A stretch of DNA of 64,000 nucleotides, from NCBI GenBank assembly GCA_947625905.1, contig CANQQJ010000009.1, positions 1-64,000 on the forward strand. The letters run 5' to 3'. Position 1 is the stretch's first letter; the number at the start of each line of letters is the position of its first letter. A program made the position numbers and the translations under genes. The DNA comes from an uncultured Clostridia bacterium. GTDB lineage: Bacteria > Bacillota > Clostridia > Monoglobales > Monoglobaceae. Of the stretch, positions 1 through 64,000 are shown piece by piece. The notes beneath the pieces were generated by a model, which was given only the letters and a program-made list of their open reading frames with translations, searched no databases and was not told where the DNA came from.

Positions 1-954
1 TGATTTGAGCGTGCTGTTGTTTTCAAGTGTAATGCTGCCGTTATAGATCACGCCGTCTCCGCGCACATCGCCGCACATTATGCAGAGTCCGTAGGAATCG
101 CTTTGCTTGCTGCCTGCCGCCGAGGCGGTAAGGCTCGAATTGTCCTTAACCGTAAGATTGCCCGTTGTTAACGCGGTGCTGTAACAATCATCGTAAGGTT
201 CACCTTCTCCGCGGGTTTCACCGCTTTCTGCCGTGACGGAAGCTCCGCCGCTTACGGTCAGATTGCGGCCTTCATCGGTCACTATACCAAAGCTTACTCC
301 ATACGCGCTGCCGCCGCTGAAACGGGCTTTGGCAACCGATATATCCAGATCCCCGTACGCATATATGCCGAGTGAGTCCCTTCTAACGGGCTCCGCGTCC
401 TTGTCATGCTCCGTGTCTCCGCTCACCGCGGTGAGTTCTCCTTTTCCGGTTATGGTAAGGTCGCCGTCCGAAAGAATTGCGCGGCTCGACGCTTCCGTAC
501 CCGTGCCCGATCGCACGGTTAAGGTGCCGTCTATGTCAATCGTGCTGCCGTCGGCGGCGAATATGCCGGTGTACTCGAAAAGTTTATCGCCGCCCTTAAA
601 TCCGTCGGCTGCGCTCACTATCGACGGGTTTTCGCCCTCGGGAACATAGAGCGTTGTGCCTCCGTCTATGAACAGTCCGTCCTTGGCCGTCGTCACAAAT
701 TGGAAATCCGATGTGAGAGTCAACTTGTTCCCTTCGCAAATCGCGCCGGGGAAGCTGTCTATCGGCTCGGAAAACTCCTTTGTGTCATAGTCCATCTTCG
801 TGTACAGCTTACTTGTCGCGCTGTCATAGTAAAGGATATGGTCGCTTTTCACACCGTCCTCCGCCGCGCCGGCCGCGGCGGATACCATCACCGCGGGCAT
901 TGTGGCGATAATCATCGCGACGATCGATATAAGCGCGATTATTTTTTTCTTCAT
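1..954 (-). CDS. Secreted repetitive surface protein, C-terminus outside window
   Basis: The gene starts at an ATG at 954 behind an AGGAGG site and is still open at the window edge (318 codons visible). The N-terminus is a Sec signal peptide (MKKKIIAL, a hydrophobic stretch, then VSAAA) very like those of the two M13 peptidases downstream in coordinate order. The body is built of short recurring phrases such as GDLTITG, GDLDISVA and GNLTVKD, separated by 25 to 35 polar residues. This pattern suggests stacked beta strands, as in beta-helix surface proteins. No catalytic motif is visible. It is on the same strand as the M13 genes and separated from them by a repeat-filled gap. The function is unknown; an adhesin or wall-associated role is an inference. 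Confidence 0.7.
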   Translation of the reverse strand, partial: MKKKIIALISIVAMIIATMPAVMVSAAAGAAEDGVKSDHILYYDSATSKLYTKMDYDTKEFSEPIDSFPGAICEGNKLTLTSDFQFVTTAKDGLFIDGGTTLYVPEGENPSIVSAADGFKGGDKLFEYTGIFAADGSTIDIDGTLTVRSGTGTEASSRAILSDGDLTITGKGELTAVSGDTEHDKDAEPVRRDSLGIYAYGDLDISVAKARFSGGSAYGVSFGIVTDEGRNLTVSGGASVTAESGETRGEGEPYDDCYSTALTTGNLTVKDNSSLTASAAGSKQSDSYGLCIMCGDVRGDGVIYNGSITLENNSTLKS

Positions 955-1421
955 GGGGTTATTTTCCTCCTTTATTAGCGGGCTGCGGCCGGAGCCGCGA
1001 AGCGGGTTCGTGGCACTATCGTATTCCGTTTGCGGATATAAACGAGGCCACACATCATTAACGATTGGCAGTATGAGCCTTCGGCATCCCGCGGGCGGAT
1101 GATATCCGCCCCTACAAACGTAGTGATTAGCGATTAGCGAATAGTGACTACGCGGAGATAACTTGGCAAAAATCATTTGAATATCCTCGCGATTTATGTC
1201 AGGCTCTCCCCTTGGGGAGAGCTGTCGCCGAAAGCGACTGAGAGGGGTTCCTAGTCCCTAGTTGCTAATCACTAGTCTCTATGTTGACCCCTCTCCTCTT
1301 TCCGCCGATGGCGGAAATCCACCTCTCCCCAAGGGGCGAGGCAAACGGGCGGATAATATCCGCCCCTACGGCGTTTACGCACTATGGTCGTAGGGGACGA
1401 CGACTCGGCGTCCCGTTTATC
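955..1421. repeat. Intergenic repeat cluster (four hairpin families)
   Basis: No gene is seen in this gap. It holds, in order: a roughly 80-bp module with terminal GCGGCC/GGCCAC (983-1063); a palindromic GGGCGGAT/ATCCGCCC hairpin (about 1091-1112); a GATTAGCGATTAGCGAATAG-type string (1118-1150); a right-half hairpin unit with the core AGCTGTC..GACTGA (1201-1250); a left-half unit with a CCGCC/GGCGG hairpin (1287-1345); a second GGGCGGAT palindrome (1349-1372); and a hairpin around 1390-1414. The part from about 1112 on is roughly 90% identical to 3797-4040, which lies downstream of the second peptidase gene. Confidence 0.8.
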
Positions 1422-3752
1422 TTACCAGATGGAAACTCTGTCCTCGGGGGCAACCCACATACCGTCGTTTTCGGTTATGCCGTAGACTTCCATAAACTTA
1501 TCGCTGGACTGGAACAGTCTGTTCACGCGCACGTTGTCGGGACTGTGAACGTCGGAATTCATGTGATTTTGGAGCGCCGCGCGGTAGTACGTGCTCATCC
1601 ATACGTTGGCCCAGCTCTCGTAGAATTTTTCGTAATCAAAATTCTCGGTCTTTGAGGCAAGCTCGGTCGCAACGGAGAGTCCGCCCAGATCGGCGGTGTT
1701 TTCGGTAAGCGTCTGCTCGCCGTTCATAGCGAGTCCGGGAGCGGTCTCTTGGCCGTCATAGAAGTCTATAACCGCCTGGCAGCGCTCATCAAACGCCGCG
1801 GCGTCCTCATCCGTCCACCAGTTCACAGCGTTTCCGTTCTCGTCATACTGCGAGCCGTTTTTGTCAAAGGCGTGGCTAATCTCGTGGCCTATAACAATAC
1901 CCAAAGCGCCAAGATTTGTCTCATATGCCGCGTCGGGGCTGTAGATGCCCGGCGTCAGAATAAATCCCGCGCAAACAGTCACATCGTTAAATGAGGGATT
2001 ATAGCACGCGTTTACGGTCTGCGGTGACATAGCCCACTGCGTATGGTCGACCTCGGTGCCCTCCTTGGCGATCATGTCGGCGATTGTCGCGTCCCTTATC
2101 GTCATCATATTTTCCACCAGCGAGCCGCCGTCCGCGTAGCTCCTGAGCTCTTTGCTGTCGAGCGTGATCTCATCATAAGAATCGGGAGCTCCGACCTTTA
2201 TACCCATGGTATCGAGCTTCTTTAACGCCTTTTGTTTCGTCGTGTCGCTCATCCAGTCGAGCTTTTGTATCCTCTCGCGATAGATGTCGATCATATCGGT
2301 TATCATTTTGGTTATGTCGGCCTTTGTTTTCTCGTCAACATATTTTTCGGCGTATACCTCGCCGAGATACTGCTCGAGCATGTCGTTCACACAGCTTGTC
2401 GCCTCGATCTCATCGCTGAGCGTTCCCTCAGTACCGTTCATTGCCGAATTATATTTGTTAGTTGCCTGTTTAAAATCATCGCTCATATATTCGGCAAAGC
2501 TTTCAGCAAGCGTAATTTTTGAATAATCCTTTATGAGGTCGAGGTTTTTGTCGTCAAGCAGCTCGGCCATCTTTTCCATCGCGCCCGCATCGGTTACGAT
2601 AAACTTGTCTTTGTTTTTTAATCCGCTGTTTTCAAACAGCTTGTTTATGTCCAGATTTTTGAACAAGTCGCACAACTGATCAAGGGTGTAAACATTATAT
2701 GTATTATTAATGTCCAGTTGCTCTGCAAGAGAAAGGCTCGCCTCGGCTATCTGAGTTTCAAGCTCAAAGCCCGACTCAGCCGCTGCCTCGGCGTCGGCCT
2801 CGCTGTAACCGATAAGCTCGGCCAGATCTTTCATGTACTCAATATACGCCGCTTTCTGAGCTTCCGCCCTGCCCTCGTACATATCCTTTGTGTGTATTGA
2901 GGCGGTGGCAAAATAATTCGCGTAATGCGCTGAATCCATCGGGTCTATAGATGCGCCGAACTGCACAAAAAATCCTATAGCCTTCGTGTCTATAAGGTCG
3001 GAGACGCTCTTCATCGCGTCTATCTCGTCAAGATACGGCTTTAGCGGCTCGTAGCCCTGCGCGTTTCTCGCCTCTTTGTTCATATAGTTGTCGTAGAGCG
3101 TCTTGATCTTGCCCTCTTTTGAATTTTTGTCGGGATTTGACGCGGAGATCTCCTTGATAAGGTCTCTGAGCTGAATATCGGTCGTGTCATTTCTGATCGT
3201 TCCGGTAAACGACTGTCCCTCGGGGATCACGGTGTTCTCAAGAGCGTCATGGTTAACTGTCTGGTAATAGTCGTCCTTAAGGTTTGTGCCGAACACGCGG
3301 TACATACGCTGAATAAAAAGCTGCATCTCATCTTTGGTCACATTGTCGTCGGGCGCGAATATGCCCTCTGATTTGCCCGCTACTATGCCCGAGGCGAACA
3401 CGTCCGAAAGCTCGGTCTCGGCCCAGTCGGGAATATCTGTAAATGTCTCGGCGGGGAATGCCACGTACTTGTTAAATCCTTTGATCTCGGGGATCTCGCC
3501 AAACGCGCGCTTGAGCATAACGAGCGCTTCGGCTCTGGTCACACTCCAGTCCTCGTGGAGCAGACCGTCCTCGTAGCCCTTTAATATGTCGGTTTTTTGC
3601 ACGCCGGGGTTGTAGTCGTCGGCGGCGGTGAGCAGCATATCACAGACCTCGCCGCGGGTGGCGTAATCGTCCGCCGCGAATACCATCGCAACGGGCATTG
3701 TGGTGATAAGCATTGCTGCGCTTAATATAAGCGCGATTATTTTTTTCTTCAT
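1422..3752 (-). CDS. Secreted M13-family zinc metallopeptidase with SLH domains
   Basis: A 776-residue exported peptidase of the neprilysin/PepO family. After a Sec signal peptide there are two to three SLH-like repeats (about residues 30-160, e.g. TRGEVCDM, DWSVTRAEAL), which usually anchor proteins to wall polymers. The catalytic part has the zinc motif HEISH (about His623-His627), the third ligand region ENTADLGG (Glu near 684), the upstream NACYNP segment and a conserved C-terminal HSxxxVRVN region, so it looks active. It ends in VSIW, like the terminal Trp of the family. The ATG at 3752 has a strong GGAGG site. It is the tandem paralogue of the gene at 4055-6397. A role in peptide processing or scavenging at the cell surface is inferred. 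Confidence 0.92.
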   Translation of the reverse strand: MKKKIIALILSAAMLITTMPVAMVFAADDYATRGEVCDMLLTAADDYNPGVQKTDILKGYEDGLLHEDWSVTRAEALVMLKRAFGEIPEIKGFNKYVAFPAETFTDIPDWAETELSDVFASGIVAGKSEGIFAPDDNVTKDEMQLFIQRMYRVFGTNLKDDYYQTVNHDALENTVIPEGQSFTGTIRNDTTDIQLRDLIKEISASNPDKNSKEGKIKTLYDNYMNKEARNAQGYEPLKPYLDEIDAMKSVSDLIDTKAIGFFVQFGASIDPMDSAHYANYFATASIHTKDMYEGRAEAQKAAYIEYMKDLAELIGYSEADAEAAAESGFELETQIAEASLSLAEQLDINNTYNVYTLDQLCDLFKNLDINKLFENSGLKNKDKFIVTDAGAMEKMAELLDDKNLDLIKDYSKITLAESFAEYMSDDFKQATNKYNSAMNGTEGTLSDEIEATSCVNDMLEQYLGEVYAEKYVDEKTKADITKMITDMIDIYRERIQKLDWMSDTTKQKALKKLDTMGIKVGAPDSYDEITLDSKELRSYADGGSLVENMMTIRDATIADMIAKEGTEVDHTQWAMSPQTVNACYNPSFNDVTVCAGFILTPGIYSPDAAYETNLGALGIVIGHEISHAFDKNGSQYDENGNAVNWWTDEDAAAFDERCQAVIDFYDGQETAPGLAMNGEQTLTENTADLGGLSVATELASKTENFDYEKFYESWANVWMSTYYRAALQNHMNSDVHSPDNVRVNRLFQSSDKFMEVYGITENDGMWVAPEDRVSIW

Positions 3753-4054
3753 AATAATATTTTCCTCCTTTTTATTTAATCGGGCGGATGTGGCCGCCCC
3801 TACAAACGTAGTGATTAGCGATCAGTGAATAGTGACTACGCGGAGATAATTTTGCAAAAATCATTCAAATATCCCCGCGATTTATGTCAGGCTCGCCCCT
3901 TGGGGAGAGCTGTCGCCGAAGGCGACTGAGAGGGGTTCCTAGTCCCTAGTTACTAATCTCTAGTACCTATGTTGACCCCTCTCCGTCTTTCCGCCTTTGG
4001 CGGAAATCCACCTCTCCCCAAGGGGCGAGGCAAACGAGCGGCGTCCCGTTTATT
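3753..4054. repeat. Intergenic repeat cluster, near-copy of the 1.1-1.4 kb spacer
   Basis: No gene is seen. The stretch contains a GGGCGGAT..CCGCCC palindrome (3779-3800), the GTAGTGATTAGCGAT string (3804-3840), a right-half hairpin unit (3890-3939) and a left-half unit with TCCGCC/GGCGGA (3975-4035). The order and sequence repeat those of 1112-1352 with scattered substitutions, so the spacer was duplicated together with the peptidase gene or was inserted and homogenised later. Confidence 0.8.
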
Positions 4055-6397
4055 TTACCAAATTGAAACTCTGTTTTCGGGGGGTGTCCACATTCCGTCG
4101 TTTTCGGTAATGCCGTAGGTCTCGAAGAACTTGTCGCTGGTCTCAAACAGTCTGTTCACGCGAACCTCGGCCGCGCTGTGCACGTCTGACACGGCCAGCT
4201 GTTCAAGATACCCGCGGTAGGAAACATTCAGCCACAGCTGCGCCCATGTCTCGAACATCTTTTTGTAATCAAAATTTTCGATTTTTGACGCCAGCTCCGT
4301 CGCCACCGAAAGGCCGCCCATGTCGGCGGTGTTTTCGGTAAGAGTCAGTTCTCCGTTTGTGGTGATGCCGGGCGCGGACTCCTGTCCGTCATAGAAGCCG
4401 ATAACCGCTTTGCAGCGCTCCTCAAACGCCGCGGCGTCCTCGTCGGTCCACCAGTTCACCGCGTTTCCGTTCTCGTCGTACTGAGAGCCGCTTTTGTCAA
4501 ACGCGTGGCTGAGCTCGTGGCCGATAGCAATTCCTATTCCGCCCAGATTTTCCTCATATGAGGCGCTTGAGCTGTAGGTGTGCGGTATCTGCAATATCGC
4601 GGCGGTGATGGTAATATCGTTAAAGCTGGGATTGTAGCAGGCGTTCACGGTCTGGGGCGACATTATCCACTCGGTGTGGTCGACCTCTCCGCCCTCTTTC
4701 TTAAGATCGTCTTTCTCGGCGGCGTCATTGATCGCCATAATGTTTTCAACGAGGCTGCCGCCGTCGGCGTAGCTTTTAAGCTCTGTGCTGTCTAAGGTCG
4801 TTTCGGGGAGCTTATCGGGGCCGCCGACCTTTATTCCCATGGTGTCGAGCTTCTTTATCGCCTTCTGCTTCGTCGCGTCACTCAACCAGTCAAGCTTTTG
4901 TATTCTCTCGCGGTAGATGTCTATCATGTCTTTGATAATTTGAGTAACGTCGGTCTTTGTTTTCTCGTCCATATACTTATCGGTATACAGCTCACCGAGA
5001 TAATCCGAAAGATAGCCATCGACGCAGTCCACCGCCTCGGTCTCGTCGTCGCTCTCTCCCTGAATTCCGTAAACCTCGGAAACAAACGTCTTATACGCGT
5101 TATCAAAGTCATCGCTCAGATATGAGTCGTAGCTTTTAAGAATATTGATCTTCGCGCAATCCTTGATCGCTTCAAGGTTCTTATCATCAAGCAGCTCGGC
5201 CATCTTTTCCATCGCGCCGACGTCATAAACAATAAATCTGTCCTTATTCTTAAGGCCGCTGTTTTCAAACACCTTGTTTATATCAATGTTTTTAAACAGA
5301 GCGGATATCTCATCAAGCGAGTATATGTTGTATGTTTTGTTTATATCATAGGTATCGGTAAGCGAAAGACTCGCCTCGGCGACCTGTTTCTCTATATCAA
5401 ACACTCTGTCGGCCGCGGCTTCGGCTTCGGCCTCGCTGTAGCCGATCAGTTTTAAGAGAGACGCCGCGTATTTCAGAGAAGCCGCTTTTTGATTTTCGTC
5501 CTTTCCCTCATACATTTCCTTTGTGTTTATTGTCGGAGTCGAGAAAAAATCGGCGTAATGAGTTGAGTCCTTATCATCATAGCCGATCTCAAATCTCGCG
5601 AAAATTTCCATCGCTTCCTCGCAGTTTACAAGATCCGAAACGCTTTTCATCGCGTCTATCTCGTCAAGATACGGCTTTATCGGCTCATAGCCCTGCGCGT
5701 TTCTCGCCTCTTTGTTCATGTAGTTGTCGTAGAGAGTCTTGATCTTGCCCTCTTTTGAGTTTTTGTCGGGATCTGACGCGGCAACACCCTTTACGATGTC
5801 CTTGATCTGATCCTGCACCTCAAAGCCGGACATGGTGCCCATGCTGATTTCTCCGTCAGGGATCACGGCGCTGTCAAGCGCGTCATGATTAACGGTCTGA
5901 TAGTAATTGTCCTTGAGGTTGGTGCCGAACACGCGGTACATGCGGTCGATAAACAGCTCCATCTCGCCTGTCGTTACGTTGTCGTCGGGCGCGAAAATGC
6001 CCTCGGCTTTACCCGCGACTATGCCCGAATCGAACACGTCCGAGAGCTCGGTCTCGGCCCAGTCGGGGATATCCGTGAACGTCTCGGCGGGGAAAGCGAT
6101 GTACTCGTTGGCGCCCTCGATCTCGGGGATCTCGCCAAACGCGCGCTTCAGCATAACCAGAGCCTCGGCTCTCGTCACGCTCCAGTCCTCGTGGAGCAGG
6201 CCGTCCTCGTAACCCTTTAAAATGTCGGTCTTTTGCACGCCGGGGTTGTAGTCGTCGGCAGCGGTGAGCAGCATATCGCAGATCTCGCCGCGGGTGGCGT
6301 AATCGTCCGCCGGCACCTCGTCGGCGAACACAGCCGCGGGCATCACGGTAAGCAGCATCGCGGCGCTTATAAACAGCGCAATAATTTTTTTCTTCAT
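4055..6397 (-). CDS. Secreted M13-family zinc metallopeptidase with SLH domains (paralogue)
   Basis: A 780-residue paralogue of the 1422-3752 product with the same layout: signal peptide ending near VFADE, SLH-like repeats (TRGEICDM, VTRAEALVM, VTTGEMEL), then the M13 catalytic region with HELSH, ENTADMGG and the NACYNPSFND segment. Similarity is high in the SLH part and around the zinc site and lower in the 200-500 region, which in this family caps the active site and selects substrates. The two copies may therefore have diverged in specificity. The gene lies 81 bp downstream of the sensor kinase on the same strand, so the LytTR two-component system is a plausible regulator. Confidence 0.92.
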   Translation of the reverse strand: MKKKIIALFISAAMLLTVMPAAVFADEVPADDYATRGEICDMLLTAADDYNPGVQKTDILKGYEDGLLHEDWSVTRAEALVMLKRAFGEIPEIEGANEYIAFPAETFTDIPDWAETELSDVFDSGIVAGKAEGIFAPDDNVTTGEMELFIDRMYRVFGTNLKDNYYQTVNHDALDSAVIPDGEISMGTMSGFEVQDQIKDIVKGVAASDPDKNSKEGKIKTLYDNYMNKEARNAQGYEPIKPYLDEIDAMKSVSDLVNCEEAMEIFARFEIGYDDKDSTHYADFFSTPTINTKEMYEGKDENQKAASLKYAASLLKLIGYSEAEAEAAADRVFDIEKQVAEASLSLTDTYDINKTYNIYSLDEISALFKNIDINKVFENSGLKNKDRFIVYDVGAMEKMAELLDDKNLEAIKDCAKINILKSYDSYLSDDFDNAYKTFVSEVYGIQGESDDETEAVDCVDGYLSDYLGELYTDKYMDEKTKTDVTQIIKDMIDIYRERIQKLDWLSDATKQKAIKKLDTMGIKVGGPDKLPETTLDSTELKSYADGGSLVENIMAINDAAEKDDLKKEGGEVDHTEWIMSPQTVNACYNPSFNDITITAAILQIPHTYSSSASYEENLGGIGIAIGHELSHAFDKSGSQYDENGNAVNWWTDEDAAAFEERCKAVIGFYDGQESAPGITTNGELTLTENTADMGGLSVATELASKIENFDYKKMFETWAQLWLNVSYRGYLEQLAVSDVHSAAEVRVNRLFETSDKFFETYGITENDGMWTPPENRVSIW

Positions 6398-6478
6398 TAG
6401 ATAAATCCTCCTTAATGTTATATGTTATATGGTAAATTTAATTTTTCGTTAACATTATGTTTTCCGTCATATGCCGCG

Positions 6479-7861
6479 CTATATATCCGTGCGGATATTG
6501 AGGCGTATGCGCGCAGTGAATATTTCTTTTTCGGCATCAAAGCGGAACATGGCGCTGCCGCCGTATTTTTGAGCGGTGCGCGCAATGCTCATAAGGCCGT
6601 AGCCTCCGCTTTGGCGGCCGCTCAGGAACGCCTCGGCGGGCAAGAACCCGTCCTCGGTCCTGAACCTTCGGCTGATACGCGCCTGTTTGCAAGAATTGGT
6701 TATCTCTATCGCGAGCGAGCCCTGCACCGTGCCGATCCTGACGCTTATGCGGCGGTCCTCGGGACAATTTTTGCACGCTCTTATCGCGTTTTCAAACGAA
6801 TTGGCGAACAGCACGGTCAGATCCGCCGCGTCTATATCAAACTCGCCGCACTCGGCGCAGACGCCGCAGCTTATGCCGGCGTCTCTTGCCATGCCGATAT
6901 AGTACTGCAAAAGCCCGTTGACCGTCATGTTCTTGCAGTATATCTCGCTGTCGCGCCTGACGGTCGTATCGATAACTTCCGAAAGATACTCTCTCATCTC
7001 ATCCAGCCTGCCTCTGTCAAGCATATCGCTCAGCGAGGTGTAGTGGTGTCTCAGGTCGTGTCTCATTCGGCGGGTGTTTTCCATATCGTCCACGATCTTC
7101 TCGTATTGCAGCCGCTGTATTTCCGTCGAGCGCTTTCGCTCGCTGTCCTCCTCGCGCCGCAGCGATTCGCGGAAAATCAGCCAGTATATAAACACCTGAT
7201 CGATCAGCATTACCATGAACATTACCAGCAGCATTAAATAAAGTCGGTATTCCATATAATAATACGAAAAATCAACGCATATTATCATTATAATAAAAAC
7301 GACGGTCGAGACGAAGAGTATGCAAAATTCACGCCTCATGCTCCGCGTTTCGATTCTGCTTATGTATTCGCGCAGTATGCGGATAACGAAAGACAGCATC
7401 AGCGGCAGCAGGAAAGCCGCGGTGATCAAATAAAGAAGCACCCCTTCGGGCGAATAAACTGCCCACGCGGCGACATCCTCATACACACGGTAAAATCCCG
7501 GAAACAGTCCGTTGAGCGTGTTAACAAGGCAATATTGCAGCGTCGCGTAGAAGAACACCACAAAAAAGACCAGGAGCTTTTTTATTAAAGATTCGCGCAC
7601 CAGCCAATCGAAAGCCACCATTATCAGCAGTATCGCGGAAAACATAAACGCGTTGGCAACAAAGGCCGCGTTTCCCGAGTATCCGTACTGCATCACCGCC
7701 GGGAACAACGCCGCGATGATCATTGTCGCGGCCGTTACGCAAACAAATATGGGGCCGCGCCGAAAGCGGTACGAATCTTGAGGAAAGGGCAGAAATATCA
7801 TCAGGGCGCAGGGAAAAAACTGAATAAAAAATCCCAGTGAATTCTGCAAATAAGCCGCCAT
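6479..7861 (-). CDS. GHKL-type sensor histidine kinase (AgrC/LytS class)
   Basis: The start at 7861 (MAAYLQNS, preceded by AAGGGAG at 8-nt spacing) is preferred over the longer open frame because the upstream response-regulator gene ends at 7875. The 460-residue product begins with about six hydrophobic segments (residues 1-215), then a charged coiled region and the DHp-like motif RRMRHDLRHHY, whose His is the likely phosphorylation site. The C-terminus is a GHKL ATPase domain: the N-box is read in LFANSFENAIRACK and the glycine-rich lid in SGGYGLMSI. The polytopic sensor without a large outer domain suggests a peptide or membrane signal. It is encoded with its LytTR regulator. Confidence 0.9.
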   Translation of the reverse strand: MAAYLQNSLGFFIQFFPCALMIFLPFPQDSYRFRRGPIFVCVTAATMIIAALFPAVMQYGYSGNAAFVANAFMFSAILLIMVAFDWLVRESLIKKLLVFFVVFFYATLQYCLVNTLNGLFPGFYRVYEDVAAWAVYSPEGVLLYLITAAFLLPLMLSFVIRILREYISRIETRSMRREFCILFVSTVVFIIMIICVDFSYYYMEYRLYLMLLVMFMVMLIDQVFIYWLIFRESLRREEDSERKRSTEIQRLQYEKIVDDMENTRRMRHDLRHHYTSLSDMLDRGRLDEMREYLSEVIDTTVRRDSEIYCKNMTVNGLLQYYIGMARDAGISCGVCAECGEFDIDAADLTVLFANSFENAIRACKNCPEDRRISVRIGTVQGSLAIEITNSCKQARISRRFRTEDGFLPAEAFLSGRQSGGYGLMSIARTAQKYGGSAMFRFDAEKEIFTARIRLNIRTDI

Positions 7862-7874
7862 TACAAACACTCCC

Positions 7875-8591
7875 TTAAAACCCTTTTTGGCGTGAAAGCC
7901 GTTCAAACACATAATTGTCATATGCCGCGCGGATCGCCTTGTTCTGTCTTGTGGCTATAGGCAGACGGAGCCCGCTCCTCAAAACGCAGGTTCCCGTTCC
8001 CATCTGCGTGATATAGTCCATATTTACAGCTATACCGCGGTTTATTTTTAAAAAATTTCCGTTCATATTGTTCATAAGCTCGGTGAACGACATCCTTATC
8101 TTCAGCTGCCGCCCGTCGGCAAACGTGATGTTTACCGAATGATTGTCGCTCTCTATAAGGCAAATCTGATCGAGCAGTATCGTGTGCCGCTCTGCGCCCG
8201 ATTTGAGCGTTATGCGTTCCCTGTTTTTGAATCTCAGCTCGGCCAGCCGCCTGAATGACTCTTTGACCCCGTCGGCCGTTATCGGCTTTACCAGATAATG
8301 AACGGCGTAAAGAGAAAAAGCGTCCACCGCAAAGTCGCGGCTGACAGTCACAAACACTATGCCCGTATCCGGCGAGATCTCGCGCAGTCTCTCGGCGATA
8401 TCAAGGCCGTTTTCGCCGGGCAGATAAATATCCAAAAATACGATATCGAACTGCGGCTGCACTTTGGCGGCGGCGAGCAGTGACTCGCCGTTTGAAAACA
8501 CCTCGGCAGCGCGCGTCGGATCCCAAGCCGCGAGGGCCGCCTCGAATTGCTCGCGCTCTCTCAAATCATCGTCGCAAACCCCGATCCTCAT
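7875..8591 (-). CDS. LytTR-family response regulator
   Basis: The receiver domain (MRIGVCDDD at the start, phospho-acceptor Asp in IVFLDIYLPG, conserved Lys in YLVKPI) is followed by a LytTR DNA-binding domain (about 140-238, including SFTELMN, FLKINRGIAVNMDYI). The start at 8591 is chosen because GGGAGG lies 8 nt upstream and the receiver fold begins exactly there; an extra nine residues are possible from an upstream ATG. Its own promoter and a pair of direct repeats upstream suggest autoregulation. It precedes the kinase gene in the same transcript, and the M13 peptidase genes follow. Confidence 0.92.
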   Translation of the reverse strand: MRIGVCDDDLREREQFEAALAAWDPTRAAEVFSNGESLLAAAKVQPQFDIVFLDIYLPGENGLDIAERLREISPDTGIVFVTVSRDFAVDAFSLYAVHYLVKPITADGVKESFRRLAELRFKNRERITLKSGAERHTILLDQICLIESDNHSVNITFADGRQLKIRMSFTELMNNMNGNFLKINRGIAVNMDYITQMGTGTCVLRSGLRLPIATRQNKAIRAAYDNYVFERLSRQKGF

Positions 8592-8644
8592 ACCGCGCAC
8601 CTCCCGATCTATCAACACGCTTTATTGCGCAATAATACAAATTT

Positions 8645-8673
8645 ATTATATCACAACATTTTGAGATTTTCAA
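8645..8673 (-). promoter_or_regulatory. Promoter of the two-component operon
   Basis: On the minus strand TTGAAA (8673-8668) is followed after 17 bp by TATAAT (8650-8645), a near-consensus sigma-A promoter about 55 bp upstream of the response-regulator start. A 14-bp perfect palindrome, TTATTGCGCAATAA, lies in the leader at 8622-8635. Confidence 0.75.
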
Positions 8674-8685
8674 TACGACGGGTCC

Positions 8686-8718
8686 GCATTTTACGCACCA
8701 AAACCTGCATTTCACGCA
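8686..8718 (-). promoter_or_regulatory. Direct repeats resembling a LytTR operator
   Basis: Two 12-bp direct repeats differing at one base (GCATTTTACGCA at 8686-8697 and GCATTTCACGCA at 8707-8718, plus-strand reading) have a 21-bp period. They end about 12 bp upstream of the -35 box of the two-component operon. LytTR regulators typically bind 9-bp direct repeats one or two helical turns apart, so an autoregulatory site is inferred. Confidence 0.6.
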
Positions 8719-8728
8719 ATCGGTGCGC

Positions 8729-8760
8729 AAAAAAACCGACAAGCGCAGCTTGTCGGTTTA
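8729..8760 (-). terminator. Intrinsic terminator of the alr-mazF operon
   Basis: A 12-bp perfect stem (AAACCGACAAGC / GCTTGTCGGTTT) with a 3-nt loop is followed on the minus strand by a run of T. It sits just after the stop of the last gene of the operon. Confidence 0.85.
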
Positions 8761-8771
8761 TATGTCGTTTG

Positions 8772-9245
8772 TTATCTGAACGAATATCCGCCCTTTACCA
8801 TGATTATGACCTCGTTGCTGGCCTTGAAGCCGCGGCCGTCGTCCCGCGGGACGATCAGCATATGATTCGAGGGCATCTCGGAGCCGTCGGGCAGGTCGTA
8901 TCCGTAGGTCGTGTCGGCTATTCCTCCCATATCGGTGCCGATTATCACGCCGTTGCCCTTTCTGAGAACGAACTGGGCCCCTCCGTCGAATATAACGGTC
9001 TGCCCGGGGTTCACGTTGACCACCGAGAAATTGTCGGAATATGAATCCGACGAGCCGTCGCCCAGCCGCTCCTCGACATACGCCTTAAACTGCGGCACCA
9101 CCACGTTTACTATGTAGCTTTTGGTAACCACCGGGTCGTCGGTGTCGCCCGGCTCAGCCAGAACCGCGGTCGCACCCAGAAGCGCGGCTATCACCGCCGC
9201 CGCTATTATCATTTTTACTATCACACTTTTTGATCCGGATCTCAT
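8772..9245 (-). CDS. Secreted or membrane-anchored protein of unknown function
   Basis: The 157-residue product starts with a basic region and one hydrophobic segment (VIVKMIIAAAVIAALL), ending near VLAEPGD, so it is exported or N-terminally anchored. The mature part contains VNPGQTVIFDGGAQFVLRKG and ends with EVIIMVKGGYSFR. Its pattern of short strands around Gly-rich turns suggests a small beta domain. I recognise no enzyme motif. It is the last gene of the operon with alr and mazF and is followed by a strong terminator. Confidence 0.7.
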   Translation of the reverse strand: MRSGSKSVIVKMIIAAAVIAALLGATAVLAEPGDTDDPVVTKSYIVNVVVPQFKAYVEERLGDGSSDSYSDNFSVVNVNPGQTVIFDGGAQFVLRKGNGVIIGTDMGGIADTTYGYDLPDGSEMPSNHMLIVPRDDGRGFKASNEVIIMVKGGYSFR

Positions 9246-9279
9246 AATAAAACCTCCTTATGCGATCTTAGAATTAATA

Positions 9280-9630
9280 TTATCTGTCGTCAAGCCCGAA
9301 GCTTATGCTTATGGCGCGGTTGACGCGCGTCATCAGCCTGTCGTCGAGATGACCGATTTTTTCCTTCAGTCTGCGTTTGTCGATCGTGCGTATCTGCTCG
9401 GCCAGGACCACCGAGTCCTTGGAAAGGCCGTAGCCTCCCGCGTCAAGCTCTATATGGGTGGGCATTTTGGCTTTGTTGAGCTGGGAGGTTATGGCTGTGG
9501 CGATAACGGTGGGGCTGTACTTGTTGCCCACGTCGTTTTGTATGATCAGCACGGGGCGCACTCCGCCCTGCTCAGAGCCCACGACCGGACTCAGGTCCGC
9601 GTAATAGATGTCTCCGCGTTTTACTACCAA
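9280..9630 (-). CDS. MazF/PemK-family endoribonuclease toxin
   Basis: A 116-residue MazF-type protein with the usual N-terminus ([29 protein letters not shown]) and the TAITSQ segment. The family cleaves mRNA at short sequences and is normally neutralised by an antitoxin encoded just upstream. Here the start is TTG: the only in-frame start after an in-frame stop, with GGAG 11 nt upstream. The 122 bp between this start and the end of alr are too short for an 80-residue antitoxin and contain no such frame. In Bacillus the order is alr, antitoxin, toxin; here the antitoxin is missing from that place. Confidence 0.92.
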
Positions 9631-9752
9631 ATCAATTCACACTCCGCAAGTTTAGTTTTTCTTAATGCCTTTGGTAGTATTTTATGCCTTAAATCTGTTT
9701 TGGTTCGGACGGCGGAACTTGCGGTAACGAAACGCCGACGCCTATGTACAGA

Positions 9753-10955
9753 TCAAGTTTTTATAGGGCTGTCAAGAAGGTAGTTGTGAACGTCGGTCAC
9801 ACGACCGCCTTTAAGATAGACCCGAGGCACTCTCTTTCCAATGACACAAAGGATCTCATAATTTATTGTTCCCATAATCCCGGCTATCTCCTCAATGGGA
9901 AGCTCGCTTCCCGCGGAGTCTTTGCCGAAGAGTACGGCCTCGTCACCGATACTGATATTATTGACATCACCGGCGTCTATCATACATTGGTCCATGCAAA
10001 TTGTTCCGATCTGGGGGCATTTTTTTCCGCCCGCCAGCACCCCGACCTTTCCCGACAAAAGCCGCGAATACCCGTCGGCGTAACCGATCGACACGGTGGC
10101 CACTTTGGTCGGCTTTTCGGATATAAACCTTCTGCCGTAGCTGACCGACGCGCCCGCTCCAACGGTTTTGACGTTTGTTATCCTCGCCTTGAGCGACATG
10201 GCGGGGCGCAGCTTTAATATGTTTTTGTCCACAAAGCCGCTCGGCATCAGTCCGTATAAAATAATTCCGGGGCGCACCATGTCCATGTGGTACTCGGGGA
10301 AGCGCATCAGACCCGCGCTGTTGCAGCAGTGGCGCAGATTTATTTTCACGCCGAGCTCCTTGAGCTTTTCGCAAAGCTCGGAAAAGCGCTCAAACTGCAG
10401 TTTGGTATATTCGTCGTCATCGTCGTCTGCCACCGAAAAATGCGTGAATATACCGTCTATCTCAAGATTCGGGAGCTTGGATATCCGCACGATCTCCTCG
10501 ATCGCCGCACGCTTCGCGGCCTCATCGCCGCAGTACCTGAAGCCCACTCTGCCCATGCCGGTGTCGATCTTGATATGTATTTTTCCGATCTTGTTAAGGC
10601 GCGCGCCCGCGTCGGACACCGCCTTCGCCATCTCAAAAGTATAGCAGTTCGGCATTATGTCTTTCTCGATAAGCTCCTCGGCGCAGCTTATATCGGTATA
10701 GCCCAATATAAGCACCGGAGTGGTTATCCCGCACTCGCGTATCTGGATCGCCTCGTCGATAAAAGCGACGGCCAGAGCGTCGGCTCCGCTGTCGATCATG
10801 GTCTTGGCCGCCTCAAGATAGCCGTGGCCGTAGCCGTCGGCCTTGACGACCGCCATGATCTTGGTGTTGTCTCCCACGTGACCGCGTATGGCCCTCATGT
10901 TTTCGGATATGGCGTCCAGGTCGATCTCCGCCCAAGCGCGCTTTTCGTGATTCAT
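9753..10955 (-). CDS. alr: Alanine racemase
   Basis: A 400-residue PLP enzyme that makes D-alanine for peptidoglycan. The PLP lysine is in AVVKADGYGHG near the N-terminus, and the C-terminal half carries GASVSYGRRF and VSIGYADGYSR. The start at 10955 (MNHEKRAWAEIDL) has GAGGAG 6 nt upstream; a longer open frame running back into the AcpS-NnrD gene is spurious. It is 26 bp downstream of the fusion gene and co-directional with mazF, an arrangement typical of Firmicutes (acpS, nnrD, alr, toxin). Confidence 0.97.
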   Translation of the reverse strand: MNHEKRAWAEIDLDAISENMRAIRGHVGDNTKIMAVVKADGYGHGYLEAAKTMIDSGADALAVAFIDEAIQIRECGITTPVLILGYTDISCAEELIEKDIMPNCYTFEMAKAVSDAGARLNKIGKIHIKIDTGMGRVGFRYCGDEAAKRAAIEEIVRISKLPNLEIDGIFTHFSVADDDDDEYTKLQFERFSELCEKLKELGVKINLRHCCNSAGLMRFPEYHMDMVRPGIILYGLMPSGFVDKNILKLRPAMSLKARITNVKTVGAGASVSYGRRFISEKPTKVATVSIGYADGYSRLLSGKVGVLAGGKKCPQIGTICMDQCMIDAGDVNNISIGDEAVLFGKDSAGSELPIEEIAGIMGTINYEILCVIGKRVPRVYLKGGRVTDVHNYLLDSPIKT

Positions 10956-10981
10956 AATATACTCCTCTTGATAAGCTGTTG

Positions 10982-12229
10982 TTATTCCGCGTTTGATATC
11001 ATTCTGAGCGCTTTGGGTATGCGCTCGCAAAGGTCTGTCGCCAAAATTCCGCGGTCGCCTATGTCGCAGCGAGCCAGATCGCCCGCCGCTCCGTGGACAA
11101 ACGCGCCCAAAACCGCCGCGTCGAAACTCTCGAGCCCCTGGCCCATCAGGCTGCCTATTATTCCCGAGAGCGCGTCGCCCATGCCGCCGCTCGCCATCGC
11201 CTCGCTGCCCGAGTTGTTGACTCTCAGCTTTCCGCTGGGCGAGGCTATGACCGTGTCCTTGCCTTTTAACACAACCGTCACGCCGTATTCTTTGGCGAAT
11301 TCCGCCGCGACGCCGCTTCGGTCGTTCTGCACCGCCTCGATCGGCTCGCCTGTCAGACGGCTCATCTCGCCGGGGTGGGGCGTTATCACAACGCTGCACG
11401 ACATGCGGTTCTTGTGCTTTCTGAGTATGTCGAGATTTTCCGAGATCACGTTCAGCGCATCGGCGTCAAGCACCATGTCTGTCGAGCCGCCGAGCAGCGA
11501 ATCGATAAGCTTAGGCATATCCGCGTTTCGCGACAGGCCGGGCCCGAAAACGCACACGTCGGCGCGGCTGAGGCAGCTTTTTATCTCGCCCAGAGCGTCG
11601 AGGCTCAGCGTGCCGTCGCTCAGCTCGGGCAGAGGCGCGGTCATCGCCTCGGTCAGTTTTACCGCCGCTATCGGCTGCTGGGACTTGGGCGTGCCGACCG
11701 TCACGAGTCCGCTGCCGCATCTGAGCGCTCCCAGCGCGGCAAGGCAGGGCGCGCCGCTCATTCCGGGGCTTCCGCCCACAATCATGACCTTGCCGCAGTC
11801 GCCCTTGTTCGCCTCGGGCGCCCTGCGCGGCATCAGGCGGGCGTAATAGTCGATCCCCTCGTAAAACGGCAGGCCCGTGCCGGGGATATTCTCGGAGATA
11901 TAAACCGCCGCGACCGCCACCGTATCGGAATGGGATATGCTTACCGAGGCGTTTATTCTCACGCCTCCGAATTTTATGTACGGCATGCCAAGCTCGTCGT
12001 GGCAGATCTCTATATCGGCCATATCAAAGTTCCGCACTCCGGTGCCGAGCGCTTTGGAAAACGCTTCCTTTGCCGCGAAGTGCCCCGCCACCGACTCGTA
12101 AAATTTCTTGGCGGCAGCCTTTGACGTGAAATATTCGGTCTCTCCGTCGGTGAACACGCGGCGAATAAACACTTCAAGGTTCTTCATATCCCTAAAGCGG
12201 GATATTTCGATTACGTCAATTCCTATCAT
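10982..12229 (-). CDS. Fusion of holo-ACP synthase and NAD(P)H-hydrate dehydratase
   Basis: One continuous 415-residue frame joins two enzymes. Residues 1 to about 120 are AcpS, the phosphopantetheinyl transferase that activates ACP (MIGIDVIEISRF, GHFAAKEAFSKALGTG, SVSISHSD). From about residue 135 to the end is NnrD, which repairs hydrated NAD(P)H (VMIVGGSPGMSGA, GPGLSRN, LDADALNVI, ITPHPGEMSRL, SGGMGDALSG). The two genes are often neighbours in Clostridia; here there is no stop between them. The epimerase partner NnrE, commonly fused to NnrD, is not in the window. The linker holds GTGLPFYEG. Both active-site motif sets look intact. Confidence 0.9.
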   Translation of the reverse strand: MIGIDVIEISRFRDMKNLEVFIRRVFTDGETEYFTSKAAAKKFYESVAGHFAAKEAFSKALGTGVRNFDMADIEICHDELGMPYIKFGGVRINASVSISHSDTVAVAAVYISENIPGTGLPFYEGIDYYARLMPRRAPEANKGDCGKVMIVGGSPGMSGAPCLAALGALRCGSGLVTVGTPKSQQPIAAVKLTEAMTAPLPELSDGTLSLDALGEIKSCLSRADVCVFGPGLSRNADMPKLIDSLLGGSTDMVLDADALNVISENLDILRKHKNRMSCSVVITPHPGEMSRLTGEPIEAVQNDRSGVAAEFAKEYGVTVVLKGKDTVIASPSGKLRVNNSGSEAMASGGMGDALSGIIGSLMGQGLESFDAAVLGAFVHGAAGDLARCDIGDRGILATDLCERIPKALRMISNAE

Positions 12230-12258
12230 ATTTCATCTTCCAATCTATAAAATTACGG

Positions 12259-12789
12259 TTATTTTTTCAAAAACACTTTTCTCGGCGCCATCGCCTTGAA
12301 ACACTCGAGGATCTTGTCGCCCGGCTCAAACAGAAGGAGCCGTCCGCTGCCGTTCTCGTTATAGGCCGCGAAGTAAAGGTCTTCCGCGTTCTTGTCGGCG
12401 CAGGCGTATATTTTTTTGAGCCCCGGGTTGTTCATGTAGCGATTGAAGTCGTCGTGGCTCCTGTGCGCCAGGATCTCCATATCGTTTATGTCGAAGTTCG
12501 TTACGCGCTTTCTCCGTCTGGCGTTAATAACCGCGTCAACGTCGAGCTCACCCGACGTGAAGGCGTACTCGTACTCCATATTGGTCGAGGTTATCAGAAG
12601 ATACAGCGCGTAAATAATACCCGCCACGAACAGCAGCATAAACATGCCGACGAACGGCACGGCCGCGCTGAGCGCCGCCAGCGCCGCGATGAGCACCAGC
12701 GCGCCGACTATGCTCAGAACGATCTTCATATAGTCGCCGCTGTCCTTCTTCTTCTTGACCAACTGTTCCGCAAACAGATCCATTTCCAT
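12259..12789 (-). CDS. Small membrane protein, DUF6106-like
   Basis: A 176-residue protein with a short basic N-terminus (LVKKKKDSGDYMK), two adjacent hydrophobic segments (about 23-47 and 49-68) and a soluble C-terminal domain that includes INARRRKRV and ends APRKVFLKK. It resembles an uncharacterised Clostridia family that I would tentatively call DUF6106. It lies between the RCC1-type gene and the AcpS-NnrD gene, 30 bp from the latter, so it is probably co-transcribed with the cell-wall and housekeeping genes. No catalytic motif is visible. Confidence 0.7.
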   Translation of the reverse strand: MEMDLFAEQLVKKKKDSGDYMKIVLSIVGALVLIAALAALSAAVPFVGMFMLLFVAGIIYALYLLITSTNMEYEYAFTSGELDVDAVINARRRKRVTNFDINDMEILAHRSHDDFNRYMNNPGLKKIYACADKNAEDLYFAAYNENGSGRLLLFEPGDKILECFKAMAPRKVFLKK

Positions 12790-12843
12790 AATTCTTCACT
12801 CCTGTTCATTTTAATTAAATATTATGTTGCAGAATTTATATAT

Positions 12844-14511
12844 TTATTCGTTAAACGGTATATTTTCGGGGCCTATGCTGTCGGCGGGCTCCGACATTAT
12901 GTCGAGCTGCTTTTGGCTGTCGCTGCCCACCGCGAGGACAGACTCCCGAGGCGACAGCGACAGACCCAGCGAATGTGAATTGCCGCAGGCGACCGCGATA
13001 ACGCCGTCCCAGAAGCCGAGCGAGCCTTGGTTATCGGAATTGTCGCCCACGGACACGGCTTTGCCGTCCGCGCCGCAGTACACGATATATCCGGAGCCCA
13101 CGGCCGCTGAGACCGCGTCTTTTATCCCTGACGTGTTTTTCTGGCCGTAGCTGTTGTCGCCCAGCACCTTTACGCTGCCGTCGTATTTTATAAGCACCGT
13201 GTTTTTCTCGCCCGTGGCGATACGCAGCACGTTATTTTCACCGCCGACATCGCACTGGCCGTACTCGTTCCAGCCCGCCGCCAGCACCGTGCCGTCGCTT
13301 TTGAGGCCGATAGTGTGATTGCCCGCGGCGGCGACCTGAACTATGTCGTCCCACTCCTGCACATCGCACTGGCCGTAGTTATTGTTGCCTCTCGCCACCA
13401 CGCGGCCGTTGGCCTTGAGGCCTATCGTGTGGCCCTCTCCGGTCGAGACCGCCACAATATCGGTCCAGCCCGAAACGTCGCACTGGCCGTACTCGTTGTC
13501 TCCGCAGGCCGTGAGGTACCCGTCGTATGTCATTCCCACGGTATGGTTGCCGCCCGCTGAGACAGCGATGATCTTTGTCCAGCCGTCAGTGCCGCACTGG
13601 CCGCTGCCGTTGTCGCCCTTTGCCGCCACGGTGCCGTTCTTGCGAACAGCGGCGCTGTGATTGTATCCCGCCGATATCAGCCTTCCGCACGCGCTAAGTA
13701 TGCTTCTCATGTTCGACACGCTGCGCTTGTAATCGCCGCACTCGTGGAAGTATTTCAGGGCCTCGGCGTACCCGCCCACGTTCATGTAAGACAGAGCCGC
13801 GCAGTATTTTATCTCTTTGCCGTCGTTTCCGGAAAAATTGTAGTTTTCGTCAAGCGCCGCGAGCGAGGGCGCGGCCGCGGCATAGTCGCGGTTTATGTAA
13901 AGGTTCATCGCCTGCTTAAAGGCTCCGCTCCGTGCAGAGAAATGTCTCGCCGCCGCGCCGCCGCCGAAGATCAGCGCCGCCGCGCACGCTATAACGGCAG
14001 CGAGCATCACAAGCTTTCGGTTTTCGGACATCAGCTTTTTCCGAGGCTTTTTTTCGGAATTTTTGTCCTTGATCTCCTTCGTCAGTCTCAGGCGCAGCCA
14101 CTCCTCGCCCAGCGCCTCCTCTGACACTATATCGTCCGCCAGGCTCTGGTTCGGGTTGACCCACGAGGTCCCGTCCTCAAACAGCACCTTCGCCACCTCG
14201 ACAAAAACCGACTGCGTGAGCTCGGGCACCTCACTAAGCTGCTCATGCCCGAACAGCGTGCCCGGCCTCGCGTTGACGTTGACGTATGGCAGGTTTTTAA
14301 GCTGCACGCACAGATTCAGGTCCTTGTCGAAGCAGCCCACGTTGAAGTAAGCCGAGCGGACATTGCTGCCGCAGTTGTTGTAAAGCTTGAGCCGCAGCGC
14401 CGTTTTGCCGTCCGCTGCTTTCAGGACCTCGCTGGTGTCAATATATATCGGAGCGTTGCCTCGGTTCTCGTATTCGGTTTTCTTTATGGTTTTATATGCA
14501 GTATCAGTCAT
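12844..14511 (-). CDS. Membrane-anchored RCC1-repeat protein
   Basis: A 555-residue protein. Residues 1 to about 140 form a soluble beta-rich domain. A single membrane segment follows (KLVMLAAVIACAAALIFGGG, about 166-186), then a short helical repeat region (NLYINRDYAAAAPSL, YAEALKYFHECGDY) that looks TPR-like. From about residue 280 to 540 there are six to seven RCC1-type repeats of the form GDNxYGQCDVxxWxDIVAV followed by GxxHTIGLKxDG. These should fold into a seven-bladed propeller, in this topology probably outside the cell. RCC1 propellers bind proteins; no partner can be named. It is the first gene of the operon running to alr and mazF. Confidence 0.85.
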   Translation of the reverse strand: MTDTAYKTIKKTEYENRGNAPIYIDTSEVLKAADGKTALRLKLYNNCGSNVRSAYFNVGCFDKDLNLCVQLKNLPYVNVNARPGTLFGHEQLSEVPELTQSVFVEVAKVLFEDGTSWVNPNQSLADDIVSEEALGEEWLRLRLTKEIKDKNSEKKPRKKLMSENRKLVMLAAVIACAAALIFGGGAAARHFSARSGAFKQAMNLYINRDYAAAAPSLAALDENYNFSGNDGKEIKYCAALSYMNVGGYAEALKYFHECGDYKRSVSNMRSILSACGRLISAGYNHSAAVRKNGTVAAKGDNGSGQCGTDGWTKIIAVSAGGNHTVGMTYDGYLTACGDNEYGQCDVSGWTDIVAVSTGEGHTIGLKANGRVVARGNNNYGQCDVQEWDDIVQVAAAGNHTIGLKSDGTVLAAGWNEYGQCDVGGENNVLRIATGEKNTVLIKYDGSVKVLGDNSYGQKNTSGIKDAVSAAVGSGYIVYCGADGKAVSVGDNSDNQGSLGFWDGVIAVACGNSHSLGLSLSPRESVLAVGSDSQKQLDIMSEPADSIGPENIPFNE

Positions 14512-14612
14512 TCAATCACCTTTGATCAACAAATCTACAGAATAATTATACTACAAAGTCGGACAAAAAACATTACGATTCTGTTAATAGTATAATACAA
14601 AACAAAAACAAT

Positions 14613-14641
14613 TTGACAATACACAATATATTGTGTATTAT
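14613..14641 (+). promoter_or_regulatory. Nitroreductase promoter with a perfect palindrome in the spacer
   Basis: TTGACA (14613-14618) and TATTAT (14636-14641) are 17 bp apart. A 22-bp perfect palindrome (14618-14639) fills the spacer and overlaps both boxes. Its central 16 bases, ACACAATATATTGTGT, match the published NrdR-box consensus (acaCwAtATaTwGtgt, from memory) at every position. A repressor bound here would block the promoter. A second NrdR box at the usual 15 to 16-bp spacing is not seen, so a MarR- or TetR-like repressor is equally possible. Confidence 0.75.
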
Positions 14642-14673
14642 TATAAAAGAGATTTTTCGAAAGGAGCGATATT

Positions 14674-15225
14674 ATGAATGTAATTGACGCGATCAAAGGC
14701 CGCAGAAGCATAAGGAAATTCAAACAGGCGGAGGTTCCGCAAAAGGACATCGAAACGATTATCGACGCCGCGCGTTACGCCGCGAGCGGCGCCAACATGC
14801 AGCCGATCAAGTACGCGGTCATGAGGAACCACAGGGAGGTCTATCCCTGCACCAAATGGGCGGGCTATCTGACCGATTGGGACCCCGCCGAGGACAAGAG
14901 GCCTCTGTGCTACATAGCGATCCTGGGCGATACGGACATAAAAAAGACCTTCGAGCCCGACGCGGGCGCGGCGGTCACCACCATGATGCTCGCGGCGCAC
15001 GAAATGGGGCTCGGCACCTGCTGGCTGGGCGCCATCGACAGAGCGAAGCTCAGGGAAATGCTCGGCACCGAGCACGAGGTGCTGTACCTGCTGGCGGTGG
15101 GCTACCCCGCGCAGGAAAGCCGCGTCGTCGAAGAGACGGACGGAAACATAAAATACTACGAGGACGAAAACGGAGTTATAAACGTCCCCAAACGCCCGAT
15201 GAGCGAGATAGTTATTAGTTCGTAG
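14674..15225 (+). CDS. Nitroreductase-family flavoprotein
   Basis: A 183-residue FMN-dependent oxidoreductase of the nitroreductase fold. The N-terminal GRRSIRKFKQAEVP is the typical FMN-phosphate binding start, followed by ARYAASGANMQP and, near residue 110-120, EMGLGTCWLGAI. Such enzymes reduce quinones, nitro compounds or flavins using NAD(P)H. The start has an AAGGAG site 7 nt upstream and the gene stands alone behind a strong, apparently repressible promoter. Its physiological substrate cannot be told from sequence. Intergenic repeats begin at its stop codon. Confidence 0.9.
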   Translation: MNVIDAIKGRRSIRKFKQAEVPQKDIETIIDAARYAASGANMQPIKYAVMRNHREVYPCTKWAGYLTDWDPAEDKRPLCYIAILGDTDIKKTFEPDAGAAVTTMMLAAHEMGLGTCWLGAIDRAKLREMLGTEHEVLYLLAVGYPAQESRVVEETDGNIKYYEDENGVINVPKRPMSEIVISS

Positions 15226-15545
15226 GGGCGGATAATATCCGCCCGTTTGCCTCCTCCCGGGAGGAGGTGGATTTTCGCCGAAGGCGAAAAGACGGAGGTG
15301 GGAACGTAGGGATTAGTAATTAGCGAATAGGTTCCCCCCTCAGTCGGACGATGCCCGACAGCTCCCCCCGAGGGGGCGCCTATTTTTTGCGTCCTCTACG
15401 GCAAAGGTGCACAAAATGCTGTAGGGGCGGATAATATCCGCCCGTTTGGCCTCCTCCCGGGAGGAGGTGGATTTTCGCCGAAGGCGAAAAGACGGAGGTG
15501 GGAACATAGTGATTAGTAAATAGCGAATAGAAGCGGGCGGCAATA
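15222..15545. repeat. Intergenic repeat cluster with a near-exact internal duplication
   Basis: A unit of about 90 bp occurs twice (15222-15335 and 15420-15530): a GTAGGGGCGGATAATATCC palindrome, a left-half hairpin unit in minus orientation (CCTCCTCCCGGGAGGAGG and TTCGCCGAAGGCGAA) and the GATTAGTAATTAGCGAATAG string. Between the copies lies a right-half hairpin unit in minus orientation (15335-15385). The following 15546-15749 holds no recognisable gene or repeat apart from a possible 20-codon leader frame. Confidence 0.8.
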
Positions 15546-15749
15546 TGCCGCCCGCAGTTTTATATGATCAGGCCCTCAAGAACACAGCTTGAAATAAAAT
15601 TTGTAATAATCGGGAACAAAATCCGTTGTTTTGTCGTCATATAAATAAAGGGAAAAAATCAACGCCCGTGTAAAACGCAAACAGGAGGCGATGCGAGGCA
15701 TATCGGATCTTAAAAACGCGACAGATATTTTTAACGAAAGGATGATTTT

Positions 15750-16388
15750 ATGAAAAAGTTTACTTGCTTAATATTGACACTTGCGCTAACGCTCTGCTCG
15801 CTCGGCGCGTTTGCCGATGATGTATCGGAGCCGGAAACGCCCGGCGAAAGTGTAAATTCCGAGCCGGCGGAGCAAGCCGCGCCCGACAGCGGCGCGGACA
15901 ATGACAAAAATGATGATGAAAGCATGGGCGGCAATTGGGCGCCGGGAAAAATGTTTACCACGGATGATATGGAAGCGCGAGCCAAAGACAACACGCGGGT
16001 CATACGGGGCGAGGATTATGAAGATGTTTATGATTACAACGTGGAATACACCGCGGAGTTTACGGCGAACATAAAAAATTCGCGGACCGCGTCGCAGCTG
16101 TCAGGCGACGGAAATATAACAGCCACATATTACGGGATAAGCGTCAGCTGCAAAGGCAGAGACGGCACGCCCAAGGTCGGCAGGAACACTAAGCTGCTGC
16201 GCCTCAAAGGAAATAAGCTTGAAAGGTGGTACGAAGTGAGCGCGGTCGAGTACCCCGACCTTAAGATCGAGGGCGCGGTGATACACGGCGAATACAACAA
16301 GGTATCAAACGACGCGCAGATATATGAGGGATTCGCGGTGATAAGCGACTTTGACGGCTCAAAATCAAGCCCGCCGACAGATCGATGA
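15750..16388 (+). CDS. Secreted protein of unknown function (5' part, probably frameshifted)
   Basis: A 212-residue product with a Sec signal peptide (MKKFTCLILTLALTLCSLGA, cleavage near FADD), an acidic low-complexity spacer (about 25-60) and a beta-rich domain with FTANIKNS and ITATYYGISVSCKG. It ends in SKSSPPTDR, a poor fit to the preceding sequence. The next frame (16385-16579) continues naturally if one A is restored in the AAAA run at 16361-16364 (reading DGS-KIKPADRSM). A sequencing or assembly error, a real frameshift, or a coupled gene pair with a 4-bp ATGA overlap are all possible. The RBS AAAGGATG precedes the ATG. Confidence 0.65.
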   Translation: MKKFTCLILTLALTLCSLGAFADDVSEPETPGESVNSEPAEQAAPDSGADNDKNDDESMGGNWAPGKMFTTDDMEARAKDNTRVIRGEDYEDVYDYNVEYTAEFTANIKNSRTASQLSGDGNITATYYGISVSCKGRDGTPKVGRNTKLLRLKGNKLERWYEVSAVEYPDLKIEGAVIHGEYNKVSNDAQIYEGFAVISDFDGSKSSPPTDR

Positions 16389-16579
16389 CCAATGTGGGCA
16401 TAACCTACAATTACAGCAGCGACGCGCGGACGTTTTTGAAGTCGCTGACTTTTGAGATCGACGGAATCCGCGCGGAAGTGCCTTACGACGACATAGACTA
16501 TACCGGGAAGTTTATGTCGACCTTCTTCGGAGACGTGTTTGAAAATCCGGATGAGATATTAAGCGAAATGGGGCTGTGA
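16385..16579 (+). CDS. Continuation of the secreted protein in another frame
   Basis: A 64-codon frame (MTNVGITYNYSS through EILSEMGL) overlaps the preceding gene by 4 bp. It has no Shine-Dalgarno site of its own and no signal peptide. Its beta-strand pattern continues the domain of the upstream frame, so I read both as one broken gene; the alternative is a translationally coupled second subunit. Confidence 0.5.
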   Translation: MTNVGITYNYSSDARTFLKSLTFEIDGIRAEVPYDDIDYTGKFMSTFFGDVFENPDEILSEMGL

Positions 16580-16599
16580 AACGAAAAATCAATACATAA

Positions 16600-16760
16600 C
16601 CCCGTAAGGCCAGGCTCGCCCCTTACACCGCTGTCGCGGTCCCCCTCCCCCACTATCGCAGGGGAGGCAGATACTAGGCTCCCCTTTCTTTAGGAGGGGG
16701 AGCTGTCTGCGGAGCAGACTGAGTGGGAGGCCTATTCGCTATTCGCTAATCACTACGTCC
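16600..16760. repeat. Intergenic hairpin repeat unit (plus orientation)
   Basis: The block from 16641 to 16731 (CCCTCCCCCACTATCGCAGG, then a GGCTCCCC..GGGGGAGC hairpin and AGCTGTC..GACTGAG) is nearly identical to the reverse complement of 29256-29346. The flanking GCTATTCGCTAATCACTACG string (16733-16756) is shared too, so a whole unit of about 120 bp is present in inverted orientation 12.5 kb away. Confidence 0.8.
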
Positions 16761-17426
16761 CTATGTTAGTTCCGTAAAATCTTTGATATATATGTCGGCT
16801 TCGGATTTTAGGCGGGGGCGGTCGGAGAGCGAGGCCGCGTCCTCGGCGATGACCACGCTGAGGCCTATTTTTTTCGCTGTCCTCAGCGCCTCGTATATGT
16901 CCTCAAACAGCACCGTATTCTCGGGCTCCGCGCCCATTTGGCGCAGGGTCTCGAGGTATATGTCGGGGCTGGATTTTCCGCTGCCCACATCGTCGGCGAA
17001 AACAAAAACGTCAAAATACTCGAGCATGCCGTTGTTTTTGAGGCACACCTCGGTAAGCTCTCTTGAGTTGGCGGTTGCGACCGCGAGCTTCTTTCCCGAT
17101 TCCCGCGCCGCCTTGACAAACTCCTTCGCGCCCGGCTTTGCCTTTACGTCGTGCGCGTACCCGTCGTAGATCATGGCGAGCCACTCGCTGTAGATATCCT
17201 CGGCGCTAAGATCCAGATCAAACATCTCGCTCACCCGCGCCGAGCTTTGCAGCAGCGACATGCACGCCACGTCGCGCAGCAGATCGGGCGGCGTCTCGTA
17301 GCCGTAGCGCGCCAGAAAGTCGATCAGCAGATTGTCCCAAAGGTGCATCGAATCCACCAGAGTGCCGTCCATGTCGAATATATAATTTTGGATTTTATCA
17401 AAGTCTATTTTTTTGTTAATTATCAT
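16761..17426 (-). CDS. HAD-superfamily phosphatase of the thiamine operon
   Basis: A 221-residue HAD hydrolase with motif I DMDGTLVDS (about 19-27), motif II in VATANS, motif III Lys in GSGKSSPD and motif IV in LFEDIYEALRTA, plus an alpha-helical cap typical of phosphoglucomutase-like HADs. It overlaps thiE by 4 bp and is the last gene of the TPP-riboswitch operon. A substrate in thiamine metabolism, such as thiamine monophosphate or a pyrimidine/thiazole phosphate intermediate, is therefore likely. This is inference from context; HAD family members cannot be assigned substrates from motifs alone. Confidence 0.88.
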   Translation of the reverse strand: MIINKKIDFDKIQNYIFDMDGTLVDSMHLWDNLLIDFLARYGYETPPDLLRDVACMSLLQSSARVSEMFDLDLSAEDIYSEWLAMIYDGYAHDVKAKPGAKEFVKAARESGKKLAVATANSRELTEVCLKNNGMLEYFDVFVFADDVGSGKSSPDIYLETLRQMGAEPENTVLFEDIYEALRTAKKIGLSVVIAEDAASLSDRPRLKSEADIYIKDFTELT

Positions 17427-18052
17427 AATTTCCGCGCCTTTTCTTTAAGCACCGCGGCGGCGGCTTTAGGGTCGCTTGCCACCATGATGCAGGACACCAC
17501 GGCCACGCCGTCTATCCCGGTGCCGCTCAGCTTTTCGATATTTTCGGTATTGATGCCGCCTATGCCCACGATCGGTATTTTTACCGCCCCGCGGACCTTG
17601 CACAGCGTGTCGATACCCACGTTCTCGGCGTCGTCCTTGGTCGCAGTGGGGAAAACCGCGCCCACGCCAAGATAGTCTGCGCCGCTTTTCTCGGCCTTAA
17701 GCGCTTCCTCTACCGTGCCCGCCGAAACTCCGATTATTTTATTATCGCCCAATATCCGCCGCGCCGCGTCTATCGGAATGTCGCTCTGGCCTATGTGCAC
17801 GCCGTCGGCGTCCGCGGCCAGCGCGATGTCGGCCCTGTCGTTTATCAAAAGCGGAACGTTCCTGCCGGCGCAGAGCTTTTTCAGCGCCGCCGCCTCCTCA
17901 AAAAACGCTCTTGATGATATGTCCTTTTCGCGCAGCTGGATAAGCGTCGCTCCGCCGTCTATCGCCTTTTCGCACACGTCGAGCAGGTTTTCTCTCGGGC
18001 ACATGCCCGTGTCTGTTACCAAGTATACGCTGTAGTCAATTTTATTTTTCAT
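17423..18052 (-). CDS. thiE: Thiamine-phosphate synthase
   Basis: A 209-residue TIM-barrel enzyme that joins HMP-pyrophosphate and thiazole-phosphate to thiamine monophosphate. Visible family signatures are QLREKDI near residue 40, LLINDRADIAL, ADGVHIGQSD, IGVSAGTVEEA, DYLGVGAVFPT and VGIGGI. The length is normal. It begins 4 bp after thiM and overlaps the HAD phosphatase at its 3' end, which shows tight translational coupling in the thi operon. Confidence 0.96.
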   Translation of the reverse strand: MKNKIDYSVYLVTDTGMCPRENLLDVCEKAIDGGATLIQLREKDISSRAFFEEAAALKKLCAGRNVPLLINDRADIALAADADGVHIGQSDIPIDAARRILGDNKIIGVSAGTVEEALKAEKSGADYLGVGAVFPTATKDDAENVGIDTLCKVRGAVKIPIVGIGGINTENIEKLSGTGIDGVAVVSCIMVASDPKAAAAVLKEKARKL

Positions 18053-18056
18053 AATA

Positions 18057-18899
18057 TCAGTCCTCGATTATTTTCGCTCTTTTTATAAAGTCCTCGTCGC
18101 TCATCAGGTAAATATAGTCAAACAGCTTGACCTTAAAGGTGCCGATGCCCGCCTCGTTTTCCGCCGTGTATTCATGCGCCTGCTCGCCCGCGATTCCCAG
18201 CATAACGACCGCCGCTGCCGCCGCCGTGAACGGATCGCCCGCTGCCGCCATGGCTCCGGTCATAGCCGAGCACATGCAGCCCGTTCCGGTCACACCGCAG
18301 AGCATTTCGTGGCCGTTTTTGACATAGCACACTCTGCCGTCGGGCGCGGCTATCACGTCGATTGCGCCCGTGGCGCACACCACGCTTCCGGTCTTTTCGG
18401 CAAGGGACTTAACCAGCTCCCCGAACTCGCCTCGGTTCTCGTCGGTCACCTCGTCGTCGCTTGAGGCGTCAACGCCGCGGCTCTCGATCGAGCCGCCGCA
18501 CAGGGTGCGTATCTCGGACATATTTCCGCGAATGATGTCGGGCCTCGCGAGCTCGATCATCTCGGCGCAAACCCTGTCGCGCAGCTTTGAGGCGCCCGCG
18601 CCCACAGGGTCGAGGATTATCGGCTTGCCCTGCTCTTTGGCCGCCTTCGCAGCGGATCTCATCGCCGCCAGATACGGCTCGTCCAAAAGGCCGAGGTTCA
18701 TCACCAGCGCGCCCGAGACCGCCATGATCTCCGCCATCTCGCATTCTATCTCGGCCATTATCGGCGACGCGCCCATTGCCAGCAGCATGTTGGCGCAGTC
18801 GTTTATCGTCACGCGGTTAGTCAGACACTCCACGATCGGTTTCTTTTGCTTCATGTTGTTCACAAGGTCGATTATTGATTTTAGGATCTCGTTCGTCAT
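18057..18899 (-). CDS. thiM: Hydroxyethylthiazole kinase
   Basis: A 280-residue ribokinase-like enzyme that phosphorylates salvaged hydroxyethylthiazole. It has the expected N-terminal region (CLTNRVTINDCANMLLA), ILDPVGAGAS, IIRGNMSEI and the catalytic GVTGTGCMCSAM near residue 205. Its presence, with no thiazole-synthesis genes (thiG, thiF, thiS, thiH) in the operon, indicates that the thiazole half is obtained by salvage. Confidence 0.96.
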   Translation of the reverse strand: MTNEILKSIIDLVNNMKQKKPIVECLTNRVTINDCANMLLAMGASPIMAEIECEMAEIMAVSGALVMNLGLLDEPYLAAMRSAAKAAKEQGKPIILDPVGAGASKLRDRVCAEMIELARPDIIRGNMSEIRTLCGGSIESRGVDASSDDEVTDENRGEFGELVKSLAEKTGSVVCATGAIDVIAAPDGRVCYVKNGHEMLCGVTGTGCMCSAMTGAMAAAGDPFTAAAAAVVMLGIAGEQAHEYTAENEAGIGTFKVKLFDYIYLMSDEDFIKRAKIIED

Positions 18900-18905
18900 G
18901 GTTAT

Positions 18906-19736
18906 TTACTCCTTTTCTTTCACTATAAATGTAGTCTCAACGTTAGGCTCCGAGGTTTTCCACAGGCTGTAAAAATGGTGTATCGGGCCGTGGCCGCCGA
19001 GCTTCGGGGCGTTCGCGATACCGGTCTCGATATACTTCTTTGCCTCGCCAACCGCCATGACCGCGTCCATTCCGCGCGCCATGTTCGCGCATATCGCCGA
19101 CGACAGCGTGCAGCCCGTTCCGTGGGTGCTTTTTGAGTTTATCCGCTTGCCCTCGAATATCGTCATGGTCCTGCCGTTATAGAGCAGATCGTCCGAGCTT
19201 GAGCGCAGGTGCCCGCCCTTTATCAGCACGTACGCGGGGCCCATGTCGCCTATTATCTGCGCCGCCTTGCCCATGTCCTGTATGGTCCTGATCTTTATTC
19301 CGCTCATCGCCTCGGCCTCGGGGATATTGGGCGTGACCATGCGCGCCACGGGAAGGATGCGCCCTATCAGAACTTCCTCGGCGCCGCCCGTCGTAAGCTC
19401 GGAGCCCGAGGTCGAAACCATAACGGGATCGACGATCACGAGCTTCGGCTTATATTCATCCAGTATATCGGCGACCGCCTCGGCCGCCTCCCGGCTGCCC
19501 AGCATTCCGATCTTCACGCCGTCGATCGGTATGTCGTCAAACACAGCTTTGGCCTGCGCTTTTATGATATCGGGACTTAACTGCTCGATGCCGAAAACGC
19601 CCTTCGTATTCTGGGCGGTGACGGCGGTGATAACGCTCATTCCGTAGCCGCCGTGAGCCGCGAAGGTTTTAAGGTCGGCCTGTATGCCCGCTCCGCCGCA
19701 GGAGTCGGAGCCCGCGACAGTCAATAAGTTCTTCAT
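18906..19736 (-). CDS. thiD: HMP/HMP-phosphate kinase
   Basis: A 276-residue ribokinase-fold enzyme that phosphorylates hydroxymethylpyrimidine twice. Signatures are AGSDSCGGAGIQADLKTF at the N-terminus, IVDPVMVSTSG, TPNIPEAEAMSG and the catalytic GTGCTLSSAI. It lies 10 bp downstream of thiC and 6 bp upstream of thiM. The C-terminus is slightly longer than usual (residues after HHFYSLWK). Confidence 0.96.
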   Translation of the reverse strand: MKNLLTVAGSDSCGGAGIQADLKTFAAHGGYGMSVITAVTAQNTKGVFGIEQLSPDIIKAQAKAVFDDIPIDGVKIGMLGSREAAEAVADILDEYKPKLVIVDPVMVSTSGSELTTGGAEEVLIGRILPVARMVTPNIPEAEAMSGIKIRTIQDMGKAAQIIGDMGPAYVLIKGGHLRSSSDDLLYNGRTMTIFEGKRINSKSTHGTGCTLSSAICANMARGMDAVMAVGEAKKYIETGIANAPKLGGHGPIHHFYSLWKTSEPNVETTFIVKEKE

Positions 19737-19746
19737 AACGCGCCTC

Positions 19747-21048
19747 CTATATTCCTATATCCTCGCCGCCCAGGATCTTGTTCATGTTCTTGACGGCGCA
19801 CTGCTCGCCGCACATGGTGCAGGTGTTTTCCTCGCGGGGCTTGGAGCTCGCTCTGTACGCCCTGGGTTTTTCGGACTCAAGGGCCAGATCGAACATTTTG
19901 TCCCAATCTATCTCGCGTCTGGCGTCGGCCATTTTGTTGTCCCAGTCCATCGCGCCCTTGACACCTTTGGCAATGTCGGCCGCGTGAGCCGCTATGCGGG
20001 AGGCGATTATGCCCTCGCGCATGTCGTCAAGGTCGGGCAGGCGGAGATGCTCGGCGGGCGTCACATAGCACAAAAAGTCGGCTCCGTTCGCCGCGGCTAT
20101 CGCGCCGCCTATCGCGGACGTGATATGGTCGTAGCCCGGCGCCACGTCGGTCACCAGAGGACCGAGCACATAAAACGGCGCTCCGTGGCACAGCCGCTTT
20201 TCCATTATCATGTTGGCGGCGATCTGGTTCATCGCCATGTGGCCGGGGCCCTCGACCATCACCTGAACGTCATGCTCCCAAGCGCGCTTGGTAAGCTCGC
20301 CCAGCACGATAAGCTCCGAGATCTGAGCCGGGTCGCTGGCGTCGTCAAGACAGCCGGGACGGCAGGCGTCGCCGAGGCTTATGGTAACGTCGTGCTCGCG
20401 GAATATCTCCATGACCTCATCATAGTATTCATAAAACGGGTTTTCGTTTCCGGTCATCTCCATCCACGCGAACAGCAGAGCTCCGCCCCGCGATACGATG
20501 TTCATTCTGCGGCGGTTGTTTTTGACCTTCTCGGCGGTGGCGCGGTTGATGCCCGCGTGTATCGTCATAAAATCGACTCCGTCCTCCGCGTGCTGCCGAA
20601 CCACGCGCATAAAGTCGTCCTTGGTGATGTCCTTCAGCTTTTTCTCACAGTAGCCTATCGCGTCGTAAACCGGCACGGTGCCCAGCATGGCGGTGGATAT
20701 GTCGAGTATCCTGCGGCGCATCTCGCGGGTCTTGCCGTAGTTCGAAAGGTCCATGATCGCCTCGGCCTTCATGTCGATGGCGGTGCGCACCTTGTTGAGC
20801 TCAAGCTCGATATCCGCCGCGTCCCTCGAGATGCCCAGATTCACGTTGATCTTGGTCCTGAGCCCCTCGCCTATGCCCTCGGGCGAGAGCGTTTCGTGGT
20901 GCTTGTTGGCGGGTATGACCACAGTGCCCGCGGCGACCTTTTCCAAAAGTTCGTTTATGTCTGTGTTCTCCTTGGCCGCGACAATCTCCATTTCGGGAGT
21001 AACGATCCCTTTTTTCGCCGCGTCCATCTGCGTTGTGTAACTGCTCAT
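19747..21048 (-). CDS. thiC: Phosphomethylpyrimidine synthase
   Basis: A 433-residue radical SAM enzyme that converts AIR to HMP phosphate. The start at 21048 ([11 protein letters not shown]) has GGAAGGAG upstream; an 18-residue upstream extension in the open frame is in the leader. Family blocks are seen ([43 protein letters not shown], GDxx-type AIGGA), and the C-terminal cluster motif CTMCGEQC (CxxCxxxxC) binds the 4Fe-4S cluster. It is the first gene after the TPP riboswitch. Confidence 0.97.
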
Positions 21049-21118
21049 TTTAAAAACTCCTTCCGAAAAATAAAGCGCTTGCCGTGTTCGAGGCAAGCAC
21101 AAATAAATTATCTGAAAT

Positions 21119-21207
21119 ATCCATGCTTTCCTACGCCGGTGTTAACCGTCAGGTTCAAAGGGTCAGGCTCGGCCTATCTCAACCGCCCGCGGCGGTCCCC
21201 CCAGCAG
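21119..21207 (-). promoter_or_regulatory. TPP riboswitch controlling thiC-thiD-thiM-thiE-HAD
   Basis: The minus-strand leader contains the THI-box core: GGTTGAGAT, then ACCCTTTGAACCTGA, then GGTTAACACCGGCGTAGGAA with the terminal GCATGG. These are the conserved pyrimidine-sensor and pyrophosphate-sensor helices of the TPP aptamer. No clear separate terminator stem was found before thiC, so control of translation start or a terminator overlapping the 3' stem are both possible. Confidence 0.95.
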
Positions 21208-21212
21208 ATACT

Positions 21213-21241
21213 ATTATAACCCAAGATATTCCCCAATGCAA
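21213..21241 (-). promoter_or_regulatory. Promoter of the thi operon
   Basis: On the minus strand TTGCAT (21241-21236) and TATAAT (21218-21213) are 17 bp apart, directly upstream of the riboswitch. The -10 box is perfect and the -35 box is weak. Confidence 0.7.
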
Positions 21242-21300
21242 GAGTTTTATTGAGAAATTTTAATAAATTTACCGCGCCGCTAAACAGACAAACGAAAATC

Positions 21301-21333
21301 AAAAAAAGCACCTAATATTTCATAGGTGCTTTA
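21301..21333 (-). terminator. Intrinsic terminator of the small RNA
   Basis: Minus strand: a 9-bp stem AAGCACCTA/TAGGTGCTT with an 8-nt loop followed by TTTTTT. Confidence 0.88.
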
Positions 21334-21453
21334 TTGACATAAGCCGGGCTTTGGCGGGCGTCGCCTCTCCCGCATCTCTCGGGATTTCGTCCCTGTCATA
21401 CCGTCGGCGCGTGGTCGCAACGAAATTTACCACCTCAAAGCCCTCTTTAGCTT
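21301..21453 (-). ncRNA. Unidentified structured small RNA, about 150 nt
   Basis: A free-standing transcription unit with no open frame. The predicted RNA folds with an outer stem (TAAGC with GCTTA, then GGGCTTTG with CAAAGCCC), a GTGGT/ACCAC hairpin near the 5' side, a GGGA/TCCC hairpin, and a GCGCC/GGCG pairing between them. It has its own consensus promoter and ends in an intrinsic terminator. It lacks the SRP-RNA GGAAGG core, does not have the length of RNase P or 6S RNA, and matches no riboswitch consensus I know. It ends 60 bp before the thi promoter, so it is not the thi leader. Confidence 0.7.
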
Positions 21454-21459
21454 ACTCAT

Positions 21460-21489
21460 ATTATATACCATCTTTTGTCGTTTTGTCAA
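21460..21489 (-). promoter_or_regulatory. Strong promoter of the small RNA
   Basis: TTGACA (21489-21484) and TATAAT (21465-21460) on the minus strand, both perfect, 18 bp apart. Initiation is expected near 21453. Confidence 0.85.
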
Positions 21490-21549
21490 CGTAGTGATTA
21501 GCGATTCGTGAATCAAAAAATACTAATTTTATTCAAATGAAAAAGTAGT

Positions 21550-21578
21550 TGAAAATTTATTTCGTATATGGTAAAATA
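21550..21578 (+). promoter_or_regulatory. Promoter upstream of a structured leader
   Basis: TTGAAA (21550-21555), 17-bp spacer, TAAAAT (21573-21578). Transcription would start near 21585, leaving a leader of about 130 nt before the GTG at 21714. Confidence 0.6.
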
Positions 21579-21599
21579 AATTTGTTATATTAAGAAAAA

Positions 21600-21690
21600 T
21601 TTTCGGGGGAGAGGGTCTCTGACCCGGCGCGGTGAAAAAGCCGGGGCCTCTATAGCGGCGCGCCAAGCCGTAAGGCGGTATTTAATCAGT
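21600..21690 (+). promoter_or_regulatory. Structured 5' leader, possible cis-regulatory RNA
   Basis: GC-rich, hairpin-forming RNA in an otherwise AT-rich region: GGGT/ACCC (21613-21625), CCGGC/GCCGG (21624-21644) enclosed by AGAGG/CCTCT (21610-21651), and a GCC-GTAA-GGC hairpin near 21667-21676. A linker then leads to the Shine-Dalgarno of the downstream gene. No known riboswitch consensus was recognised. Confidence 0.45.
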
Positions 21691-21713
21691 GATTACTAAA
21701 GGGGTGACGAAAA

Positions 21714-22142
21714 GTGGCAAGAAAGATCGTTAAAATTATTGCGGTTATTTTTGTGGCGGCTGTTCTTATTCATCTGGTTTTACATAGCATTTCATATCAT
21801 GAGGAAAACAATTATTCGGAAATACAGAACATACAGTATTCGAAATTTGTCAAAATCTCTATGGATAAAAAATTTGTGTCGGCTGATGATGTAAAACAAA
21901 TTGAAAATAAAATAAGACATATAAATTTCTATTATTCGAAAGAATCCGCACTACAGGAATCACCCACCTCTATATTGACAATAAATTACAAGGATGGTAA
22001 GAAAAAAGAGATTAATATTGCAGGCAATTGTGTTTTGATTGGAATGTTTAACAGTAATGGTGAATTTCAAACCGATAAGTCTGAAATTTATTATGTATCA
22101 TTGTTGGATATATGGTTGTTGGAGAAATGTATTTTTGGATGA
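21714..22142 (+). CDS. Small membrane-anchored protein of unknown function
   Basis: A 142-residue product starting at GTG, with AAGGGGTG about 7 nt upstream. One N-terminal membrane segment (VKIIAVIFVAAVLIHLVL) is followed by an extracytoplasmic domain with VSADDVKQIENKI, a TINYKDGKKKEI strand pair and WLLEKCIFG at the end. This strand-strand-helix pattern is seen in many small anchored proteins. The gene is AT-rich compared with its neighbours, which may indicate recent acquisition. No function can be proposed; the structured leader suggests it is regulated. Confidence 0.7.
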   Translation: MARKIVKIIAVIFVAAVLIHLVLHSISYHEENNYSEIQNIQYSKFVKISMDKKFVSADDVKQIENKIRHINFYYSKESALQESPTSILTINYKDGKKKEINIAGNCVLIGMFNSNGEFQTDKSEIYYVSLLDIWLLEKCIFG

Positions 22143-22203
22143 CAATCGCCGGAGTGAGGTAACGGTTACATTGTATTTATAAGTAGGTTAATATCAATAA
22201 ATA

Positions 22204-22235
22204 TAGAGGCAGAGCTGCTTGTTCTGCCTCTGTGG
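22204..22235 (+). terminator. Hairpin after the small membrane-protein gene
   Basis: A 9-bp perfect stem AGAGGCAGA/TCTGCCTCT with a 9-nt loop. The following sequence is GTGGTTAATAATT, so the U tract is poor; it is a probable but not ideal terminator. Confidence 0.5.
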
Positions 22236-22295
22236 TTAATAATTCCAAAAACATACTTAAAGTCGCTCGTTTTCTGTAATCATTTTGATTTGTTT

Positions 22296-22583
22296 TTATG
22301 CTACGGGAACGCTCCTATTGTAAAGCGTGTCCGGGCAAATATCAATTTCGTCGTTCCAATACACGCACATACGGTCTAATTTAACCTGTTTAAAAAATCC
22401 TATATTTTCAAGCGGCTTGTACATCGGATATTTAAACAAATCCTTAACGTCAAATTTTCTGCGCTCTCCGTTATTGAATGTAACAATCAGCTCAAAATCA
22501 TCCGCAGGAGTAACCGAAATTGCTCTCGGGCCAAAAGGCGCTCCGTAAATTATTTCGTCCATTTGCGAATTTAATTCCGGCAT
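22296..22583 (-). CDS. DUF2442-family protein
   Basis: A 95-residue protein with the DUF2442 pattern: ISVTPADDFELIVTFNNGERRKFDV, then LFKYPMYKPLEN, FFKQVKLD and VYWNDEIDICPDTLY. Members are often paired with DUF4160 proteins in toxin-antitoxin-like modules; no partner frame lies next to it here. It is convergent with the small membrane-protein gene and has a modest Shine-Dalgarno site (AAGG). Its role is unknown. Confidence 0.85.
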   Translation of the reverse strand: MPELNSQMDEIIYGAPFGPRAISVTPADDFELIVTFNNGERRKFDVKDLFKYPMYKPLENIGFFKQVKLDRMCVYWNDEIDICPDTLYNRSVPVA

Positions 22584-22717
22584 ACCAATCGCCTTGCTTT
22601 CTGTAATTATTTTAGCATAAGATTCAAAAAAATCAAGTTTTTAAACCGATTTTTTGTGCTTTTTCGTTGTTTTGTCAACATAGCGAACAGCGATTAGCAG
22701 AACAAATCAAAAATATA

Positions 22718-22746
22718 TTGACGGTATTTCCGTAATATGTTATACT
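22718..22746 (+). promoter_or_regulatory. Promoter of the carboxypeptidase-like/SLH-transglutaminase operon
   Basis: TTGACG (22718-22723), 17-bp spacer, TATACT (22741-22746), about 70 bp before the start codon at 22814. Confidence 0.75.
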
Positions 22747-22813
22747 TGTCATGTTTACATAACATAAAATATGCGGCGTTCGTGCCGCGACAAAAACGAG
22801 AGGAGCATAAGAA

Positions 22814-24103
22814 ATGAAAAAAAGGATAACTGCGGTTTTTTTGTCTGTTGTGTTGATATTGGTCCCTGTGTTATCGTGGGCCGACGGAGCCGCCGAGCAT
22901 ACCGCGCCGCTTGAGATCACAGCCCTTAACTCTTGCATAATGGACTATGACACGGGCGAGCTTTTGTACAAGAACGCCGAGGACGAACAGCTGCCTGTCG
23001 CATCGATTGCCAAAATGATGTCGGTCTATGTGGTTATGGACAAGATCAAATCGGGCGAACTGACGCTTGATACCGTTGTGCCAATAAGCCAAAATGTTTA
23101 TGAGCTTTCAAGAAACGAGAACTATAAAATGATGGCGAATCTTGAATATGACGAGACATACACGCTTGATGAAATGCTCGACATGATAATAATAGATTCA
23201 GCGGCGGCTTGCGTTACCGCGGTCGCGGAGCTTGTGTCGGGTAACGAGGCAGAGTTTGTTAAGCTCATGAACGCGAAGGCCGCCGAGATCGGCATAAACA
23301 GCGTTTTTCATAACGGAACCGGCGTTTGCCTGAATCCCGACACCGATAACGAGGAAAATTTGATGTCTGCCCGCGAAGTTGCGATAATGACAAGGCACAT
23401 GATACAGGATTATCCCGAGCTGCTTGATAGAACAAAGCGCGCGACGGTTGATTTTCACGGCGCGACATACGAGAATCTTAACAAGCTGTTTACAACATAT
23501 TATTACGAGGGCGCCGACGGATTTAAAAACGGCATGACCGACGCCTCGGGATATTGTATGTGCGGCACGGCTGAGCGGGGCGGGAAGCGTATTATAACCG
23601 TCGCCCTAAGGTGCGAGAACAATGACGCGCGCTTTACCGATTCGATCAGTATGTTTGATTACGCTTTTGACATGCTGGGCATTGAGAAGCCCGCGGCGAC
23701 GGCCGAGGCCGAGCCGAGAATAATTGTTGACGGAAATTTGGTTGAGTTCCCCGACCAGCAGCCGGTTATAATTGACGGACGGACCTTTGTTCCGGTCCGC
23801 GGCGTGCTTGAGACAATGGGCAAAAAAGTGGAATGGGACGAGGCGAGACAGGCTGTGACAATTTCCGATGATCTTATCACATTGGAGCTTGTTATAGGCA
23901 GCCCGACAATGTCCAACGCGGTCACCGACCCGGTATCGGGCGAGGTGTTCAAGTTCGACTCCGAGCTTGACGCGCCGCCGCGGGTAATAAACGACAGAAC
24001 ATGCCTGCCTATCCGCGCGGTTGCCGAGGGATTCGGAGTAAAGGTCGATTGGAACGACGAAAACCACACTGTTATAATTGATACGGGGGCTTCAACATGT
24101 TAA
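22814..24103 (+). CDS. D,D-carboxypeptidase-like protein (S11) with altered active site and stalk domain
   Basis: A 429-residue exported protein: signal peptide (to about SWADG), a penicillin-binding S11 domain (about 30-290) and a C-terminal pair of copper-amine-oxidase-N-like stalk repeats (VDGNLVEF, IDGRTFVPVRGVLE, INDRTCLPIRAVAE). The nucleophile motif Ser64-Ile-Ala-Lys67 is intact. The SxN motif reads Ser129-Ala-Ala131, and the KTG motif reads Lys238-Asn-Gly240. Loss of the Asn should impair catalysis, so it may be a weak enzyme, have changed specificity, or only bind wall peptides. The canonical paralogue in this window is dacF at 61359. It overlaps the next gene by 7 bp. Confidence 0.88.
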   Translation: MKKRITAVFLSVVLILVPVLSWADGAAEHTAPLEITALNSCIMDYDTGELLYKNAEDEQLPVASIAKMMSVYVVMDKIKSGELTLDTVVPISQNVYELSRNENYKMMANLEYDETYTLDEMLDMIIIDSAAACVTAVAELVSGNEAEFVKLMNAKAAEIGINSVFHNGTGVCLNPDTDNEENLMSAREVAIMTRHMIQDYPELLDRTKRATVDFHGATYENLNKLFTTYYYEGADGFKNGMTDASGYCMCGTAERGGKRIITVALRCENNDARFTDSISMFDYAFDMLGIEKPAATAEAEPRIIVDGNLVEFPDQQPVIIDGRTFVPVRGVLETMGKKVEWDEARQAVTISDDLITLELVIGSPTMSNAVTDPVSGEVFKFDSELDAPPRVINDRTCLPIRAVAEGFGVKVDWNDENHTVIIDTGASTC

Positions 24104-25419
24104 AAAAGTATATAAAAAGATTTATAAGCGGTATGGTTATCGGCGCGATGCTTGCTTCGGCGGGCGGCGCGTGCGTGTTTGCCGCGGAAGACGACGCCGC
24201 TGAATACACTTTGCAAAAAACGGAGCACACAAAATACATGTCGGGAACGAACGCCGCGGAATTTGAGCCGGAATCATATTTGACGCGCGCCGAGACCGCG
24301 CAGATAATTTATAATCTTCTCACCCTGAAACCGTCGATTTCGAAACGTTTTGATGACGTGAGCGACGGCGAGTGGTATTCCGAAGCGGTCAACGGTTTGT
24401 ATTCCGCGGGGATAATTCACGGAAAATACAGTGACAGCACCTATTTCCCAAACGATCTGATCAGCAGAGGCGAATTGGTGGAAATGCTGAGTTATTTCAG
24501 CGAAATGCCCGACAATCATTCCTCGGAAGCAAAATCGTTTGACGACGTGGCACCCGATAATCCGTTGTATGACTATATTACCGCGGCTGCCTCCGCGGGA
24601 TGGATCTCCGGATATGAGGACAACACCTTCAGACCCAATAACCCTCTTACACGTGCCGAGGCGGTGTGCGTGTTCAACCGAGTACTCATGCGCGCGCCCG
24701 ACGCCGATTATATAGCTTCGGCGGAAAACATGCCTTTGTTTATCGACGTGGATTGTGATATGTGGGCGTATGACAATATAATGGAAGCGGCGGTCTCACA
24801 TTCTTATGAAAAAACAGACCGCGAGATATGGACCGCTTTTGAAAAAGAATCGACCGGGCTTTCCGCGGGTCCGCATATATTCAATCATTATCTGTATTAT
24901 ATAGACGGGGAGACCGGCTGCTTTTTAAGGAATTGCGATATAAACGGATACACGCTTGATAAAAACGGCAGATACACTACGGGAAACGCGGAGCTTGACG
25001 ACTCTCTTCGCGCGGTAACGTCGGAGCTTTGCACCAACGAGGCGGGAAGCGAGGAAAATCTCAGAAAAGTTTATGATTACGTGAGAGATAATTTTGTCTA
25101 CCAGGCGAGAGCGCACGTCGCTCGGGGCGCCTCGGGCTGGGAGCTTGAATACGCGGTTCCGATGATGCGCACTCATTACGGCAATTGCTACAGCTGGGCG
25201 GCGGTGTTTATGTACCTTGCCCGAAATGTCGGATTTGAGGCCTATTGCAGAAGTGGTGCCGTTGGCGCCAAAGTTGAGGACCACGGATGGACGGAGATCA
25301 TGTTTGACGGCGAGTGGCTGATTTTTGACCCCGAGCTCGAAAACGCCAATCACCAAAGATGGTCGTTTTATAAACTTTCATACGATAACGACTTTAAAAA
25401 ATATTACAAATACGAATGA
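24097..25419 (+). CDS. SLH-domain protein with transglutaminase-like domain
   Basis: A 440-residue exported protein. After the signal peptide there are three SLH repeats (about 45-215; e.g. YLTRAETAQIIYNL, FFPNDLISRGELVE-like, NPLTRAEAVCVFNR) that would anchor it at the wall. The C-terminal domain is transglutaminase/protease-like, with the catalytic Cys in GNCYSW (about 364), His in EDHGWTEI (about 396) and Asp in IFDPE (about 411). It could process or cross-link surface proteins or wall peptides. It is translationally coupled to the carboxypeptidase-like gene upstream, which suggests a shared task at the wall. Confidence 0.88.
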   Translation: MLKKYIKRFISGMVIGAMLASAGGACVFAAEDDAAEYTLQKTEHTKYMSGTNAAEFEPESYLTRAETAQIIYNLLTLKPSISKRFDDVSDGEWYSEAVNGLYSAGIIHGKYSDSTYFPNDLISRGELVEMLSYFSEMPDNHSSEAKSFDDVAPDNPLYDYITAAASAGWISGYEDNTFRPNNPLTRAEAVCVFNRVLMRAPDADYIASAENMPLFIDVDCDMWAYDNIMEAAVSHSYEKTDREIWTAFEKESTGLSAGPHIFNHYLYYIDGETGCFLRNCDINGYTLDKNGRYTTGNAELDDSLRAVTSELCTNEAGSEENLRKVYDYVRDNFVYQARAHVARGASGWELEYAVPMMRTHYGNCYSWAAVFMYLARNVGFEAYCRSGAVGAKVEDHGWTEIMFDGEWLIFDPELENANHQRWSFYKLSYDNDFKKYYKYE

Positions 25420-25433
25420 TAATAATGTATCTA

Positions 25434-25460
25434 AGGCCCGCTTATCGGCGGGTCTTTTTG
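25434..25460 (+). terminator. Intrinsic terminator
   Basis: CCCGC/GCGGG stem with a short ATC-containing loop followed by TCTTTTTG, 15 bp after the SLH-transglutaminase stop. Confidence 0.85.
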
Positions 25461-25530
25461 TGCCGTATTTTTACAAAATAATAAGGCAATACTAATATTT
25501 GGTTAACCTAATATTACAAAACGGTCAAAA

Positions 25531-25560
25531 TTGACACAAAGTGAAAAATCGTGATATAAT
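25531..25560 (+). promoter_or_regulatory. Promoter of the yfmF-yfmH-lgt operon
   Basis: TTGACA (25531-25536) and TATAAT (25555-25560), both perfect, 18 bp apart. Confidence 0.85.
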
Positions 25561-25597
25561 ATTATATTGAAATATTTATATGTAAAGGATGAAACAT

Positions 25598-26872
25598 ATG
25601 ACCGAGCATATCAAAAGCGGCGTGGATCTTAAGTATATCCCGGCCGAAAAATTTAAGACCAACACCATAAGCGTGTTTTTTAACATACCTCTCGCGAAGG
25701 AGACGATAACCAAGGCGGCGCTTCTGCCTGCGGTCATGAAGCGCGGAACAAAGAAACACAGGACCATGACCGAGATATCCAAATATCTCGACGATTTGTA
25801 CAGCGCGACGCTGCACGCGGGCATACGCGTCAAGGGCGACGGCGAGGTGCTTTACTTCACGATCGAGTATATCCGAGACGAGTTCATCGGCGAGAGCCTG
25901 ACCGAAAGGATCGTTGAGCTCATGCGGGAGTTTATATTCGAGCCCCTCTGTGACGAGGTCGGCTTTGATCAAGAATATCTGGACGGCGAGAAACAGAACC
26001 TCAAAAACGCGATCGAGGGGCTGATAAACGACAAGCGCGAGTACGTTGAGTTCAAGTGCCGCGAGGCGATGTTTGAGGGCGAGGGCTACGGCATGTTTGA
26101 GGCCGGACGCGTCGAGGACCTGCCGGGCATCACCCGAGGCGGGCTTTATGAGTTCTATAAGGACGTGATCTCGACCGCCAAGACGGATATATTCATAAGC
26201 GGCAGCTTTTCGGACTCCGCGCTCTCGGCGGTAAAAAGCGGTCTGTGCGGCGCGTTTTCGGGGAGAGACGCAAAATACGCGGCGACGCGCATCGCGGTCG
26301 GATGCGGAAACGAGCCCCGCGAGATAGTCGAGGAGATACCTGTCGTGCAGAGCAAGCTGTGCATCGGGTTAAAATGCGGCGTTGAGCCGACCTCGAAGAT
26401 GTACTACGCGCTGATGCTGGGCGGCTGCGTTTTCGGCGGCAGTCCGTTCTCTAAGCTTTTCAACAACGTGCGCGAAAAGCTGAGCCTGGCCTATTACGCG
26501 GCGTCGCGGACAGAGCGCTTTAAGAGCACCATGTTCATAAGCTGCGGCATCGAGACCGACAAGTACGGCGCGGCTCTCGATGAGATTATGGTCCAGTTTG
26601 ACAAGATGAAAAACGGCGAGATCGAGGACAGTGAGATCGAGAACTCCAAGCGCTATATGAGCGGCAGGTTCACCTCGATGAAGGACAGCCTGCGCACCAT
26701 GGAGGACTACTACCTGTCTCAGGCTATCATGGGCAGCGGCGACGGGATAGACGAGCTCATCGAGCGCACAAACGCCGTCACCAAGGCCGAGATCGTCGAG
26801 GCGTTCAAAAGGATCGAGATAGACGTTATATACTTCTTAAAAGGAAACACAAGCGAAGGAGGCGCGGAATAA
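25598..26872 (+). CDS. yfmF: M16-family peptidase homologue, YfmF-like (inactive subunit)
   Basis: A 424-residue M16-fold protein. The expected HxxEH zinc motif is missing; at the equivalent place the sequence runs TKAALLPAVMKRGTKKH. This is the usual state of the YfmF partner, which forms a pair with an active YfmH. The start at 25598 is preferred because AAAGG lies 9 nt upstream; an in-frame ATG three codons earlier overlaps that site. The stop overlaps the yfmH start (TAATG). In Bacillus and relatives this pair has been linked to peptide processing and named with EF-P modification; the substrate here is unknown. Confidence 0.9.
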   Translation: MTEHIKSGVDLKYIPAEKFKTNTISVFFNIPLAKETITKAALLPAVMKRGTKKHRTMTEISKYLDDLYSATLHAGIRVKGDGEVLYFTIEYIRDEFIGESLTERIVELMREFIFEPLCDEVGFDQEYLDGEKQNLKNAIEGLINDKREYVEFKCREAMFEGEGYGMFEAGRVEDLPGITRGGLYEFYKDVISTAKTDIFISGSFSDSALSAVKSGLCGAFSGRDAKYAATRIAVGCGNEPREIVEEIPVVQSKLCIGLKCGVEPTSKMYYALMLGGCVFGGSPFSKLFNNVREKLSLAYYAASRTERFKSTMFISCGIETDKYGAALDEIMVQFDKMKNGEIEDSEIENSKRYMSGRFTSMKDSLRTMEDYYLSQAIMGSGDGIDELIERTNAVTKAEIVEAFKRIEIDVIYFLKGNTSEGGAE

Positions 26873-28188
26873 TGAGCTGTGAAATAAAAGAATTCGTAAG
26901 CGGTGAGCTTAAGGAAAAAATGCTTTTCGCCGCGCACAAAAGCGGCCTCCGGGTTTATGTTTTCCCCAAAAAGGGGTTCAGCAAATACTACGCGATATAC
27001 GGCACCGACTACGGCTCGACAGACCGCGAGTTCATCGTTCCGGGCGAGAGCGAAAAGACGGTCGTGCCCGACGGCATAGCCCATTTTCTGGAGCACAAGA
27101 TGTTCGAGCAGCCCGACGGCAGCAACGCTTTCGACAGCTTCGCGGTCACGGGCGCGTCGAGCAACGCGTTCACAAGCTTTGACATGACCGCGTACCTTTT
27201 CACCTGCACCGACAGGTTTTACGAAAACCTTGACATCCTGATAGACTTTGTCAACAGCCCGTATTTCACCGACGAAAACGTAGGCAAAGAGATGGGCATA
27301 ATCGGGCAGGAAATAAAGATGTACGACGACGACCCCGGCTGGCGCGTGTTCTTCAACGCGCTGCGCGCAATGTTCCGCGACAACCCCGTGAAGATCGACA
27401 TAGCCGGCACGGTGGAGAGCATAGCGAAGATCGACAAGGACATACTCTATAAGTGTTACAACACATTCTATAACCCCGGCAACATGATGCTCGTGCTTGT
27501 TGGCGACGTGGACATAAACGAGGTCATGGTCCGCCTCGACAAGCGCATGGGCGACAAGAAAAGCCCGGGCGAGATAAAAAGGCCCGAGGTCCGCGAGCCC
27601 GCCGAGCGCGTCACCGAGTTTGCCGAGCAGCGCCTCGTGGTGTCGCAGCCGATGTTCAATATCGGATTTAAGGACATAACGCCGTTCACGGGCGGCGAGG
27701 AGCTGGCGAAGCGCGAGGCCGCCACCGAGATAATACTCGACACCCTGTTCGGCAAGAGCAGCGATTTCTATATGGAGCTGTACGGCGAGGGCCTGATCGA
27801 CAGCGGATTCAGCGTCGAGACCGAGCTTGAAAAGCGCTACGGGTTCTCGCTGATGGGCGGCGAGTCGAAAGACCCCAAAGCGGTGTACGAAAAAATCAAG
27901 CAGCGGATCCGGAAGGCTCAGCGCGAGGGCATAGACAAGTCCGACATCGAGCGCACCAAAAAGGTGATGAAGGCCTCGGGGATAAAGCTGTTTAACTATA
28001 TCGAGGGCATGGGCAACGCCTATATCAGGATGCTGCTCAAGGGAATTAACCCGCTTGATTACAACAGAATCATCGACAGCGTGACATACGACGATATCAT
28101 GGCCCGCCTCAAGTCTCATTTTGACACAAACAACTGCGTGCTTTCAACGGTCCTGCCGACCGAGAGCGGCGGGGAGGCGGAGCGATGA
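26872..28188 (+). CDS. yfmH: M16-family zinc peptidase, YfmH-like
   Basis: A 438-residue peptidase with the inverted zinc motif HFLEH (in GIAHFLEHKMFE, about residue 65) and the downstream Glu region (IGQEIKMYDDDPG), so it should be catalytically active. It is translationally coupled to the inactive homologue upstream and overlaps lgt by 4 bp. The operon order (M16 pair, then lipoprotein diacylglyceryl transferase) is common in Clostridia and hints at work near the membrane, though neither peptidase has a signal peptide. Confidence 0.93.
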   Translation: MSCEIKEFVSGELKEKMLFAAHKSGLRVYVFPKKGFSKYYAIYGTDYGSTDREFIVPGESEKTVVPDGIAHFLEHKMFEQPDGSNAFDSFAVTGASSNAFTSFDMTAYLFTCTDRFYENLDILIDFVNSPYFTDENVGKEMGIIGQEIKMYDDDPGWRVFFNALRAMFRDNPVKIDIAGTVESIAKIDKDILYKCYNTFYNPGNMMLVLVGDVDINEVMVRLDKRMGDKKSPGEIKRPEVREPAERVTEFAEQRLVVSQPMFNIGFKDITPFTGGEELAKREAATEIILDTLFGKSSDFYMELYGEGLIDSGFSVETELEKRYGFSLMGGESKDPKAVYEKIKQRIRKAQREGIDKSDIERTKKVMKASGIKLFNYIEGMGNAYIRMLLKGINPLDYNRIIDSVTYDDIMARLKSHFDTNNCVLSTVLPTESGGEAER

Positions 28189-28988
28189 CAAACACGATAT
28201 CATTCCCGGGCCTCGGCCTCAAATTCACGATAAACCGAGCGGCGTTCACTATCGGCGGCATAAACATCTACTGGTACGGCATAATACTCGCCGCGGGAAT
28301 GATGGTCGGCCTGTTTTACGCTTTCCGTGAGTTTAAGAAGCAGGGCCTCAAACAGGACGACGCGCTCAATATGTTTTTGATAGCGGTCCCGGTCTCTATC
28401 GTCTGCGCCAGGCTGTACTACGTGATATTCAGCTTTGATATGTACAGAGGCGATCCGCTCAGCGTGTTCGACATACGCAGCGGCGGAATCGCGGTCTACG
28501 GCAGCTTTATCGGAGCCGCGGCGGTGGTCATCATATACTGCCTGAAAAAGAAGATAAGCCTCGGCAAGGTGCTGGACATTCTGGCTGTCGGCTTTTTGAT
28601 CGGTCAGGCGATAGGCCGCTGGGGGAACTTTGTGAACGGCGAGGCGTTTGGCGGGCACTGCTCCATGCCCTGGGCCATGACTGTCGCGCCGACCGACGGC
28701 TCTGCCGCGGCCGAGAGCGTTCATCCGACGTTTCTCTATGAGAGCCTTTGGGACGCGCTGGGCGTGCTGCTGCTTTTGCTCTACAAACGCCGCAAAAAGT
28801 TTGACGGCGAGGTGTTCTGCCTTTACATACTGTGGTACGGCATAGGCAGGTCCTGGATAGAGGGCATGAGGACCGACTCGCTATACTTAGGCCCGATAAG
28901 GATATCGCAGCTTGTGGCGCTGATCTCGGCGATCGCGGCCGCGGCGGCGATAATAATAATTCGAAAAAAATCAAAATCCAAAGAATAA
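28185..28988 (+). CDS. lgt: Prolipoprotein diacylglyceryl transferase
   Basis: A 267-residue integral membrane enzyme with about seven hydrophobic segments that transfers diacylglycerol from phosphatidylglycerol to lipoprotein cysteines. Signature segments are YWYGIILAAG, the essential RxxxxxxF-type region ARLYYVIFS, GGIAVYGSFIGA and the Lgt hallmark GQAIGRWGNFVNGEAFG (Arg and Asn conserved), then HPTFLYES and GRSWIEGMRTDSLYL. It overlaps yfmH by 4 bp. Confidence 0.97.
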   Translation: MTNTISFPGLGLKFTINRAAFTIGGINIYWYGIILAAGMMVGLFYAFREFKKQGLKQDDALNMFLIAVPVSIVCARLYYVIFSFDMYRGDPLSVFDIRSGGIAVYGSFIGAAAVVIIYCLKKKISLGKVLDILAVGFLIGQAIGRWGNFVNGEAFGGHCSMPWAMTVAPTDGSAAAESVHPTFLYESLWDALGVLLLLLYKRRKKFDGEVFCLYILWYGIGRSWIEGMRTDSLYLGPIRISQLVALISAIAAAAAIIIIRKKSKSKE

Positions 28989-29001
28989 CGGGAGGCCGAA
29001 A

Positions 29002-29139
29002 ATGGAACAGGATATTCAAATATTAAAGCAGAGAATGTCGGAGCTTATCAGCTCCGAGGATGTGAAGTACGAGGATATTTACAAAATGAAGCTCGAGATG
29101 GACGCCCTGATCGACAAGTATTACTTTGAAAATATTTAA
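29002..29139 (+). CDS. Spo0E-like aspartyl-phosphate phosphatase family protein
   Basis: A 45-codon gene 13 bp after lgt with a strong GGGAGG site 7 nt before ATG. The product (MEQDIQILKQRMSEL to DALIDKYYFENI) is a helical hairpin with the Spo0E-family pattern: an amphipathic first helix, a short loop, then xxxMDxLIxxYY. The usual SQxLD signature reads KLEMD, so the Ser-Gln pair is not kept. Spo0E proteins remove phosphate from Spo0A and delay sporulation. A role in the phosphorelay is therefore plausible but the altered motif lowers certainty. Confidence 0.75.
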   Translation: MEQDIQILKQRMSELISSEDVKYEDIYKMKLEMDALIDKYYFENI

Positions 29140-29149
29140 AATATTTTGT

Positions 29150-29640
29150 TGACAACGGCGCCTTCCGGTGCTAAAATAAATACGACCTGACACCGAGGGT
29201 TCGCCCCGAGGGTGAAGGCAACGTAGTGATTAGTGAATAGTGAATAGCGAATAGACCACCCCCTCAGTCTGCTCCGCAGACAGCTCCCCCTCCTAAAGAA
29301 AGGGGAGCCTAGTATCTGCCTCCCCTGCGATAGTGGGGGGAGGGGGACTGTGGCCGGAGCCGCGCAGCGGGTTCGTTTAACAAAAGTATTCCGTTTGCAA
29401 GCACAAACAAGGCCACAGATCATTAACGTGAGCGGACATGACGCGACAGCGGTAGAAGGGGTGTCATAGCGGACAAACCCCTCTCAGTCACCTCCGCTGA
29501 CAGCTCCCCCTCGGGTGAGCCTGTAGGGGCGGATATCATCCGCCCGCGGGACGCCGAGGTCGTCGTCCCCTACGACCGTGATTTGCAAAATGCCGTAGGG
29601 GCGGACATCATCCGCCCACGTTTCCCTAGTACCTATGTTG
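29150..29640. repeat. Large intergenic repeat cluster
   Basis: About 490 bp without a gene. It contains the GTAGTGATTAGTGAATAG string (29222-29255), a full hairpin unit in minus orientation (29256-29346, near-identical to 16641-16731 inverted), the TGTGGCC..GGCCACA module (29348-29427), a right-half hairpin (29479-29520), two GGGCGGAT..ATCCGCCC palindromes (29522-29546, 29595-29619) and a GGGACG..CGTCCC hairpin (29546-29576). Confidence 0.8.
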
Positions 29641-29644
29641 TTTT

Positions 29645-29674
29645 CTTCCCTCATTTATGAAGGGAGGTTTTTTT
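29645..29674 (+). promoter_or_regulatory. Terminator-like hairpin overlapping the ribosome binding site of the TM1266 gene
   Basis: A 7-bp stem CTTCCCT/AGGGAGG with a 9-nt loop is followed at once by seven T and then the ATG at 29675. The 3' arm of the stem is the Shine-Dalgarno sequence itself. The element could end transcription arriving from upstream or hide the RBS, and opening it would allow expression. Confidence 0.5.
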
Positions 29675-29923
29675 ATGCAGCAGAACCGTGTCGCGCTGAT
29701 CGGGATAATCGTTGAGGACCTGTCGGTAACCGACAGAATAAACGAGGTCATCCACGATTACAGCTCATACATAGTCGGCCGAATGGGAATACCCTACCGC
29801 AGCCGCGGCATCGCGATAATCAGCATCGTGATCGACGCGCCCGCCGACGTTATATCCGGTCTTTCGGGCAGGCTCGGCATGATAAAAAATGTCAGCGTTA
29901 AGGCCCAGTACACAAAAATATAA
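29675..29923 (+). CDS. TM1266-family protein associated with [FeFe]-hydrogenase
   Basis: An 82-residue ferredoxin-like (ACT-like) protein: VALIGIIVEDLSVTDRINEVIHDY, IVGRMGIPYRSRGI, ISIVIDAPADVISGLSGRLG. The family is found next to hydrogenase maturation genes and is annotated as a putative regulator of the iron-only hydrogenase system. The ATG at 29675 is chosen because GGGAGG precedes it at 7 nt; an upstream in-frame ATG would place the RBS inside the gene. hydG follows 25 bp later. Confidence 0.92.
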   Translation: MQQNRVALIGIIVEDLSVTDRINEVIHDYSSYIVGRMGIPYRSRGIAIISIVIDAPADVISGLSGRLGMIKNVSVKAQYTKI

Positions 29924-29948
29924 AATACCAAAGGAGAGAAATTTTACC

Positions 29949-31382
29949 ATGGAAAAAGCTTATAAATACGACGTGAAATCCCCGATAGCCGAGGAGTTTA
30001 TCAATGACGATGAGATCAACGAAACGCTCAAATACGCCGCGGAAAACAGCAAAAACCGCGAGCTCATAGAGTCGATAATCGAAAAGGCGCGCCGGTGCAA
30101 GGGTCTGACGCACCGCGAGGCGGCGGTGCTGCTCGACTGCGAGCTCGACGACCTCAACGCAAAAATGTTCGCGCTGGCGAAGGAAATAAAAGAAAAGATC
30201 TACGGCAGACGCATTGTGCTGTTCGCGCCGCTGTACCTTTCGAACTACTGCGTCAACGGCTGCGTCTACTGTCCGTACCACGCCAAAAACAAGACCATCT
30301 GCCGCAAAAAACTGACGCAGGAGGACGTGAAGACCGAGACGATCGCGCTTCAGGACATGGGCCACAAACGCCTTGCGCTCGAGGCGGGCGAGGACCCCGT
30401 CAACAACCCTATCGAGTATATACTTGAGTGCATCGACACCATATACAATATAAAGCACAAAAACGGCGCCATACGCCGCGTAAACGTCAACATAGCCGCG
30501 ACCACGGTAGAGAACTACAAGCGCCTCAAAGACGCGGGAATAGGCACGTACATCCTGTTCCAGGAGACGTATAACAAAAAAAATTACCTGAGCCTGCACC
30601 CCGCGGGCCCCAAGCACGACTACGCCTATCACACCGAGGCGATGGACCGCGCCATGACCGCGGGCATCGACGACGTGGGCTGCGGCGTGCTGTTCGGTCT
30701 GAACCTTTACCGCTATGACCTGGTCGGACTTCTGATGCACGCCGAGCATCTTGAGGCGGCGTTCGGGGTGGGCCCGCACACTATCAGCGTTCCGCGCATC
30801 TGCCCCGCCGACGACATCGACGTCAACGACTTTTCAAACGCCGTGTCCGACGAGATCTTCCACAAGATAATCGCGGTCATAAGGATCGCCGTGCCCTACA
30901 CAGGAATGATAATATCGACCCGCGAGAGCGAAAAGAGCCGCGAAAAGGCGCTTGAGCTGGGGATCTCACAGATAAGCGGCGGCTCGCGCACCAGCGTCGG
31001 AGGCTACGCCGAGCCCGAGCCCGAGGAGGAAAACTCGGCCCAGTTCGATACAAGCGACCGCAGGACCCTCGACGAGGTGATAAACTGGCTCGTCGGCCTC
31101 GGATATATACCAAGCTTCTGCACCGCCTGCTACCGCGCGGGCAGAACGGGCGACCGCTTTATGCCGCTCGCCAAGTCGGGCACGATACAGAACTGCTGCC
31201 AGCCCAACGCGCTTATCACGCTCAAGGAGTACCTCGAGGACTACGCCTCGCCCGAGACCAAAATAAACGGCGAAAAGCTGATAGAACAGGAAATAAAAAA
31301 GGTACCCAACCCGAAGGTCTGCAGCACCACCAAGGAATATCTGAAAAAAATTGAGCAAGGCGCCAGAGATTTCAGGTTCTGA
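29949..31382 (+). CDS. hydG: [FeFe]-hydrogenase maturase, radical SAM tyrosine lyase
   Basis: A 477-residue enzyme that splits tyrosine to supply CO and cyanide for the H-cluster. The radical SAM motif is Cys101-x3-Cys105-x2-Cys108 (CVNGCVYC). The C-terminal extension carries the second cluster motif, CTAC followed 22 residues later by Cys in IQNCC, which separates HydG from ThiH. The ATG at 29949 has AAAGGAG upstream. HydE, HydF and a hydrogenase are not in the window and must be elsewhere if the pathway works. Confidence 0.96.
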   Translation: MEKAYKYDVKSPIAEEFINDDEINETLKYAAENSKNRELIESIIEKARRCKGLTHREAAVLLDCELDDLNAKMFALAKEIKEKIYGRRIVLFAPLYLSNYCVNGCVYCPYHAKNKTICRKKLTQEDVKTETIALQDMGHKRLALEAGEDPVNNPIEYILECIDTIYNIKHKNGAIRRVNVNIAATTVENYKRLKDAGIGTYILFQETYNKKNYLSLHPAGPKHDYAYHTEAMDRAMTAGIDDVGCGVLFGLNLYRYDLVGLLMHAEHLEAAFGVGPHTISVPRICPADDIDVNDFSNAVSDEIFHKIIAVIRIAVPYTGMIISTRESEKSREKALELGISQISGGSRTSVGGYAEPEPEEENSAQFDTSDRRTLDEVINWLVGLGYIPSFCTACYRAGRTGDRFMPLAKSGTIQNCCQPNALITLKEYLEDYASPETKINGEKLIEQEIKKVPNPKVCSTTKEYLKKIEQGARDFRF

Positions 31383-31635
31383 TAACGAAATTTAATAGAA
31401 AAGTCCAGCATGTCCCACAAAGTCCCACGTGAAATTATAAAATGTGGGACCGTGTAAAGCCCGTGGATACGTGGGTTTCGGGGAAAAGTCCCACAATCCC
31501 ACATAATTTTCAAATATATATATATAAGAGTAAAACAAAAATTTATAACAGTATTGTTTTCACGCGGGAATGCGAGCATAGGGACCGGAGAATAGAGTTC
31601 CCCCTCAGTCGCCTTCGGCGACTGAGGGGGAACCT
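31383..31635. repeat. GTCCCAC repeats and a perfect 17-bp hairpin
   Basis: No gene. GTCCCAC occurs at 31412, 31422 and 31488 and inverted as GTGGGAC at 31444; the 31422 and 31444 copies can form a hairpin. After an AT-rich stretch, 31597-31633 is a perfect 17-bp inverted repeat with a TTC loop (GTTCCCCCTCAGTCGCC and its complement), a minimal member of the window's hairpin family. T-rich sequence follows on the plus strand, so it may end hydG transcription. Confidence 0.65.
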
Positions 31636-32463
31636 TTATTTATTTATTATTTTGCCGGCCGCGGCAAAAATCAAAAATACGGCTATGTTAAGCACTACCA
31701 CGGTGGCGCCCGTGGGGGTCGACGCGATATACGAAATGATAAGTCCCGCGACAAAGCACAGGACCGAGACGAGCGCCGATACAAAGATCACCGACTTGAA
31801 TTTTTTGCACACCCTCATGGCGGTGAGCGACGGGAAAATTATTAGGCTGGATATGAGCAGCGCGCCCATCATTCTCATGCCGAGCACCACCGTAACAGAG
31901 GTCAGCACGGCGATAAGCATATTGTACGCCTTGACTTTGGTCCCGGTTGCGGCGGCAAAATTTTCATCAAATGTCACGGCGAATATTTTGTTATAAAACA
32001 CGATAAACAGAACTATGACAATAAACGAGAGTATCGCGCTTAAAACAACATCCTCCTTTGTCATCGCCAAAATGCTGCCGAACAGATAGCTGTTGATATC
32101 GGTGTTCATGCCGGTGGTCATAGAAGCGGCCAAAATTCCGACCGCCAGCGCGCCCGTCGAGATCATGGCGATCGCGCTGTCGCCTTTGATCTTGCTGCTC
32201 TCGCTGACTCTGAGCAGCAGGACAGCGGCGACGACAACTACGGGCACCGTGAACTTCATAGGCGCAAAATTCAGAGCCGTGGCGAGCGCGATGGCGCCGA
32301 ATCCCACATGGCTCAGTCCGTCGCCTATCATCGAATATTTTTTGAGCACCAGACTGACGCCCAGAAGCGCGGCGCACAGCGAGACCAGCGCGCCCGCTAT
32401 AAGCGCGCGGAGGATAAATGTGTATGAAAACATCACGCTTATGTATTCAAACAGATCAGTCAT
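31636..32463 (-). CDS. znuB: Zinc/manganese ABC transporter permease
   Basis: A 275-residue ABC-3 family permease with seven to eight hydrophobic segments. Typical segments are ALIAGALVSLCAALLGVSLVLKKYSMIGDGLSHVGFGA near the N-terminus and GMRMMGALLISSLIIFPSLTA in the second half. It imports divalent metal ions across the membrane with the ATPase encoded upstream, whose gene it overlaps by 8 bp. Whether zinc or manganese is carried cannot be decided from the permease. No substrate-binding protein gene is adjacent. Confidence 0.92.
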   Translation of the reverse strand: MTDLFEYISVMFSYTFILRALIAGALVSLCAALLGVSLVLKKYSMIGDGLSHVGFGAIALATALNFAPMKFTVPVVVVAAVLLLRVSESSKIKGDSAIAMISTGALAVGILAASMTTGMNTDINSYLFGSILAMTKEDVVLSAILSFIVIVLFIVFYNKIFAVTFDENFAAATGTKVKAYNMLIAVLTSVTVVLGMRMMGALLISSLIIFPSLTAMRVCKKFKSVIFVSALVSVLCFVAGLIISYIASTPTGATVVVLNIAVFLIFAAAGKIINK

Positions 32464-33163
32464 GCTTGTGCCCTCCGATAAATTCAGCGCCTATTTTTGA
32501 TTTTTTATACTCGTCGACCGTGCCGTCAAACAATATTCCGCCGTCCATATGGATTATTCTGCCCGAATATTTGACCGCGCAGTGTATGTCGTGCGAGACC
32601 ATTACTATCGTCATGCCGTTTTTGTGCATCTCGTTTATGATATTAAAAAACTCGGTCGTTACAACAGGATCAAGACCCGTCACGGGCTCATCGAGAAACA
32701 GTATCTTTTCGGCGGCGCACATGGCCCTGGCCAAAAGCGCGCGCTGCCGCTGGCCCCCGCTGAGCTCGCGGAAGCATCTTTCCTTGAGATTTGTTATGCC
32801 CAGAAGCTCCATTTTGTCAAGCGCGTCTTTTTTATCGGCTCTCGAGTAAAACGGCGTCAGGCCTCTTTTGGGCGCGCGGCCCGACAAAACGACTTCGAAA
32901 ACCGAGGCGGGGAAATCCTTCTGCACCGGGGTTTGCTGCGCCAGGCAGCCGATCTCTGACTGCTTGAGGCCGCCGCCGTACACGATCTTGCCGCGCTCGG
33001 GTTCTTTGATTCGGAGCAGCGCTTTAAGCAGCGTGCTTTTGCCGCTGCCGTTTCTGCCGATCACGCTCAGATAATCGCCTTGATATATCGAAAAGTTGAT
33101 GTCCTTCGCGACGGTCAAGCCCTCATAGCCCAAAGACACGTTTTCGCAGGTAATAAGCGCCAT
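32456..33163 (-). CDS. znuC: Zinc/manganese ABC transporter ATPase
   Basis: A 235-residue ATP-binding subunit with Walker A GRNGSGKST, Q-loop LAQQTPV, ABC signature LSGGQRQR, Walker B ILFLDEPVTGLD and the switch His in VSHDI. The C-terminus ends in GGHKHD, a short His-rich tail. The RBS AAGGAG precedes ATG. It follows a terminator downstream of clpX, so it probably has its own promoter or is read from one within the repeat. Confidence 0.93.
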   Translation of the reverse strand: MALITCENVSLGYEGLTVAKDINFSIYQGDYLSVIGRNGSGKSTLLKALLRIKEPERGKIVYGGGLKQSEIGCLAQQTPVQKDFPASVFEVVLSGRAPKRGLTPFYSRADKKDALDKMELLGITNLKERCFRELSGGQRQRALLARAMCAAEKILFLDEPVTGLDPVVTTEFFNIINEMHKNGMTIVMVSHDIHCAVKYSGRIIHMDGGILFDGTVDEYKKSKIGAEFIGGHKHD

Positions 33164-33177
33164 AATATCAACTCCTT

Positions 33178-33206
33178 ATAAAAAGCTCCCCAACTTTGCG
33201 GGGAGC
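33178..33206 (-). terminator. Terminator in the clpX-znuC interval
   Basis: Minus strand: GCTCCCC (33206-33200) and GGGGAGC (33191-33185) stem with an 8-nt loop, followed by TTTTTAT. It probably ends the tig-clpP-clpX transcript. Confidence 0.8.
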
Positions 33207-33240
33207 GGACGGAACGCCATACAGTTGTCCTCTTGCGCTA

Positions 33241-33320
33241 ATGATTTGCGGCCTCGTTTATTTTTGCAATCAGAATACCTTAGTGGCACGAACCCGCTTC
33301 GCGGCTCCGGCCGCAATCCC
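33241..33320 (-). repeat. GCGGCC/GGCCGC-flanked repeat module (inverted copy)
   Basis: The reverse complement matches the module at 983-1063, 29348-29427 and 58569-58647 (GGAGCCGCGnAGCGGGTTCGTG core). In this copy the outer arms are GCGGCC and GGCCGC, which pair fully, while others have TGTGGCC/GGCCACA; the change on both sides keeps the pairing. Confidence 0.75.
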
Positions 33321-33340
33321 CGACAAATCGTATTAAAACT

Positions 33341-34612
33341 TTAAGCCGTTTTTGATTCGGTTCTGTAGACGATCAGCGGAGCGGTCTTTTTTTCGACGCA
33401 CTCGCGGGTTATTATAACCTTTTCGGCTCCGGCCGCCGACGGGATCTCGTACATGATATCGAGCATAATGTCCTCAACAACCGTTCTGAGTCCGCGGGCG
33501 CCCGTCTCGCGGGCGGCGGCTTTCTCGGCTATCAGCTGCACCGCGTCGTCCTCAAACTCGAGCTCCACGCCGTCCATCTTAAGCAGCGCCTTGTACTGCT
33601 TAAGAAGCGCGTTTTTGGGCTCGCTGAATATCTGCTTGAGCGCCTCGACATTCAGAGTGTCGAGGGTGGTGACGATCGGCAGCCTGCCGATCAATTCGGG
33701 TATCAGGCCGAACTTTATCAGATCGTCGGGCGTTACCTGTTTGAGCATTTCGCCTCTGTTCCTGTCCTTCTTGCTCTCGACTTTGGCTCCGAAGCCCAGC
33801 GTCTTGGACGCGACGCGGGACTCGATTATCTTGTCGAGGCCATCGAAGGCGCCGCCGCAGATGAACAAAATATTTGTCGTGTCTATCTGGATGAAATCCT
33901 GCTGCGGGTGCTTGCGCCCGCCGTTGGGCGGAACGTTTGCGACGGTTCCCTCAAGAATTTTGAGCAGCGTCTGCTGCACGCCCTCGCCGCTCACGTCGCG
34001 CGTGATCGACGGATTCTCGGACCTGCGGGATATCTTGTCGACCTCGTCGATATAGATAATGCCCTTCTCGGCAAGCTCGACGTCGTAATTCGCCGCCTGG
34101 ATAAGCTTGAGCAGAATGTTCTCAACATCCTCTCCCACATATCCCGCCTCGGTCAAAGAGGTGGCGTCCGCTATGACAAACGGAGCGTTGAGGCGCTTCG
34201 CCATGGTCTGCGCCAGGAACGTCTTGCCCGAGCCGGTCGGGCCTATCATCAGGATGTTGCTCTTTTGCAGCTCCACGTCGCCCGCCGAGCGGCCCTCTTC
34301 CTGCTCTATTCTCTTATAGTGATTGTATATCGCGACGGAAAGCGCCTTTTTCGCCTCGTCCTGCCCGATAATATACTCATCCAGAAACGCGTGCAGTTCC
34401 TTGGGCTTGGGCAGCTCGCTGAGCTTTTCCAGCTCTATCGCGCCGTCATCCGCATCGGGCCCGCCAAAATCAATATTCAAAATATCTATGCACAGCTCAA
34501 CGCATGCGTCGCAAATATTCGCGACCGGGCCGTGAACCATTTTGCGCACCTGAGATTCGGCTTTTCCGCAAAAGGCGCATCTTTCCTCGTTTTCCGATTT
34601 TTTACCTGCCAT
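33341..34612 (-). CDS. clpX: ClpX ATPase subunit of ClpXP protease
   Basis: A 423-residue AAA+ unfoldase that feeds substrates to ClpP. It has the N-terminal zinc-binding domain with CAFC and CDAC pairs, Walker A GPTGSGKT, Walker [11 protein letters not shown], sensor and arginine-finger regions ([18 protein letters not shown]) and the IGF-like loop seen as LGF in KTLGFGAKV. Length is standard. GGAGG precedes the ATG. It lies 18 bp downstream of clpP. Confidence 0.98.
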
Positions 34613-34630
34613 TTGTTACCTCCGAAAATA

Positions 34631-35233
34631 TCAGCGTTTGGTTACTATATTATCAATAAGGCCGTACTTGAGCGCCTCGTCGGCGTCCATGAAGTTATCT
34701 CTCTCGGTGTCTCTCTTTACTATATCGAGGGGCTGGCCGGTGTTCTCGCTTAAGATCCTGTTCAGGTTTTCCTTGATTTTTATCATTCTGTCAACATGGA
34801 TCTTCATGTCGGTCGCCTGACCCTGAACGCCGCCCAGGGGCTGATGTATCATGATTTCGCTGTTGGGCAGGGCAAAACGCTTGCCCTTGGCGCCCGACGA
34901 GAGCAGAAAAGCGCCCATCGAAGCCGCCATGCCCACGCAGATTGTTGAAACGTCCGCCTTGGTATACTGCATCGTGTCGTAGATCGCCATACCTGCCGTT
35001 ACCGAGCCGCCGGGACTGTTGATGTACAGATTGATGTCCTTGTCGGGGTCCTCGCTGTCCAGGAACAAAAGCTGCGCCACAACGAGGCTGGCGGTAGCGT
35101 CGTTCACTTCGTCGGATAAAAATATGATCCTGTCTTTTAAAAGTCTCGAAAAAATGTCGTATGAACGCTCGCCTCTGCCTGTCTGCTCGATAACGTAGGG
35201 CACAAGACTGTTTGTGATAATTTTGCTGTCCAT
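34631..35233 (-). CDS. clpP: ClpP protease subunit
   Basis: A 200-residue serine protease. The catalytic Ser105 is in GMAASMGAF, His130 in IMIHQPLGG and the Asp in [20 protein letters not shown] is the oxyanion region. Length and motifs are canonical. It sits between tig and clpX with its own promoter overlapping a palindrome. Confidence 0.98.
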
Positions 35234-35250
35234 AATACTACCTCCAATTT

Positions 35251-35294
35251 ATTATAAAATGTTAAGGTTGATTTGACAATTCAAACCAACCTTA
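35251..35294 (-). promoter_or_regulatory. clpP promoter overlapped by a 32-bp inverted repeat
   Basis: Minus strand: TTGTCA (35279-35274), 17 bp, TATAAT (35256-35251). An imperfect inverted repeat (35263-35294; arms TAAGGTTG..CAACCTTA, 13 of 14 positions able to pair) covers the -35 box. It could be an operator or a weak terminator for tig. A tandem CtsR heptad (GGTCAAA) is not present; only one GTCAAA is seen. Confidence 0.65.
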
Positions 35295-35321
35295 TTGTAA
35301 AATAGCCAAAAATTGTGTTGA

Positions 35322-36599
35322 TTATTCAAAATCAGCGTTTTCTACAAGAAGCGCGATAGCTTTCTGCGCCTTGAGACGCTCGGTTATCTCGTTCTTGGGG
35401 ATATACTTCTCGATATCCTCGACCTTCATGCCGTTGTCCTTGCTTATGTTCTCGTACTCCGCCTTGATGTCATCGTCCGTTACCTCGACCTTTTCGACCT
35501 CCGCGACCTTCTCAAGCACCAAAGTGGTCTTTACGCGCTTCTCGGCCTCGGGCTTATACTGAGCGCGGATCGCGTCCATGGTCTGGCCCGTGTACTTCAT
35601 GTATGTCTGAAGGTCTATGCCCTGATAACGCATCTGCATATCCATATCCCTGATCATGTTGTCGATCTGGCTGTTTATCATCTCGTCGGGAATGTCGATC
35701 TCGGTGCCCTCGCAGACCGCGTCCACCACGTTCTGCTCGGTCTCGTGCTTCGCCTTGTCCTCGTTGGTCTTTTCGAGCTTCTCGCGGATATCGGCCTTGT
35801 ACTCGTCAAGCGTGTCAAACTCGCTGACATCCATCGCGAAGTCGTCGTCCGCCTCGGGCAGCTCTTTAAACTTGAGCGAATTGATCTTTACTTTGAAGAG
35901 CGCGTCCTTGCCCGCGAGCTCCTCCGCGTGGTACTCCTCGGGGAATGTAACTTTGACATCGACCTCATCACCCACGTTTTTGCCGAGCAACTGATCCTCA
36001 AAACCGGGGATAAACTGTCCGGAGCCTATCGTCAGGTCGAAGTTCTCGCCCTTACCGCCCTCGAACGGAACGCCGTCGACCGAGCCGTCAAAGTCGATAT
36101 TGGCGATATCGTCGGCCATGACGGGTCTGTCCTCAACCGGAACAAGTCTTGAGTTTCTCTCTCTTATCTTTTCGATCTCGTCTTCGACATCCGCGTCGGT
36201 CACGGGATATTCGGGCTTTTCGGCCTTAACGCCCTTATACTTGCCGAGCTCGAACTCGGGCTTAACTACGACCTTGGCCGTGAAAACGATGTCCTTTGCG
36301 GGGTCGATCGAATCATCTTTGATATCTATCTCGGGCTGAGCCACGGGATACACGCCGTTTTCGTCCACCGCTTTATCATACGCATCGGGCAGCACAAAGT
36401 TCACGGCGTCCTCATAAAATATTTCCTTGCCGTAGGTTTTTTCAATCAGAAATCTGGGAGCCTTGCCCTTTCTGAAACCCGGCAGATTGATCTTTTTTAC
36501 GTTTTTTCTGTATGACCGCTCAAGCGCTTTTTCAAACTCCTCGGGTGTCACCGAGAACTCGAATGTCACGGTGTTGTTCTCTCTTGTTACATTAGCCAT
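35322..36599 (-). CDS. tig: Trigger factor chaperone
   Basis: A 425-residue ribosome-bound chaperone. The N-terminal ribosome-binding domain has the signature LPGFRKGKAPRFLIEKTYG, the middle FKBP-type domain has NIDFDGSVDGVPFEGGKGENFDLTIGSGQFIPGFEDQL, and the rest is the helical C-domain. Order tig-clpP-clpX is conserved in Firmicutes and links folding to proteolysis. Confidence 0.98.
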   Translation of the reverse strand: MANVTRENNTVTFEFSVTPEEFEKALERSYRKNVKKINLPGFRKGKAPRFLIEKTYGKEIFYEDAVNFVLPDAYDKAVDENGVYPVAQPEIDIKDDSIDPAKDIVFTAKVVVKPEFELGKYKGVKAEKPEYPVTDADVEDEIEKIRERNSRLVPVEDRPVMADDIANIDFDGSVDGVPFEGGKGENFDLTIGSGQFIPGFEDQLLGKNVGDEVDVKVTFPEEYHAEELAGKDALFKVKINSLKFKELPEADDDFAMDVSEFDTLDEYKADIREKLEKTNEDKAKHETEQNVVDAVCEGTEIDIPDEMINSQIDNMIRDMDMQMRYQGIDLQTYMKYTGQTMDAIRAQYKPEAEKRVKTTLVLEKVAEVEKVEVTDDDIKAEYENISKDNGMKVEDIEKYIPKNEITERLKAQKAIALLVENADFE

Positions 36600-36646
36600 T
36601 GATAATTACCTCACTAAATCTAAATGTATTCTTTACATGTTTTTTA

Positions 36647-36675
36647 ATTATAACACAGGTATTCCCGTTAGACAA
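36647..36675 (-). promoter_or_regulatory. Promoter of tig
   Basis: Minus strand: TTGTCT (36675-36670), 17-bp spacer, TATAAT (36652-36647), about 48 bp upstream of the tig start. Confidence 0.75.
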
Positions 36676-36740
36676 GAGTTTTTATAAAAAATATTAACAA
36701 ATTTTGCCTTATATGTATCGGGATTTTATTGTAAATTTAA

Positions 36741-37454
36741 TTATCCGCGAATCAGCTTCGGCACAAACTTGAGGTAGTCGCTGGCAACCAAAACAAGCTT
36801 AACGCCGTCGATATCGCCCTGCACCGCGAAGTCCTGAGCCGCCGCGTGAAGGTGCCCGTAGACGCATATCTTTACGCCGTACTCCTTAAATATTTGAATA
36901 AAGTCGCGGTTCAGTCCGTTTTTCTCGATCGGCGGATAGTGCATTGCGGCTATTATCTCATCGGGCTTGGCGGACGCCGCGCTCTCAAGGGACAGGATCA
37001 TGCGCTCCTTTTCTCTGAGAAACAGACGCTTGTCCTCGTCGGTCGAGTTCTCCTTCGCTATGTTCCAGCCTCTCGTGCCGCAGACCGCCAGCTTTTTTCC
37101 GCCCGATTCGTGCATATAGCAATTGTTATGGACAAACTTTATCGAGTCGAAACCGTTTTTCTCGGCAAAGACCTTGAGCTTGTTCATCGTCGTCCACCAA
37201 TAGTCGTGATTGCCTTTTAATATTATCTTAATGCCGCTCAGCGCGTTCAGATACTCAAAATCCCTGAGTGAATCCTCAAGATACGTCGCCCACGAAATAT
37301 CGCCGGGCATGATGACAACGTCGTTTTCGCCGACAATTTTCTGCCAGTTGTCCCTCAGTCTGTCAACATAATTCTCCCACCGCGGGCCGAACACGTTCAT
37401 CGGTTTGTCGATCCCGAGCGGCAAATGCAGATCAGATATTGCAAATACCGACAT
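36741..37454 (-). CDS. Metallophosphoesterase (calcineurin-like)
   Basis: A 237-residue cytosolic phosphoesterase with the metal-binding blocks SDLHLPLG (DxH), MPGDISWATY (GDxxW), LKGNHDYWW (GNHD), AAMHYPPI and YGHLHAAA (GHxH). The substrate is unknown; members include cyclic-nucleotide, nucleotide and protein phosphatases. It is divergent from the DUF1540 gene and follows tig on the same strand after 141 bp. Confidence 0.92.
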   Translation of the reverse strand: MSVFAISDLHLPLGIDKPMNVFGPRWENYVDRLRDNWQKIVGENDVVIMPGDISWATYLEDSLRDFEYLNALSGIKIILKGNHDYWWTTMNKLKVFAEKNGFDSIKFVHNNCYMHESGGKKLAVCGTRGWNIAKENSTDEDKRLFLREKERMILSLESAASAKPDEIIAAMHYPPIEKNGLNRDFIQIFKEYGVKICVYGHLHAAAQDFAVQGDIDGVKLVLVASDYLKFVPKLIRG

Positions 37455-37567
37455 CTTAATACCTCTTGTTTCAAATTCTAAAATAATATTTAATATTCCG
37501 CATACAAACGCGCGCTTTGGTTAAAATATATCCGTACCGAAATAAAATTTCAAGGAGGTTTTTAACC

Positions 37568-37729
37568 ATGGACGGACACAACAACAAAATCGTATGCAGA
37601 GTGAGCGACTGCGAGTATCACGGCGCTGACGACGTGTGCGGCGCAAGCTGCATCGAGGTCAGCTGCGCGGACAATTGCTGCAGCTCCTGCGATACCGAGT
37701 GCGTTACATTCAAGCAGCGCGGCGAGTAA
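37568..37729 (+). CDS. DUF1540 cysteine-rich protein
   Basis: A 53-residue protein with nine cysteines arranged as VCRVSDCEYH, DVCGASCIEVSC, DNCCSSCDTEC, fitting DUF1540, a presumed small metal-binding domain common in sporulating Clostridia. The ATG at 37568 is preceded by AAGGAGG at ideal distance; an upstream in-frame ATG lacks one. Function unknown; a metal-binding or spore-related role is only suggested by the family's distribution. Confidence 0.85.
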   Translation: MDGHNNKIVCRVSDCEYHGADDVCGASCIEVSCADNCCSSCDTECVTFKQRGE

Positions 37730-37748
37730 TCCGGCTTAACTTTCCTCA

Positions 37749-37779
37749 AAGCTCTCCCGTGATTTGGGGAGAGCTTTTT
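37749..37779. terminator. Bidirectional terminator between the DUF1540 gene and thrC
   Basis: AAGCTCTCCC/GGGGAGAGCTT stem followed on the plus strand by TTTTG; the convergent thrC ends 30 bp further, so it can serve the DUF1540 transcript and possibly thrC. Confidence 0.8.
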
Positions 37780-37808
37780 GCTGTCGTCAAATAAAGCGCG
37801 GGCGCCTG

Positions 37809-39308
37809 TTATTTTTCAATGCCCAGCGACTTTTTTATCGCGCCGTACATATCGGCAGACTCTATGACCTCGCCGAAGCGTATCTCCTTGCCCTTGAGAC
37901 CGCGGAGCGACTCGGGGATATCCATATCGCTCTTTTCGCTTAAAAGGTCGAGCTGCTCAAAATCGTTCCTGCCGTACGGCTCAACGCCCAGCGCCGACAG
38001 CACCGAACCGCCGAACTTGAACGGACTGGCGGTCGAGGCTATGACGGTCTTTGTCATGTCTCCGGTCTGCTCGACATACTGCTTGTATACGTCGATCGCG
38101 ACGGCGGTGTGAGTGTCGGGGGTGTAGCCGTCCTCGGCGAAGGTCTTCCAGATCCGCACCTTTGTGAAATAATCGTCGCAGCAGCCCGCCCAGAACTGCT
38201 TGCCTATCTTGTTGTGCATCGTTTTTGTAACGGCGTACTTTCCGTCTTTGGCAAGCTTTTCCATAAGCTCGGATATCTTCTTGTCGTCCTTGCCGGACAC
38301 GTCAAACAGCAGGCGCTCGAGATTGCTTGAGATCAGGATGTCCATCGACGGCGAAATGCTCTGATAGAAATCTCTGTTCCTGTCGTATTCTCCGCTTCTG
38401 ATAAAATCGGTCAAAACGTCGTTTTTGTTCGAGGCGCAGATAAACATGTTTACCGGCAGGCCCATCTTCTTGGCGTAGTACGCCGCGAGAATGTTGCCGA
38501 AGTTTCCGGTGGGCACGCATATATTGATCTTTTCGCCGTTTTCGATCTCGCCGCCCGCGAGCATGTCGCAGTAAGCCGAGATATAGTACACGATCTGCGG
38601 AACGAGGCGTCCCCAGTTGATCGAGTTGGCCGACGAAAAAACAAATCCCTTGTCGTCAAGCTCCTTAATTATCTTGTCGTCGGTGAATATCTTTTTGACG
38701 CCGTTTTGCGCGTCGTCGAAATTGCCGCGTATTCCGTAAGCGGCGACATTGTTTCCTTCCTGAGTTATCATCTGGAGCTTCTGCATATCGCTGACGCCGT
38801 CGCTGGGATAGAAAACGATTATGCTTGTGCCGTCAACGTTTTTAAAGCCCTCAAGAGCGGCTTTTCCCGTGTCTCCCGATGTGGCGACCAGCACCACGAC
38901 CGTCTTGTTTTCTCCCGTCTTTTTCATCGACGTCGTCATAAAATAGGGAAGGATCTGCAGCGCCATGTCCTTAAAAGCGCATGTGGGGCCGTGCCACAGC
39001 TCCAATATATACTCGCTGTCGTTTATCTTTATAAGCGGAGCCACTTTGTCGCTCCCGAAGCTGCCTGTGCCGTAAGCGCCCTCAACGCAGGCGGCGATCT
39101 CCTTGTCGGTAAAATCCGTCAGGAATTTCTTTAACACAAACATGGCTCTCTCGACATATGTTTTCTCGGCCAGATCGGCAAAGTCCGCTTTCTTGAGCCT
39201 CGGGAACTGCTCGGGCACAAACAGTCCGCCGTCGTCGGACAAACCCTTTTTTATCGCCTCGGCCGACGTCAGCTTGAGCGCTTTGTTTCTCGTGCTTATA
39301 TACTTCAA
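37809..39308 (-). CDS. thrC: Threonine synthase
   Basis: A 499-residue PLP enzyme converting phosphohomoserine to threonine. Blocks include LSDDGGLFVPEQ, ELWHGPTCAFKDMALQ (PLP Lys), VVLVATSGDTGKAALEGF and VPTGNFGNILAAYYAKKMG. The start is TTG at 39308 in MKYISTRN, with AAAGG 10 nt upstream; the nearby ATG is out of frame. Length fits the longer, yeast/E. coli-like class. Confidence 0.95.
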   Translation of the reverse strand: MKYISTRNKALKLTSAEAIKKGLSDDGGLFVPEQFPRLKKADFADLAEKTYVERAMFVLKKFLTDFTDKEIAACVEGAYGTGSFGSDKVAPLIKINDSEYILELWHGPTCAFKDMALQILPYFMTTSMKKTGENKTVVVLVATSGDTGKAALEGFKNVDGTSIIVFYPSDGVSDMQKLQMITQEGNNVAAYGIRGNFDDAQNGVKKIFTDDKIIKELDDKGFVFSSANSINWGRLVPQIVYYISAYCDMLAGGEIENGEKINICVPTGNFGNILAAYYAKKMGLPVNMFICASNKNDVLTDFIRSGEYDRNRDFYQSISPSMDILISSNLERLLFDVSGKDDKKISELMEKLAKDGKYAVTKTMHNKIGKQFWAGCCDDYFTKVRIWKTFAEDGYTPDTHTAVAIDVYKQYVEQTGDMTKTVIASTASPFKFGGSVLSALGVEPYGRNDFEQLDLLSEKSDMDIPESLRGLKGKEIRFGEVIESADMYGAIKKSLGIEK

Positions 39309-39338
39309 ATTTCATCAAACCTTTCAAATAATTTTCTC

Positions 39339-39372
39339 ATAAAAACAGAGGCCGCATATTTTACGGCCTCTA
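39339..39372 (-). terminator. Terminator between the P-loop gene and thrC
   Basis: Minus strand: GAGGCCG/CGGCCTC stem with an AT-rich loop followed by TGTTTTTAT. Confidence 0.8.
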
Positions 39373-39420
39373 TACAATACCACAAAAAACAAATTAAGTC
39401 AACAAATATATCGCTTAAAT

Positions 39421-39837
39421 TTACTCGACCGCGTACTTCTTAACGTTCTCGCCCGCTTCGGAAGCTTTTGCGCTTACCATCATCGTGAACGACACGTTGA
39501 ACTTCTGCTCGAATTTCTCAAGGTCGCCGACAAACTTGTCAAGCGTTTCCATTGTGCCGCTTTTAACGTTTTTGAATATGCTGTCGATAAAAATATGCGT
39601 AACATCATAGTCCTGAGCTAAGATTCCGCAGATAAGGCCCTCGAACATGTCAAAGTTGCGGATATTAAAGTCCTCGGTGTCTATCATTCTTGCTTTTCTC
39701 GAGAGATCGTGCATAAGGCGGTTGCCGTCGGTTATGCACACAACGTTGCCGTGCTCGGTGTTAACGGCCTCGTTTACATCCTGAATTATCCTCTTGGTCT
39801 TTCCGCTTCCCTTAAGACCGATATGTATTTTTATCAT
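39421..39837 (-). CDS. Small P-loop protein of unknown function
   Basis: A 138-residue protein beginning MIKIHIGLKGSGKTKRI, with a Walker A motif GLKGSGKT at residues 7-14 and a likely Walker B in VTHIFIDSIF. It is too short for a full motor ATPase. Similar Clostridia proteins are sometimes labelled PilT-like, but no pilus gene is near and I would not adopt that name. It lies 96 bp downstream of pgi on the same strand. Confidence 0.75.
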   Translation of the reverse strand: MIKIHIGLKGSGKTKRIIQDVNEAVNTEHGNVVCITDGNRLMHDLSRKARMIDTEDFNIRNFDMFEGLICGILAQDYDVTHIFIDSIFKNVKSGTMETLDKFVGDLEKFEQKFNVSFTMMVSAKASEAGENVKKYAVE

Positions 39838-39933
39838 GTTGATTTACCCCTTTCCGGTTATTTAATTAGATTATAGTCACATTCTAACACATATATTCAT
39901 AGAATGCAAGCGCGATTTGCAGAATCCGAAAAA

Positions 39934-41271
39934 CTATTTAAGTCTCGCTTCAAGAGCCTCTTTGTCGGCCTCGTAGCCGGGCTTGCCGAGAAGCGCGAAC
40001 ATATTCTTCTTGTAGCTCTCAACTCCGGGCTGATTGAACGGGTTCACGCCCAGCAGATAGCCGCTTATGCCGCAGGCCTTCTCAAAGAAGTATACCAGCT
40101 GGCCGAAGGTGTACTCGTCAAGCGACTCAAGCTCAACTATGAGATTGGGAACTCCGCCGTCGGTGTGGGCCAGCAGCGTGCCCTCAAACGCCTTTTTGTT
40201 AACGAAGTCCATCGTCTTGCCCGCCAGGAAGTTCAGACCGTCAACATTGTCCTTATCGGTCGTCATTTCTATGTCGGTCTTTGAGTTTTTAACGTACAGA
40301 ACGGTCTCAAACAGCTGGCGCCTGCCGTCCTGGATATACTGGCCCATTGAGTGCAGGTCGGTCGAGAACGACGCGCCCGCGGGGAATATGCCCTTCTTGT
40401 CCTTGCCCTCGCTCTCGCCGTAGAGCTGCTTCCACCACTCGATGAAATACTGGAGCTCGGGCTCGTAGTTGACGAGCATCTCGATCGTCTTGCCCTTCTG
40501 GAGCAGGATGTTTCTGATCGCAGCGTACTGGTAGCACTCGTTTTCTTTGAGGTCAGCACTCATGTACATCTCTCTGGCGGCGGCGGCGCCCTGCATCATA
40601 GCGTCGATATCTGCGCCCGAAACCGCGATAGGCAGCAGGCCAACGGCTGTCAGGACCGAATATCTTCCGCCGACGTCGTCGGGAACAACAAAGGTCTCGT
40701 AACCTTCCTCGTCGGCCAGGTTCTTGAGCGCTCCGCGGGCCTTGTCGGTCGTGGCGTATATTCTGGACTTAGCTTCTTCTTTTCCGTATTTCTCTTCAAC
40801 ATAGTTTTTGAGGATACGGAAAGCGATCGCGGGCTCGGTGGTCGTGCCCGATTTTGAAATAATGTTTACCGAAACATCCTTGCCCTCGATTGCCTTTAAG
40901 ATCGAGTTCAAATAATTGGGGCTGATGTTGTTGCCGCAGAATATTATCTGAGGCTTCTCGGTCATATTATAAAACGGACCGCCCAAAAAGTCGCAGGCAG
41001 CCTTCGCACCGAGATATGAGCCGCCTATGCCGACAACCAGAAGCACGTCGCTGTCTTTTCTGATCTTCTCCGCGGCTTTTTTGATCCTTGCAAACTCATC
41101 CTTGTCGTAATCAACCGGAAGGTCGATCCAGCCGAGGAAGTCGTTGCCCGCTCCGCTCTTGTCCATCAGGACCTTGTTGACCGCGCTGATCTGCGCCTGC
41201 ATGTTGTCGATCTCGTCCTGAGAGAAGAAGCCGAGAGCTCTGCGATAGTTGAAAGTTACATTCTTTTTCAT
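39934..41271 (-). CDS. pgi: Glucose-6-phosphate isomerase
   Basis: A 445-residue glycolytic enzyme of the Firmicutes-type length. Signatures include [45 protein letters not shown] (family pattern) and the C-terminal [18 protein letters not shown]. It starts at ATG behind AAGGAG. No duplication or damage is visible. Confidence 0.98.
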
Positions 41272-41515
41272 AGCTGTATCTCCTTAAAATTAAATATAAT
41301 AATTTTACTAAAAATATTTTACCATAATTAAAAAATTTGTGCAATAGCTATTATAAAAATTTTTGAAATTTTTATTCGGTTTTTCGAGACGTAAAATTTG
41401 AAAAAATTGCTTGTATATATCGGGCGCAAGTTTCACAAAATACTATTGCGCACATGAAATTTAAATATTTAATATTTAAAAAAATGTGATTTATGAAAAA
41501 GGAGTGAAAAATAAA

Positions 41516-41731
41516 ATGGCTAATTCAAAGAGTTCTAATAATCTGGTTGTACCTCAGGCAAAGGCCGCTATGGATCAGTTTAAGATGGAGGCGGCTTCCG
41601 AGGTTGGCGTAACTCTGAACAAGGGCTACAACGGCGACCTGACATCGAGACAGGCCGGAAGCATCGGCGGTCAGATGGTCAAGAAAATGATCGAGAAGTA
41701 TGAGAAGGACGCGGCGAACCAGCAGGGCTAA
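41516..41731 (+). CDS. Alpha/beta-type small acid-soluble spore protein
   Basis: A 71-residue DNA-binding spore protein. It has the GPR protease cleavage region (DQFKMEAASEVGV), the central GYNGDLTSRQAGSIGGQMVKKMIE helix-turn and a charged tail, all diagnostic of the family. AAAAAGGAGTG precedes the ATG at 41516. It indicates that the organism forms endospores; expression in the forespore under sigma-G is the family norm. Confidence 0.97.
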   Translation: MANSKSSNNLVVPQAKAAMDQFKMEAASEVGVTLNKGYNGDLTSRQAGSIGGQMVKKMIEKYEKDAANQQG

Positions 41732-41817
41732 CAAGCCGAAGAAAGTGGTAAACCCGCTTTACTGGAAGTTTATATCACTTGACGAGTATCCATTCAGATA
41801 AATTTTGATTTGGATAA

Positions 41818-41850
41818 AACGGGAGACGGTTTTCGCCGTCTCCTATTTTT
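41818..41850. terminator. Bidirectional terminator between the SASP gene and the glycan operon
   Basis: GGAGACGG/CCGTCTCC stem with a 6-nt loop, TATTTTTATTT after it on the plus strand and a run of A before it, so it can serve both convergent transcripts. Confidence 0.85.
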
Positions 41851-41864
41851 ATTTGCGCCGTCAT

Positions 41865-42884
41865 TTATCTGTTCGAGTACATTTTATCGTAGTAGTCCGT
41901 ATATTCGCCGCTGATTATTTCCTCCCACCAGGAGCGGTTCTCAAGGTACCATTTGATCGTCTTTTTTATGCCGTCGGCGAATTTTGTCTCGGGGAGCCAC
42001 CCGAGCTCGCCGTGGATCTTGGCCGGGTCTATGGCGTAGCGCAGATCGTGCCCCTTCCTGTCGGCGACGAAGGTTATAAGGCTCTCGGGCTTGCCGAGCT
42101 CCTTTAATATTATCTTCACGATGTCTATGTTGCGCATCTCGTTATGGCCGCCTATGTTGTAGACCTCGCCCACGCGGCCTTTTTGGAGTATCAGGTCTAT
42201 CGCCTTGCAGTGGTCCTCAACGTAGAGCCAGTCGCGGATGTTCTCGCCCCTGCCGTATACGGGCAGCGGCTTGTCGTTCAGCGCGTTGGCGATCATCAGC
42301 GGTATCAGTTTTTCGGGAAAGTGATACGGGCCGTAGTTATTCGAGCAGCGGCTTATCGTGACGGGCAGGCCGTACGTCCTGTGATACGCCAGCGCCAGCA
42401 GATCGGCCGACGCCTTCGAGCTGCTGTAGGGGCTCGAGGTATGCAGCAGCGTTTCCTCGGTGAAAAACAGGTCGGGGCGGTCGATGGGAAGATCGCCGTA
42501 GACCTCGTCGGTCGAGACCTGGTGAAAGCGCTCTGTGTCAAACTTTCGGCAGGCGTCCATCAGGACAGACGCGCCGATAATGTTCGTCCTTAAAAACACA
42601 TCCGGGCTCTCTATCGAGCGGTCAACGTGCGACTCAGCCGCGAAATTCACGACAACGTCGGGCTTTTCGCTCTCAAAAAGAGCATACACAGCCTCGCGGT
42701 CGCAGATGTCTGCCTTGACAAATTTGAAATTCGGCTTGTCCATAACGTCTTTCAGCGTCGAAAGATTACCCGCGTAAGTCAATTTGTCGAGGCAGATCAC
42801 TCGGTATCCGGGGTGGTTCTTGAGCGTGTAAAATATAAAATTGCTGCCTATAAATCCGGCTCCGCCGGTCACTATTACAGTCAT
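41865..42884 (-). CDS. rfbB: dTDP-glucose 4,6-dehydratase
   Basis: A 339-residue extended SDR enzyme converting dTDP-glucose to dTDP-4-keto-6-deoxyglucose. It has the NAD motif TGGAGFIGSNFI, the catalytic STDEVYGDL region and YSSSKASADL (YxxxK). It is the last gene of the glycan operon, 2 bp after rfbA. No rmlC or rmlD is present, so the product is probably not used for rhamnose here but for the amino sugar made by the DegT enzyme. Confidence 0.97.
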   Translation of the reverse strand: MTVIVTGGAGFIGSNFIFYTLKNHPGYRVICLDKLTYAGNLSTLKDVMDKPNFKFVKADICDREAVYALFESEKPDVVVNFAAESHVDRSIESPDVFLRTNIIGASVLMDACRKFDTERFHQVSTDEVYGDLPIDRPDLFFTEETLLHTSSPYSSSKASADLLALAYHRTYGLPVTISRCSNNYGPYHFPEKLIPLMIANALNDKPLPVYGRGENIRDWLYVEDHCKAIDLILQKGRVGEVYNIGGHNEMRNIDIVKIILKELGKPESLITFVADRKGHDLRYAIDPAKIHGELGWLPETKFADGIKKTIKWYLENRSWWEEIISGEYTDYYDKMYSNR

Positions 42885-42886
42885 AA

Positions 42887-43759
42887 CTATTCCTCCAAAA
42901 GCGACAGCAGATACTGTCCGTAATCCGTCATACTCAGCTCCCGGCCTATCTCTTTGAGACGCTTATCGTCGATAAAACCTCTGCGCCATGCTATCTCCTC
43001 GATGCATGAAATATAGAAGCCCTGCATCTCCTGGACGGTTTTGACAAAGCCGGCCGCCTTGTGCATGCCCTTGGGCGTGCCCGTATCGAGCCACGCCATG
43101 CCGCGGCCCATGAGCGTCACCTTGAGCTTGCCGCGCCTTAGGTACTCGTTGTTGACCGAAGTGATCTCGATCTCGCCCCGCTCCGACGGCTTGACGTTTT
43201 TCGCGATCTCCGCGACATCGTTATTGTAAAAATAAAGCCCCGGCACCGCGTAGCCCGACTTGGGCTTGCTCGGTTTTTCCTCGATCGAGATAACGTTATG
43301 GTCGTCGTCAAACTCGACAACTCCGAACTGCTTGGGATTTTTGACGGGATAGCCGAATATTGCCGCGCCGACGGTCTCGGCCTGTTTTTTCGCGCGGCTG
43401 AGTATGCCCGAAAAATCCTGACCGTAGAACACGTTGTCGCCGAGCACCAGGCACACGCTGTCGTCTCCGATAAAGTCGGCGCCTAAGATAAACGCGTCGG
43501 CAAGGCCCCTGGGCTCGTCCTGCACCGCGTACTCAAAGCGCACGCCGATGCGCGAGCCGCCGCCCAAAAGATTTCTATAGTTGTCGGTATCCTGCGGCGT
43601 TGAGATAATAAGTATATCCCTGATCCCCGCCAGCAGCAGTACCGACAGCGGATAGTATATCAGCGGCTTATCATATATCGGTAGCAGCTGCTTCGATACT
43701 GTGAGCGTCATGGGATAAAGCCGCGTCCCGCGCCCACCCGCCAAGATTATACCTTTCAT
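42887..43759 (-). CDS. rfbA: Glucose-1-phosphate thymidylyltransferase
   Basis: A 290-residue nucleotidyltransferase that makes dTDP-glucose. The N-terminal [34 protein letters not shown] and [10 protein letters not shown] are canonical RmlA segments. It supplies rfbB directly downstream. Length is normal. Confidence 0.97.
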
Positions 43760-43785
43760 AATTATTCCTCCGGTTTCACATTTTA

Positions 43786-45360
43786 TTATTTTGAGACTAT
43801 GTATACATGTGAATATAATTTTTCATTATTTTTGTACTTTGTATTTTCGCTCAGTTCTTCTAATATTTTATCAGCGTCATATCCGCTCGACCATTCTTTA
43901 TCCGTGTCAATAAAAACAATGATTTCATCGGGGTCACCGTAAGAATTAAAATAATCCTTCATCGCCTCAGAATTAGTGTTATTTGTCACAAATACATCGT
44001 TAAACCTCATCAACTGCGGCAAGCTGTGCGTAAGCGGAACATTTGAATTATTATCAAAATAAACACAAGGTTCATCCGCATATTCGTCGATTATATCGTT
44101 GTACTCTCTGTAATCCAAATACACATAGCTTGGTCTTAACACAAAGAGCGCCGCAAGCGACAACACCAATAACATTATCGCAAATTTATCCGATAAAAAT
44201 GTTTTCATTATATTAATTTTGTTTAACACATATATCGCTAAGCTGACCGTCAGCACTATGATCGGACTTATGTTATACACATATCTTTCAGCAAAAACGG
44301 GACTTATGATTCCGATAATTAGTATTGATATATATGCAGGAACAATAATGATCAACGCCCGCCAAACGCTGTCGTTTTCGCGAAATATATTTTTAATATC
44401 CTTCAGCTTTCCGTTTTTGATTATTAACACAAGCGCCAAAATTCCGACGATTACTGCAATCAGCATGTGCTTTGCGACCATTATTAAATAGTATATGAGC
44501 TTCGCCGCGTTATCTGTTAAATTAAACAAATTATCGAGCGCGTTCTGTCCCGACACAAGCTTGTCCGCAAACAAGTGGTCAATACACGCCGGAAATGCAA
44601 AATACACACATACAACACCGGCTAAAGCAAACAACATAAAGCACAACAAACTTTTGTATTTTTTACTTATCAACAAATATAAACATACTGCCGCACATAA
44701 AATAGCCGCGTATATCGCAAAGTAGTATTGAGTGAACAAACCCAAAAATATCACTATTGTAATCAGCGGATATATGTATCTCTTTCCGGTTTGCAGCAGC
44801 AAAACCGTAAGATACGCCAGCAAGACCGTAAGCAGAGTAAGTAAAACATACATTCTTATCATAATAGCCGTAGATAACCCTATAGTGCTTAAGCCGTACA
44901 AAATCAGCGTTATAACAGCAATTCTGTCACTTGCGAATAATCTTTTGCAAAGTTTACACAAAACACACAATGTCAGGATATATATGACAAAATCAAGCGC
45001 AAGAGCTTTGTACTTGCCGAACGAGTACCCCCCCCCGATCAAGGATGAAAGCGTGTGCAGAATATATGCATAAAGCGGGGGATGAACATCATTCACATGA
45101 TTTCTGTAAACACCCGCATAGTCAAATTTATTATCCTCAGCCGAAACCAAATCAAAAAACTCTTCCTGCGTTATAACCTTGTCAACCACGCTGTCACCTT
45201 TTATCGAGTTGCTGTTTCCGCAAAACGGCATCATCTCACCGTTTGCCATGCAATACATATATGTCTCGTCTATAAATAAACTCGATTTTAATATGCCGAG
45301 TAATACAAATGTTATCAATATGATGGCGAAAGATATAATGTATAGCTTGTTCCTTTTCAT
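43786..45360 (-). CDS. GT39/ArnT-like membrane glycosyltransferase with a G9 tract
   Basis: A 524-residue protein with about eleven membrane segments. The first outer loop has the acidic FIDETYMY pair and [11 protein letters not shown], as in polyprenyl-phosphate-sugar-dependent glycosyltransferases of the PMT/ArnT fold. A C-terminal outer domain follows residue 410. It could transfer a lipid-linked sugar to the glycan on the outside. Codons 109-111 are an uninterrupted run of nine G (45028-45036): one extra G gives a stop about 12 codons on, one fewer about 20 codons on. The gene is AT-rich, suggesting transfer. Confidence 0.85.
45028..45036 (-). repeat. G9 homopolymer tract in the GT39-like gene
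   Basis: Nine G on the coding strand in the context GTACCCCCCCCCGATC (plus strand), the same 16 bases as at 47492-47507. Such tracts mutate by strand slippage; both neighbouring lengths cause early stops. Confidence 0.9.
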
Positions 45361-45378
45361 AATATTATTCTCCTTGTA

Positions 45379-46473
45379 TTATAATAATATTATATCGCAG
45401 ATCATGTCAACTTCATCCGGTGTCAGATCGGCGTAGAGCGGAAGCGTCAATATATTCTCGGCCGCGTGTTTGGCGTTCGGCGTGGGCTGCACCTCAAATC
45501 TGCCGGCGTAGCACTCAAGCTCGCTTGTTATGGGATAGAAATACTTTCTGGCGAAAATATTGTTTTCGGCGAGCTCCGCCGCTATCTTGTCGCGGCTCTT
45601 GCCGAACTTATCTTTGTCAAACAAAACGGGAAAGTAGGCATAGTTGGGTTTTACACCAATTTGAGGTTTCCAAACCTTTACTCCGTCGATCCCGTCAAGG
45701 CGTTCGATATAGCGTTTTACCGCTCTGCCTCGCTTCTCTATCTCGGCGTCCACATGGCGCAGGTTGCACAGACCCATGGCCGCGCGGAACTCGTCGAGCT
45801 TGGCGTTGCCCGCGACCTCGGGATAGCTGTCCTGCGTCTCCATCCCGAAGTTCTTTTGCATGCGCAGCTTGTCGGTCAGCGAATCATCATGATATGCGAC
45901 CGCTCCGCCCTCTATCGTGTTAAACACCTTGGTGGCATGAAAGCTGAGCATAGACGCGTCGCCGAAGTCGGCCGCGCCCTTTTCTCCGACGCGCACGCCG
46001 AAAGCGTGGGCCGCGTCGTATATGACCTTCAGGTTATGCTTTTTGGCGATCTTTTCTATTTTTTCTACATCACAGATATTGCCGTAGACATGCACGGGGA
46101 TTATCGCCGAGGTCTTTTCGGTTATCAGCGCCTCGATCTTGTCGGGGTCGATAGTAAAGTCGCCGGGCTTTATATCGCAGAACACGGGCGTCAGGCCGCA
46201 GCGCACTATCGCCTGCGTTGTCGAAGCGAAAGTGAAGGGCGTGGTTATCGCCTCGCCCGAAAGCCCGAGGGCGGCTATAACGCTCTCAAGCGCCAAATGT
46301 CCGTTGGTAAACAGCGAGATATTTTTTACCGACAAATACTCGCGAAGTTTTTCCTCAAGCTCGTTATGCTTCACCCCCATATTGGTGAGCCATCGGCTCT
46401 CCCAAAGGGGCTCTATTTCTTTTATATACTCCTCAATCGGCGCCACAGACGAGCGCGTAACATTGATTTGCAA
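45379..46473 (-). CDS. DegT/DnrJ/EryC1/StrS-family sugar aminotransferase
   Basis: A 364-residue PLP enzyme of the nucleotide-sugar aminotransferase family, with ALGLSGEAITTPFTFAST, PVHVYGNICDVE, VIYDAAHAFGV and the PLP lysine in SFHATKVFN. With rfbA and rfbB in the operon and no 3,4-ketoisomerase, the simplest reading is 4-amination of dTDP-4-keto-6-deoxyglucose to a dTDP-4-amino-4,6-dideoxyhexose. That is inference; gluco or galacto product cannot be told. It is 19 bp upstream of the GT39-like gene. Confidence 0.92.
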   Translation of the reverse strand: MQINVTRSSVAPIEEYIKEIEPLWESRWLTNMGVKHNELEEKLREYLSVKNISLFTNGHLALESVIAALGLSGEAITTPFTFASTTQAIVRCGLTPVFCDIKPGDFTIDPDKIEALITEKTSAIIPVHVYGNICDVEKIEKIAKKHNLKVIYDAAHAFGVRVGEKGAADFGDASMLSFHATKVFNTIEGGAVAYHDDSLTDKLRMQKNFGMETQDSYPEVAGNAKLDEFRAAMGLCNLRHVDAEIEKRGRAVKRYIERLDGIDGVKVWKPQIGVKPNYAYFPVLFDKDKFGKSRDKIAAELAENNIFARKYFYPITSELECYAGRFEVQPTPNAKHAAENILTLPLYADLTPDEVDMICDIILL

Positions 46474-46492
46474 AATATCATCATTCCTTTTT

Positions 46493-47680
46493 TTATTCCC
46501 ACCAGAAAAATTTTTCCGGCTTCCAACCTATCAGATCTTCAAGTTCATGTTTTGTGCCTCTTTGCAAAACAATCTGCCATACAAATTCGCCGTAAGTATT
46601 GGCTTCAATTACGCACCATCCTTTTTTGGACAACGCAATATCCCAGCCTACAAATCGCACCTCCGGAACGGCGTGTCCTATCTTATCAATCATTGAAAGA
46701 AGCTCATCCCACTTCGGGATCTGAAATCCTTTTAATTTTACGCCGGTTGACGGGTGACATACGTATTTACCAAGATGCTCGTCATATCCGTCAGTATTTA
46801 TAATGCCTGTTTTAGCGTCGATGCCCGCCATAACGCTTCCCGCCTGCGCACTGGCAATAAAATTGTTGTTTTTACCTATTTTGATCCAGGGATAAAATAA
46901 ATGGACCTTATCGCCGACTCTGAAAGTATTGCAGCGCAAACAGTTTATTGACGCGGGGTGAAGGCTTGCCATAGTATCTTCCTGCTCTATCAATTCCTCA
47001 AGCACCAATTTACCGGATTCGCGCTTTCTGATCATAGGATGATACTCTGACGCATCTATATTTTTCTCATTAAGAATTTTTTTGAATTCCTCTTCTAAAT
47101 TACAGTCATTTGATAAAGCAACTTTGTGAACACCCATTGCAAGGCCGAATTCTTCGGGCTTTACCACAAACTCTCGATGCTTTGCGACAAAATCGCGAAA
47201 TTTATCGTAATCATCATCTTTTTCGATACGTATTATATCTCGCAAATAATATTCTTTTAAAGCGCAATACGCCTCATATTTGTTTTCAAGTCGATCAGCG
47301 GCTTCGGTATCGTTTAAATAATCAAGATACATCATACGATTCCTTAAAGTTAAAAACTTGTTTTTTTCCGCATGACTTTTTTCATAAAAGCTGTAATATA
47401 TTTCCTCTTCTATAGTGCTGCCGTATACCCAATAATCATATATCGAATGATAAAACAGTTCCTCTTTGTTCATGCCGCCAAATAATAAATCGGTACCCCC
47501 CCCCGATCCGTTTTCGGCGTTTCTCTGCGAAATGATCTTGAAGTCGCTGTCAATTCTGTCTCGAATATAATCGGTCATATAATCGTTATATATATCCGTT
47601 CTGGTCTCATAGATCTTTTTTCCGATCGAAATTTTCTCGTTTAAATCATCGGTGATCTTCACAAAATTTTTCATGTCCAT
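46493..47680 (-). CDS. ATP-grasp protein of the sugar-transfer-associated type, with a G9 tract
   Basis: A 395-residue protein whose C-terminal half is an ATP-grasp domain (FVVKPEEFGLAMGVHK, KLVLEELIEQEDTMASLHP, VRFVGWDIALSKKGWCVIEAN). Such proteins occur in capsule and surface-glycan clusters and are thought to attach an amino acid or acid group through ATP-activated ligation. The N-terminal 170 residues are helical and charged. Nine G at 47496-47504 encode part of Ser59-Gly60-Gly61-Gly62-Thr63; a gain gives a stop about 20 codons later, a loss about 10 codons later. AT-rich. Confidence 0.82.
   Translation of the reverse strand: MDMKNFVKITDDLNEKISIGKKIYETRTDIYNDYMTDYIRDRIDSDFKIISQRNAENGSGGGTDLLFGGMNKEELFYHSIYDYWVYGSTIEEEIYYSFYEKSHAEKNKFLTLRNRMMYLDYLNDTEAADRLENKYEAYCALKEYYLRDIIRIEKDDDYDKFRDFVAKHREFVVKPEEFGLAMGVHKVALSNDCNLEEEFKKILNEKNIDASEYHPMIRKRESGKLVLEELIEQEDTMASLHPASINCLRCNTFRVGDKVHLFYPWIKIGKNNNFIASAQAGSVMAGIDAKTGIINTDGYDEHLGKYVCHPSTGVKLKGFQIPKWDELLSMIDKIGHAVPEVRFVGWDIALSKKGWCVIEANTYGEFVWQIVLQRGTKHELEDLIGWKPEKFFWWE
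47496..47504 (-). repeat. G9 homopolymer tract in the ATP-grasp gene
   Basis: Nine G on the coding strand within GTACCCCCCCCCGATC (plus strand). The same context occurs in the GT39-like gene 2.5 kb away, though in a different reading frame, so it was not kept for protein sequence. Confidence 0.9.
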
Positions 47681-47757
47681 CTGTATTGCTCCTCTTTGTA
47701 ACGCTTAAATATATTTACTTGATTTGTTATATCAATTTATCAAATTTCAAACCAATT

Positions 47758-48519
47758 TTATGACGAAAGGCTGCCGCCGTCGATATCGACATTAGAGCCG
47801 GTTATAAACTTTGACGCGCCGCTCAAAAGAAACGCGATCAAGTTAGCCACGTCTATCGGTTCGCCCAGACCGAGATATTGTCTGTTCATAACGATTTCGG
47901 CGTCTGCACTGCCCTGGCCGTTGTCCAAAAACTGCTGATATATATCAGTATCAATAAATGCGGGAACAACGGAGTTTACTCTGATCTGTTTCGGAGCAAG
48001 CTCTTTGGCAAGGCATTTTACCGAAACATCCATCGCGGCTTTTGATGCGCAGTAAGCCGTTTTTGTCTGATTGCCGCGCTTTGATGAGATCGACGATATA
48101 CCAACAATGCTCATGCCGGGATTAAAGCATTTTCTTTTGGTGATGCAACGTATCACTTCGACAAAAGCGTAGTAATTTATCGTCATAACATCGCGCAGAA
48201 CGGAAGGCTTCAGCATTTTAAGCGGTCTGTAACTGGTAATTCCCGCGCTGTGGACAAAGCCGTCAAGCGGACCGGTCTCTGATATCAAACGCTTGATAAA
48301 ACCCTCGATCTCATCCGTTTCGCTCAGGTCAAAGATATAGTAACAATGCCCATCGCCATCAAGGCTTGCCAAAACCTCTTTGAGCTTGTCCTCGCGGCGG
48401 GCGACCATAATCACCTTAGCGCCCAGTCTTGAGCAGAGTCTCGCGGTCTCCGCCCCCATTCCCGACGAGGCTCCCGTGATTAGTATTTGTTTTCCCGTTA
48501 AATCAATTACATTATACAT
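47758..48519 (-). CDS. SDR-family reductase, FabG-like (copy A)
   Basis: A 253-residue short-chain reductase with TGASSGMGAETARLC (cofactor site) and the catalytic Ser and Tyr-Lys in GISSISSKRGN and AYCASKAAMD (YxxxK). VARREDKLKEV after the second strand suggests NADPH preference. It directly follows a KAS III-like gene and resembles the second SDR at 49655, so a keto-acyl-ACP reductase role in the operon's own acyl pathway is likely. Confidence 0.88.
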   Translation of the reverse strand: MYNVIDLTGKQILITGASSGMGAETARLCSRLGAKVIMVARREDKLKEVLASLDGDGHCYYIFDLSETDEIEGFIKRLISETGPLDGFVHSAGITSYRPLKMLKPSVLRDVMTINYYAFVEVIRCITKRKCFNPGMSIVGISSISSKRGNQTKTAYCASKAAMDVSVKCLAKELAPKQIRVNSVVPAFIDTDIYQQFLDNGQGSADAEIVMNRQYLGLGEPIDVANLIAFLLSGASKFITGSNVDIDGGSLSS

Positions 48520-49617
48520 TTACATATCCTCCGGTGAATTAATTAATCCTTCTTCAAAATATTCGTCGGTCTCGATGATCGGAAAAATGTCGCCCGTGTT
48601 TAACTTTGCGGACAACACTCCCCACGAAAGTCCTACGCCGAAACCGCACATCAGGGCGTTTATATCTTTATTATCATCCGCATCTCCGTAAGCGTCACAC
48701 AGAACCAGCGGTATCGCGGGAGCCGATGTGTTTCCGAACTTGTCAATACAGAGCGGCATTTTGCCCGGCTCGACCTTAAGTTTTTTGATCAGCTGCTTGT
48801 GTATGAACTTGTTTGCCTGATGAAAAGCAAAGCAGTCGTAGTCATCAACAGTTGTGTCCGACTTTTTAAGGAAATCCTTTACCGTCCTCGGAACATCGGT
48901 TATTGTAAAACTGAACACGTCGGTTCCGTTCATGTTTATGTTATAAAGCGTTCTTGGATTGCCGTCGGGCCACATAATAATATCTCGAGGCGCGTCCATG
49001 TTTCTGAATCCGCCCGCGGGAGCGACGATCGCCTTGTAGCCCGAACCGTCTGTGCGGAGCAAGGCTTTGATATCCGAATCCTCCTCGGTTTTCTCAAGCA
49101 GCGCGGCGGCTCCGCCGTCGCCGAACAGCATGGCGGTCGACCTGTCGCCCGGGTTGACCATTTTTGTCATTGTCTCGCCCACAATAACCAGAGCCTTGTC
49201 GATATCAGAGCACTGCATCATCGCGGCGGCGGTCTGGACGCAGTAAACAAACGCCGAGCAGCCGAGACTTATGTCAAAAGCCGCACATTCCTTTGAAAGC
49301 CCGAGCCTTTTGTGCAGCACACAGGCTGTGGCGGGCCTCCTATAATCGGTAGAGTGAGCGCCGAAAACCAAAGCTCCGATCTCGCCGCGGTCAATATTTC
49401 TTTCGGTCAATATCTTCTCGGCGGCGGCAAATCCCAGGTCGGACGCGGTCTGATGCTCCGCAGCTTTCCGCGTCTCGCGCACTCCTGTCATTTTTGAAAA
49501 CTTATCTACCGCCTCGTCTCCGAATCTCGGCTTAAAGCTCTCGACGCTGACCTTTTCGGTCGGCAGTGCGCTGCATAAAGCGCTTATTTTTATATTATTA
49601 AAATTAAAATACGGCAT
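48520..49617 (-). CDS. KAS III-like 3-oxoacyl-ACP synthase (copy A)
   Basis: A 365-residue thiolase-fold condensing enzyme. The catalytic Cys120 is in DISLGCSAFVY, the His in AFHQANKFI and the Asn in DKFGNTSAPAI, the FabH-type triad. A C-terminal tail ending near ETDEYFEEG is shared with copy B and is not usual for FabH. The start at 49617 (MPYFNFNN) follows GGGGGAT. It is 1 bp from the SDR gene downstream. With copy B, SDRs and ACP it should build or prime a special acyl chain. Confidence 0.9.
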   Translation of the reverse strand: MPYFNFNNIKISALCSALPTEKVSVESFKPRFGDEAVDKFSKMTGVRETRKAAEHQTASDLGFAAAEKILTERNIDRGEIGALVFGAHSTDYRRPATACVLHKRLGLSKECAAFDISLGCSAFVYCVQTAAAMMQCSDIDKALVIVGETMTKMVNPGDRSTAMLFGDGGAAALLEKTEEDSDIKALLRTDGSGYKAIVAPAGGFRNMDAPRDIIMWPDGNPRTLYNINMNGTDVFSFTITDVPRTVKDFLKKSDTTVDDYDCFAFHQANKFIHKQLIKKLKVEPGKMPLCIDKFGNTSAPAIPLVLCDAYGDADDNKDINALMCGFGVGLSWGVLSAKLNTGDIFPIIETDEYFEEGLINSPEDM

Positions 49618-49654
49618 AAGCAAATCCCCCAAAATCAATAATATCTTATTATAC

Positions 49655-50410
49655 TTAGGTCAAATAACCACCATCTATAACCAAACCTGTTCCGGTAATA
49701 AATTTCGAAGCATCGGAAAGCAAGTAAGCAACAGCATAAGCAATATTTTCTTTATCAATTACACCCAAATATTGCTTATTATACAATTGTTCAATCGAAT
49801 TTTCATCATACCTATTAAGAAAATTTTCAAACATTCGCGTTTTAATCATACCCGCAGTTATTGCGTTAATCCTTATATTTTTATCCGCCAGTTCTTTCGC
49901 GAGAACATTAACGGAGCCTTCGATCGCTGCCTTTGAAGCTGCATAAGCAGACTGGGCTTTGTCACCGCTCCTGGCAGAAACGGATGACATAACAACGATA
50001 CTTCCGGAACCGTTATTATTGCACTTTTTCGAAAAAACTCTGACCAATTCAAAATATGAATAAAAATTAACAAGCATTAACTCATGAATGACTTGGTATT
50101 TCATTTGTCTTAAAGGTCTTGCAACTGCGACACCCGCGCAATGCACAATACCGTCAAGTTTGCCGTTTTCGCTTACAATTTTTTTTACCAACAACTCTAT
50201 TTCGTCAATATTTGATAAATCAAAACTGTAACAAGCATGGCCGTCACCGTCAAGCATTTTATATATATCACGCAGCTTTTCTTCTCGTCTGGCAACCATA
50301 ATAACTCTTGCGCCGAGATTGCTTATCAATTTGCAAACACTTTCTCCGACACCGTCAGAGGCGCCAGTTACAAGTACTGTTTTGTTTTTAAGATTTAATA
50401 TATTATTCAT
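49655..50410 (-). CDS. SDR-family reductase, FabG-like (copy B)
   Basis: A 251-residue short-chain reductase with TGASDGVGESVCK, VMSSVSARSGD and the catalytic AYAASKAAIEG (YxxxK). It is a clear paralogue of the SDR at 47758 but more AT-rich. The start at 50410 (MNNILNLKNK) has GGAGT 4 nt upstream; a longer open frame reaching into the ACP gene is rejected. It follows the ACP gene, fitting reduction of 3-oxoacyl-ACP to 3-hydroxyacyl-ACP. Confidence 0.88.
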   Translation of the reverse strand: MNNILNLKNKTVLVTGASDGVGESVCKLISNLGARVIMVARREEKLRDIYKMLDGDGHACYSFDLSNIDEIELLVKKIVSENGKLDGIVHCAGVAVARPLRQMKYQVIHELMLVNFYSYFELVRVFSKKCNNNGSGSIVVMSSVSARSGDKAQSAYAASKAAIEGSVNVLAKELADKNIRINAITAGMIKTRMFENFLNRYDENSIEQLYNKQYLGVIDKENIAYAVAYLLSDASKFITGTGLVIDGGYLT

Positions 50411-50477
50411 AGTTACTCCATTTTTAATATGCCGCGGAGAATTTACTATTGTTCCCCGCGGCAAATTATAATTACTA

Positions 50478-50696
50478 TCAGCCCATGTAATTAAGGATAT
50501 CGCCAACGGTCTTAAATGTCATTATCGTGTCTCCGGTAAGCTTTTTCTCAAACTCATCGCTCATAAGCACAATAAGCGAAAGCTTAGACATTGAATCCCA
50601 CTCGTCAAGTTCATCGAGAACGGTGTCAGCCGACAGATCTCCCTCGTCAAGCTCAAACATATCCTCAAGCAAAGCCAATTTCTCTTTCTCGGACAT
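50478..50696 (-). CDS. Dedicated acyl carrier protein
   Basis: A 72-residue acidic four-helix protein with the phosphopantetheine attachment Ser35 in EWDSMSKLS (DSM instead of the DSL of fatty-acid ACPs) and IVLMSDEFEKKL. GGAG precedes ATG at 50696. It lies between the two KAS III-like genes and the two SDR genes, so it is the likely carrier of the acyl group. The AcpS-NnrD fusion elsewhere in the window could activate it. Confidence 0.92.
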   Translation of the reverse strand: MSEKEKLALLEDMFELDEGDLSADTVLDELDEWDSMSKLSLIVLMSDEFEKKLTGDTIMTFKTVGDILNYMG

Positions 50697-50749
50697 AATC
50701 GCTCCTCCTTTCAGCAAAATAATAATATAGTAAACGCGTATAATGCGTT

Positions 50750-51826
50750 TTACGCATGCTCGATATGATCCTCGTATCCATCGTCAAAGTATTCATCGGT
50801 CATAAGAAGCGGCAAAATATCACTCTTTTCGAGCTCAATCGAAACGGCGCCCCACGACAGGCCGATGCCGAATCCGCAGAGCATCGCTTTTACCGATCCG
50901 TCATTATCGTCTCCGTAATGCTTTGTCAGCGCTGTGGCGATCGAAGTGGAGCTGGTATTGCCGAATTTATCAATCGACAAAAGATTCTGTTTTGATGAAA
51001 AACCCGCGCGGCGAGCCACATTCTTCATTATCAGCTTGTTGGCCTGATGAAGGATAATACAGTCATAATCTTCGGGCTTGGTTCCGATGTCGCGCATCAA
51101 TTCTTTGATAAGCGCGGGCGGCTTTTCTATAGCGAAATTAAAAACATCTATGCCGTTCATATATGACATCTGCGGACCTTCAAAATGCCTTTCGCCGCCC
51201 CACGGTTTTATTACGGCTTTAAAACCGCTGCCGTCGGTGCGCATAGCCATATCAAGCGGCGGCGCGACGCCGGTCTTTTCAAACAGCATAGCGCAGCCCG
51301 CGTCACCGAAAAGTTTGGCCTCGTTGTCCTCTCGGTCTACCCAGCCTTTTTCAATATAGCGTCTTTGATTCTTTCCGGTGGTGTCACCCGCCATCAAAAG
51401 CGCGTATTTCACGTTTGACGACTCCATGATTCCCGAAACGATGTTGATCCCGTACATAAGGCCCGAACAGCCGAGATTCACATCAAACGCCATACAGTCA
51501 TCAGACATCCCTAATCTGTTTTGCAAAACGCAGGCGGTCGCGGGCTCAATATAGTCGGGCGTTTGAGTAACAAAAACCAAAAGCCCTATATCCGCGGGAT
51601 CAACTCCGTCATGCTTTACGGCACTCATTGCGGCAGCATAACATAAATCGGCGGTGGTTTGCTTGTTCGACGCATCATATCTGCCCTCGACGCCGGTGCT
51701 TTTTTTAAACTTAGCAATATTTTTCTCGTCGGGCTCATTAATAAATTCCTCAACCGGCGTCCATTTTGACGGCACGGCTGTCACGAGAGCCTTGACTTTT
51801 ATATTATTAAATGAACTTTTTATCAT
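50750..51826 (-). CDS. KAS III-like 3-oxoacyl-ACP synthase (copy B)
   Basis: A 358-residue paralogue of copy A with the same triad: Cys120 in DVNLGCSGLMY, His in ILHQANKLI, Asn in DKFGNTSSTSI, and the same type of tail (LMTDEYFDDG). VFVTQTPDYIEPATACVLQ is the usual KAS III substrate-entry segment. It is the first gene of the acyl module (KAS III, ACP, SDR, KAS III, SDR). Two synthases could act in series or on different primers. Confidence 0.9.
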   Translation of the reverse strand: MIKSSFNNIKVKALVTAVPSKWTPVEEFINEPDEKNIAKFKKSTGVEGRYDASNKQTTADLCYAAAMSAVKHDGVDPADIGLLVFVTQTPDYIEPATACVLQNRLGMSDDCMAFDVNLGCSGLMYGINIVSGIMESSNVKYALLMAGDTTGKNQRRYIEKGWVDREDNEAKLFGDAGCAMLFEKTGVAPPLDMAMRTDGSGFKAVIKPWGGERHFEGPQMSYMNGIDVFNFAIEKPPALIKELMRDIGTKPEDYDCIILHQANKLIMKNVARRAGFSSKQNLLSIDKFGNTSSTSIATALTKHYGDDNDGSVKAMLCGFGIGLSWGAVSIELEKSDILPLLMTDEYFDDGYEDHIEHA

Positions 51827-51837
51827 AATTTATCTCC

Positions 51838-52491
51838 TTAAAAATCTACGCGCTTTGCGGGATTACCCATAACAAGAGTATTTTCCTTAACTTTTTTGAT
51901 CACAACGCTGCCCGCTCCTACGCGCGAATATGCTCCGACTTTAACGTGAGGGCAGAGAACCACATGACTGCCGAGAAAAACTCCGTCGCCGACCGTCACA
52001 TATCCCGATATGGCGCACGCAGGGCAAACGGTCGTGTAGCTTCCGATAACTGCATCATGACCTATTGTAGTATAAGCATTAAACAAGTTAAAACTGCCAA
52101 TTTTGACATCCGTGGAAATTCTGGTGCCGTTCTGAATAATGTTTCCCACACCAAGCTCCGCGGAATCAGCAATACCCGCGTTAGGCGACACAAGATTTAT
52201 AAACTCGGCGCCTTTGTCCAAGAATTCCGAAGTGATCCTTTTTTTAAACGGTATATCCGCTATCGCGAAAACATAGACATTATTATCGGAAATCTCATGG
52301 TCCTTTATGGTACCGATAATATCATAACCATGCGTGTTTTTTTCATAAAAATCTCCCGGTATGTCCGTGATAAAGCCTTTGACGCGCCACGGAGTTTCGG
52401 GTTTACGTCGAATAATATCAAGCGCAAGCCGAAGAGCCTCGCGTCCGAGACCTCCCGCTCCTATTATAACCAAATCTTTCATATTTTTCAA
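51838..52491 (-). CDS. NeuD/PglD/VioB-type sugar acyltransferase
   Basis: A 217-residue left-handed beta-helix acyltransferase. The N-terminal Rossmann-like part binds the nucleotide sugar (LVIIGAGGLGREALRLA), and hexapeptide repeats fill the C-terminal half (VGNIIQNGTRISTDVKIG, TTIGHDAVIGSYTTV, VTVGDGVFLGSHVVL, VGAGSVVIKKV), with the general-base His in TIGHDAVIG. It should acylate the amino group made by the DegT enzyme. Being next to the ACP/KAS III genes, the donor may be acyl-ACP or acyl-CoA from that module. Confidence 0.9.
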   Translation of the reverse strand: MKNMKDLVIIGAGGLGREALRLALDIIRRKPETPWRVKGFITDIPGDFYEKNTHGYDIIGTIKDHEISDNNVYVFAIADIPFKKRITSEFLDKGAEFINLVSPNAGIADSAELGVGNIIQNGTRISTDVKIGSFNLFNAYTTIGHDAVIGSYTTVCPACAISGYVTVGDGVFLGSHVVLCPHVKVGAYSRVGAGSVVIKKVKENTLVMGNPAKRVDF

Positions 52492-53930
52492 CCCCTCTTA
52501 AAGTCTTTTACAGTGTTTATTATAAAGCTCATACTCTCAAATTTAAACAGCTTTGCCCCCGCGGTGTATATTATTATTCCGGCGATGACCTGTATTATCA
52601 TTGTGAGGATGCTTCCGAGCCCAATCATATTTACGCTCAGAACAATGCCACCCATCGCAAGAGACAAAAGCATAGCCGGCAAAACATCCCTCATTTGCTC
52701 AAAATAGCTGTAGTCAAGCAATTTTTTGTTTGGCGAGGCGTTGCAGAACGCGCACAAAATCGTTGAGACGCAGTTTCCTATCATCATAACGTAAAGTCCG
52801 TGTTTAATCGTAACTATCAGCGTTATCACGCCTATGGTCTTTTTAACTATCTCAAGCTTTAAAAAAATATCACTTCGTCCCACCGCCTTGATAGCCTGGA
52901 GATTCGATGTGTGAATAGGCCAGAAGGCGTATGTAAAACAGCAGAACTGGATAAACGGCACCGCGGGCAGCCACTTCTCGGTCAAAAGAAACACCGTCAG
53001 CGGTCTCGCTACCGCTGCAAGTCCCGCCATGCACGGAAATATAAAAAACGTGCTGGTCATAATCGAGCGGCGCATCATACCTTTGAGTTGTTTTCTATTG
53101 TCCTGCGCTCCCGACAGTACCGGAAAGAGAACGCTGTCGATAGCGCTGTTTATATTCGTAATAATCAACTGCGGGAACTGCTTTCCGCGGTTATAGTACC
53201 CGAGATCGGATTCAGAATAGAACTTGCCTATCACAAGCGAGTATATATTGTTATACACCGTGTCAAGCAGAGCCGAGCACAGGATTTTCCAGCCGTAGGA
53301 AAAAAGCCTCTTCATGCGCTTTATCGAAAACACGATGTTAGGGCGCCACTTGACCGTCAGCCACAATATGATCGTGTCGATTATCTGATTTGAAAGCTGC
53401 TGACCAACAAGCGCCCAAACACCTCCGCCCGCATACGCTATTCCTATGCCCACAAAAGCCGAGACAATTGTACCGCCCAGCGTCGCCCAGAAAAAGCGCT
53501 TGAACTGCATTGTTCTCTGCACATACGCCTGCTGCACGCTGTTTACCGCCGCGATTATTACACTGAATCCCAAAACGCGCACAACCGGCGTAAGCTGCGG
53601 CATATCGTAAAACCCCGCGATAAACGGAGCACAAAGGAAAAGCACAAAATACAGTACAATCGAAAAGGCTATGCTGTAAAAGAAAACCGTTGAAAAATCT
53701 GTATTATCGGCATCCTTTTTCTGCACCAAAGCGCTTCCGAGACCGCTTAGAGCAAACACTTGCGCGATCGCTATAAACACGGTTATAAGGCCTATTATTC
53801 CGTAGTCTGCGGGCATCAAAAGCCTTGCCAGAACGATCGAAACTATAAACTGTATTCCCTGCGCTCCGCACCTCTCGGCATACCGCCATATAAGACCGGA
53901 AATCGTCTGTTTTTTTATATCACGGCTCAT
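52488..53930 (-). CDS. Wzx-type polysaccharide flippase
   Basis: A 480-residue MATE/MVF-fold membrane protein with about 14 hydrophobic segments (ISGLIWRYAERCGAQGIQFIVS at the start; YYNRGKQFPQLI in the middle loop) that moves lipid-linked oligosaccharides across the membrane. It overlaps the acyltransferase gene by 4 bp. Its presence implies a repeat unit assembled inside and exported on a lipid carrier; no Wzy polymerase or initiating transferase was identified in the operon. Confidence 0.92.
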   Translation of the reverse strand: MSRDIKKQTISGLIWRYAERCGAQGIQFIVSIVLARLLMPADYGIIGLITVFIAIAQVFALSGLGSALVQKKDADNTDFSTVFFYSIAFSIVLYFVLFLCAPFIAGFYDMPQLTPVVRVLGFSVIIAAVNSVQQAYVQRTMQFKRFFWATLGGTIVSAFVGIGIAYAGGGVWALVGQQLSNQIIDTIILWLTVKWRPNIVFSIKRMKRLFSYGWKILCSALLDTVYNNIYSLVIGKFYSESDLGYYNRGKQFPQLIITNINSAIDSVLFPVLSGAQDNRKQLKGMMRRSIMTSTFFIFPCMAGLAAVARPLTVFLLTEKWLPAVPFIQFCCFTYAFWPIHTSNLQAIKAVGRSDIFLKLEIVKKTIGVITLIVTIKHGLYVMMIGNCVSTILCAFCNASPNKKLLDYSYFEQMRDVLPAMLLSLAMGGIVLSVNMIGLGSILTMIIQVIAGIIIYTAGAKLFKFESMSFIINTVKDFKRG

Positions 53931-53974
53931 GATCCGCCTATACCTCTAATCTGTTTATATATTTTTTCATACAT

Positions 53975-55054
53975 TTAGTCGCCTTCATACTTAATCAGAT
54001 GATCGTACGACACGCCTTTTCTTCCAAGTATCGCCGAAAGTTTTTCGGCTAAAAATTTATATCCTTTTACGCCCAATATTCGATACAGTATCAACGCCGT
54101 TTCCGAAACCGCTCTCTCAATAAAGCCGGCGGGAAAAAAGTCTTTTGACATCTTTATATTTTCTTCCCTGCAAACTACGCTGTCGGGATGAATTTCAAAG
54201 CTATCATCTGTATCTATAGGCTGTTTATCAAAATCATAAGCTCTATAGCTTACTTTTTTATTTCTTTTGCTTGTTGTTTTTTTATAGTGAAGTCCGGTTC
54301 CGTCGTTTCCGTAATTTCTGACCTTGCTTAACACCGGCGTCACCAAATATTTATTATTAAAAAACAAATATGTGCCAATTGAGTTATCGGTAGGGCCGCT
54401 GTAAAATATTCCTTTTCTGCCTCCCAAACATGCGATTGTATAATCGGCGCGCGTATACCGTGACATCCTTTTTAACATTCCGGTTTTATATGCTTTGTCA
54501 AAATTTCTCATCAAATCATTGTTTAATATGGAATCCGCACAAGCTTTTCGCTTTTTGCACCAAAATCCGGTACCCCAAGCCGAAAATGTCCTGTTAAAAA
54601 TCACATTGGCTCCTTCGCATGCCGACCATGGTATCGGATGCGAATAACCATTAACGGCAAATATATCATCATTGTCCTCATATTCAGCAAGACACTTGTC
54701 CATATATTCCAAATAATTCGGAGAAAAAACGACATCGTCTTCCGCAAAAAGGAAACGATCATAGTTTTTATACATCTCTCGAATCATGTCTCCGGCATTT
54801 TCAAACGCGCCGTAATTTTTTTCTCTTCTTATAACGTTAAATGATTTAAACACGGAAAAATCACCTGTGTCAAGGTAATCACATATTTTTTTGTAGCCGT
54901 CCCAATGCGCCTCGCTCGCGGGATAGTCAAGCCCGATATACACATCGGTATATTTCGCCCAAGGATTCTTCTTTAGGGATTCCATACCTCTTTTGAAATG
55001 CTCATGCCTGCAAAGCGTCGGTATGATGATCGGTGCGTATTTTATTTCGTTCAT
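53975..55054 (-). CDS. Glycosyltransferase, GT-A fold, GNT-I-like (copy 1)
   Basis: A 359-residue cytosolic glycosyltransferase. YAPIIIPTLCRHEHFKRG begins the nucleotide-binding fold and RFLFAEDDVVFSPNYLEYM contains the metal-binding acidic motif EDD; FSAWGTGFW is the typical acceptor-side motif. It resembles the GT13/GNT-I-like group. It is followed on the operon by the flippase and preceded by its paralogue with a 1-bp overlap. The sugar it transfers is unknown. Confidence 0.85.
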   Translation of the reverse strand: MNEIKYAPIIIPTLCRHEHFKRGMESLKKNPWAKYTDVYIGLDYPASEAHWDGYKKICDYLDTGDFSVFKSFNVIRREKNYGAFENAGDMIREMYKNYDRFLFAEDDVVFSPNYLEYMDKCLAEYEDNDDIFAVNGYSHPIPWSACEGANVIFNRTFSAWGTGFWCKKRKACADSILNNDLMRNFDKAYKTGMLKRMSRYTRADYTIACLGGRKGIFYSGPTDNSIGTYLFFNNKYLVTPVLSKVRNYGNDGTGLHYKKTTSKRNKKVSYRAYDFDKQPIDTDDSFEIHPDSVVCREENIKMSKDFFPAGFIERAVSETALILYRILGVKGYKFLAEKLSAILGRKGVSYDHLIKYEGD

Positions 55055-56145
55055 TAACGCTTCTCCTTTGCCAAATACTTAAACGTAACATTATCAAAGT
55101 ATTTAATATTAAGTCGGGCAAAAAACGAACATACAGTTTTCATGGTTGCCACATAACGTTTCATACCCAAAATTCTATACAGCGCCGCAAGAATTTTCGC
55201 GGCGGCCACGTATTTAAATTCTATACGCAAAAAATCATCAAGCAGCTTCTTGTTTTCGTCTCTGTACATAAAAGAATCGGGTACCGGTTCAAATCCTTGA
55301 AGCTCGTCTATACTCTGATTCGCGTAATCAAAATCCAGCGAATTTTTATCATCCGTATTTTCTATTTTATCGCAATAAAGCCCGCTGCCGTCAAAGCCCA
55401 TATTTCTGACTTTGCTTATATGGGGCGTCACAATATACTTATTCTCAAGCTCCGCATATATCCCGACCGAAAAATCGGTTATCTGATCAATCAAAGATTC
55501 TTCTCTTCCGCCCAAAACCGCGCCGATATAATCATAGCGCCTGTGCCTGATCATTTTTCCGAGCTTTTCGTTTTTATACGCGCCCTCAAATTCTTTGACA
55601 AGGTAACCGCTGCTTATCAAAGGAAAATTACGCGCATTCTTGTTTTTCCAATACGCGACACCCCAGGTCGCGCACACGGACGACTGAAAAATAACATTCG
55701 CGTCTTTGTCTGTCTTCCAATCAAGCGGATATGAGTAACCGTTAACAGCTATGACATCGTCGTCGTCCTCGTACATCGCGAGACACTTGTCCGTATATTC
55801 AAGGAAGTTCGGCGAAAAAACCAGATCATCCTCGGCATAAATATAGCGGTCATAACTGTCCATAACGTCGTCATACAAACGTTTTGTATTATCCACCGCT
55901 CCGCAATTCTTTTCTCTTTTAAACACGGTAAACGATTTGAACACCGAAAAATCACCGTTTTCGAGATACTCGCATATTTTTTTGTAACCGTCCCAATGCG
56001 CCTCTTTGGCGGGATAATCAAGAGCTATATACACATCGGTATATTTAGCCCAGCCGTTCTTTTTGAGCGACTCTATTCCGTTTTTAAAATGCTCGTGTCT
56101 GCAAAGCGTCGGTATAATGACCGGAGCGTACTTTATCTCTTTCAT
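55054..56145 (-). CDS. Glycosyltransferase, GT-A fold, GNT-I-like (copy 2)
   Basis: A 363-residue paralogue of the gene at 53975, with the matching blocks YAPVIIPTLCRHEHFKNG, RYIYAEDDLVFSPNFLEY and CATWGVAYW. It is the first gene of the 14-kb operon and lies about 30 bp downstream of a promoter. Tandem duplication followed by divergence of the middle and C-terminal parts suggests that the two enzymes add different sugars or act at different positions. Confidence 0.85.
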   Translation of the reverse strand: MKEIKYAPVIIPTLCRHEHFKNGIESLKKNGWAKYTDVYIALDYPAKEAHWDGYKKICEYLENGDFSVFKSFTVFKREKNCGAVDNTKRLYDDVMDSYDRYIYAEDDLVFSPNFLEYTDKCLAMYEDDDDVIAVNGYSYPLDWKTDKDANVIFQSSVCATWGVAYWKNKNARNFPLISSGYLVKEFEGAYKNEKLGKMIRHRRYDYIGAVLGGREESLIDQITDFSVGIYAELENKYIVTPHISKVRNMGFDGSGLYCDKIENTDDKNSLDFDYANQSIDELQGFEPVPDSFMYRDENKKLLDDFLRIEFKYVAAAKILAALYRILGMKRYVATMKTVCSFFARLNIKYFDNVTFKYLAKEKR

Positions 56146-56176
56146 AATGATCTCCTGTATATATACATACTAAATA

Positions 56177-56205
56177 ATAATATCATACCTAAATGACAAT
56201 TGCAA
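56177..56205 (-). promoter_or_regulatory. Promoter of the glycan operon
   Basis: Minus strand: TTGCAA (56205-56200), 17-bp spacer, TATTAT (56182-56177). An overlapping alternative is TTGTCA with TATTTA. Confidence 0.65.
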
Positions 56206-56245
56206 GGGTTTTTATGATTTTGTTGCACAATTTATAAGAAATATG

Positions 56246-56272
56246 TAAAAAGAGCGGGAAAATCCCGCTCCG
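56246..56272 (-). terminator. Terminator after cotJC
   Basis: GAGCGGGA/TCCCGCTC stem, 3-nt loop, then TTTTTAC on the minus strand, directly after the cotJC stop. Confidence 0.88.
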
Positions 56273-56274
56273 AT

Positions 56275-56853
56275 TTATTTTCCGCAGTACATTTTGGGGA
56301 GGCGCTTGTTCTGGATTTGATCGAGGGCCTCGCCGAAGCGCTGGAAGTGCACGATCTCGCGCTGACGCAAAAATTTCACAACGTCGTTCACGTCGGGGTC
56401 GTCGGAGACCTTGAGGATGTTGTCATAGACCACCCTCGCTTTTTGCTCGGCCGCCAGGTTCTCGGTCAGGTCGGCGATCGGGTCGGCGGTCACGGCGAGG
56501 GCCAGGGCGTTAAACGGCATGCCGTTTGAGTCCGCGGGGTATACGCCTCTGCCGTGGTTCATGAAGTACGCGCCGAACGGGCTGTTCTCGATCTCCTCGT
56601 CGCTCGCGCACTTGGCGAGCTGCCGAACGATCGTTCCCACTATCTCAAGGTGCGCCAGCTCCTCGGTACCTATGTCGGTCAGCAGCGCTTTTGTCATCGC
56701 GTCGGGCATCGAATATCTCTGGGACAAATACCTGAGTGACGCGCTGAGCTCCCCGTTAGGACCGCCATATTGCGTGCAGACATAAGACGCGAGTTTGGGG
56801 TTTGGGTTTTTGATGTTAACGGGATATTGAAGCTTTTTTTGATAGTTCCACAT
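56275..56853 (-). CDS. cotJC: Spore coat protein CotJC (manganese-catalase family)
   Basis: A 192-residue ferritin-like protein of the manganese catalase family found in the spore coat. Metal-binding Glu/His pairs are in GTEELAHLEIV (about 65-75), NLAAEQKARVVYD and REIVHFQRF. Length is normal for CotJC. It is the last gene of the cotJABC operon and supports sporulation in this organism. Confidence 0.96.
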   Translation of the reverse strand: MWNYQKKLQYPVNIKNPNPKLASYVCTQYGGPNGELSASLRYLSQRYSMPDAMTKALLTDIGTEELAHLEIVGTIVRQLAKCASDEEIENSPFGAYFMNHGRGVYPADSNGMPFNALALAVTADPIADLTENLAAEQKARVVYDNILKVSDDPDVNDVVKFLRQREIVHFQRFGEALDQIQNKRLPKMYCGK

Positions 56854-56867
56854 TTATTCCTTCCTCC

Positions 56868-57116
56868 TTACTTTTGGTTATCCCAGGGCCAGGGGTCGCA
56901 TATCCAGTTGAATTTGTCGGGATCGTCGGCGCTCATCGAGGTGAGCGGGCCGAAGTTTTTCTCGTATTCCTTAACAAGTTCCTTGGTCTTTTCGGCCATA
57001 GCCTTATGTTTTTTTATCGCTTCCTTGTCGGTCGGGTGGGTGTCGAGGTATAGATTCCACTCTTTCTCGGCGAAAGCGTAGGCCGAGATCTTATTCAAAA
57101 GCTCGTGTCTTGTCAT
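56868..57116 (-). CDS. cotJB: Spore coat protein CotJB
   Basis: An 82-residue coat protein with the family pattern AFAEKEWNLYLDTHPTD, YEKNFGPL and the C-terminal WICDPWPWDNQK. It lies between cotJA (4-bp overlap) and cotJC (14 bp), each with a good RBS. In Bacillus the CotJ proteins are made in the mother cell. Confidence 0.96.
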   Translation of the reverse strand: MTRHELLNKISAYAFAEKEWNLYLDTHPTDKEAIKKHKAMAEKTKELVKEYEKNFGPLTSMSADDPDKFNWICDPWPWDNQK

Positions 57117-57325
57117 TCGGGCGCGCCTCCGTTCTTAAAAAGGGTCTCGCCGTTTATCTGACGGCCGTAGACGCCGAAGGGCTTGTCGAGTATCGGGAAG
57201 ATAGTTCCCTGCTCCAGTCCGTACTCGGGGTCAAAAAGGTTCCTCATGTCCTCCTGCTGGATCGGCACGTAGGCATAGCCGACCATCATATTGTCGGGCT
57301 GTTTTGTCTCGCTCGGGTATGGCAT
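57113..57325 (-). CDS. cotJA: Spore coat associated protein CotJA
   Basis: A 70-residue protein with the CotJA signature VGYAYVPIQQ and NLFDPEYGLEQGTIFPILDKP. The ATG at 57325 (MPYPSETKQ) has AAAGGA upstream; a longer open frame covers the leader and is rejected. It is the first gene of cotJABC. Confidence 0.93.
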   Translation of the reverse strand: MPYPSETKQPDNMMVGYAYVPIQQEDMRNLFDPEYGLEQGTIFPILDKPFGVYGRQINGETLFKNGGAPE

Positions 57326-57388
57326 ATAAAAATCATTCCTTTCATAGTTACTTTCATGAATTTTAGGCTTTCTTGTCGCAGCCTGTAA

Positions 57389-57397
57389 TATTATATG
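57389..57397 (-). promoter_or_regulatory. Candidate sporulation-type -10 element of cotJABC
   Basis: CATATAATA on the minus strand fits the sigma-E/sigma-K -10 pattern (CATANNNTA), about 60 bp upstream of cotJA. No convincing -35 element was found, so the call is tentative. Confidence 0.35.
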
Positions 57398-57411
57398 AAT
57401 TATTGGAATTT

Positions 57412-57440
57412 TTGTTAATCGCGGAATTTTTGGATATACT
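57412..57440 (+). promoter_or_regulatory. Promoter of the DUF421-DUF4363 pair
   Basis: TTGTTA (57412-57417), 17-bp spacer, TATACT (57435-57440); divergent from cotJABC. Confidence 0.65.
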
Positions 57441-57468
57441 AAGTTCAAATATTCAAAGGAGTGATGTT

Positions 57469-58143
57469 ATGCTTATCACGGTGCTGAGGACAGCGATCAT
57501 GTACGCGCTTGTGGTGCTGACGCTCAGGATCATGGGCAAGAGGCAGATCGCGGAGCTTGAGCCTTCGGAGCTGGTCGTGACTATCATCATATCAGAGCTG
57601 GCCGCCGACCCGATCGTAGACCCGGGCAAGCCGTTCGCGACAGCCATAGTTTCTATCATAATTCTGCTGTTTTTCGAGGTGCTGCTCTCATTCGCGGCTT
57701 ATAAAAACATAAACATCCGCTCGCTGCTTTACGGCAAGCCCAGCACGTTTTACGGCGACGGGAAAATAAATCAAAAGGAAATGCAGAACCAGCGCTACAG
57801 CATAGGCGACCTGCTCGAGGAGATACGAAACAGCGGCGCCACGTCGCTGAGTGAGGTTGAATACGTTATCATGGAAACAAACGGAAACGTGAGCGTGATA
57901 CAGAATTCGCAGAACCGCCCCGTGACCCCGGGGGACCTGGGGATAAAAGTCTCGGTGCCCGAGATCAGCTATATCATAATCGACAACGGGAACCTGATCT
58001 CAAGCAACCTTAAACGCCTCGGCAAGACAAAGGGCTGGATGATGAAAAAACTGCGTGACGAGGGGATAAGCAAGGTGTCGCAGGTGTTTTATATGGGCGC
58101 CGACAAGAGCGGCGACGCGGTCATAATCAAAAAGGAGAAATAG
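57469..58143 (+). CDS. DUF421 membrane protein (YetF/YrbG type)
   Basis: A 224-residue protein with three N-terminal membrane segments (about 1-75) and a soluble DUF421 domain with the family blocks LRIMGKRQIAELEPSELV, INIRSLLYGKPS and VEYVIMETNGNVSVI. The ATG at 57469 has AAAGGAGTG upstream. In Clostridia it is often paired with a DUF4363 protein, as here (1 bp apart). The function is not known; homologues occur in spore-associated settings. Confidence 0.92.
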   Translation: MLITVLRTAIMYALVVLTLRIMGKRQIAELEPSELVVTIIISELAADPIVDPGKPFATAIVSIIILLFFEVLLSFAAYKNINIRSLLYGKPSTFYGDGKINQKEMQNQRYSIGDLLEEIRNSGATSLSEVEYVIMETNGNVSVIQNSQNRPVTPGDLGIKVSVPEISYIIIDNGNLISSNLKRLGKTKGWMMKKLRDEGISKVSQVFYMGADKSGDAVIIKKEK

Positions 58144-58144
58144 C

Positions 58145-58525
58145 ATGAAAAGAGTTATCATAACCGTTGTAATGCTCGCGCTGGCAGTCGGGTTCATAGT
58201 GTACCACAACACGGTCGTGAGCAGACTCGACGAGCGCGTGGATAAGACATACGCCACGGTGATGGACGCGTTCGAGCGCGAGGATTACGAAAAGATCACA
58301 TCCGAGCTCGAAAGTCTCGAGAAGGAATGGGACGGCGCGCAGTCGTGGATAGGAATGACGCTCGACACCGACATGCTCGAGGAGATCGGCATCTCCCTCA
58401 GGCAAAGCATAGAATACGCCAAGATCGCCGCGAAAGAGGATTTCATCGGCGAATTTGTGATGTTCAGCCAATGCGTCAAGCATTTGACATATTATGAAAG
58501 ATTAACAATTGAAAGTTTATTGTAA
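58145..58525 (+). CDS. DUF4363 membrane-anchored protein
   Basis: A 126-residue protein with one N-terminal membrane segment (VIITVVMLALAVGFIVYH) and a helical domain facing outward (REDYEKITSELESLEKEW, IGISLRQSIEYAKIAAKED). It fits DUF4363. AAAAAGGAGAAA precedes the ATG. It is coupled to the DUF421 gene; they probably act together, but no mechanism is known. Confidence 0.87.
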   Translation: MKRVIITVVMLALAVGFIVYHNTVVSRLDERVDKTYATVMDAFEREDYEKITSELESLEKEWDGAQSWIGMTLDTDMLEEIGISLRQSIEYAKIAAKEDFIGEFVMFSQCVKHLTYYERLTIESLL

Positions 58526-58860
58526 CGTAGTGATTAGCGATTAGTAAATAGCGAATAGAGCGGGCAGGCTGCGGCCGGAGCCGCAGAGCGGGTTCGTGGC
58601 ACTACCGTATTCCGATTGCAGATATAAACGAGGCCACAAATCATAAACCCATCGAGGACATGCGAGATTGCCGCCCCTACAGGTTTTGGCGCAATTTCTG
58701 CGAATCGCGATGATCCGGTATATCATCGGCACCTGTAGGGGCGGATATTATCCGCCCGTTTTGCCTCCTCCCGGGAGGAGGTAGATTTTCGCCAAAGGCG
58801 AAAAGACGGAGGTGGGAACGTAGGGACTAGGCGCTAAAACGGGCGGCCGAAGCCGCCCGC
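58526..58860. repeat. Intergenic repeat cluster
   Basis: No gene. Contains the GTAGTGATTAGCGATTAGTA string (58527-58558), the GCGGCC..GGCCAC module (58569-58647), a GTAGGGGCGGATATTATCC palindrome (58735-58758) and a left-half hairpin unit in minus orientation (58763-58820). Confidence 0.8.
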
Positions 58861-58877
58861 TATAGATGTTTTTCGAT

Positions 58878-59675
58878 TTACGGCTGTTTGCCGATGTAGG
58901 CGAGGATACCGCCGTCCACATACAGGATGTGGCCGTTGACGGCGTCGGACGCCTTCGAGGCCAGGAACACGGCGGGGCCGCCCAGCTCGTCGGGGTTGAG
59001 CCATCTGCCCGCGGGTGTTCTGCCGCAGATAAACTGATCAAACGGATGACGCGAACCGTCGGGCTGCTTCTCGCGCAGAGGCGCGGTCTGAGGCGTGGCG
59101 ATATATCCGGGGCCTATTCCGTTGCACTGGATATTCTTGTCGCCGTACTCGGAGCAGATATTTCTGGTAAGCATCTTGAGACCGCCCTTTGCCGCGGCGT
59201 AAGCCGAAACAGTCTCGCGGCCCAGCTCGGACATCATCGAGCAGATGTTGATGATCTTGCCGCCGCCCTTCTCGATCATTGAGGGGATAACGGCCTTTGA
59301 AACGATAAAGGGAGCGTTGAGGTCAACGTCGATAACCTGTCTGAATTCCTCGGCGGTCATGTCGCACATAGGAATGCGCTTGATGATTCCCGCGTTGTTA
59401 ACGAGGATATCAATAACACCTACCTCCGCCTCTATCTTCTTTACCATTTCCTGAACGGCAGACTCGTTTGTTACATCGCAAACATAACCGTGAGCGTCGA
59501 TGCCGTCGGCCTCGTACGACGCGAGACCCTTGTCCACAAACTCCTGCTTGATGTCACAGAAAACAATTTTCGCGCCGACCGAGGCCATGGCCTTGGCTAT
59601 GCCGTAGCCGATACCGTACGATGCGCCGGTGATCAGAGCGACTTTGCCTTCGAGTGAAAACATTTCAATGCCCAT
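58878..59675 (-). CDS. SDR-family dehydrogenase, gluconate 5-dehydrogenase-like
   Basis: A 265-residue short-chain dehydrogenase with TGASYGIGYGIA (cofactor site), NNAGIIKR, NICSMMSELGRETVSAYAAAKGG (Ser, YxxxK) and ECNGIGPGYIATPQT-type end. The IIKR and GPGYIATP segments are typical of KduD/Ga5DH-like enzymes acting on sugar acids. It stands alone here, so the substrate is uncertain. Confidence 0.88.
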   Translation of the reverse strand: MGIEMFSLEGKVALITGASYGIGYGIAKAMASVGAKIVFCDIKQEFVDKGLASYEADGIDAHGYVCDVTNESAVQEMVKKIEAEVGVIDILVNNAGIIKRIPMCDMTAEEFRQVIDVDLNAPFIVSKAVIPSMIEKGGGKIINICSMMSELGRETVSAYAAAKGGLKMLTRNICSEYGDKNIQCNGIGPGYIATPQTAPLREKQPDGSRHPFDQFICGRTPAGRWLNPDELGGPAVFLASKASDAVNGHILYVDGGILAYIGKQP

Positions 59676-59789
59676 TTTAAAAACCTCCTGTTTAATATTT
59701 TTGCGTGTTTTTTATTTTACACAGCTTTATAGTAAAATTATAGCATAACGATTTTTTATTGTCAAACAAATTATGCAGATTTTACAAAT

Positions 59790-60665
59790 TTATTTTGCGA
59801 GTTCTATAAAGCGGCGAAGGTCGGCCTCGCCAAAGGTGTATTTTCTGTCGCAGAAGTGACAGCAGATCTCCGCCTCACCCGTGTCATTCAGTATCTCGGT
59901 TATCTGCTCTTTGCCGAGCGATATTATCGCGCGCTCCATGCGCTCTTTTGAGCAGTCGCAATTATAGCCGATATCGGTAGTCTCAAGGATATCAACATCG
60001 AATCCAAGCATGACATACTTTATGACTTCCTCGGGCGTCATGCCGCGCTCGAACATCTCGGTCAGGGTCATAATGCCGCCGATCGAGTTCTCGAGCATGG
60101 TCAGCGCCTCGTCGCTGCATTCGGGCATGACTTGGATAATAAAGCCGCCCGCGCCCTTGACCGAATAGTCGGTATCGACCAGCACTCCGAGCGCCACCAC
60201 GCTCGGGGTCTGCTCCGACTGCATGAAATAGTATGCGATGTCGTCGCCCACCTCTCCGGTTTGTATCGGCACCTGACCGATATACGGCTCGCGCATTTTG
60301 AGGTCCTTAATAACGCCGAGCACGCCGCTGCCAACGGCGCCGCCCACGTCAAGCTTGCCCTTTGAGTTGAGCGGTATATCTACCCTCGGATTCGCGCAGT
60401 AGCCCTTGACATTACCCTCGGGATCCGAGACCGAGACCATCATGCCGAGCGGGCCGTCGCCCTTCATCTGAAGCGTCAGCGAGGGCTTGTCTCCCTTGAG
60501 CATGGCGCCCATCATGACGCCCGCGGTCATAAGGCGGCCGAGAGCCGCGCAGCACACGGGCGAAAGTTTGTGGTACCTCTGCGCAGTGTTGACGATCTCG
60601 CGGGTGTCCGCCGCGTATATTCTGAAATATCCGTCCTTTGTGACGGCCTTTACAAGTTTGTCCAT
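59790..60665 (-). CDS. hslO: Hsp33 redox-regulated chaperone
   Basis: A 291-residue chaperone activated by oxidation. The C-terminal zinc switch has the cysteines CDC (in NCDCSKERM) and CHFC (in EICCHFCDRKY). The N-terminal domain carries LSPVCCAALGRLMTAGVMMG, GDGPLGMMVSVSD and VGGAVGSGVLGVIKD. The ATG at 60665 follows TAGGAGG; an in-frame upstream ATG is not used. Intergenic repeat starts 30 bp upstream. Confidence 0.96.
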   Translation of the reverse strand: MDKLVKAVTKDGYFRIYAADTREIVNTAQRYHKLSPVCCAALGRLMTAGVMMGAMLKGDKPSLTLQMKGDGPLGMMVSVSDPEGNVKGYCANPRVDIPLNSKGKLDVGGAVGSGVLGVIKDLKMREPYIGQVPIQTGEVGDDIAYYFMQSEQTPSVVALGVLVDTDYSVKGAGGFIIQVMPECSDEALTMLENSIGGIMTLTEMFERGMTPEEVIKYVMLGFDVDILETTDIGYNCDCSKERMERAIISLGKEQITEILNDTGEAEICCHFCDRKYTFGEADLRRFIELAK

Positions 60666-60697
60666 TTTGTTTTTACCTCCTAACATAGGGACTAGTA

Positions 60698-60810
60698 CAC
60701 CTCATCCGACTTTTTGCCCGTTCGGGCAAAAACCCACCTTCCCCTCAAGGGGAAGGCAAGAAGGGCTTCCCCTTGAGGGGAAGCTGTCTGCGAAGCAGAC
60801 TGATGAGGTG
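60698..60810 (+). repeat. 113-bp hairpin repeat, copy 1, with 9-bp terminal inverted repeats
   Basis: Begins CACCTCATC and ends GATGAGGTG (perfect 9-bp inverted ends). Inside are TTTTTGCCCG/CGGGCAAAAA, CTTCCCCTC/GAGGGGAAG twice and GTCTGCGAAGCAGAC hairpins. It differs at three of 113 positions from copy 2. No clear target-site duplication is seen. Confidence 0.85.
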
Positions 60811-60830
60811 TTTTTCTAGCATCTTTATCC

Positions 60831-61193
60831 TCAACATGAATCCGAAAGCTGTAAACGATCAAATATATCCCTGCATACATTATCAAAATTATTATTTATG
60901 TCAGCATTTGTATACCTCAACACAGTCAGACCCAGCGATTTCATATACTCATCTCTGATCAAATCCTTTTTCAGACCTTCTTTATCATAATGCTGAGCCC
61001 CGTCTAACTCAATAACCAGCTTTTCGGTCACGCAATAAAAATCAACAATATAATCACCGATCACTTTTTGACGATTAACAGTGATCGGAAGCTTTTTTAG
61101 AAAATCATACCAAAGATGTTTTTCCTGCTTAGTCATATCTTTTCTCAATTCTTGAGAATATTGCTTTAAATTTTGATTGTACCGTTTGTTCAT
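60831..61193 (-). CDS. DUF559 endonuclease-like protein between two direct repeats
   Basis: A 120-residue protein of the DUF559 group, whose fold is restriction-endonuclease/Vsr-like. The predicted catalytic residues are in GDYIVDFYCVTEKLVIELDG (Asp, then Glu-x-Asp) followed by AQHYD. The start at 61193 (MNKRYNQN) is preferred; upstream codons lie in the repeat. The gene is clearly AT-richer than hslO and dacF and sits 20 to 30 bp inside two nearly identical 113-bp repeats. This is the structure expected of a small mobile or mobilised unit. Activity and role are unknown. Confidence 0.85.
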   Translation of the reverse strand: MNKRYNQNLKQYSQELRKDMTKQEKHLWYDFLKKLPITVNRQKVIGDYIVDFYCVTEKLVIELDGAQHYDKEGLKKDLIRDEYMKSLGLTVLRYTNADINNNFDNVCRDIFDRLQLSDSC

Positions 61194-61221
61194 TTTACTA
61201 AATTTTAATGTGCGGCGTTGA

Positions 61222-61334
61222 CACCTCATCCGACTTTTTGCCCGTTCGGGCAAAAACCCACCTTCCCCTCAAGGGGAAGGCAAGTGAGGCTTCCCCTTGA
61301 GGGGAAGCTGTCTGCGAAGCAGACTGATGAGGTG
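61222..61334 (+). repeat. 113-bp hairpin repeat, copy 2
   Basis: Same orientation as copy 1 and 97% identical, with the same CACCTCATC/GATGAGGTG ends. The right half has the AGCTGTC..GACTGA core shared with shorter hairpin units elsewhere in the window. Confidence 0.85.
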
Positions 61335-61358
61335 TTACCGATACCCAGATCCTAATTC

Positions 61359-62531
61359 CTATTCCCCATTTACTGCTTTCTTTATCTTTTCGCTCCAGTT
61401 TTTGAAAACGGTGCCGACGTCGTGCCGCAAATCTTTGAAAAACGTGTCCTTTGACGGCTTTACCAGATCTATGTCGTCGGTTGCAATCAAATTAAAATTG
61501 CCGTAGTTCTCGCCGTTGACCGTAACGCTGCCCGTACCCGCGGCGTCGCCCTCATGTATCGGCAGCGCTATATCATCGCTGACCTCGGTTTTTATTTCTA
61601 TTATATCCTCATCGCATACGGGAAAGGTGTAGGTCTTGTCGGGAACGAGGCCGCTGTAGCCGAAAATTCCCTTTCCCACGGTTATTTTGTCGACCACCGA
61701 TTCGGTCGTGGTCAGGTCCTTTATATGATACTTTCCGAACATCTCGTTTTGGAGATTCGTGTGGTCGTTCCAATCATCGGGGTCGTTGAGCGTAACGCAT
61801 ATAAGCGTCATGCCGTCTCTTGTCACAGCGGTGACGAGACATCGGCCCGCCGCGTTGGTGTAACCCGTCTTAACGCCCACGCAGCCGTCCAACACGCCCA
61901 GCAGCTTGTTGTGGTTCACCATTTCGCGGTTGTAGTCCTTGCCTTCCCACGGCACCGATTTTTCCTTTGTGGCGCAAACCTGCGCGAATGTCGGGTCCTT
62001 GAGCGCCTCGGCTGTTATTATCGCCAGCTCGTGCGCGGTGGTGTAGTGGGTGTCGGACGGCAGACCGTTGGGGTTATCGAAATGCGTGTGTGTGAGGCCC
62101 ATGTCGTTCGCCGCGGTCTCGTTCATCATCTGCACAAATCGGTCGACGCTTCCGCCGATCGCCTCGGCTATCGCGACCGCCGCGTCGTTGCCCGACTGGA
62201 GCATAAGGCCGTACAGCAGATCCTCCATTGTTATGTGCTCGCCCTTTTCAAGGTACATGCCCGAACCCTCAACGCCCGAGGCGTTCTCGCTTACCTCAAC
62301 AACATCGCTCAGCGTGCCGTATTTCGAGGTAAGGTAGCCGGTCATGATCTTGGTCGTGCTTGCCATAGGCAGCTCCCAGTCGGGATTTTTGGCGTACAGC
62401 ACCCTGCCGGAGCTCTGCTCGATCACGACCGCGGCTTTAGCGCTGTTGTCCGCGGCGAACGCGGGCGCGGTCAAATCAAGCGCGATCATGAGCGCCAAAA
62501 TAGCGCAAAGGACGATTTTTCGCAGTTTCAT
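61359..62531 (-). CDS. dacF: D-alanyl-D-alanine carboxypeptidase (S11, DacF-like)
   Basis: A 390-residue exported enzyme that trims the terminal D-Ala of peptidoglycan. All three motifs are intact: Ser58-Thr-Thr-Lys61, Ser113-Gly-Asn115 and Lys221-Thr-Gly223. A signal peptide ends near PAFAAD; the C-terminal PBP5-like beta domain (about 270-370) is followed by an amphipathic helix (FKNWSEKIKKAVNG) for membrane attachment. In spore formers DacF-type enzymes shape cortex peptidoglycan; here that is possible but not shown. Confidence 0.96.
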   Translation of the reverse strand: MKLRKIVLCAILALMIALDLTAPAFAADNSAKAAVVIEQSSGRVLYAKNPDWELPMASTTKIMTGYLTSKYGTLSDVVEVSENASGVEGSGMYLEKGEHITMEDLLYGLMLQSGNDAAVAIAEAIGGSVDRFVQMMNETAANDMGLTHTHFDNPNGLPSDTHYTTAHELAIITAEALKDPTFAQVCATKEKSVPWEGKDYNREMVNHNKLLGVLDGCVGVKTGYTNAAGRCLVTAVTRDGMTLICVTLNDPDDWNDHTNLQNEMFGKYHIKDLTTTESVVDKITVGKGIFGYSGLVPDKTYTFPVCDEDIIEIKTEVSDDIALPIHEGDAAGTGSVTVNGENYGNFNLIATDDIDLVKPSKDTFFKDLRHDVGTVFKNWSEKIKKAVNGE

Positions 62532-62594
62532 TTATTTCATCTCCGTATGTTGGTTCTCATTAAATATATTCGGATATATCGAAAATATGCGGGT

Positions 62595-64000
62595 TTAGTC
62601 CAGCTCGAAGGCGCCTGTGTAAAGCTGATAATACTTGCCTTTTTGCGCTATCAGCTGCTCGTGATTGCCCTTCTCTATTATCTGTCCGTGCTCGAGCACG
62701 ATTATCATATCGGCGTTTCTGACAGTCGAAAGCCTGTGGGCTATAACAAACACCGTTCTGCCCTTCATCAAGCCGTCCATGCCCTTTTCGATTATTTTTT
62801 CGGTTCGGGTGTCGATCGAGCTGGTCGCCTCGTCCAGTATGAGCGCGGGCGGATCGGCCACGGCAGCTCTGGCTATCGCGAGCAGCTGTCTCTGGCCTTG
62901 GCTCAGGTTCTCGCCGTCGGCCGTCAGCATCGTGTTGTAGCCGTCGGGCAGATGGGTAATGAACCAGTGGGCGTTGGCGATCTTGGCCGCGTATATGCAG
63001 TCTTCATCGGTGGCGTCCAGACGTCCGTATCTGATGTTGTCCATGACCGTGCCGGTGAACAAATGCGTATCCTGCAGGACCATGCCGAGGGAGCGGCGCA
63101 GATCGTCCTTCTTGATTTTGTTTATCGTTATTCCGTCGTAAGTTATCTTGCCGTCGGGCACGTCGTAAAATCTGTTTATCAGATTGGTTATCGTGGTCTT
63201 GCCCGCGCCCGTGGAGCCGACAAACGCTATCTTCTGGCCCGGTTCGGCCACAAGCGAGATGTCTTTTAAAACCGTCTTTTTGCCGTCATAGCTGAATGTG
63301 ACGTTTTTGAACTCGACCTCGCCGCGGACCTCGTTGTAGATGACCCTGCCGTCCTTGCCGGGGCGCTTCCACGCCCAGCGGCCGGTGCGGTGGTTGACCT
63401 CGATGATGTTTCCGTCGGGCTCTATCACCACTCTGGCGATGGTCGCCTTGCCGTCGTCGACCTCGGCCTTCTCGTCGATGACCTGGAATATGCGCTCGGC
63501 GCCCGCCATAGCGTTAAGTATGGCGTTGACCTGCTGCGACATCTGGGTTATCGGCTGCGAGAACGAGCGGGTGTACTGCAAAAATGCGGTCAGCGAGCCG
63601 ATCGTCAGCGCGAAGAAGCCCGCGCTTGTGTTTCCGCTGTGTATCGTCAGCGCCGCGCCGACCATGGCGGTCACCGCGTAGTGCAGATACGACAGATTGC
63701 CCATGATCGGGAACAGCACGTTGGCGAAGGTGTTGGCGTTGGCGGACGCGCCGCGCAGCGCCTCGTTTATGTTCGAGAATTTTTCTTTGGATTTGTCCTC
63801 ATGGCAGAATACTTTGACGACCTTCTGACCCTCGATCATTTCCTCAACATAGCCGTTGACCGCGCCGATGGCGTTCTGTTGCTTTCTGAAGAAATAGGCG
63901 GAACGCTTTCCGACGAAGCTGATCACAAAAAATATTATAACGAGCATGACCAGAACCAGCAGCGTCAGCACGGGGCTTATCACGATCATCATTATAAACA
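62595..64000 (-). CDS. ABC exporter with fused membrane and ATPase domains, N-terminus outside window
   Basis: At least 465 residues of a half-size ABC exporter are visible; the frame remains open at the window edge. The end of the membrane domain (FVGKRSAYFFRKQQNAIGAVNGYVEE is the coupling region) is followed by an ATPase with Walker A GSTGAGKTT, Q-loop MVLQDTHLF, signature LSQGQRQL, Walker B ALILDEATSSID and switch His IAHRLST. A short insertion (EVNHRTGRWAWKRP) before the ATPase is usual for a Firmicutes group that pairs with a second half-transporter. Substrate unknown (multidrug or peptide-type). Confidence 0.93.
   Translation of the reverse strand, partial: FIMMIVISPVLTLLVLVMLVIIFFVISFVGKRSAYFFRKQQNAIGAVNGYVEEMIEGQKVVKVFCHEDKSKEKFSNINEALRGASANANTFANVLFPIMGNLSYLHYAVTAMVGAALTIHSGNTSAGFFALTIGSLTAFLQYTRSFSQPITQMSQQVNAILNAMAGAERIFQVIDEKAEVDDGKATIARVVIEPDGNIIEVNHRTGRWAWKRPGKDGRVIYNEVRGEVEFKNVTFSYDGKKTVLKDISLVAEPGQKIAFVGSTGAGKTTITNLINRFYDVPDGKITYDGITINKIKKDDLRRSLGMVLQDTHLFTGTVMDNIRYGRLDATDEDCIYAAKIANAHWFITHLPDGYNTMLTADGENLSQGQRQLLAIARAAVADPPALILDEATSSIDTRTEKIIEKGMDGLMKGRTVFVIAHRLSTVRNADMIIVLEHGQIIEKGNHEQLIAQKGKYYQLYTGAFELD

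Follow-up and report, generated by a model that had tools for sequence, protein, structure and literature searches.

Introduction

The closest described systems are poly-G/C switching in Campylobacter jejuni, G-tract switching in Bifidobacterium breve, an actinomycete, and DNA inversion in Clostridioides difficile. C. jejuni carries 12-27 poly-G/C phase-variable genes per strain, those presented in the available part of the account being mainly capsule and LOS genes, and is described there as having no mismatch repair system (PMC4235727). At the sortase-pilus G-tracts of B. breve, slippage was measured by error-corrected sequencing, and ORF fusion turns a surface gene ON or OFF (PMC9187656, accessible text). 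C. difficile has invertible promoters, its phase variation proceeding by site-specific DNA inversion, according to the accessible portion of a review (PMC11868660).

Here we describe two G9 tracts in a 64-kb stretch of DNA (the window) and related tracts across the genus of its source genome. The genus resembles C. jejuni in its number of poly-G loci, in the surface-glycan genes that carry them, and in the predicted ON/OFF logic, but differs in that its genomes contain MutS domain I (compared with the available part of PMC4235727). It shares with B. breve the apparent use of G-tract slippage in a gut Gram-positive to turn surface genes ON or OFF; the B. breve loci, however, are two pilus loci, and the accessible text mentions neither glycan genes nor a common flank (PMC9187656). 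As in C. difficile, phase variation would occur in a clostridial species, by poly-G slippage here and by DNA inversion there, inversion being the clostridial phase variation that we found in the literature (PMC11868660, accessible portion). What is new relative to classical poly-G switches is the flanking context, a strong RTC-Gn-TA flank for which our comparison with the literature found no description in Campylobacter. Slippage at these tracts would give a whole genus a Campylobacter-style phasome, one that extends from surface glycans to surface proteins and DNA methylases.

Two G9 tracts in a surface-glycan locus

The preliminary description had placed two G9 runs in a shared 16-base context, in two genes that are in frame in this assembly, and each of these points was borne out. 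The runs lie on the minus (coding) strand, within the 16-mer GTACCCCCCCCCGATC (45025-45040 and 47493-47508). The locus contains the following features:

41865..42884, minus strand: NDP-sugar dehydratase/epimerase (Pfam GDP_Man_Dehyd, 8.2e-86)
42887..43759, minus strand: nucleotidyl transferase, sugar activation (Pfam NTP_transferase, 3.8e-75)
43786..45360, minus strand: GT39/PMT_2-like membrane glycosyltransferase (GT), 524 aa, in frame, ON (Pfam PMT_2, 1.6e-06)
45025..45040, minus strand: 16-bp context GATC-G9-TAC of tract 1, the same in the G006 orthologue
45028..45036, minus strand: G9 tract 1, codons 109-111 of the PMT_2 gene, GGG-GGG-GGG
45379..46473, minus strand: DegT/DnrJ/EryC1 sugar aminotransferase, between the two putative switch genes (Pfam, 6e-93)
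46493..47680, minus strand: sugar-transfer-associated ATP-grasp protein, 395 aa, in frame, ON (Pfam ATPgrasp_ST, 1.8e-40)
47493..47508, minus strand: 16-bp context GATC-G9-TAC of tract 2, in a segment of ~17 aa absent from the G003 homologue
47496..47504, minus strand: G9 tract 2, codons 59-62 of the ATP-grasp gene, TCG-GGG-GGG-GGT
47758..52491, minus strand: two SDR, two ketoacyl-synthase-III-like and one PglD/hexapeptide acyltransferase-like gene (Pfam)
52488..53930, minus strand: polysaccharide flippase-like protein (Pfam Polysacc_synt_3, 7.6e-104)

The GT39-like assignment rests on a PMT_2 domain scoring 28.9 bits, above the gathering score of 26.1.

No other homopolymer of this length had been claimed for the window, and the two tracts are indeed its only G/C runs longer than 6, while A and T runs reach at most 8. 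Under a first-order Markov model, 0.17 runs of at least nine are expected per window (0.12 for C and 0.05 for G), far below the two observed inside ORFs. The 16-mer itself occurs exactly twice in the 2.96-Mb genome, and its reversed form not at all. The codon phases differ, as described: the first G of the tract is at codon position 1 in the GT gene and at position 3 in the ATP-grasp gene. GGG is a rare glycine codon, used for 34 of the 458 glycines encoded by 18 genes.

In silico, a one-unit change in either coding tract alters the reading frame. Counted from the codon where the tract begins, a stop follows after 20 codons (-1 G) or 14 codons (+1 G) in the GT gene and after 11 (-1 G) or 23 (+1 G) in the ATP-grasp gene. 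The expected truncation of both proteins thus stood, and the range previously given, about 8 to 20 codons, was close to the computed 11-23.

A genus-wide set of poly-G tracts

Because the source genome (G000) contains 19 tracts of at least 8 G, the window pair is part of a larger set. Tracts of G9 or more were present in 9 of the 12 genomes of the genus, and these nine carry 4 to 18 tracts of at least 9 G each, a few of them dispersed repeats. Run-length counts in genus DNA, which come from DNA chosen around tracts, were 46 for G6, 6 for G7, 10 for G8 and 103 for G9 or more, with a second mode at G9; these 103 are the long tracts for which both flanks were read. Poly-G may be mis-sized in draft-genome assemblies.

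Three genomes had no G9 tract: G001 (74% complete), G011 (79% complete) and the single-contig G002, which showed no G run longer than 6 in the 400 kb read of its 2.76 Mb. We considered tract loss in G002 by homopolymer shortening and rejected it: of the eight G6 runs in those 400 kb, one has C..T flanks.

The tracts are preferentially placed on the sense strand. A dispersed-repeat rule set ten tracts aside, and 105 tracts of at least 8 G remained for this count (104 in the genus and one in genus g5). Within ORFs, 35 lie on the sense strand and 6 on the antisense strand; for intergenic tracts, the next gene is on the same strand in 48 cases and on the other in 10, and 6 have no gene in the piece.

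Pfam assigns the targets to surface structures or restriction-modification. Scanning 28 tract-associated proteins or protein pieces, together with the two genes of the window, yielded Acyl_transf_3 (four times), MBOAT, GT2, PMT_2, ATPgrasp_ST, Polysacc_deac, Epimerase, CTP_transf_3, N6_N4_Mtase, N6_Mtase with Methylase_S, Methylase_S, SLH, LRR_5, FctA and Big_5. MTTB and an FAD oxidoreductase are exceptions, and 7 of the 28 had no Pfam match. These gene classes match those of classical phasomes; Campylobacter also has phase-variable restriction-modification genes.

Tract length differs between homologues

Tract length varies between sister species, by one or two G, in homologous genes that remain open. 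In one surface protein (S1), G9 keeps the gene in frame in G006, G009 and G010, while G10 (G003) and G8 (G008) put it out of frame; in a second (S2), G9 is in frame in G008, and G10 (G006) and G11 (G003) are out of frame. These lengths predict ON and OFF copies, respectively. In the four shifted copies the downstream frames stay open to the end of the fetched piece (1327-1461 aa), and thus no decay is seen. G004 and G009 differ in tract length as well (G9/G12, G9/G10 and G9/G8) at three sites that lie outside long genes and whose flanks are nearly identical. At the two window loci themselves we saw no length variant: the tracts are G9 in G000 and in the G006 GT orthologue, the one orthologue seen.

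Slipped-strand phase variation, as first proposed, is the best explanation for the tracts, and the window pair probably constitutes switches in a surface-glycan locus; from the homologue length differences, the gene classes and the all-G conservation described below, we put this at about 85%. Gain or loss of one G at replication would shift the frame, truncating the glycosyltransferase after about 120-130 aa and the ATP-grasp protein after about 70-80 aa, and later slippage would restore it. One clone would therefore hold cells with different surface glycans; we infer both this switching within populations and its glycan phenotype. The window switches would belong to a phasome whose tracts also lie in or before genes for DNA methylases, sugar acyltransferases and surface proteins of large size.

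A mismatch-repair-deficient hypermutator background through absence of MutS1 is not supported. All 12 genomes of the genus have MutS domain I (PF01624, over cut-off), and loss of MutS is thus no simple explanation of slippage.

A shared flanking context

The long tracts share their flanks. C-Gn-T surrounds 80 of the 103 G9+ tracts and 4-17% of the G3-G7 runs in the same DNA, and RTC-Gn-TA surrounds 39 of 103 and 0-0.3%, respectively. With one tract taken per flank-homology cluster, C-Gn-T is kept in 30 of 40 clusters. In a class-wide sample of exact G9 tracts, C-G9-T was found in 20 of 24 from the genus and in 3 of 43 from elsewhere, and TC-G9-TA occurs at 48 sites in 393 genomes of the class, with none for the reversed control. 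Among 22 in-frame tracts the context is used in every codon phase (13, 6 and 3 tracts), and it also flanks tracts in non-coding DNA and tracts of a second genus. The earlier argument that protein sequence does not explain it holds genus-wide.

A universal flank preference was rejected. C-Gn-T is not universal because viral contigs contain ATC-G9-TA in 76 stretches and the reversed motif in 48, and one Campylobacter phage has C-Gn-T in 0 of 2 tracts; the 3 of 43 in the class sample speaks against it as well.

The context may plausibly, at somewhat short of even odds, be a by-product: pyrimidine neighbours would survive since an A beside G easily becomes G, and some tracts would be copies of a few ancestral elements. 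Homology is clear for some of them, with 59 in one chained cluster, and pyrimidines at both ends would be the expected remainder of a transition bias. However, this leaves unexplained why the 5' neighbour is C and the 3' neighbour T; the G9 tracts of other lineages have A at +1 in 23 of 43, and the motif is common to tracts without flank homology.

It is also possible, with the odds rather against it, that a specific process produces or requires RTC-Gn-TA, in addition to phase variation: the flanks might promote slippage or the birth of tracts, or a protein might recognise them. The tracts would then be switches specified by their sequence, and not every G run would qualify. The enrichment over shorter runs, the persistence across clusters, the contrast with the rest of the class and the use in every codon phase and in non-coding DNA argue for such a process, but our search turned up no candidate factor, and one tract-bearing species of the second genus (G109) has C-Gn-T in only 1 of 6 tracts, alongside the viral and phage counts. 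We consider it doubtful, in turn, that RTC-Gn-TA flanks specify phase-variable poly-G tracts, coding and non-coding alike, in two or more genera of the class, this one among them, with context-dependent mutation or a dedicated DNA-binding factor preferentially creating or maintaining hypermutable tracts there. If so, a short motif would locate switches genome-wide, because the flanks would specify tracts in coding and non-coding DNA. A causal flank rule would also make directly testable what besides length turns homopolymers into contingency loci.

Orthologues and paralogues of the two genes

We judge it very improbable that the tracts are fixed Gly-coding runs or programmed transcriptional or ribosomal slippage sites instead of mutational switches. 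In favour of such a reading, both window genes are in frame, and a tandem GT paralogue without the tract also encodes Gly-Gly-Gly at that place, though in mixed Gly codons. The tract, by contrast, uses only the rare GGG codon and is kept letter for letter in the sole GT orthologue found (G006; G9, in frame), while other Gly codons vary. The proteins of this pair (G000 and G006) are identical at 355 of 524 aa (68%), and their fourfold sites are the same at 54 positions and different at 67; the tract bases are all G although synonymous sites have turned over, and the 16-mer is identical, so that the synonymous interruption that had been named as a refutation of switching did not appear in this orthologue. 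Many tracts, moreover, are non-coding, and homologues differ in length at the DNA level, with a change of frame.

We discount as exceedingly improbable an assembly or sequencing artefact: the genomes are mostly drafts, Illumina struggles with poly-G (available text of PMC9187656 and PMC4235727) and 17 of 105 G9+ tracts are no more than 500 bp from the end of a contig, where about 4 are expected (a hand count with rounded contig numbers), but long genes continue in frame across tracts, separate genomes share one orthologous tract and several homologous ones, context and strand bias are strict, and contig breaks also fit real length heterogeneity or repeats.

Insertion of a ready-made tract cassette was also considered and rejected. 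The sole close ATP-grasp homologue (G003) lacks the tract and ~17 aa around it, but a common cassette is unsupported because the GT gene differs from its tractless paralogue by few residues only.

Further observations

A small-ORF family around tracts in G004, G005, G007 and G009 had no Rfam match in the six copies scanned. We do not claim it as a protein because its substitutions by codon position are not in excess at the third position in the tail (278/337/304), and in the head (326/445/494) the excess there is weak.

A pyrimidine/CCGA stretch upstream can pair with the tract in some cases. An RNA hairpin was nevertheless rejected as a general cause of the context. The best-stem score reached at least the 95th percentile of shuffles for 22 of the 48 distinct upstream sequences that lie outside long genes, but for only 7 of the 41 next to a frame of 150 aa or more; an initial run, based on 20 shuffles, had given 36% of 89.

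Two identical G9 contexts in a putative surface glycan locus

The window carries two runs of nine G on the coding strand, each within the same 16 bases (GATC-G9-TAC, the 16-mer):

45028-45036, minus strand: tract 1, in a GT39/PMT_2-like glycosyltransferase gene (GT gene)
47496-47504, minus strand: tract 2, in an ATPgrasp_ST gene (ATP-grasp gene)

On re-reading the window sequence, we found that both runs and their identical surroundings are real and that, as the preliminary description had it, no other G or C homopolymer reaches this length; the next longest in the 64 kb is 6, and a first-order model predicts 0.17 runs of nine or more G/C in the window. A genome-wide search for the context, proposed at that stage, recovered the 16-mer twice in 2.96 Mb, both times at the window tracts, and the reversed 16-mer 0 times. 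The tracts indeed differ in codon phase, starting at codon position 1 in one gene and 3 in the other, and in silico loss or gain of one G brings a stop within 11-23 codons in either protein, close to the earlier estimate of about 8 to 20. The families encoded at the locus (NDP-sugar synthesis, DegT aminotransferase, PglD-like acyltransferase, flippase, the GT39-like enzyme and the ATP-grasp protein, together with two ketoacyl-synthase-III-like and two SDR proteins) mark this by membership as a surface glycan locus, a glycan being its likely product.

Among 38 genomes of the family, the GT gene has one orthologue, in G006 (68% identity), with the same tract. The 16-mer is identical there, free of the synonymous interruptions in close relatives that had been named as evidence against switching. 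At shared fourfold sites 67/121 differ between the orthologues, and among shared glycine codons only the three of the tract are GGG in both. A tandem paralogue in G006 (57%) reads GAT GGC GGC GGA at the tract position, encoding glycines without a tract; the tract-bearing and the tractless GT39-like paralogue lie side by side (L365, L108; G006:C82). For the ATP-grasp gene the one close homologue is in G003 (45-47% identity) and lacks both the tract and ~17 surrounding residues. Of the weaker matches (G026, G027, G032), G026 alone entered the alignment, and it has no tract. The tracts are thus gained and lost from gene to gene and from species to species. In this comparison (one GT orthologue, one close ATP-grasp homologue), neither window tract showed a variant length.

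Most long G tracts across the genus share a directional flank

In the genome containing the window (G000), 19 G tracts reach a length of eight or more. Nine or more (G9+) is reached in 9 of the 12 genomes of its genus, with 4 to 18 such tracts per genome and a total of 105 places; none was found in G001 or G011, whose assemblies are 74% and 79% complete, or in the 400 kb read of single-contig G002. We retrieved, in a common orientation, 115 tracts with eight or more G and distinct context, 114 from the genus (104 of them G9+) and one from genus g5 (G017), G8 tracts outside G000 being sampled only in ATC context or inside a fetched piece. Lengths in the genus were 10 G8, 84 G9, 9 G10, 9 G11 and 2 G12. 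With two G009 copies of the same context counted once and a contig-end tract lacking a flank omitted, 103 G9+ tracts remained for flank counts.

C precedes and T follows the tract (C..T) in 80 of these 103, and 39 read RTC-Gn-TA. Among runs of G3 to G7 in the same DNA (n = 10336, 1865, 286, 46 and 6), C..T flanks 4-17% and RTC..TA 0-0.3%. The preference is present in 30/40 representatives of flank-homology clusters, built after the tract-adjacent part of the flanks had been masked; one cluster of 59, chained by repeats, is represented once. Transition bias would account for pyrimidines at tract ends, but not for the asymmetry of C before and T after. In an even class sample of 137 genomes (exactly nine G, positions -3 and +3 not G), C..T was found at 20/24 genus tracts versus 3/43 elsewhere (Fisher p = 2.5e-10, related tracts being treated as independent); nine rows from a second genus (g73) were kept out of the test (G174 4/5, G109 0/4).

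A scan of 393 genomes of the class gave 48 TC-G9-TA sites in 17 genomes, against 0 for the reversed motif. Beyond the genus, TC-G9-TA occurs in G017 and G034 (same family), four g73 genomes, G366, G399 and G408; genomes with the motif were read further. C..T flanks 24/41 G9+ tracts in five g73 genomes, four of them picked for having the motif, 15/21 in G366 (two of its 23 were not fetched) and 10/12 of those read from part of the tracts of G399 and G408. In IMG/VR contigs, ATC-G9-TA was found in 76 stretches versus 48 for its reverse, so the flank preference is not universal. Among the literature matches listed, which exclude subscription papers and preprints, none treats poly-G phase variation in Clostridia or a flank common to poly-G tracts; such an absence is not proof (papers drawn on: PMC9187656, PMC13317340, PMC11868660, PMC2831843, PMC4235727).

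A dispersed-repeat-context rule set aside ten tracts, six reading TGA-Gn-A. Of the 105 left, 35 lie inside ORFs on the sense strand versus 6 antisense, and 64 are intergenic, the next gene being on the same strand for 48, opposite for 10 and beyond the fetched piece for 6; the simple ORF caller misplaced window tract 2 as intergenic with an opposite-strand neighbour. Intergenic CTGA-G8-11-A contexts recur in G000 and G003 (L033, L034, L079, L081, L085), a second kind of long G run in a different context.

Tract length differs between homologous genes

S1 is a large protein (LRR_5 in the G006 copy) whose tract closely follows an apparent signal peptide, judged by eye. It is in frame with G9 in G006, G009 and G010 and out of frame in G003 (G10) and G008 (G8). 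An automatic call of a shift in G009 stems from the choice of a longer upstream ORF; with the 29-aa upstream frame common to the others, this copy is in frame. A sixth gene, from G000 (L047), that clusters with S1 by its downstream piece was left out, its G8 lying elsewhere, in a Gly-rich place, and out of frame. S2 (FctA domain in the G003 copy) is in frame with G9 in G008 and out of frame with G10 in G006 and G11 in G003. In all four shifted copies no stop closes the downstream frame before the piece ends (1327-1461 aa), which argues against decay. Comparison of G004 with G009 gives three near-identically flanked sites, with tract lengths of G9/G12, G9/G10 and G9/G8. Replication slippage, which would shift the frame and switch the gene ON or OFF, is the leading reading for coding tracts. 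MutS domain I is present in 12/12 genus genomes.

Genes associated with tracts

We scanned against Pfam (threshold 1e-3) 28 chosen proteins, or pieces of shifted proteins, from eight genomes, whose genes hold a tract or closely follow one; 7 had no match and 2 matched only below the family cut-off. The others include Acyl_transf_3 (four) and MBOAT, GT2, polysaccharide deacetylase, epimerase and cytidylyltransferase (one each), alongside SLH, LRR_5, FctA and Big_5 proteins and one GHKL kinase. A trimethylamine methyltransferase-like protein and an FAD oxidoreductase are exceptions to the usual phasome gene list. Three more are DNA-methylase or specificity proteins, candidate phasevarions of the genus.

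DNA methylase and Type I specificity genes with a tract (Pfam):
L061:113-2080
L053:988-3009
L135:3360-4628

Non-coding tracts and recurring elements

Several genes encoding 877 to over 1300 aa have a non-coding tract 93-510 bp upstream, where a promoter or leader effect is likely. G366 belongs to a different family of the class; by eye, several of its tracts occupy the place of the usual promoter spacer, with a TTGAC-like box on one side and a TATAAT-like box on the other, and this genome apparently has a promoter-type phasome.

G366 spacer tracts (G9, by eye):
L148
L149
L215
L223-L225
L228

Seven loci (L038, L046, L049, L083, L106, L120, L066) have an alike upstream region, CAAACAAAAAATCG-like and followed by G9-11. 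Region and tract, the latter differing in length among copies, stand 85-186 bp ahead of large ORFs; five of these span 1265-1375 aa in the fetched piece, and the other two are cut short.

An element of ~240 nt recurs in G004, G005, G007 and G009 (L090:3954-4197, L114:3903-4146, L132:3945-4188 and 17 similar places). It has no Rfam match in six copies scanned and is a candidate RNA element or small phase-variable gene. Predicted folding energies of the 20 copies are -69 to -96 kcal/mol (no shuffle control). In many, the G tract forms the 3' arm of a hairpin (CCTTTCTCCGAC-loop-GTCG9-like), with a terminator-like hairpin further down.
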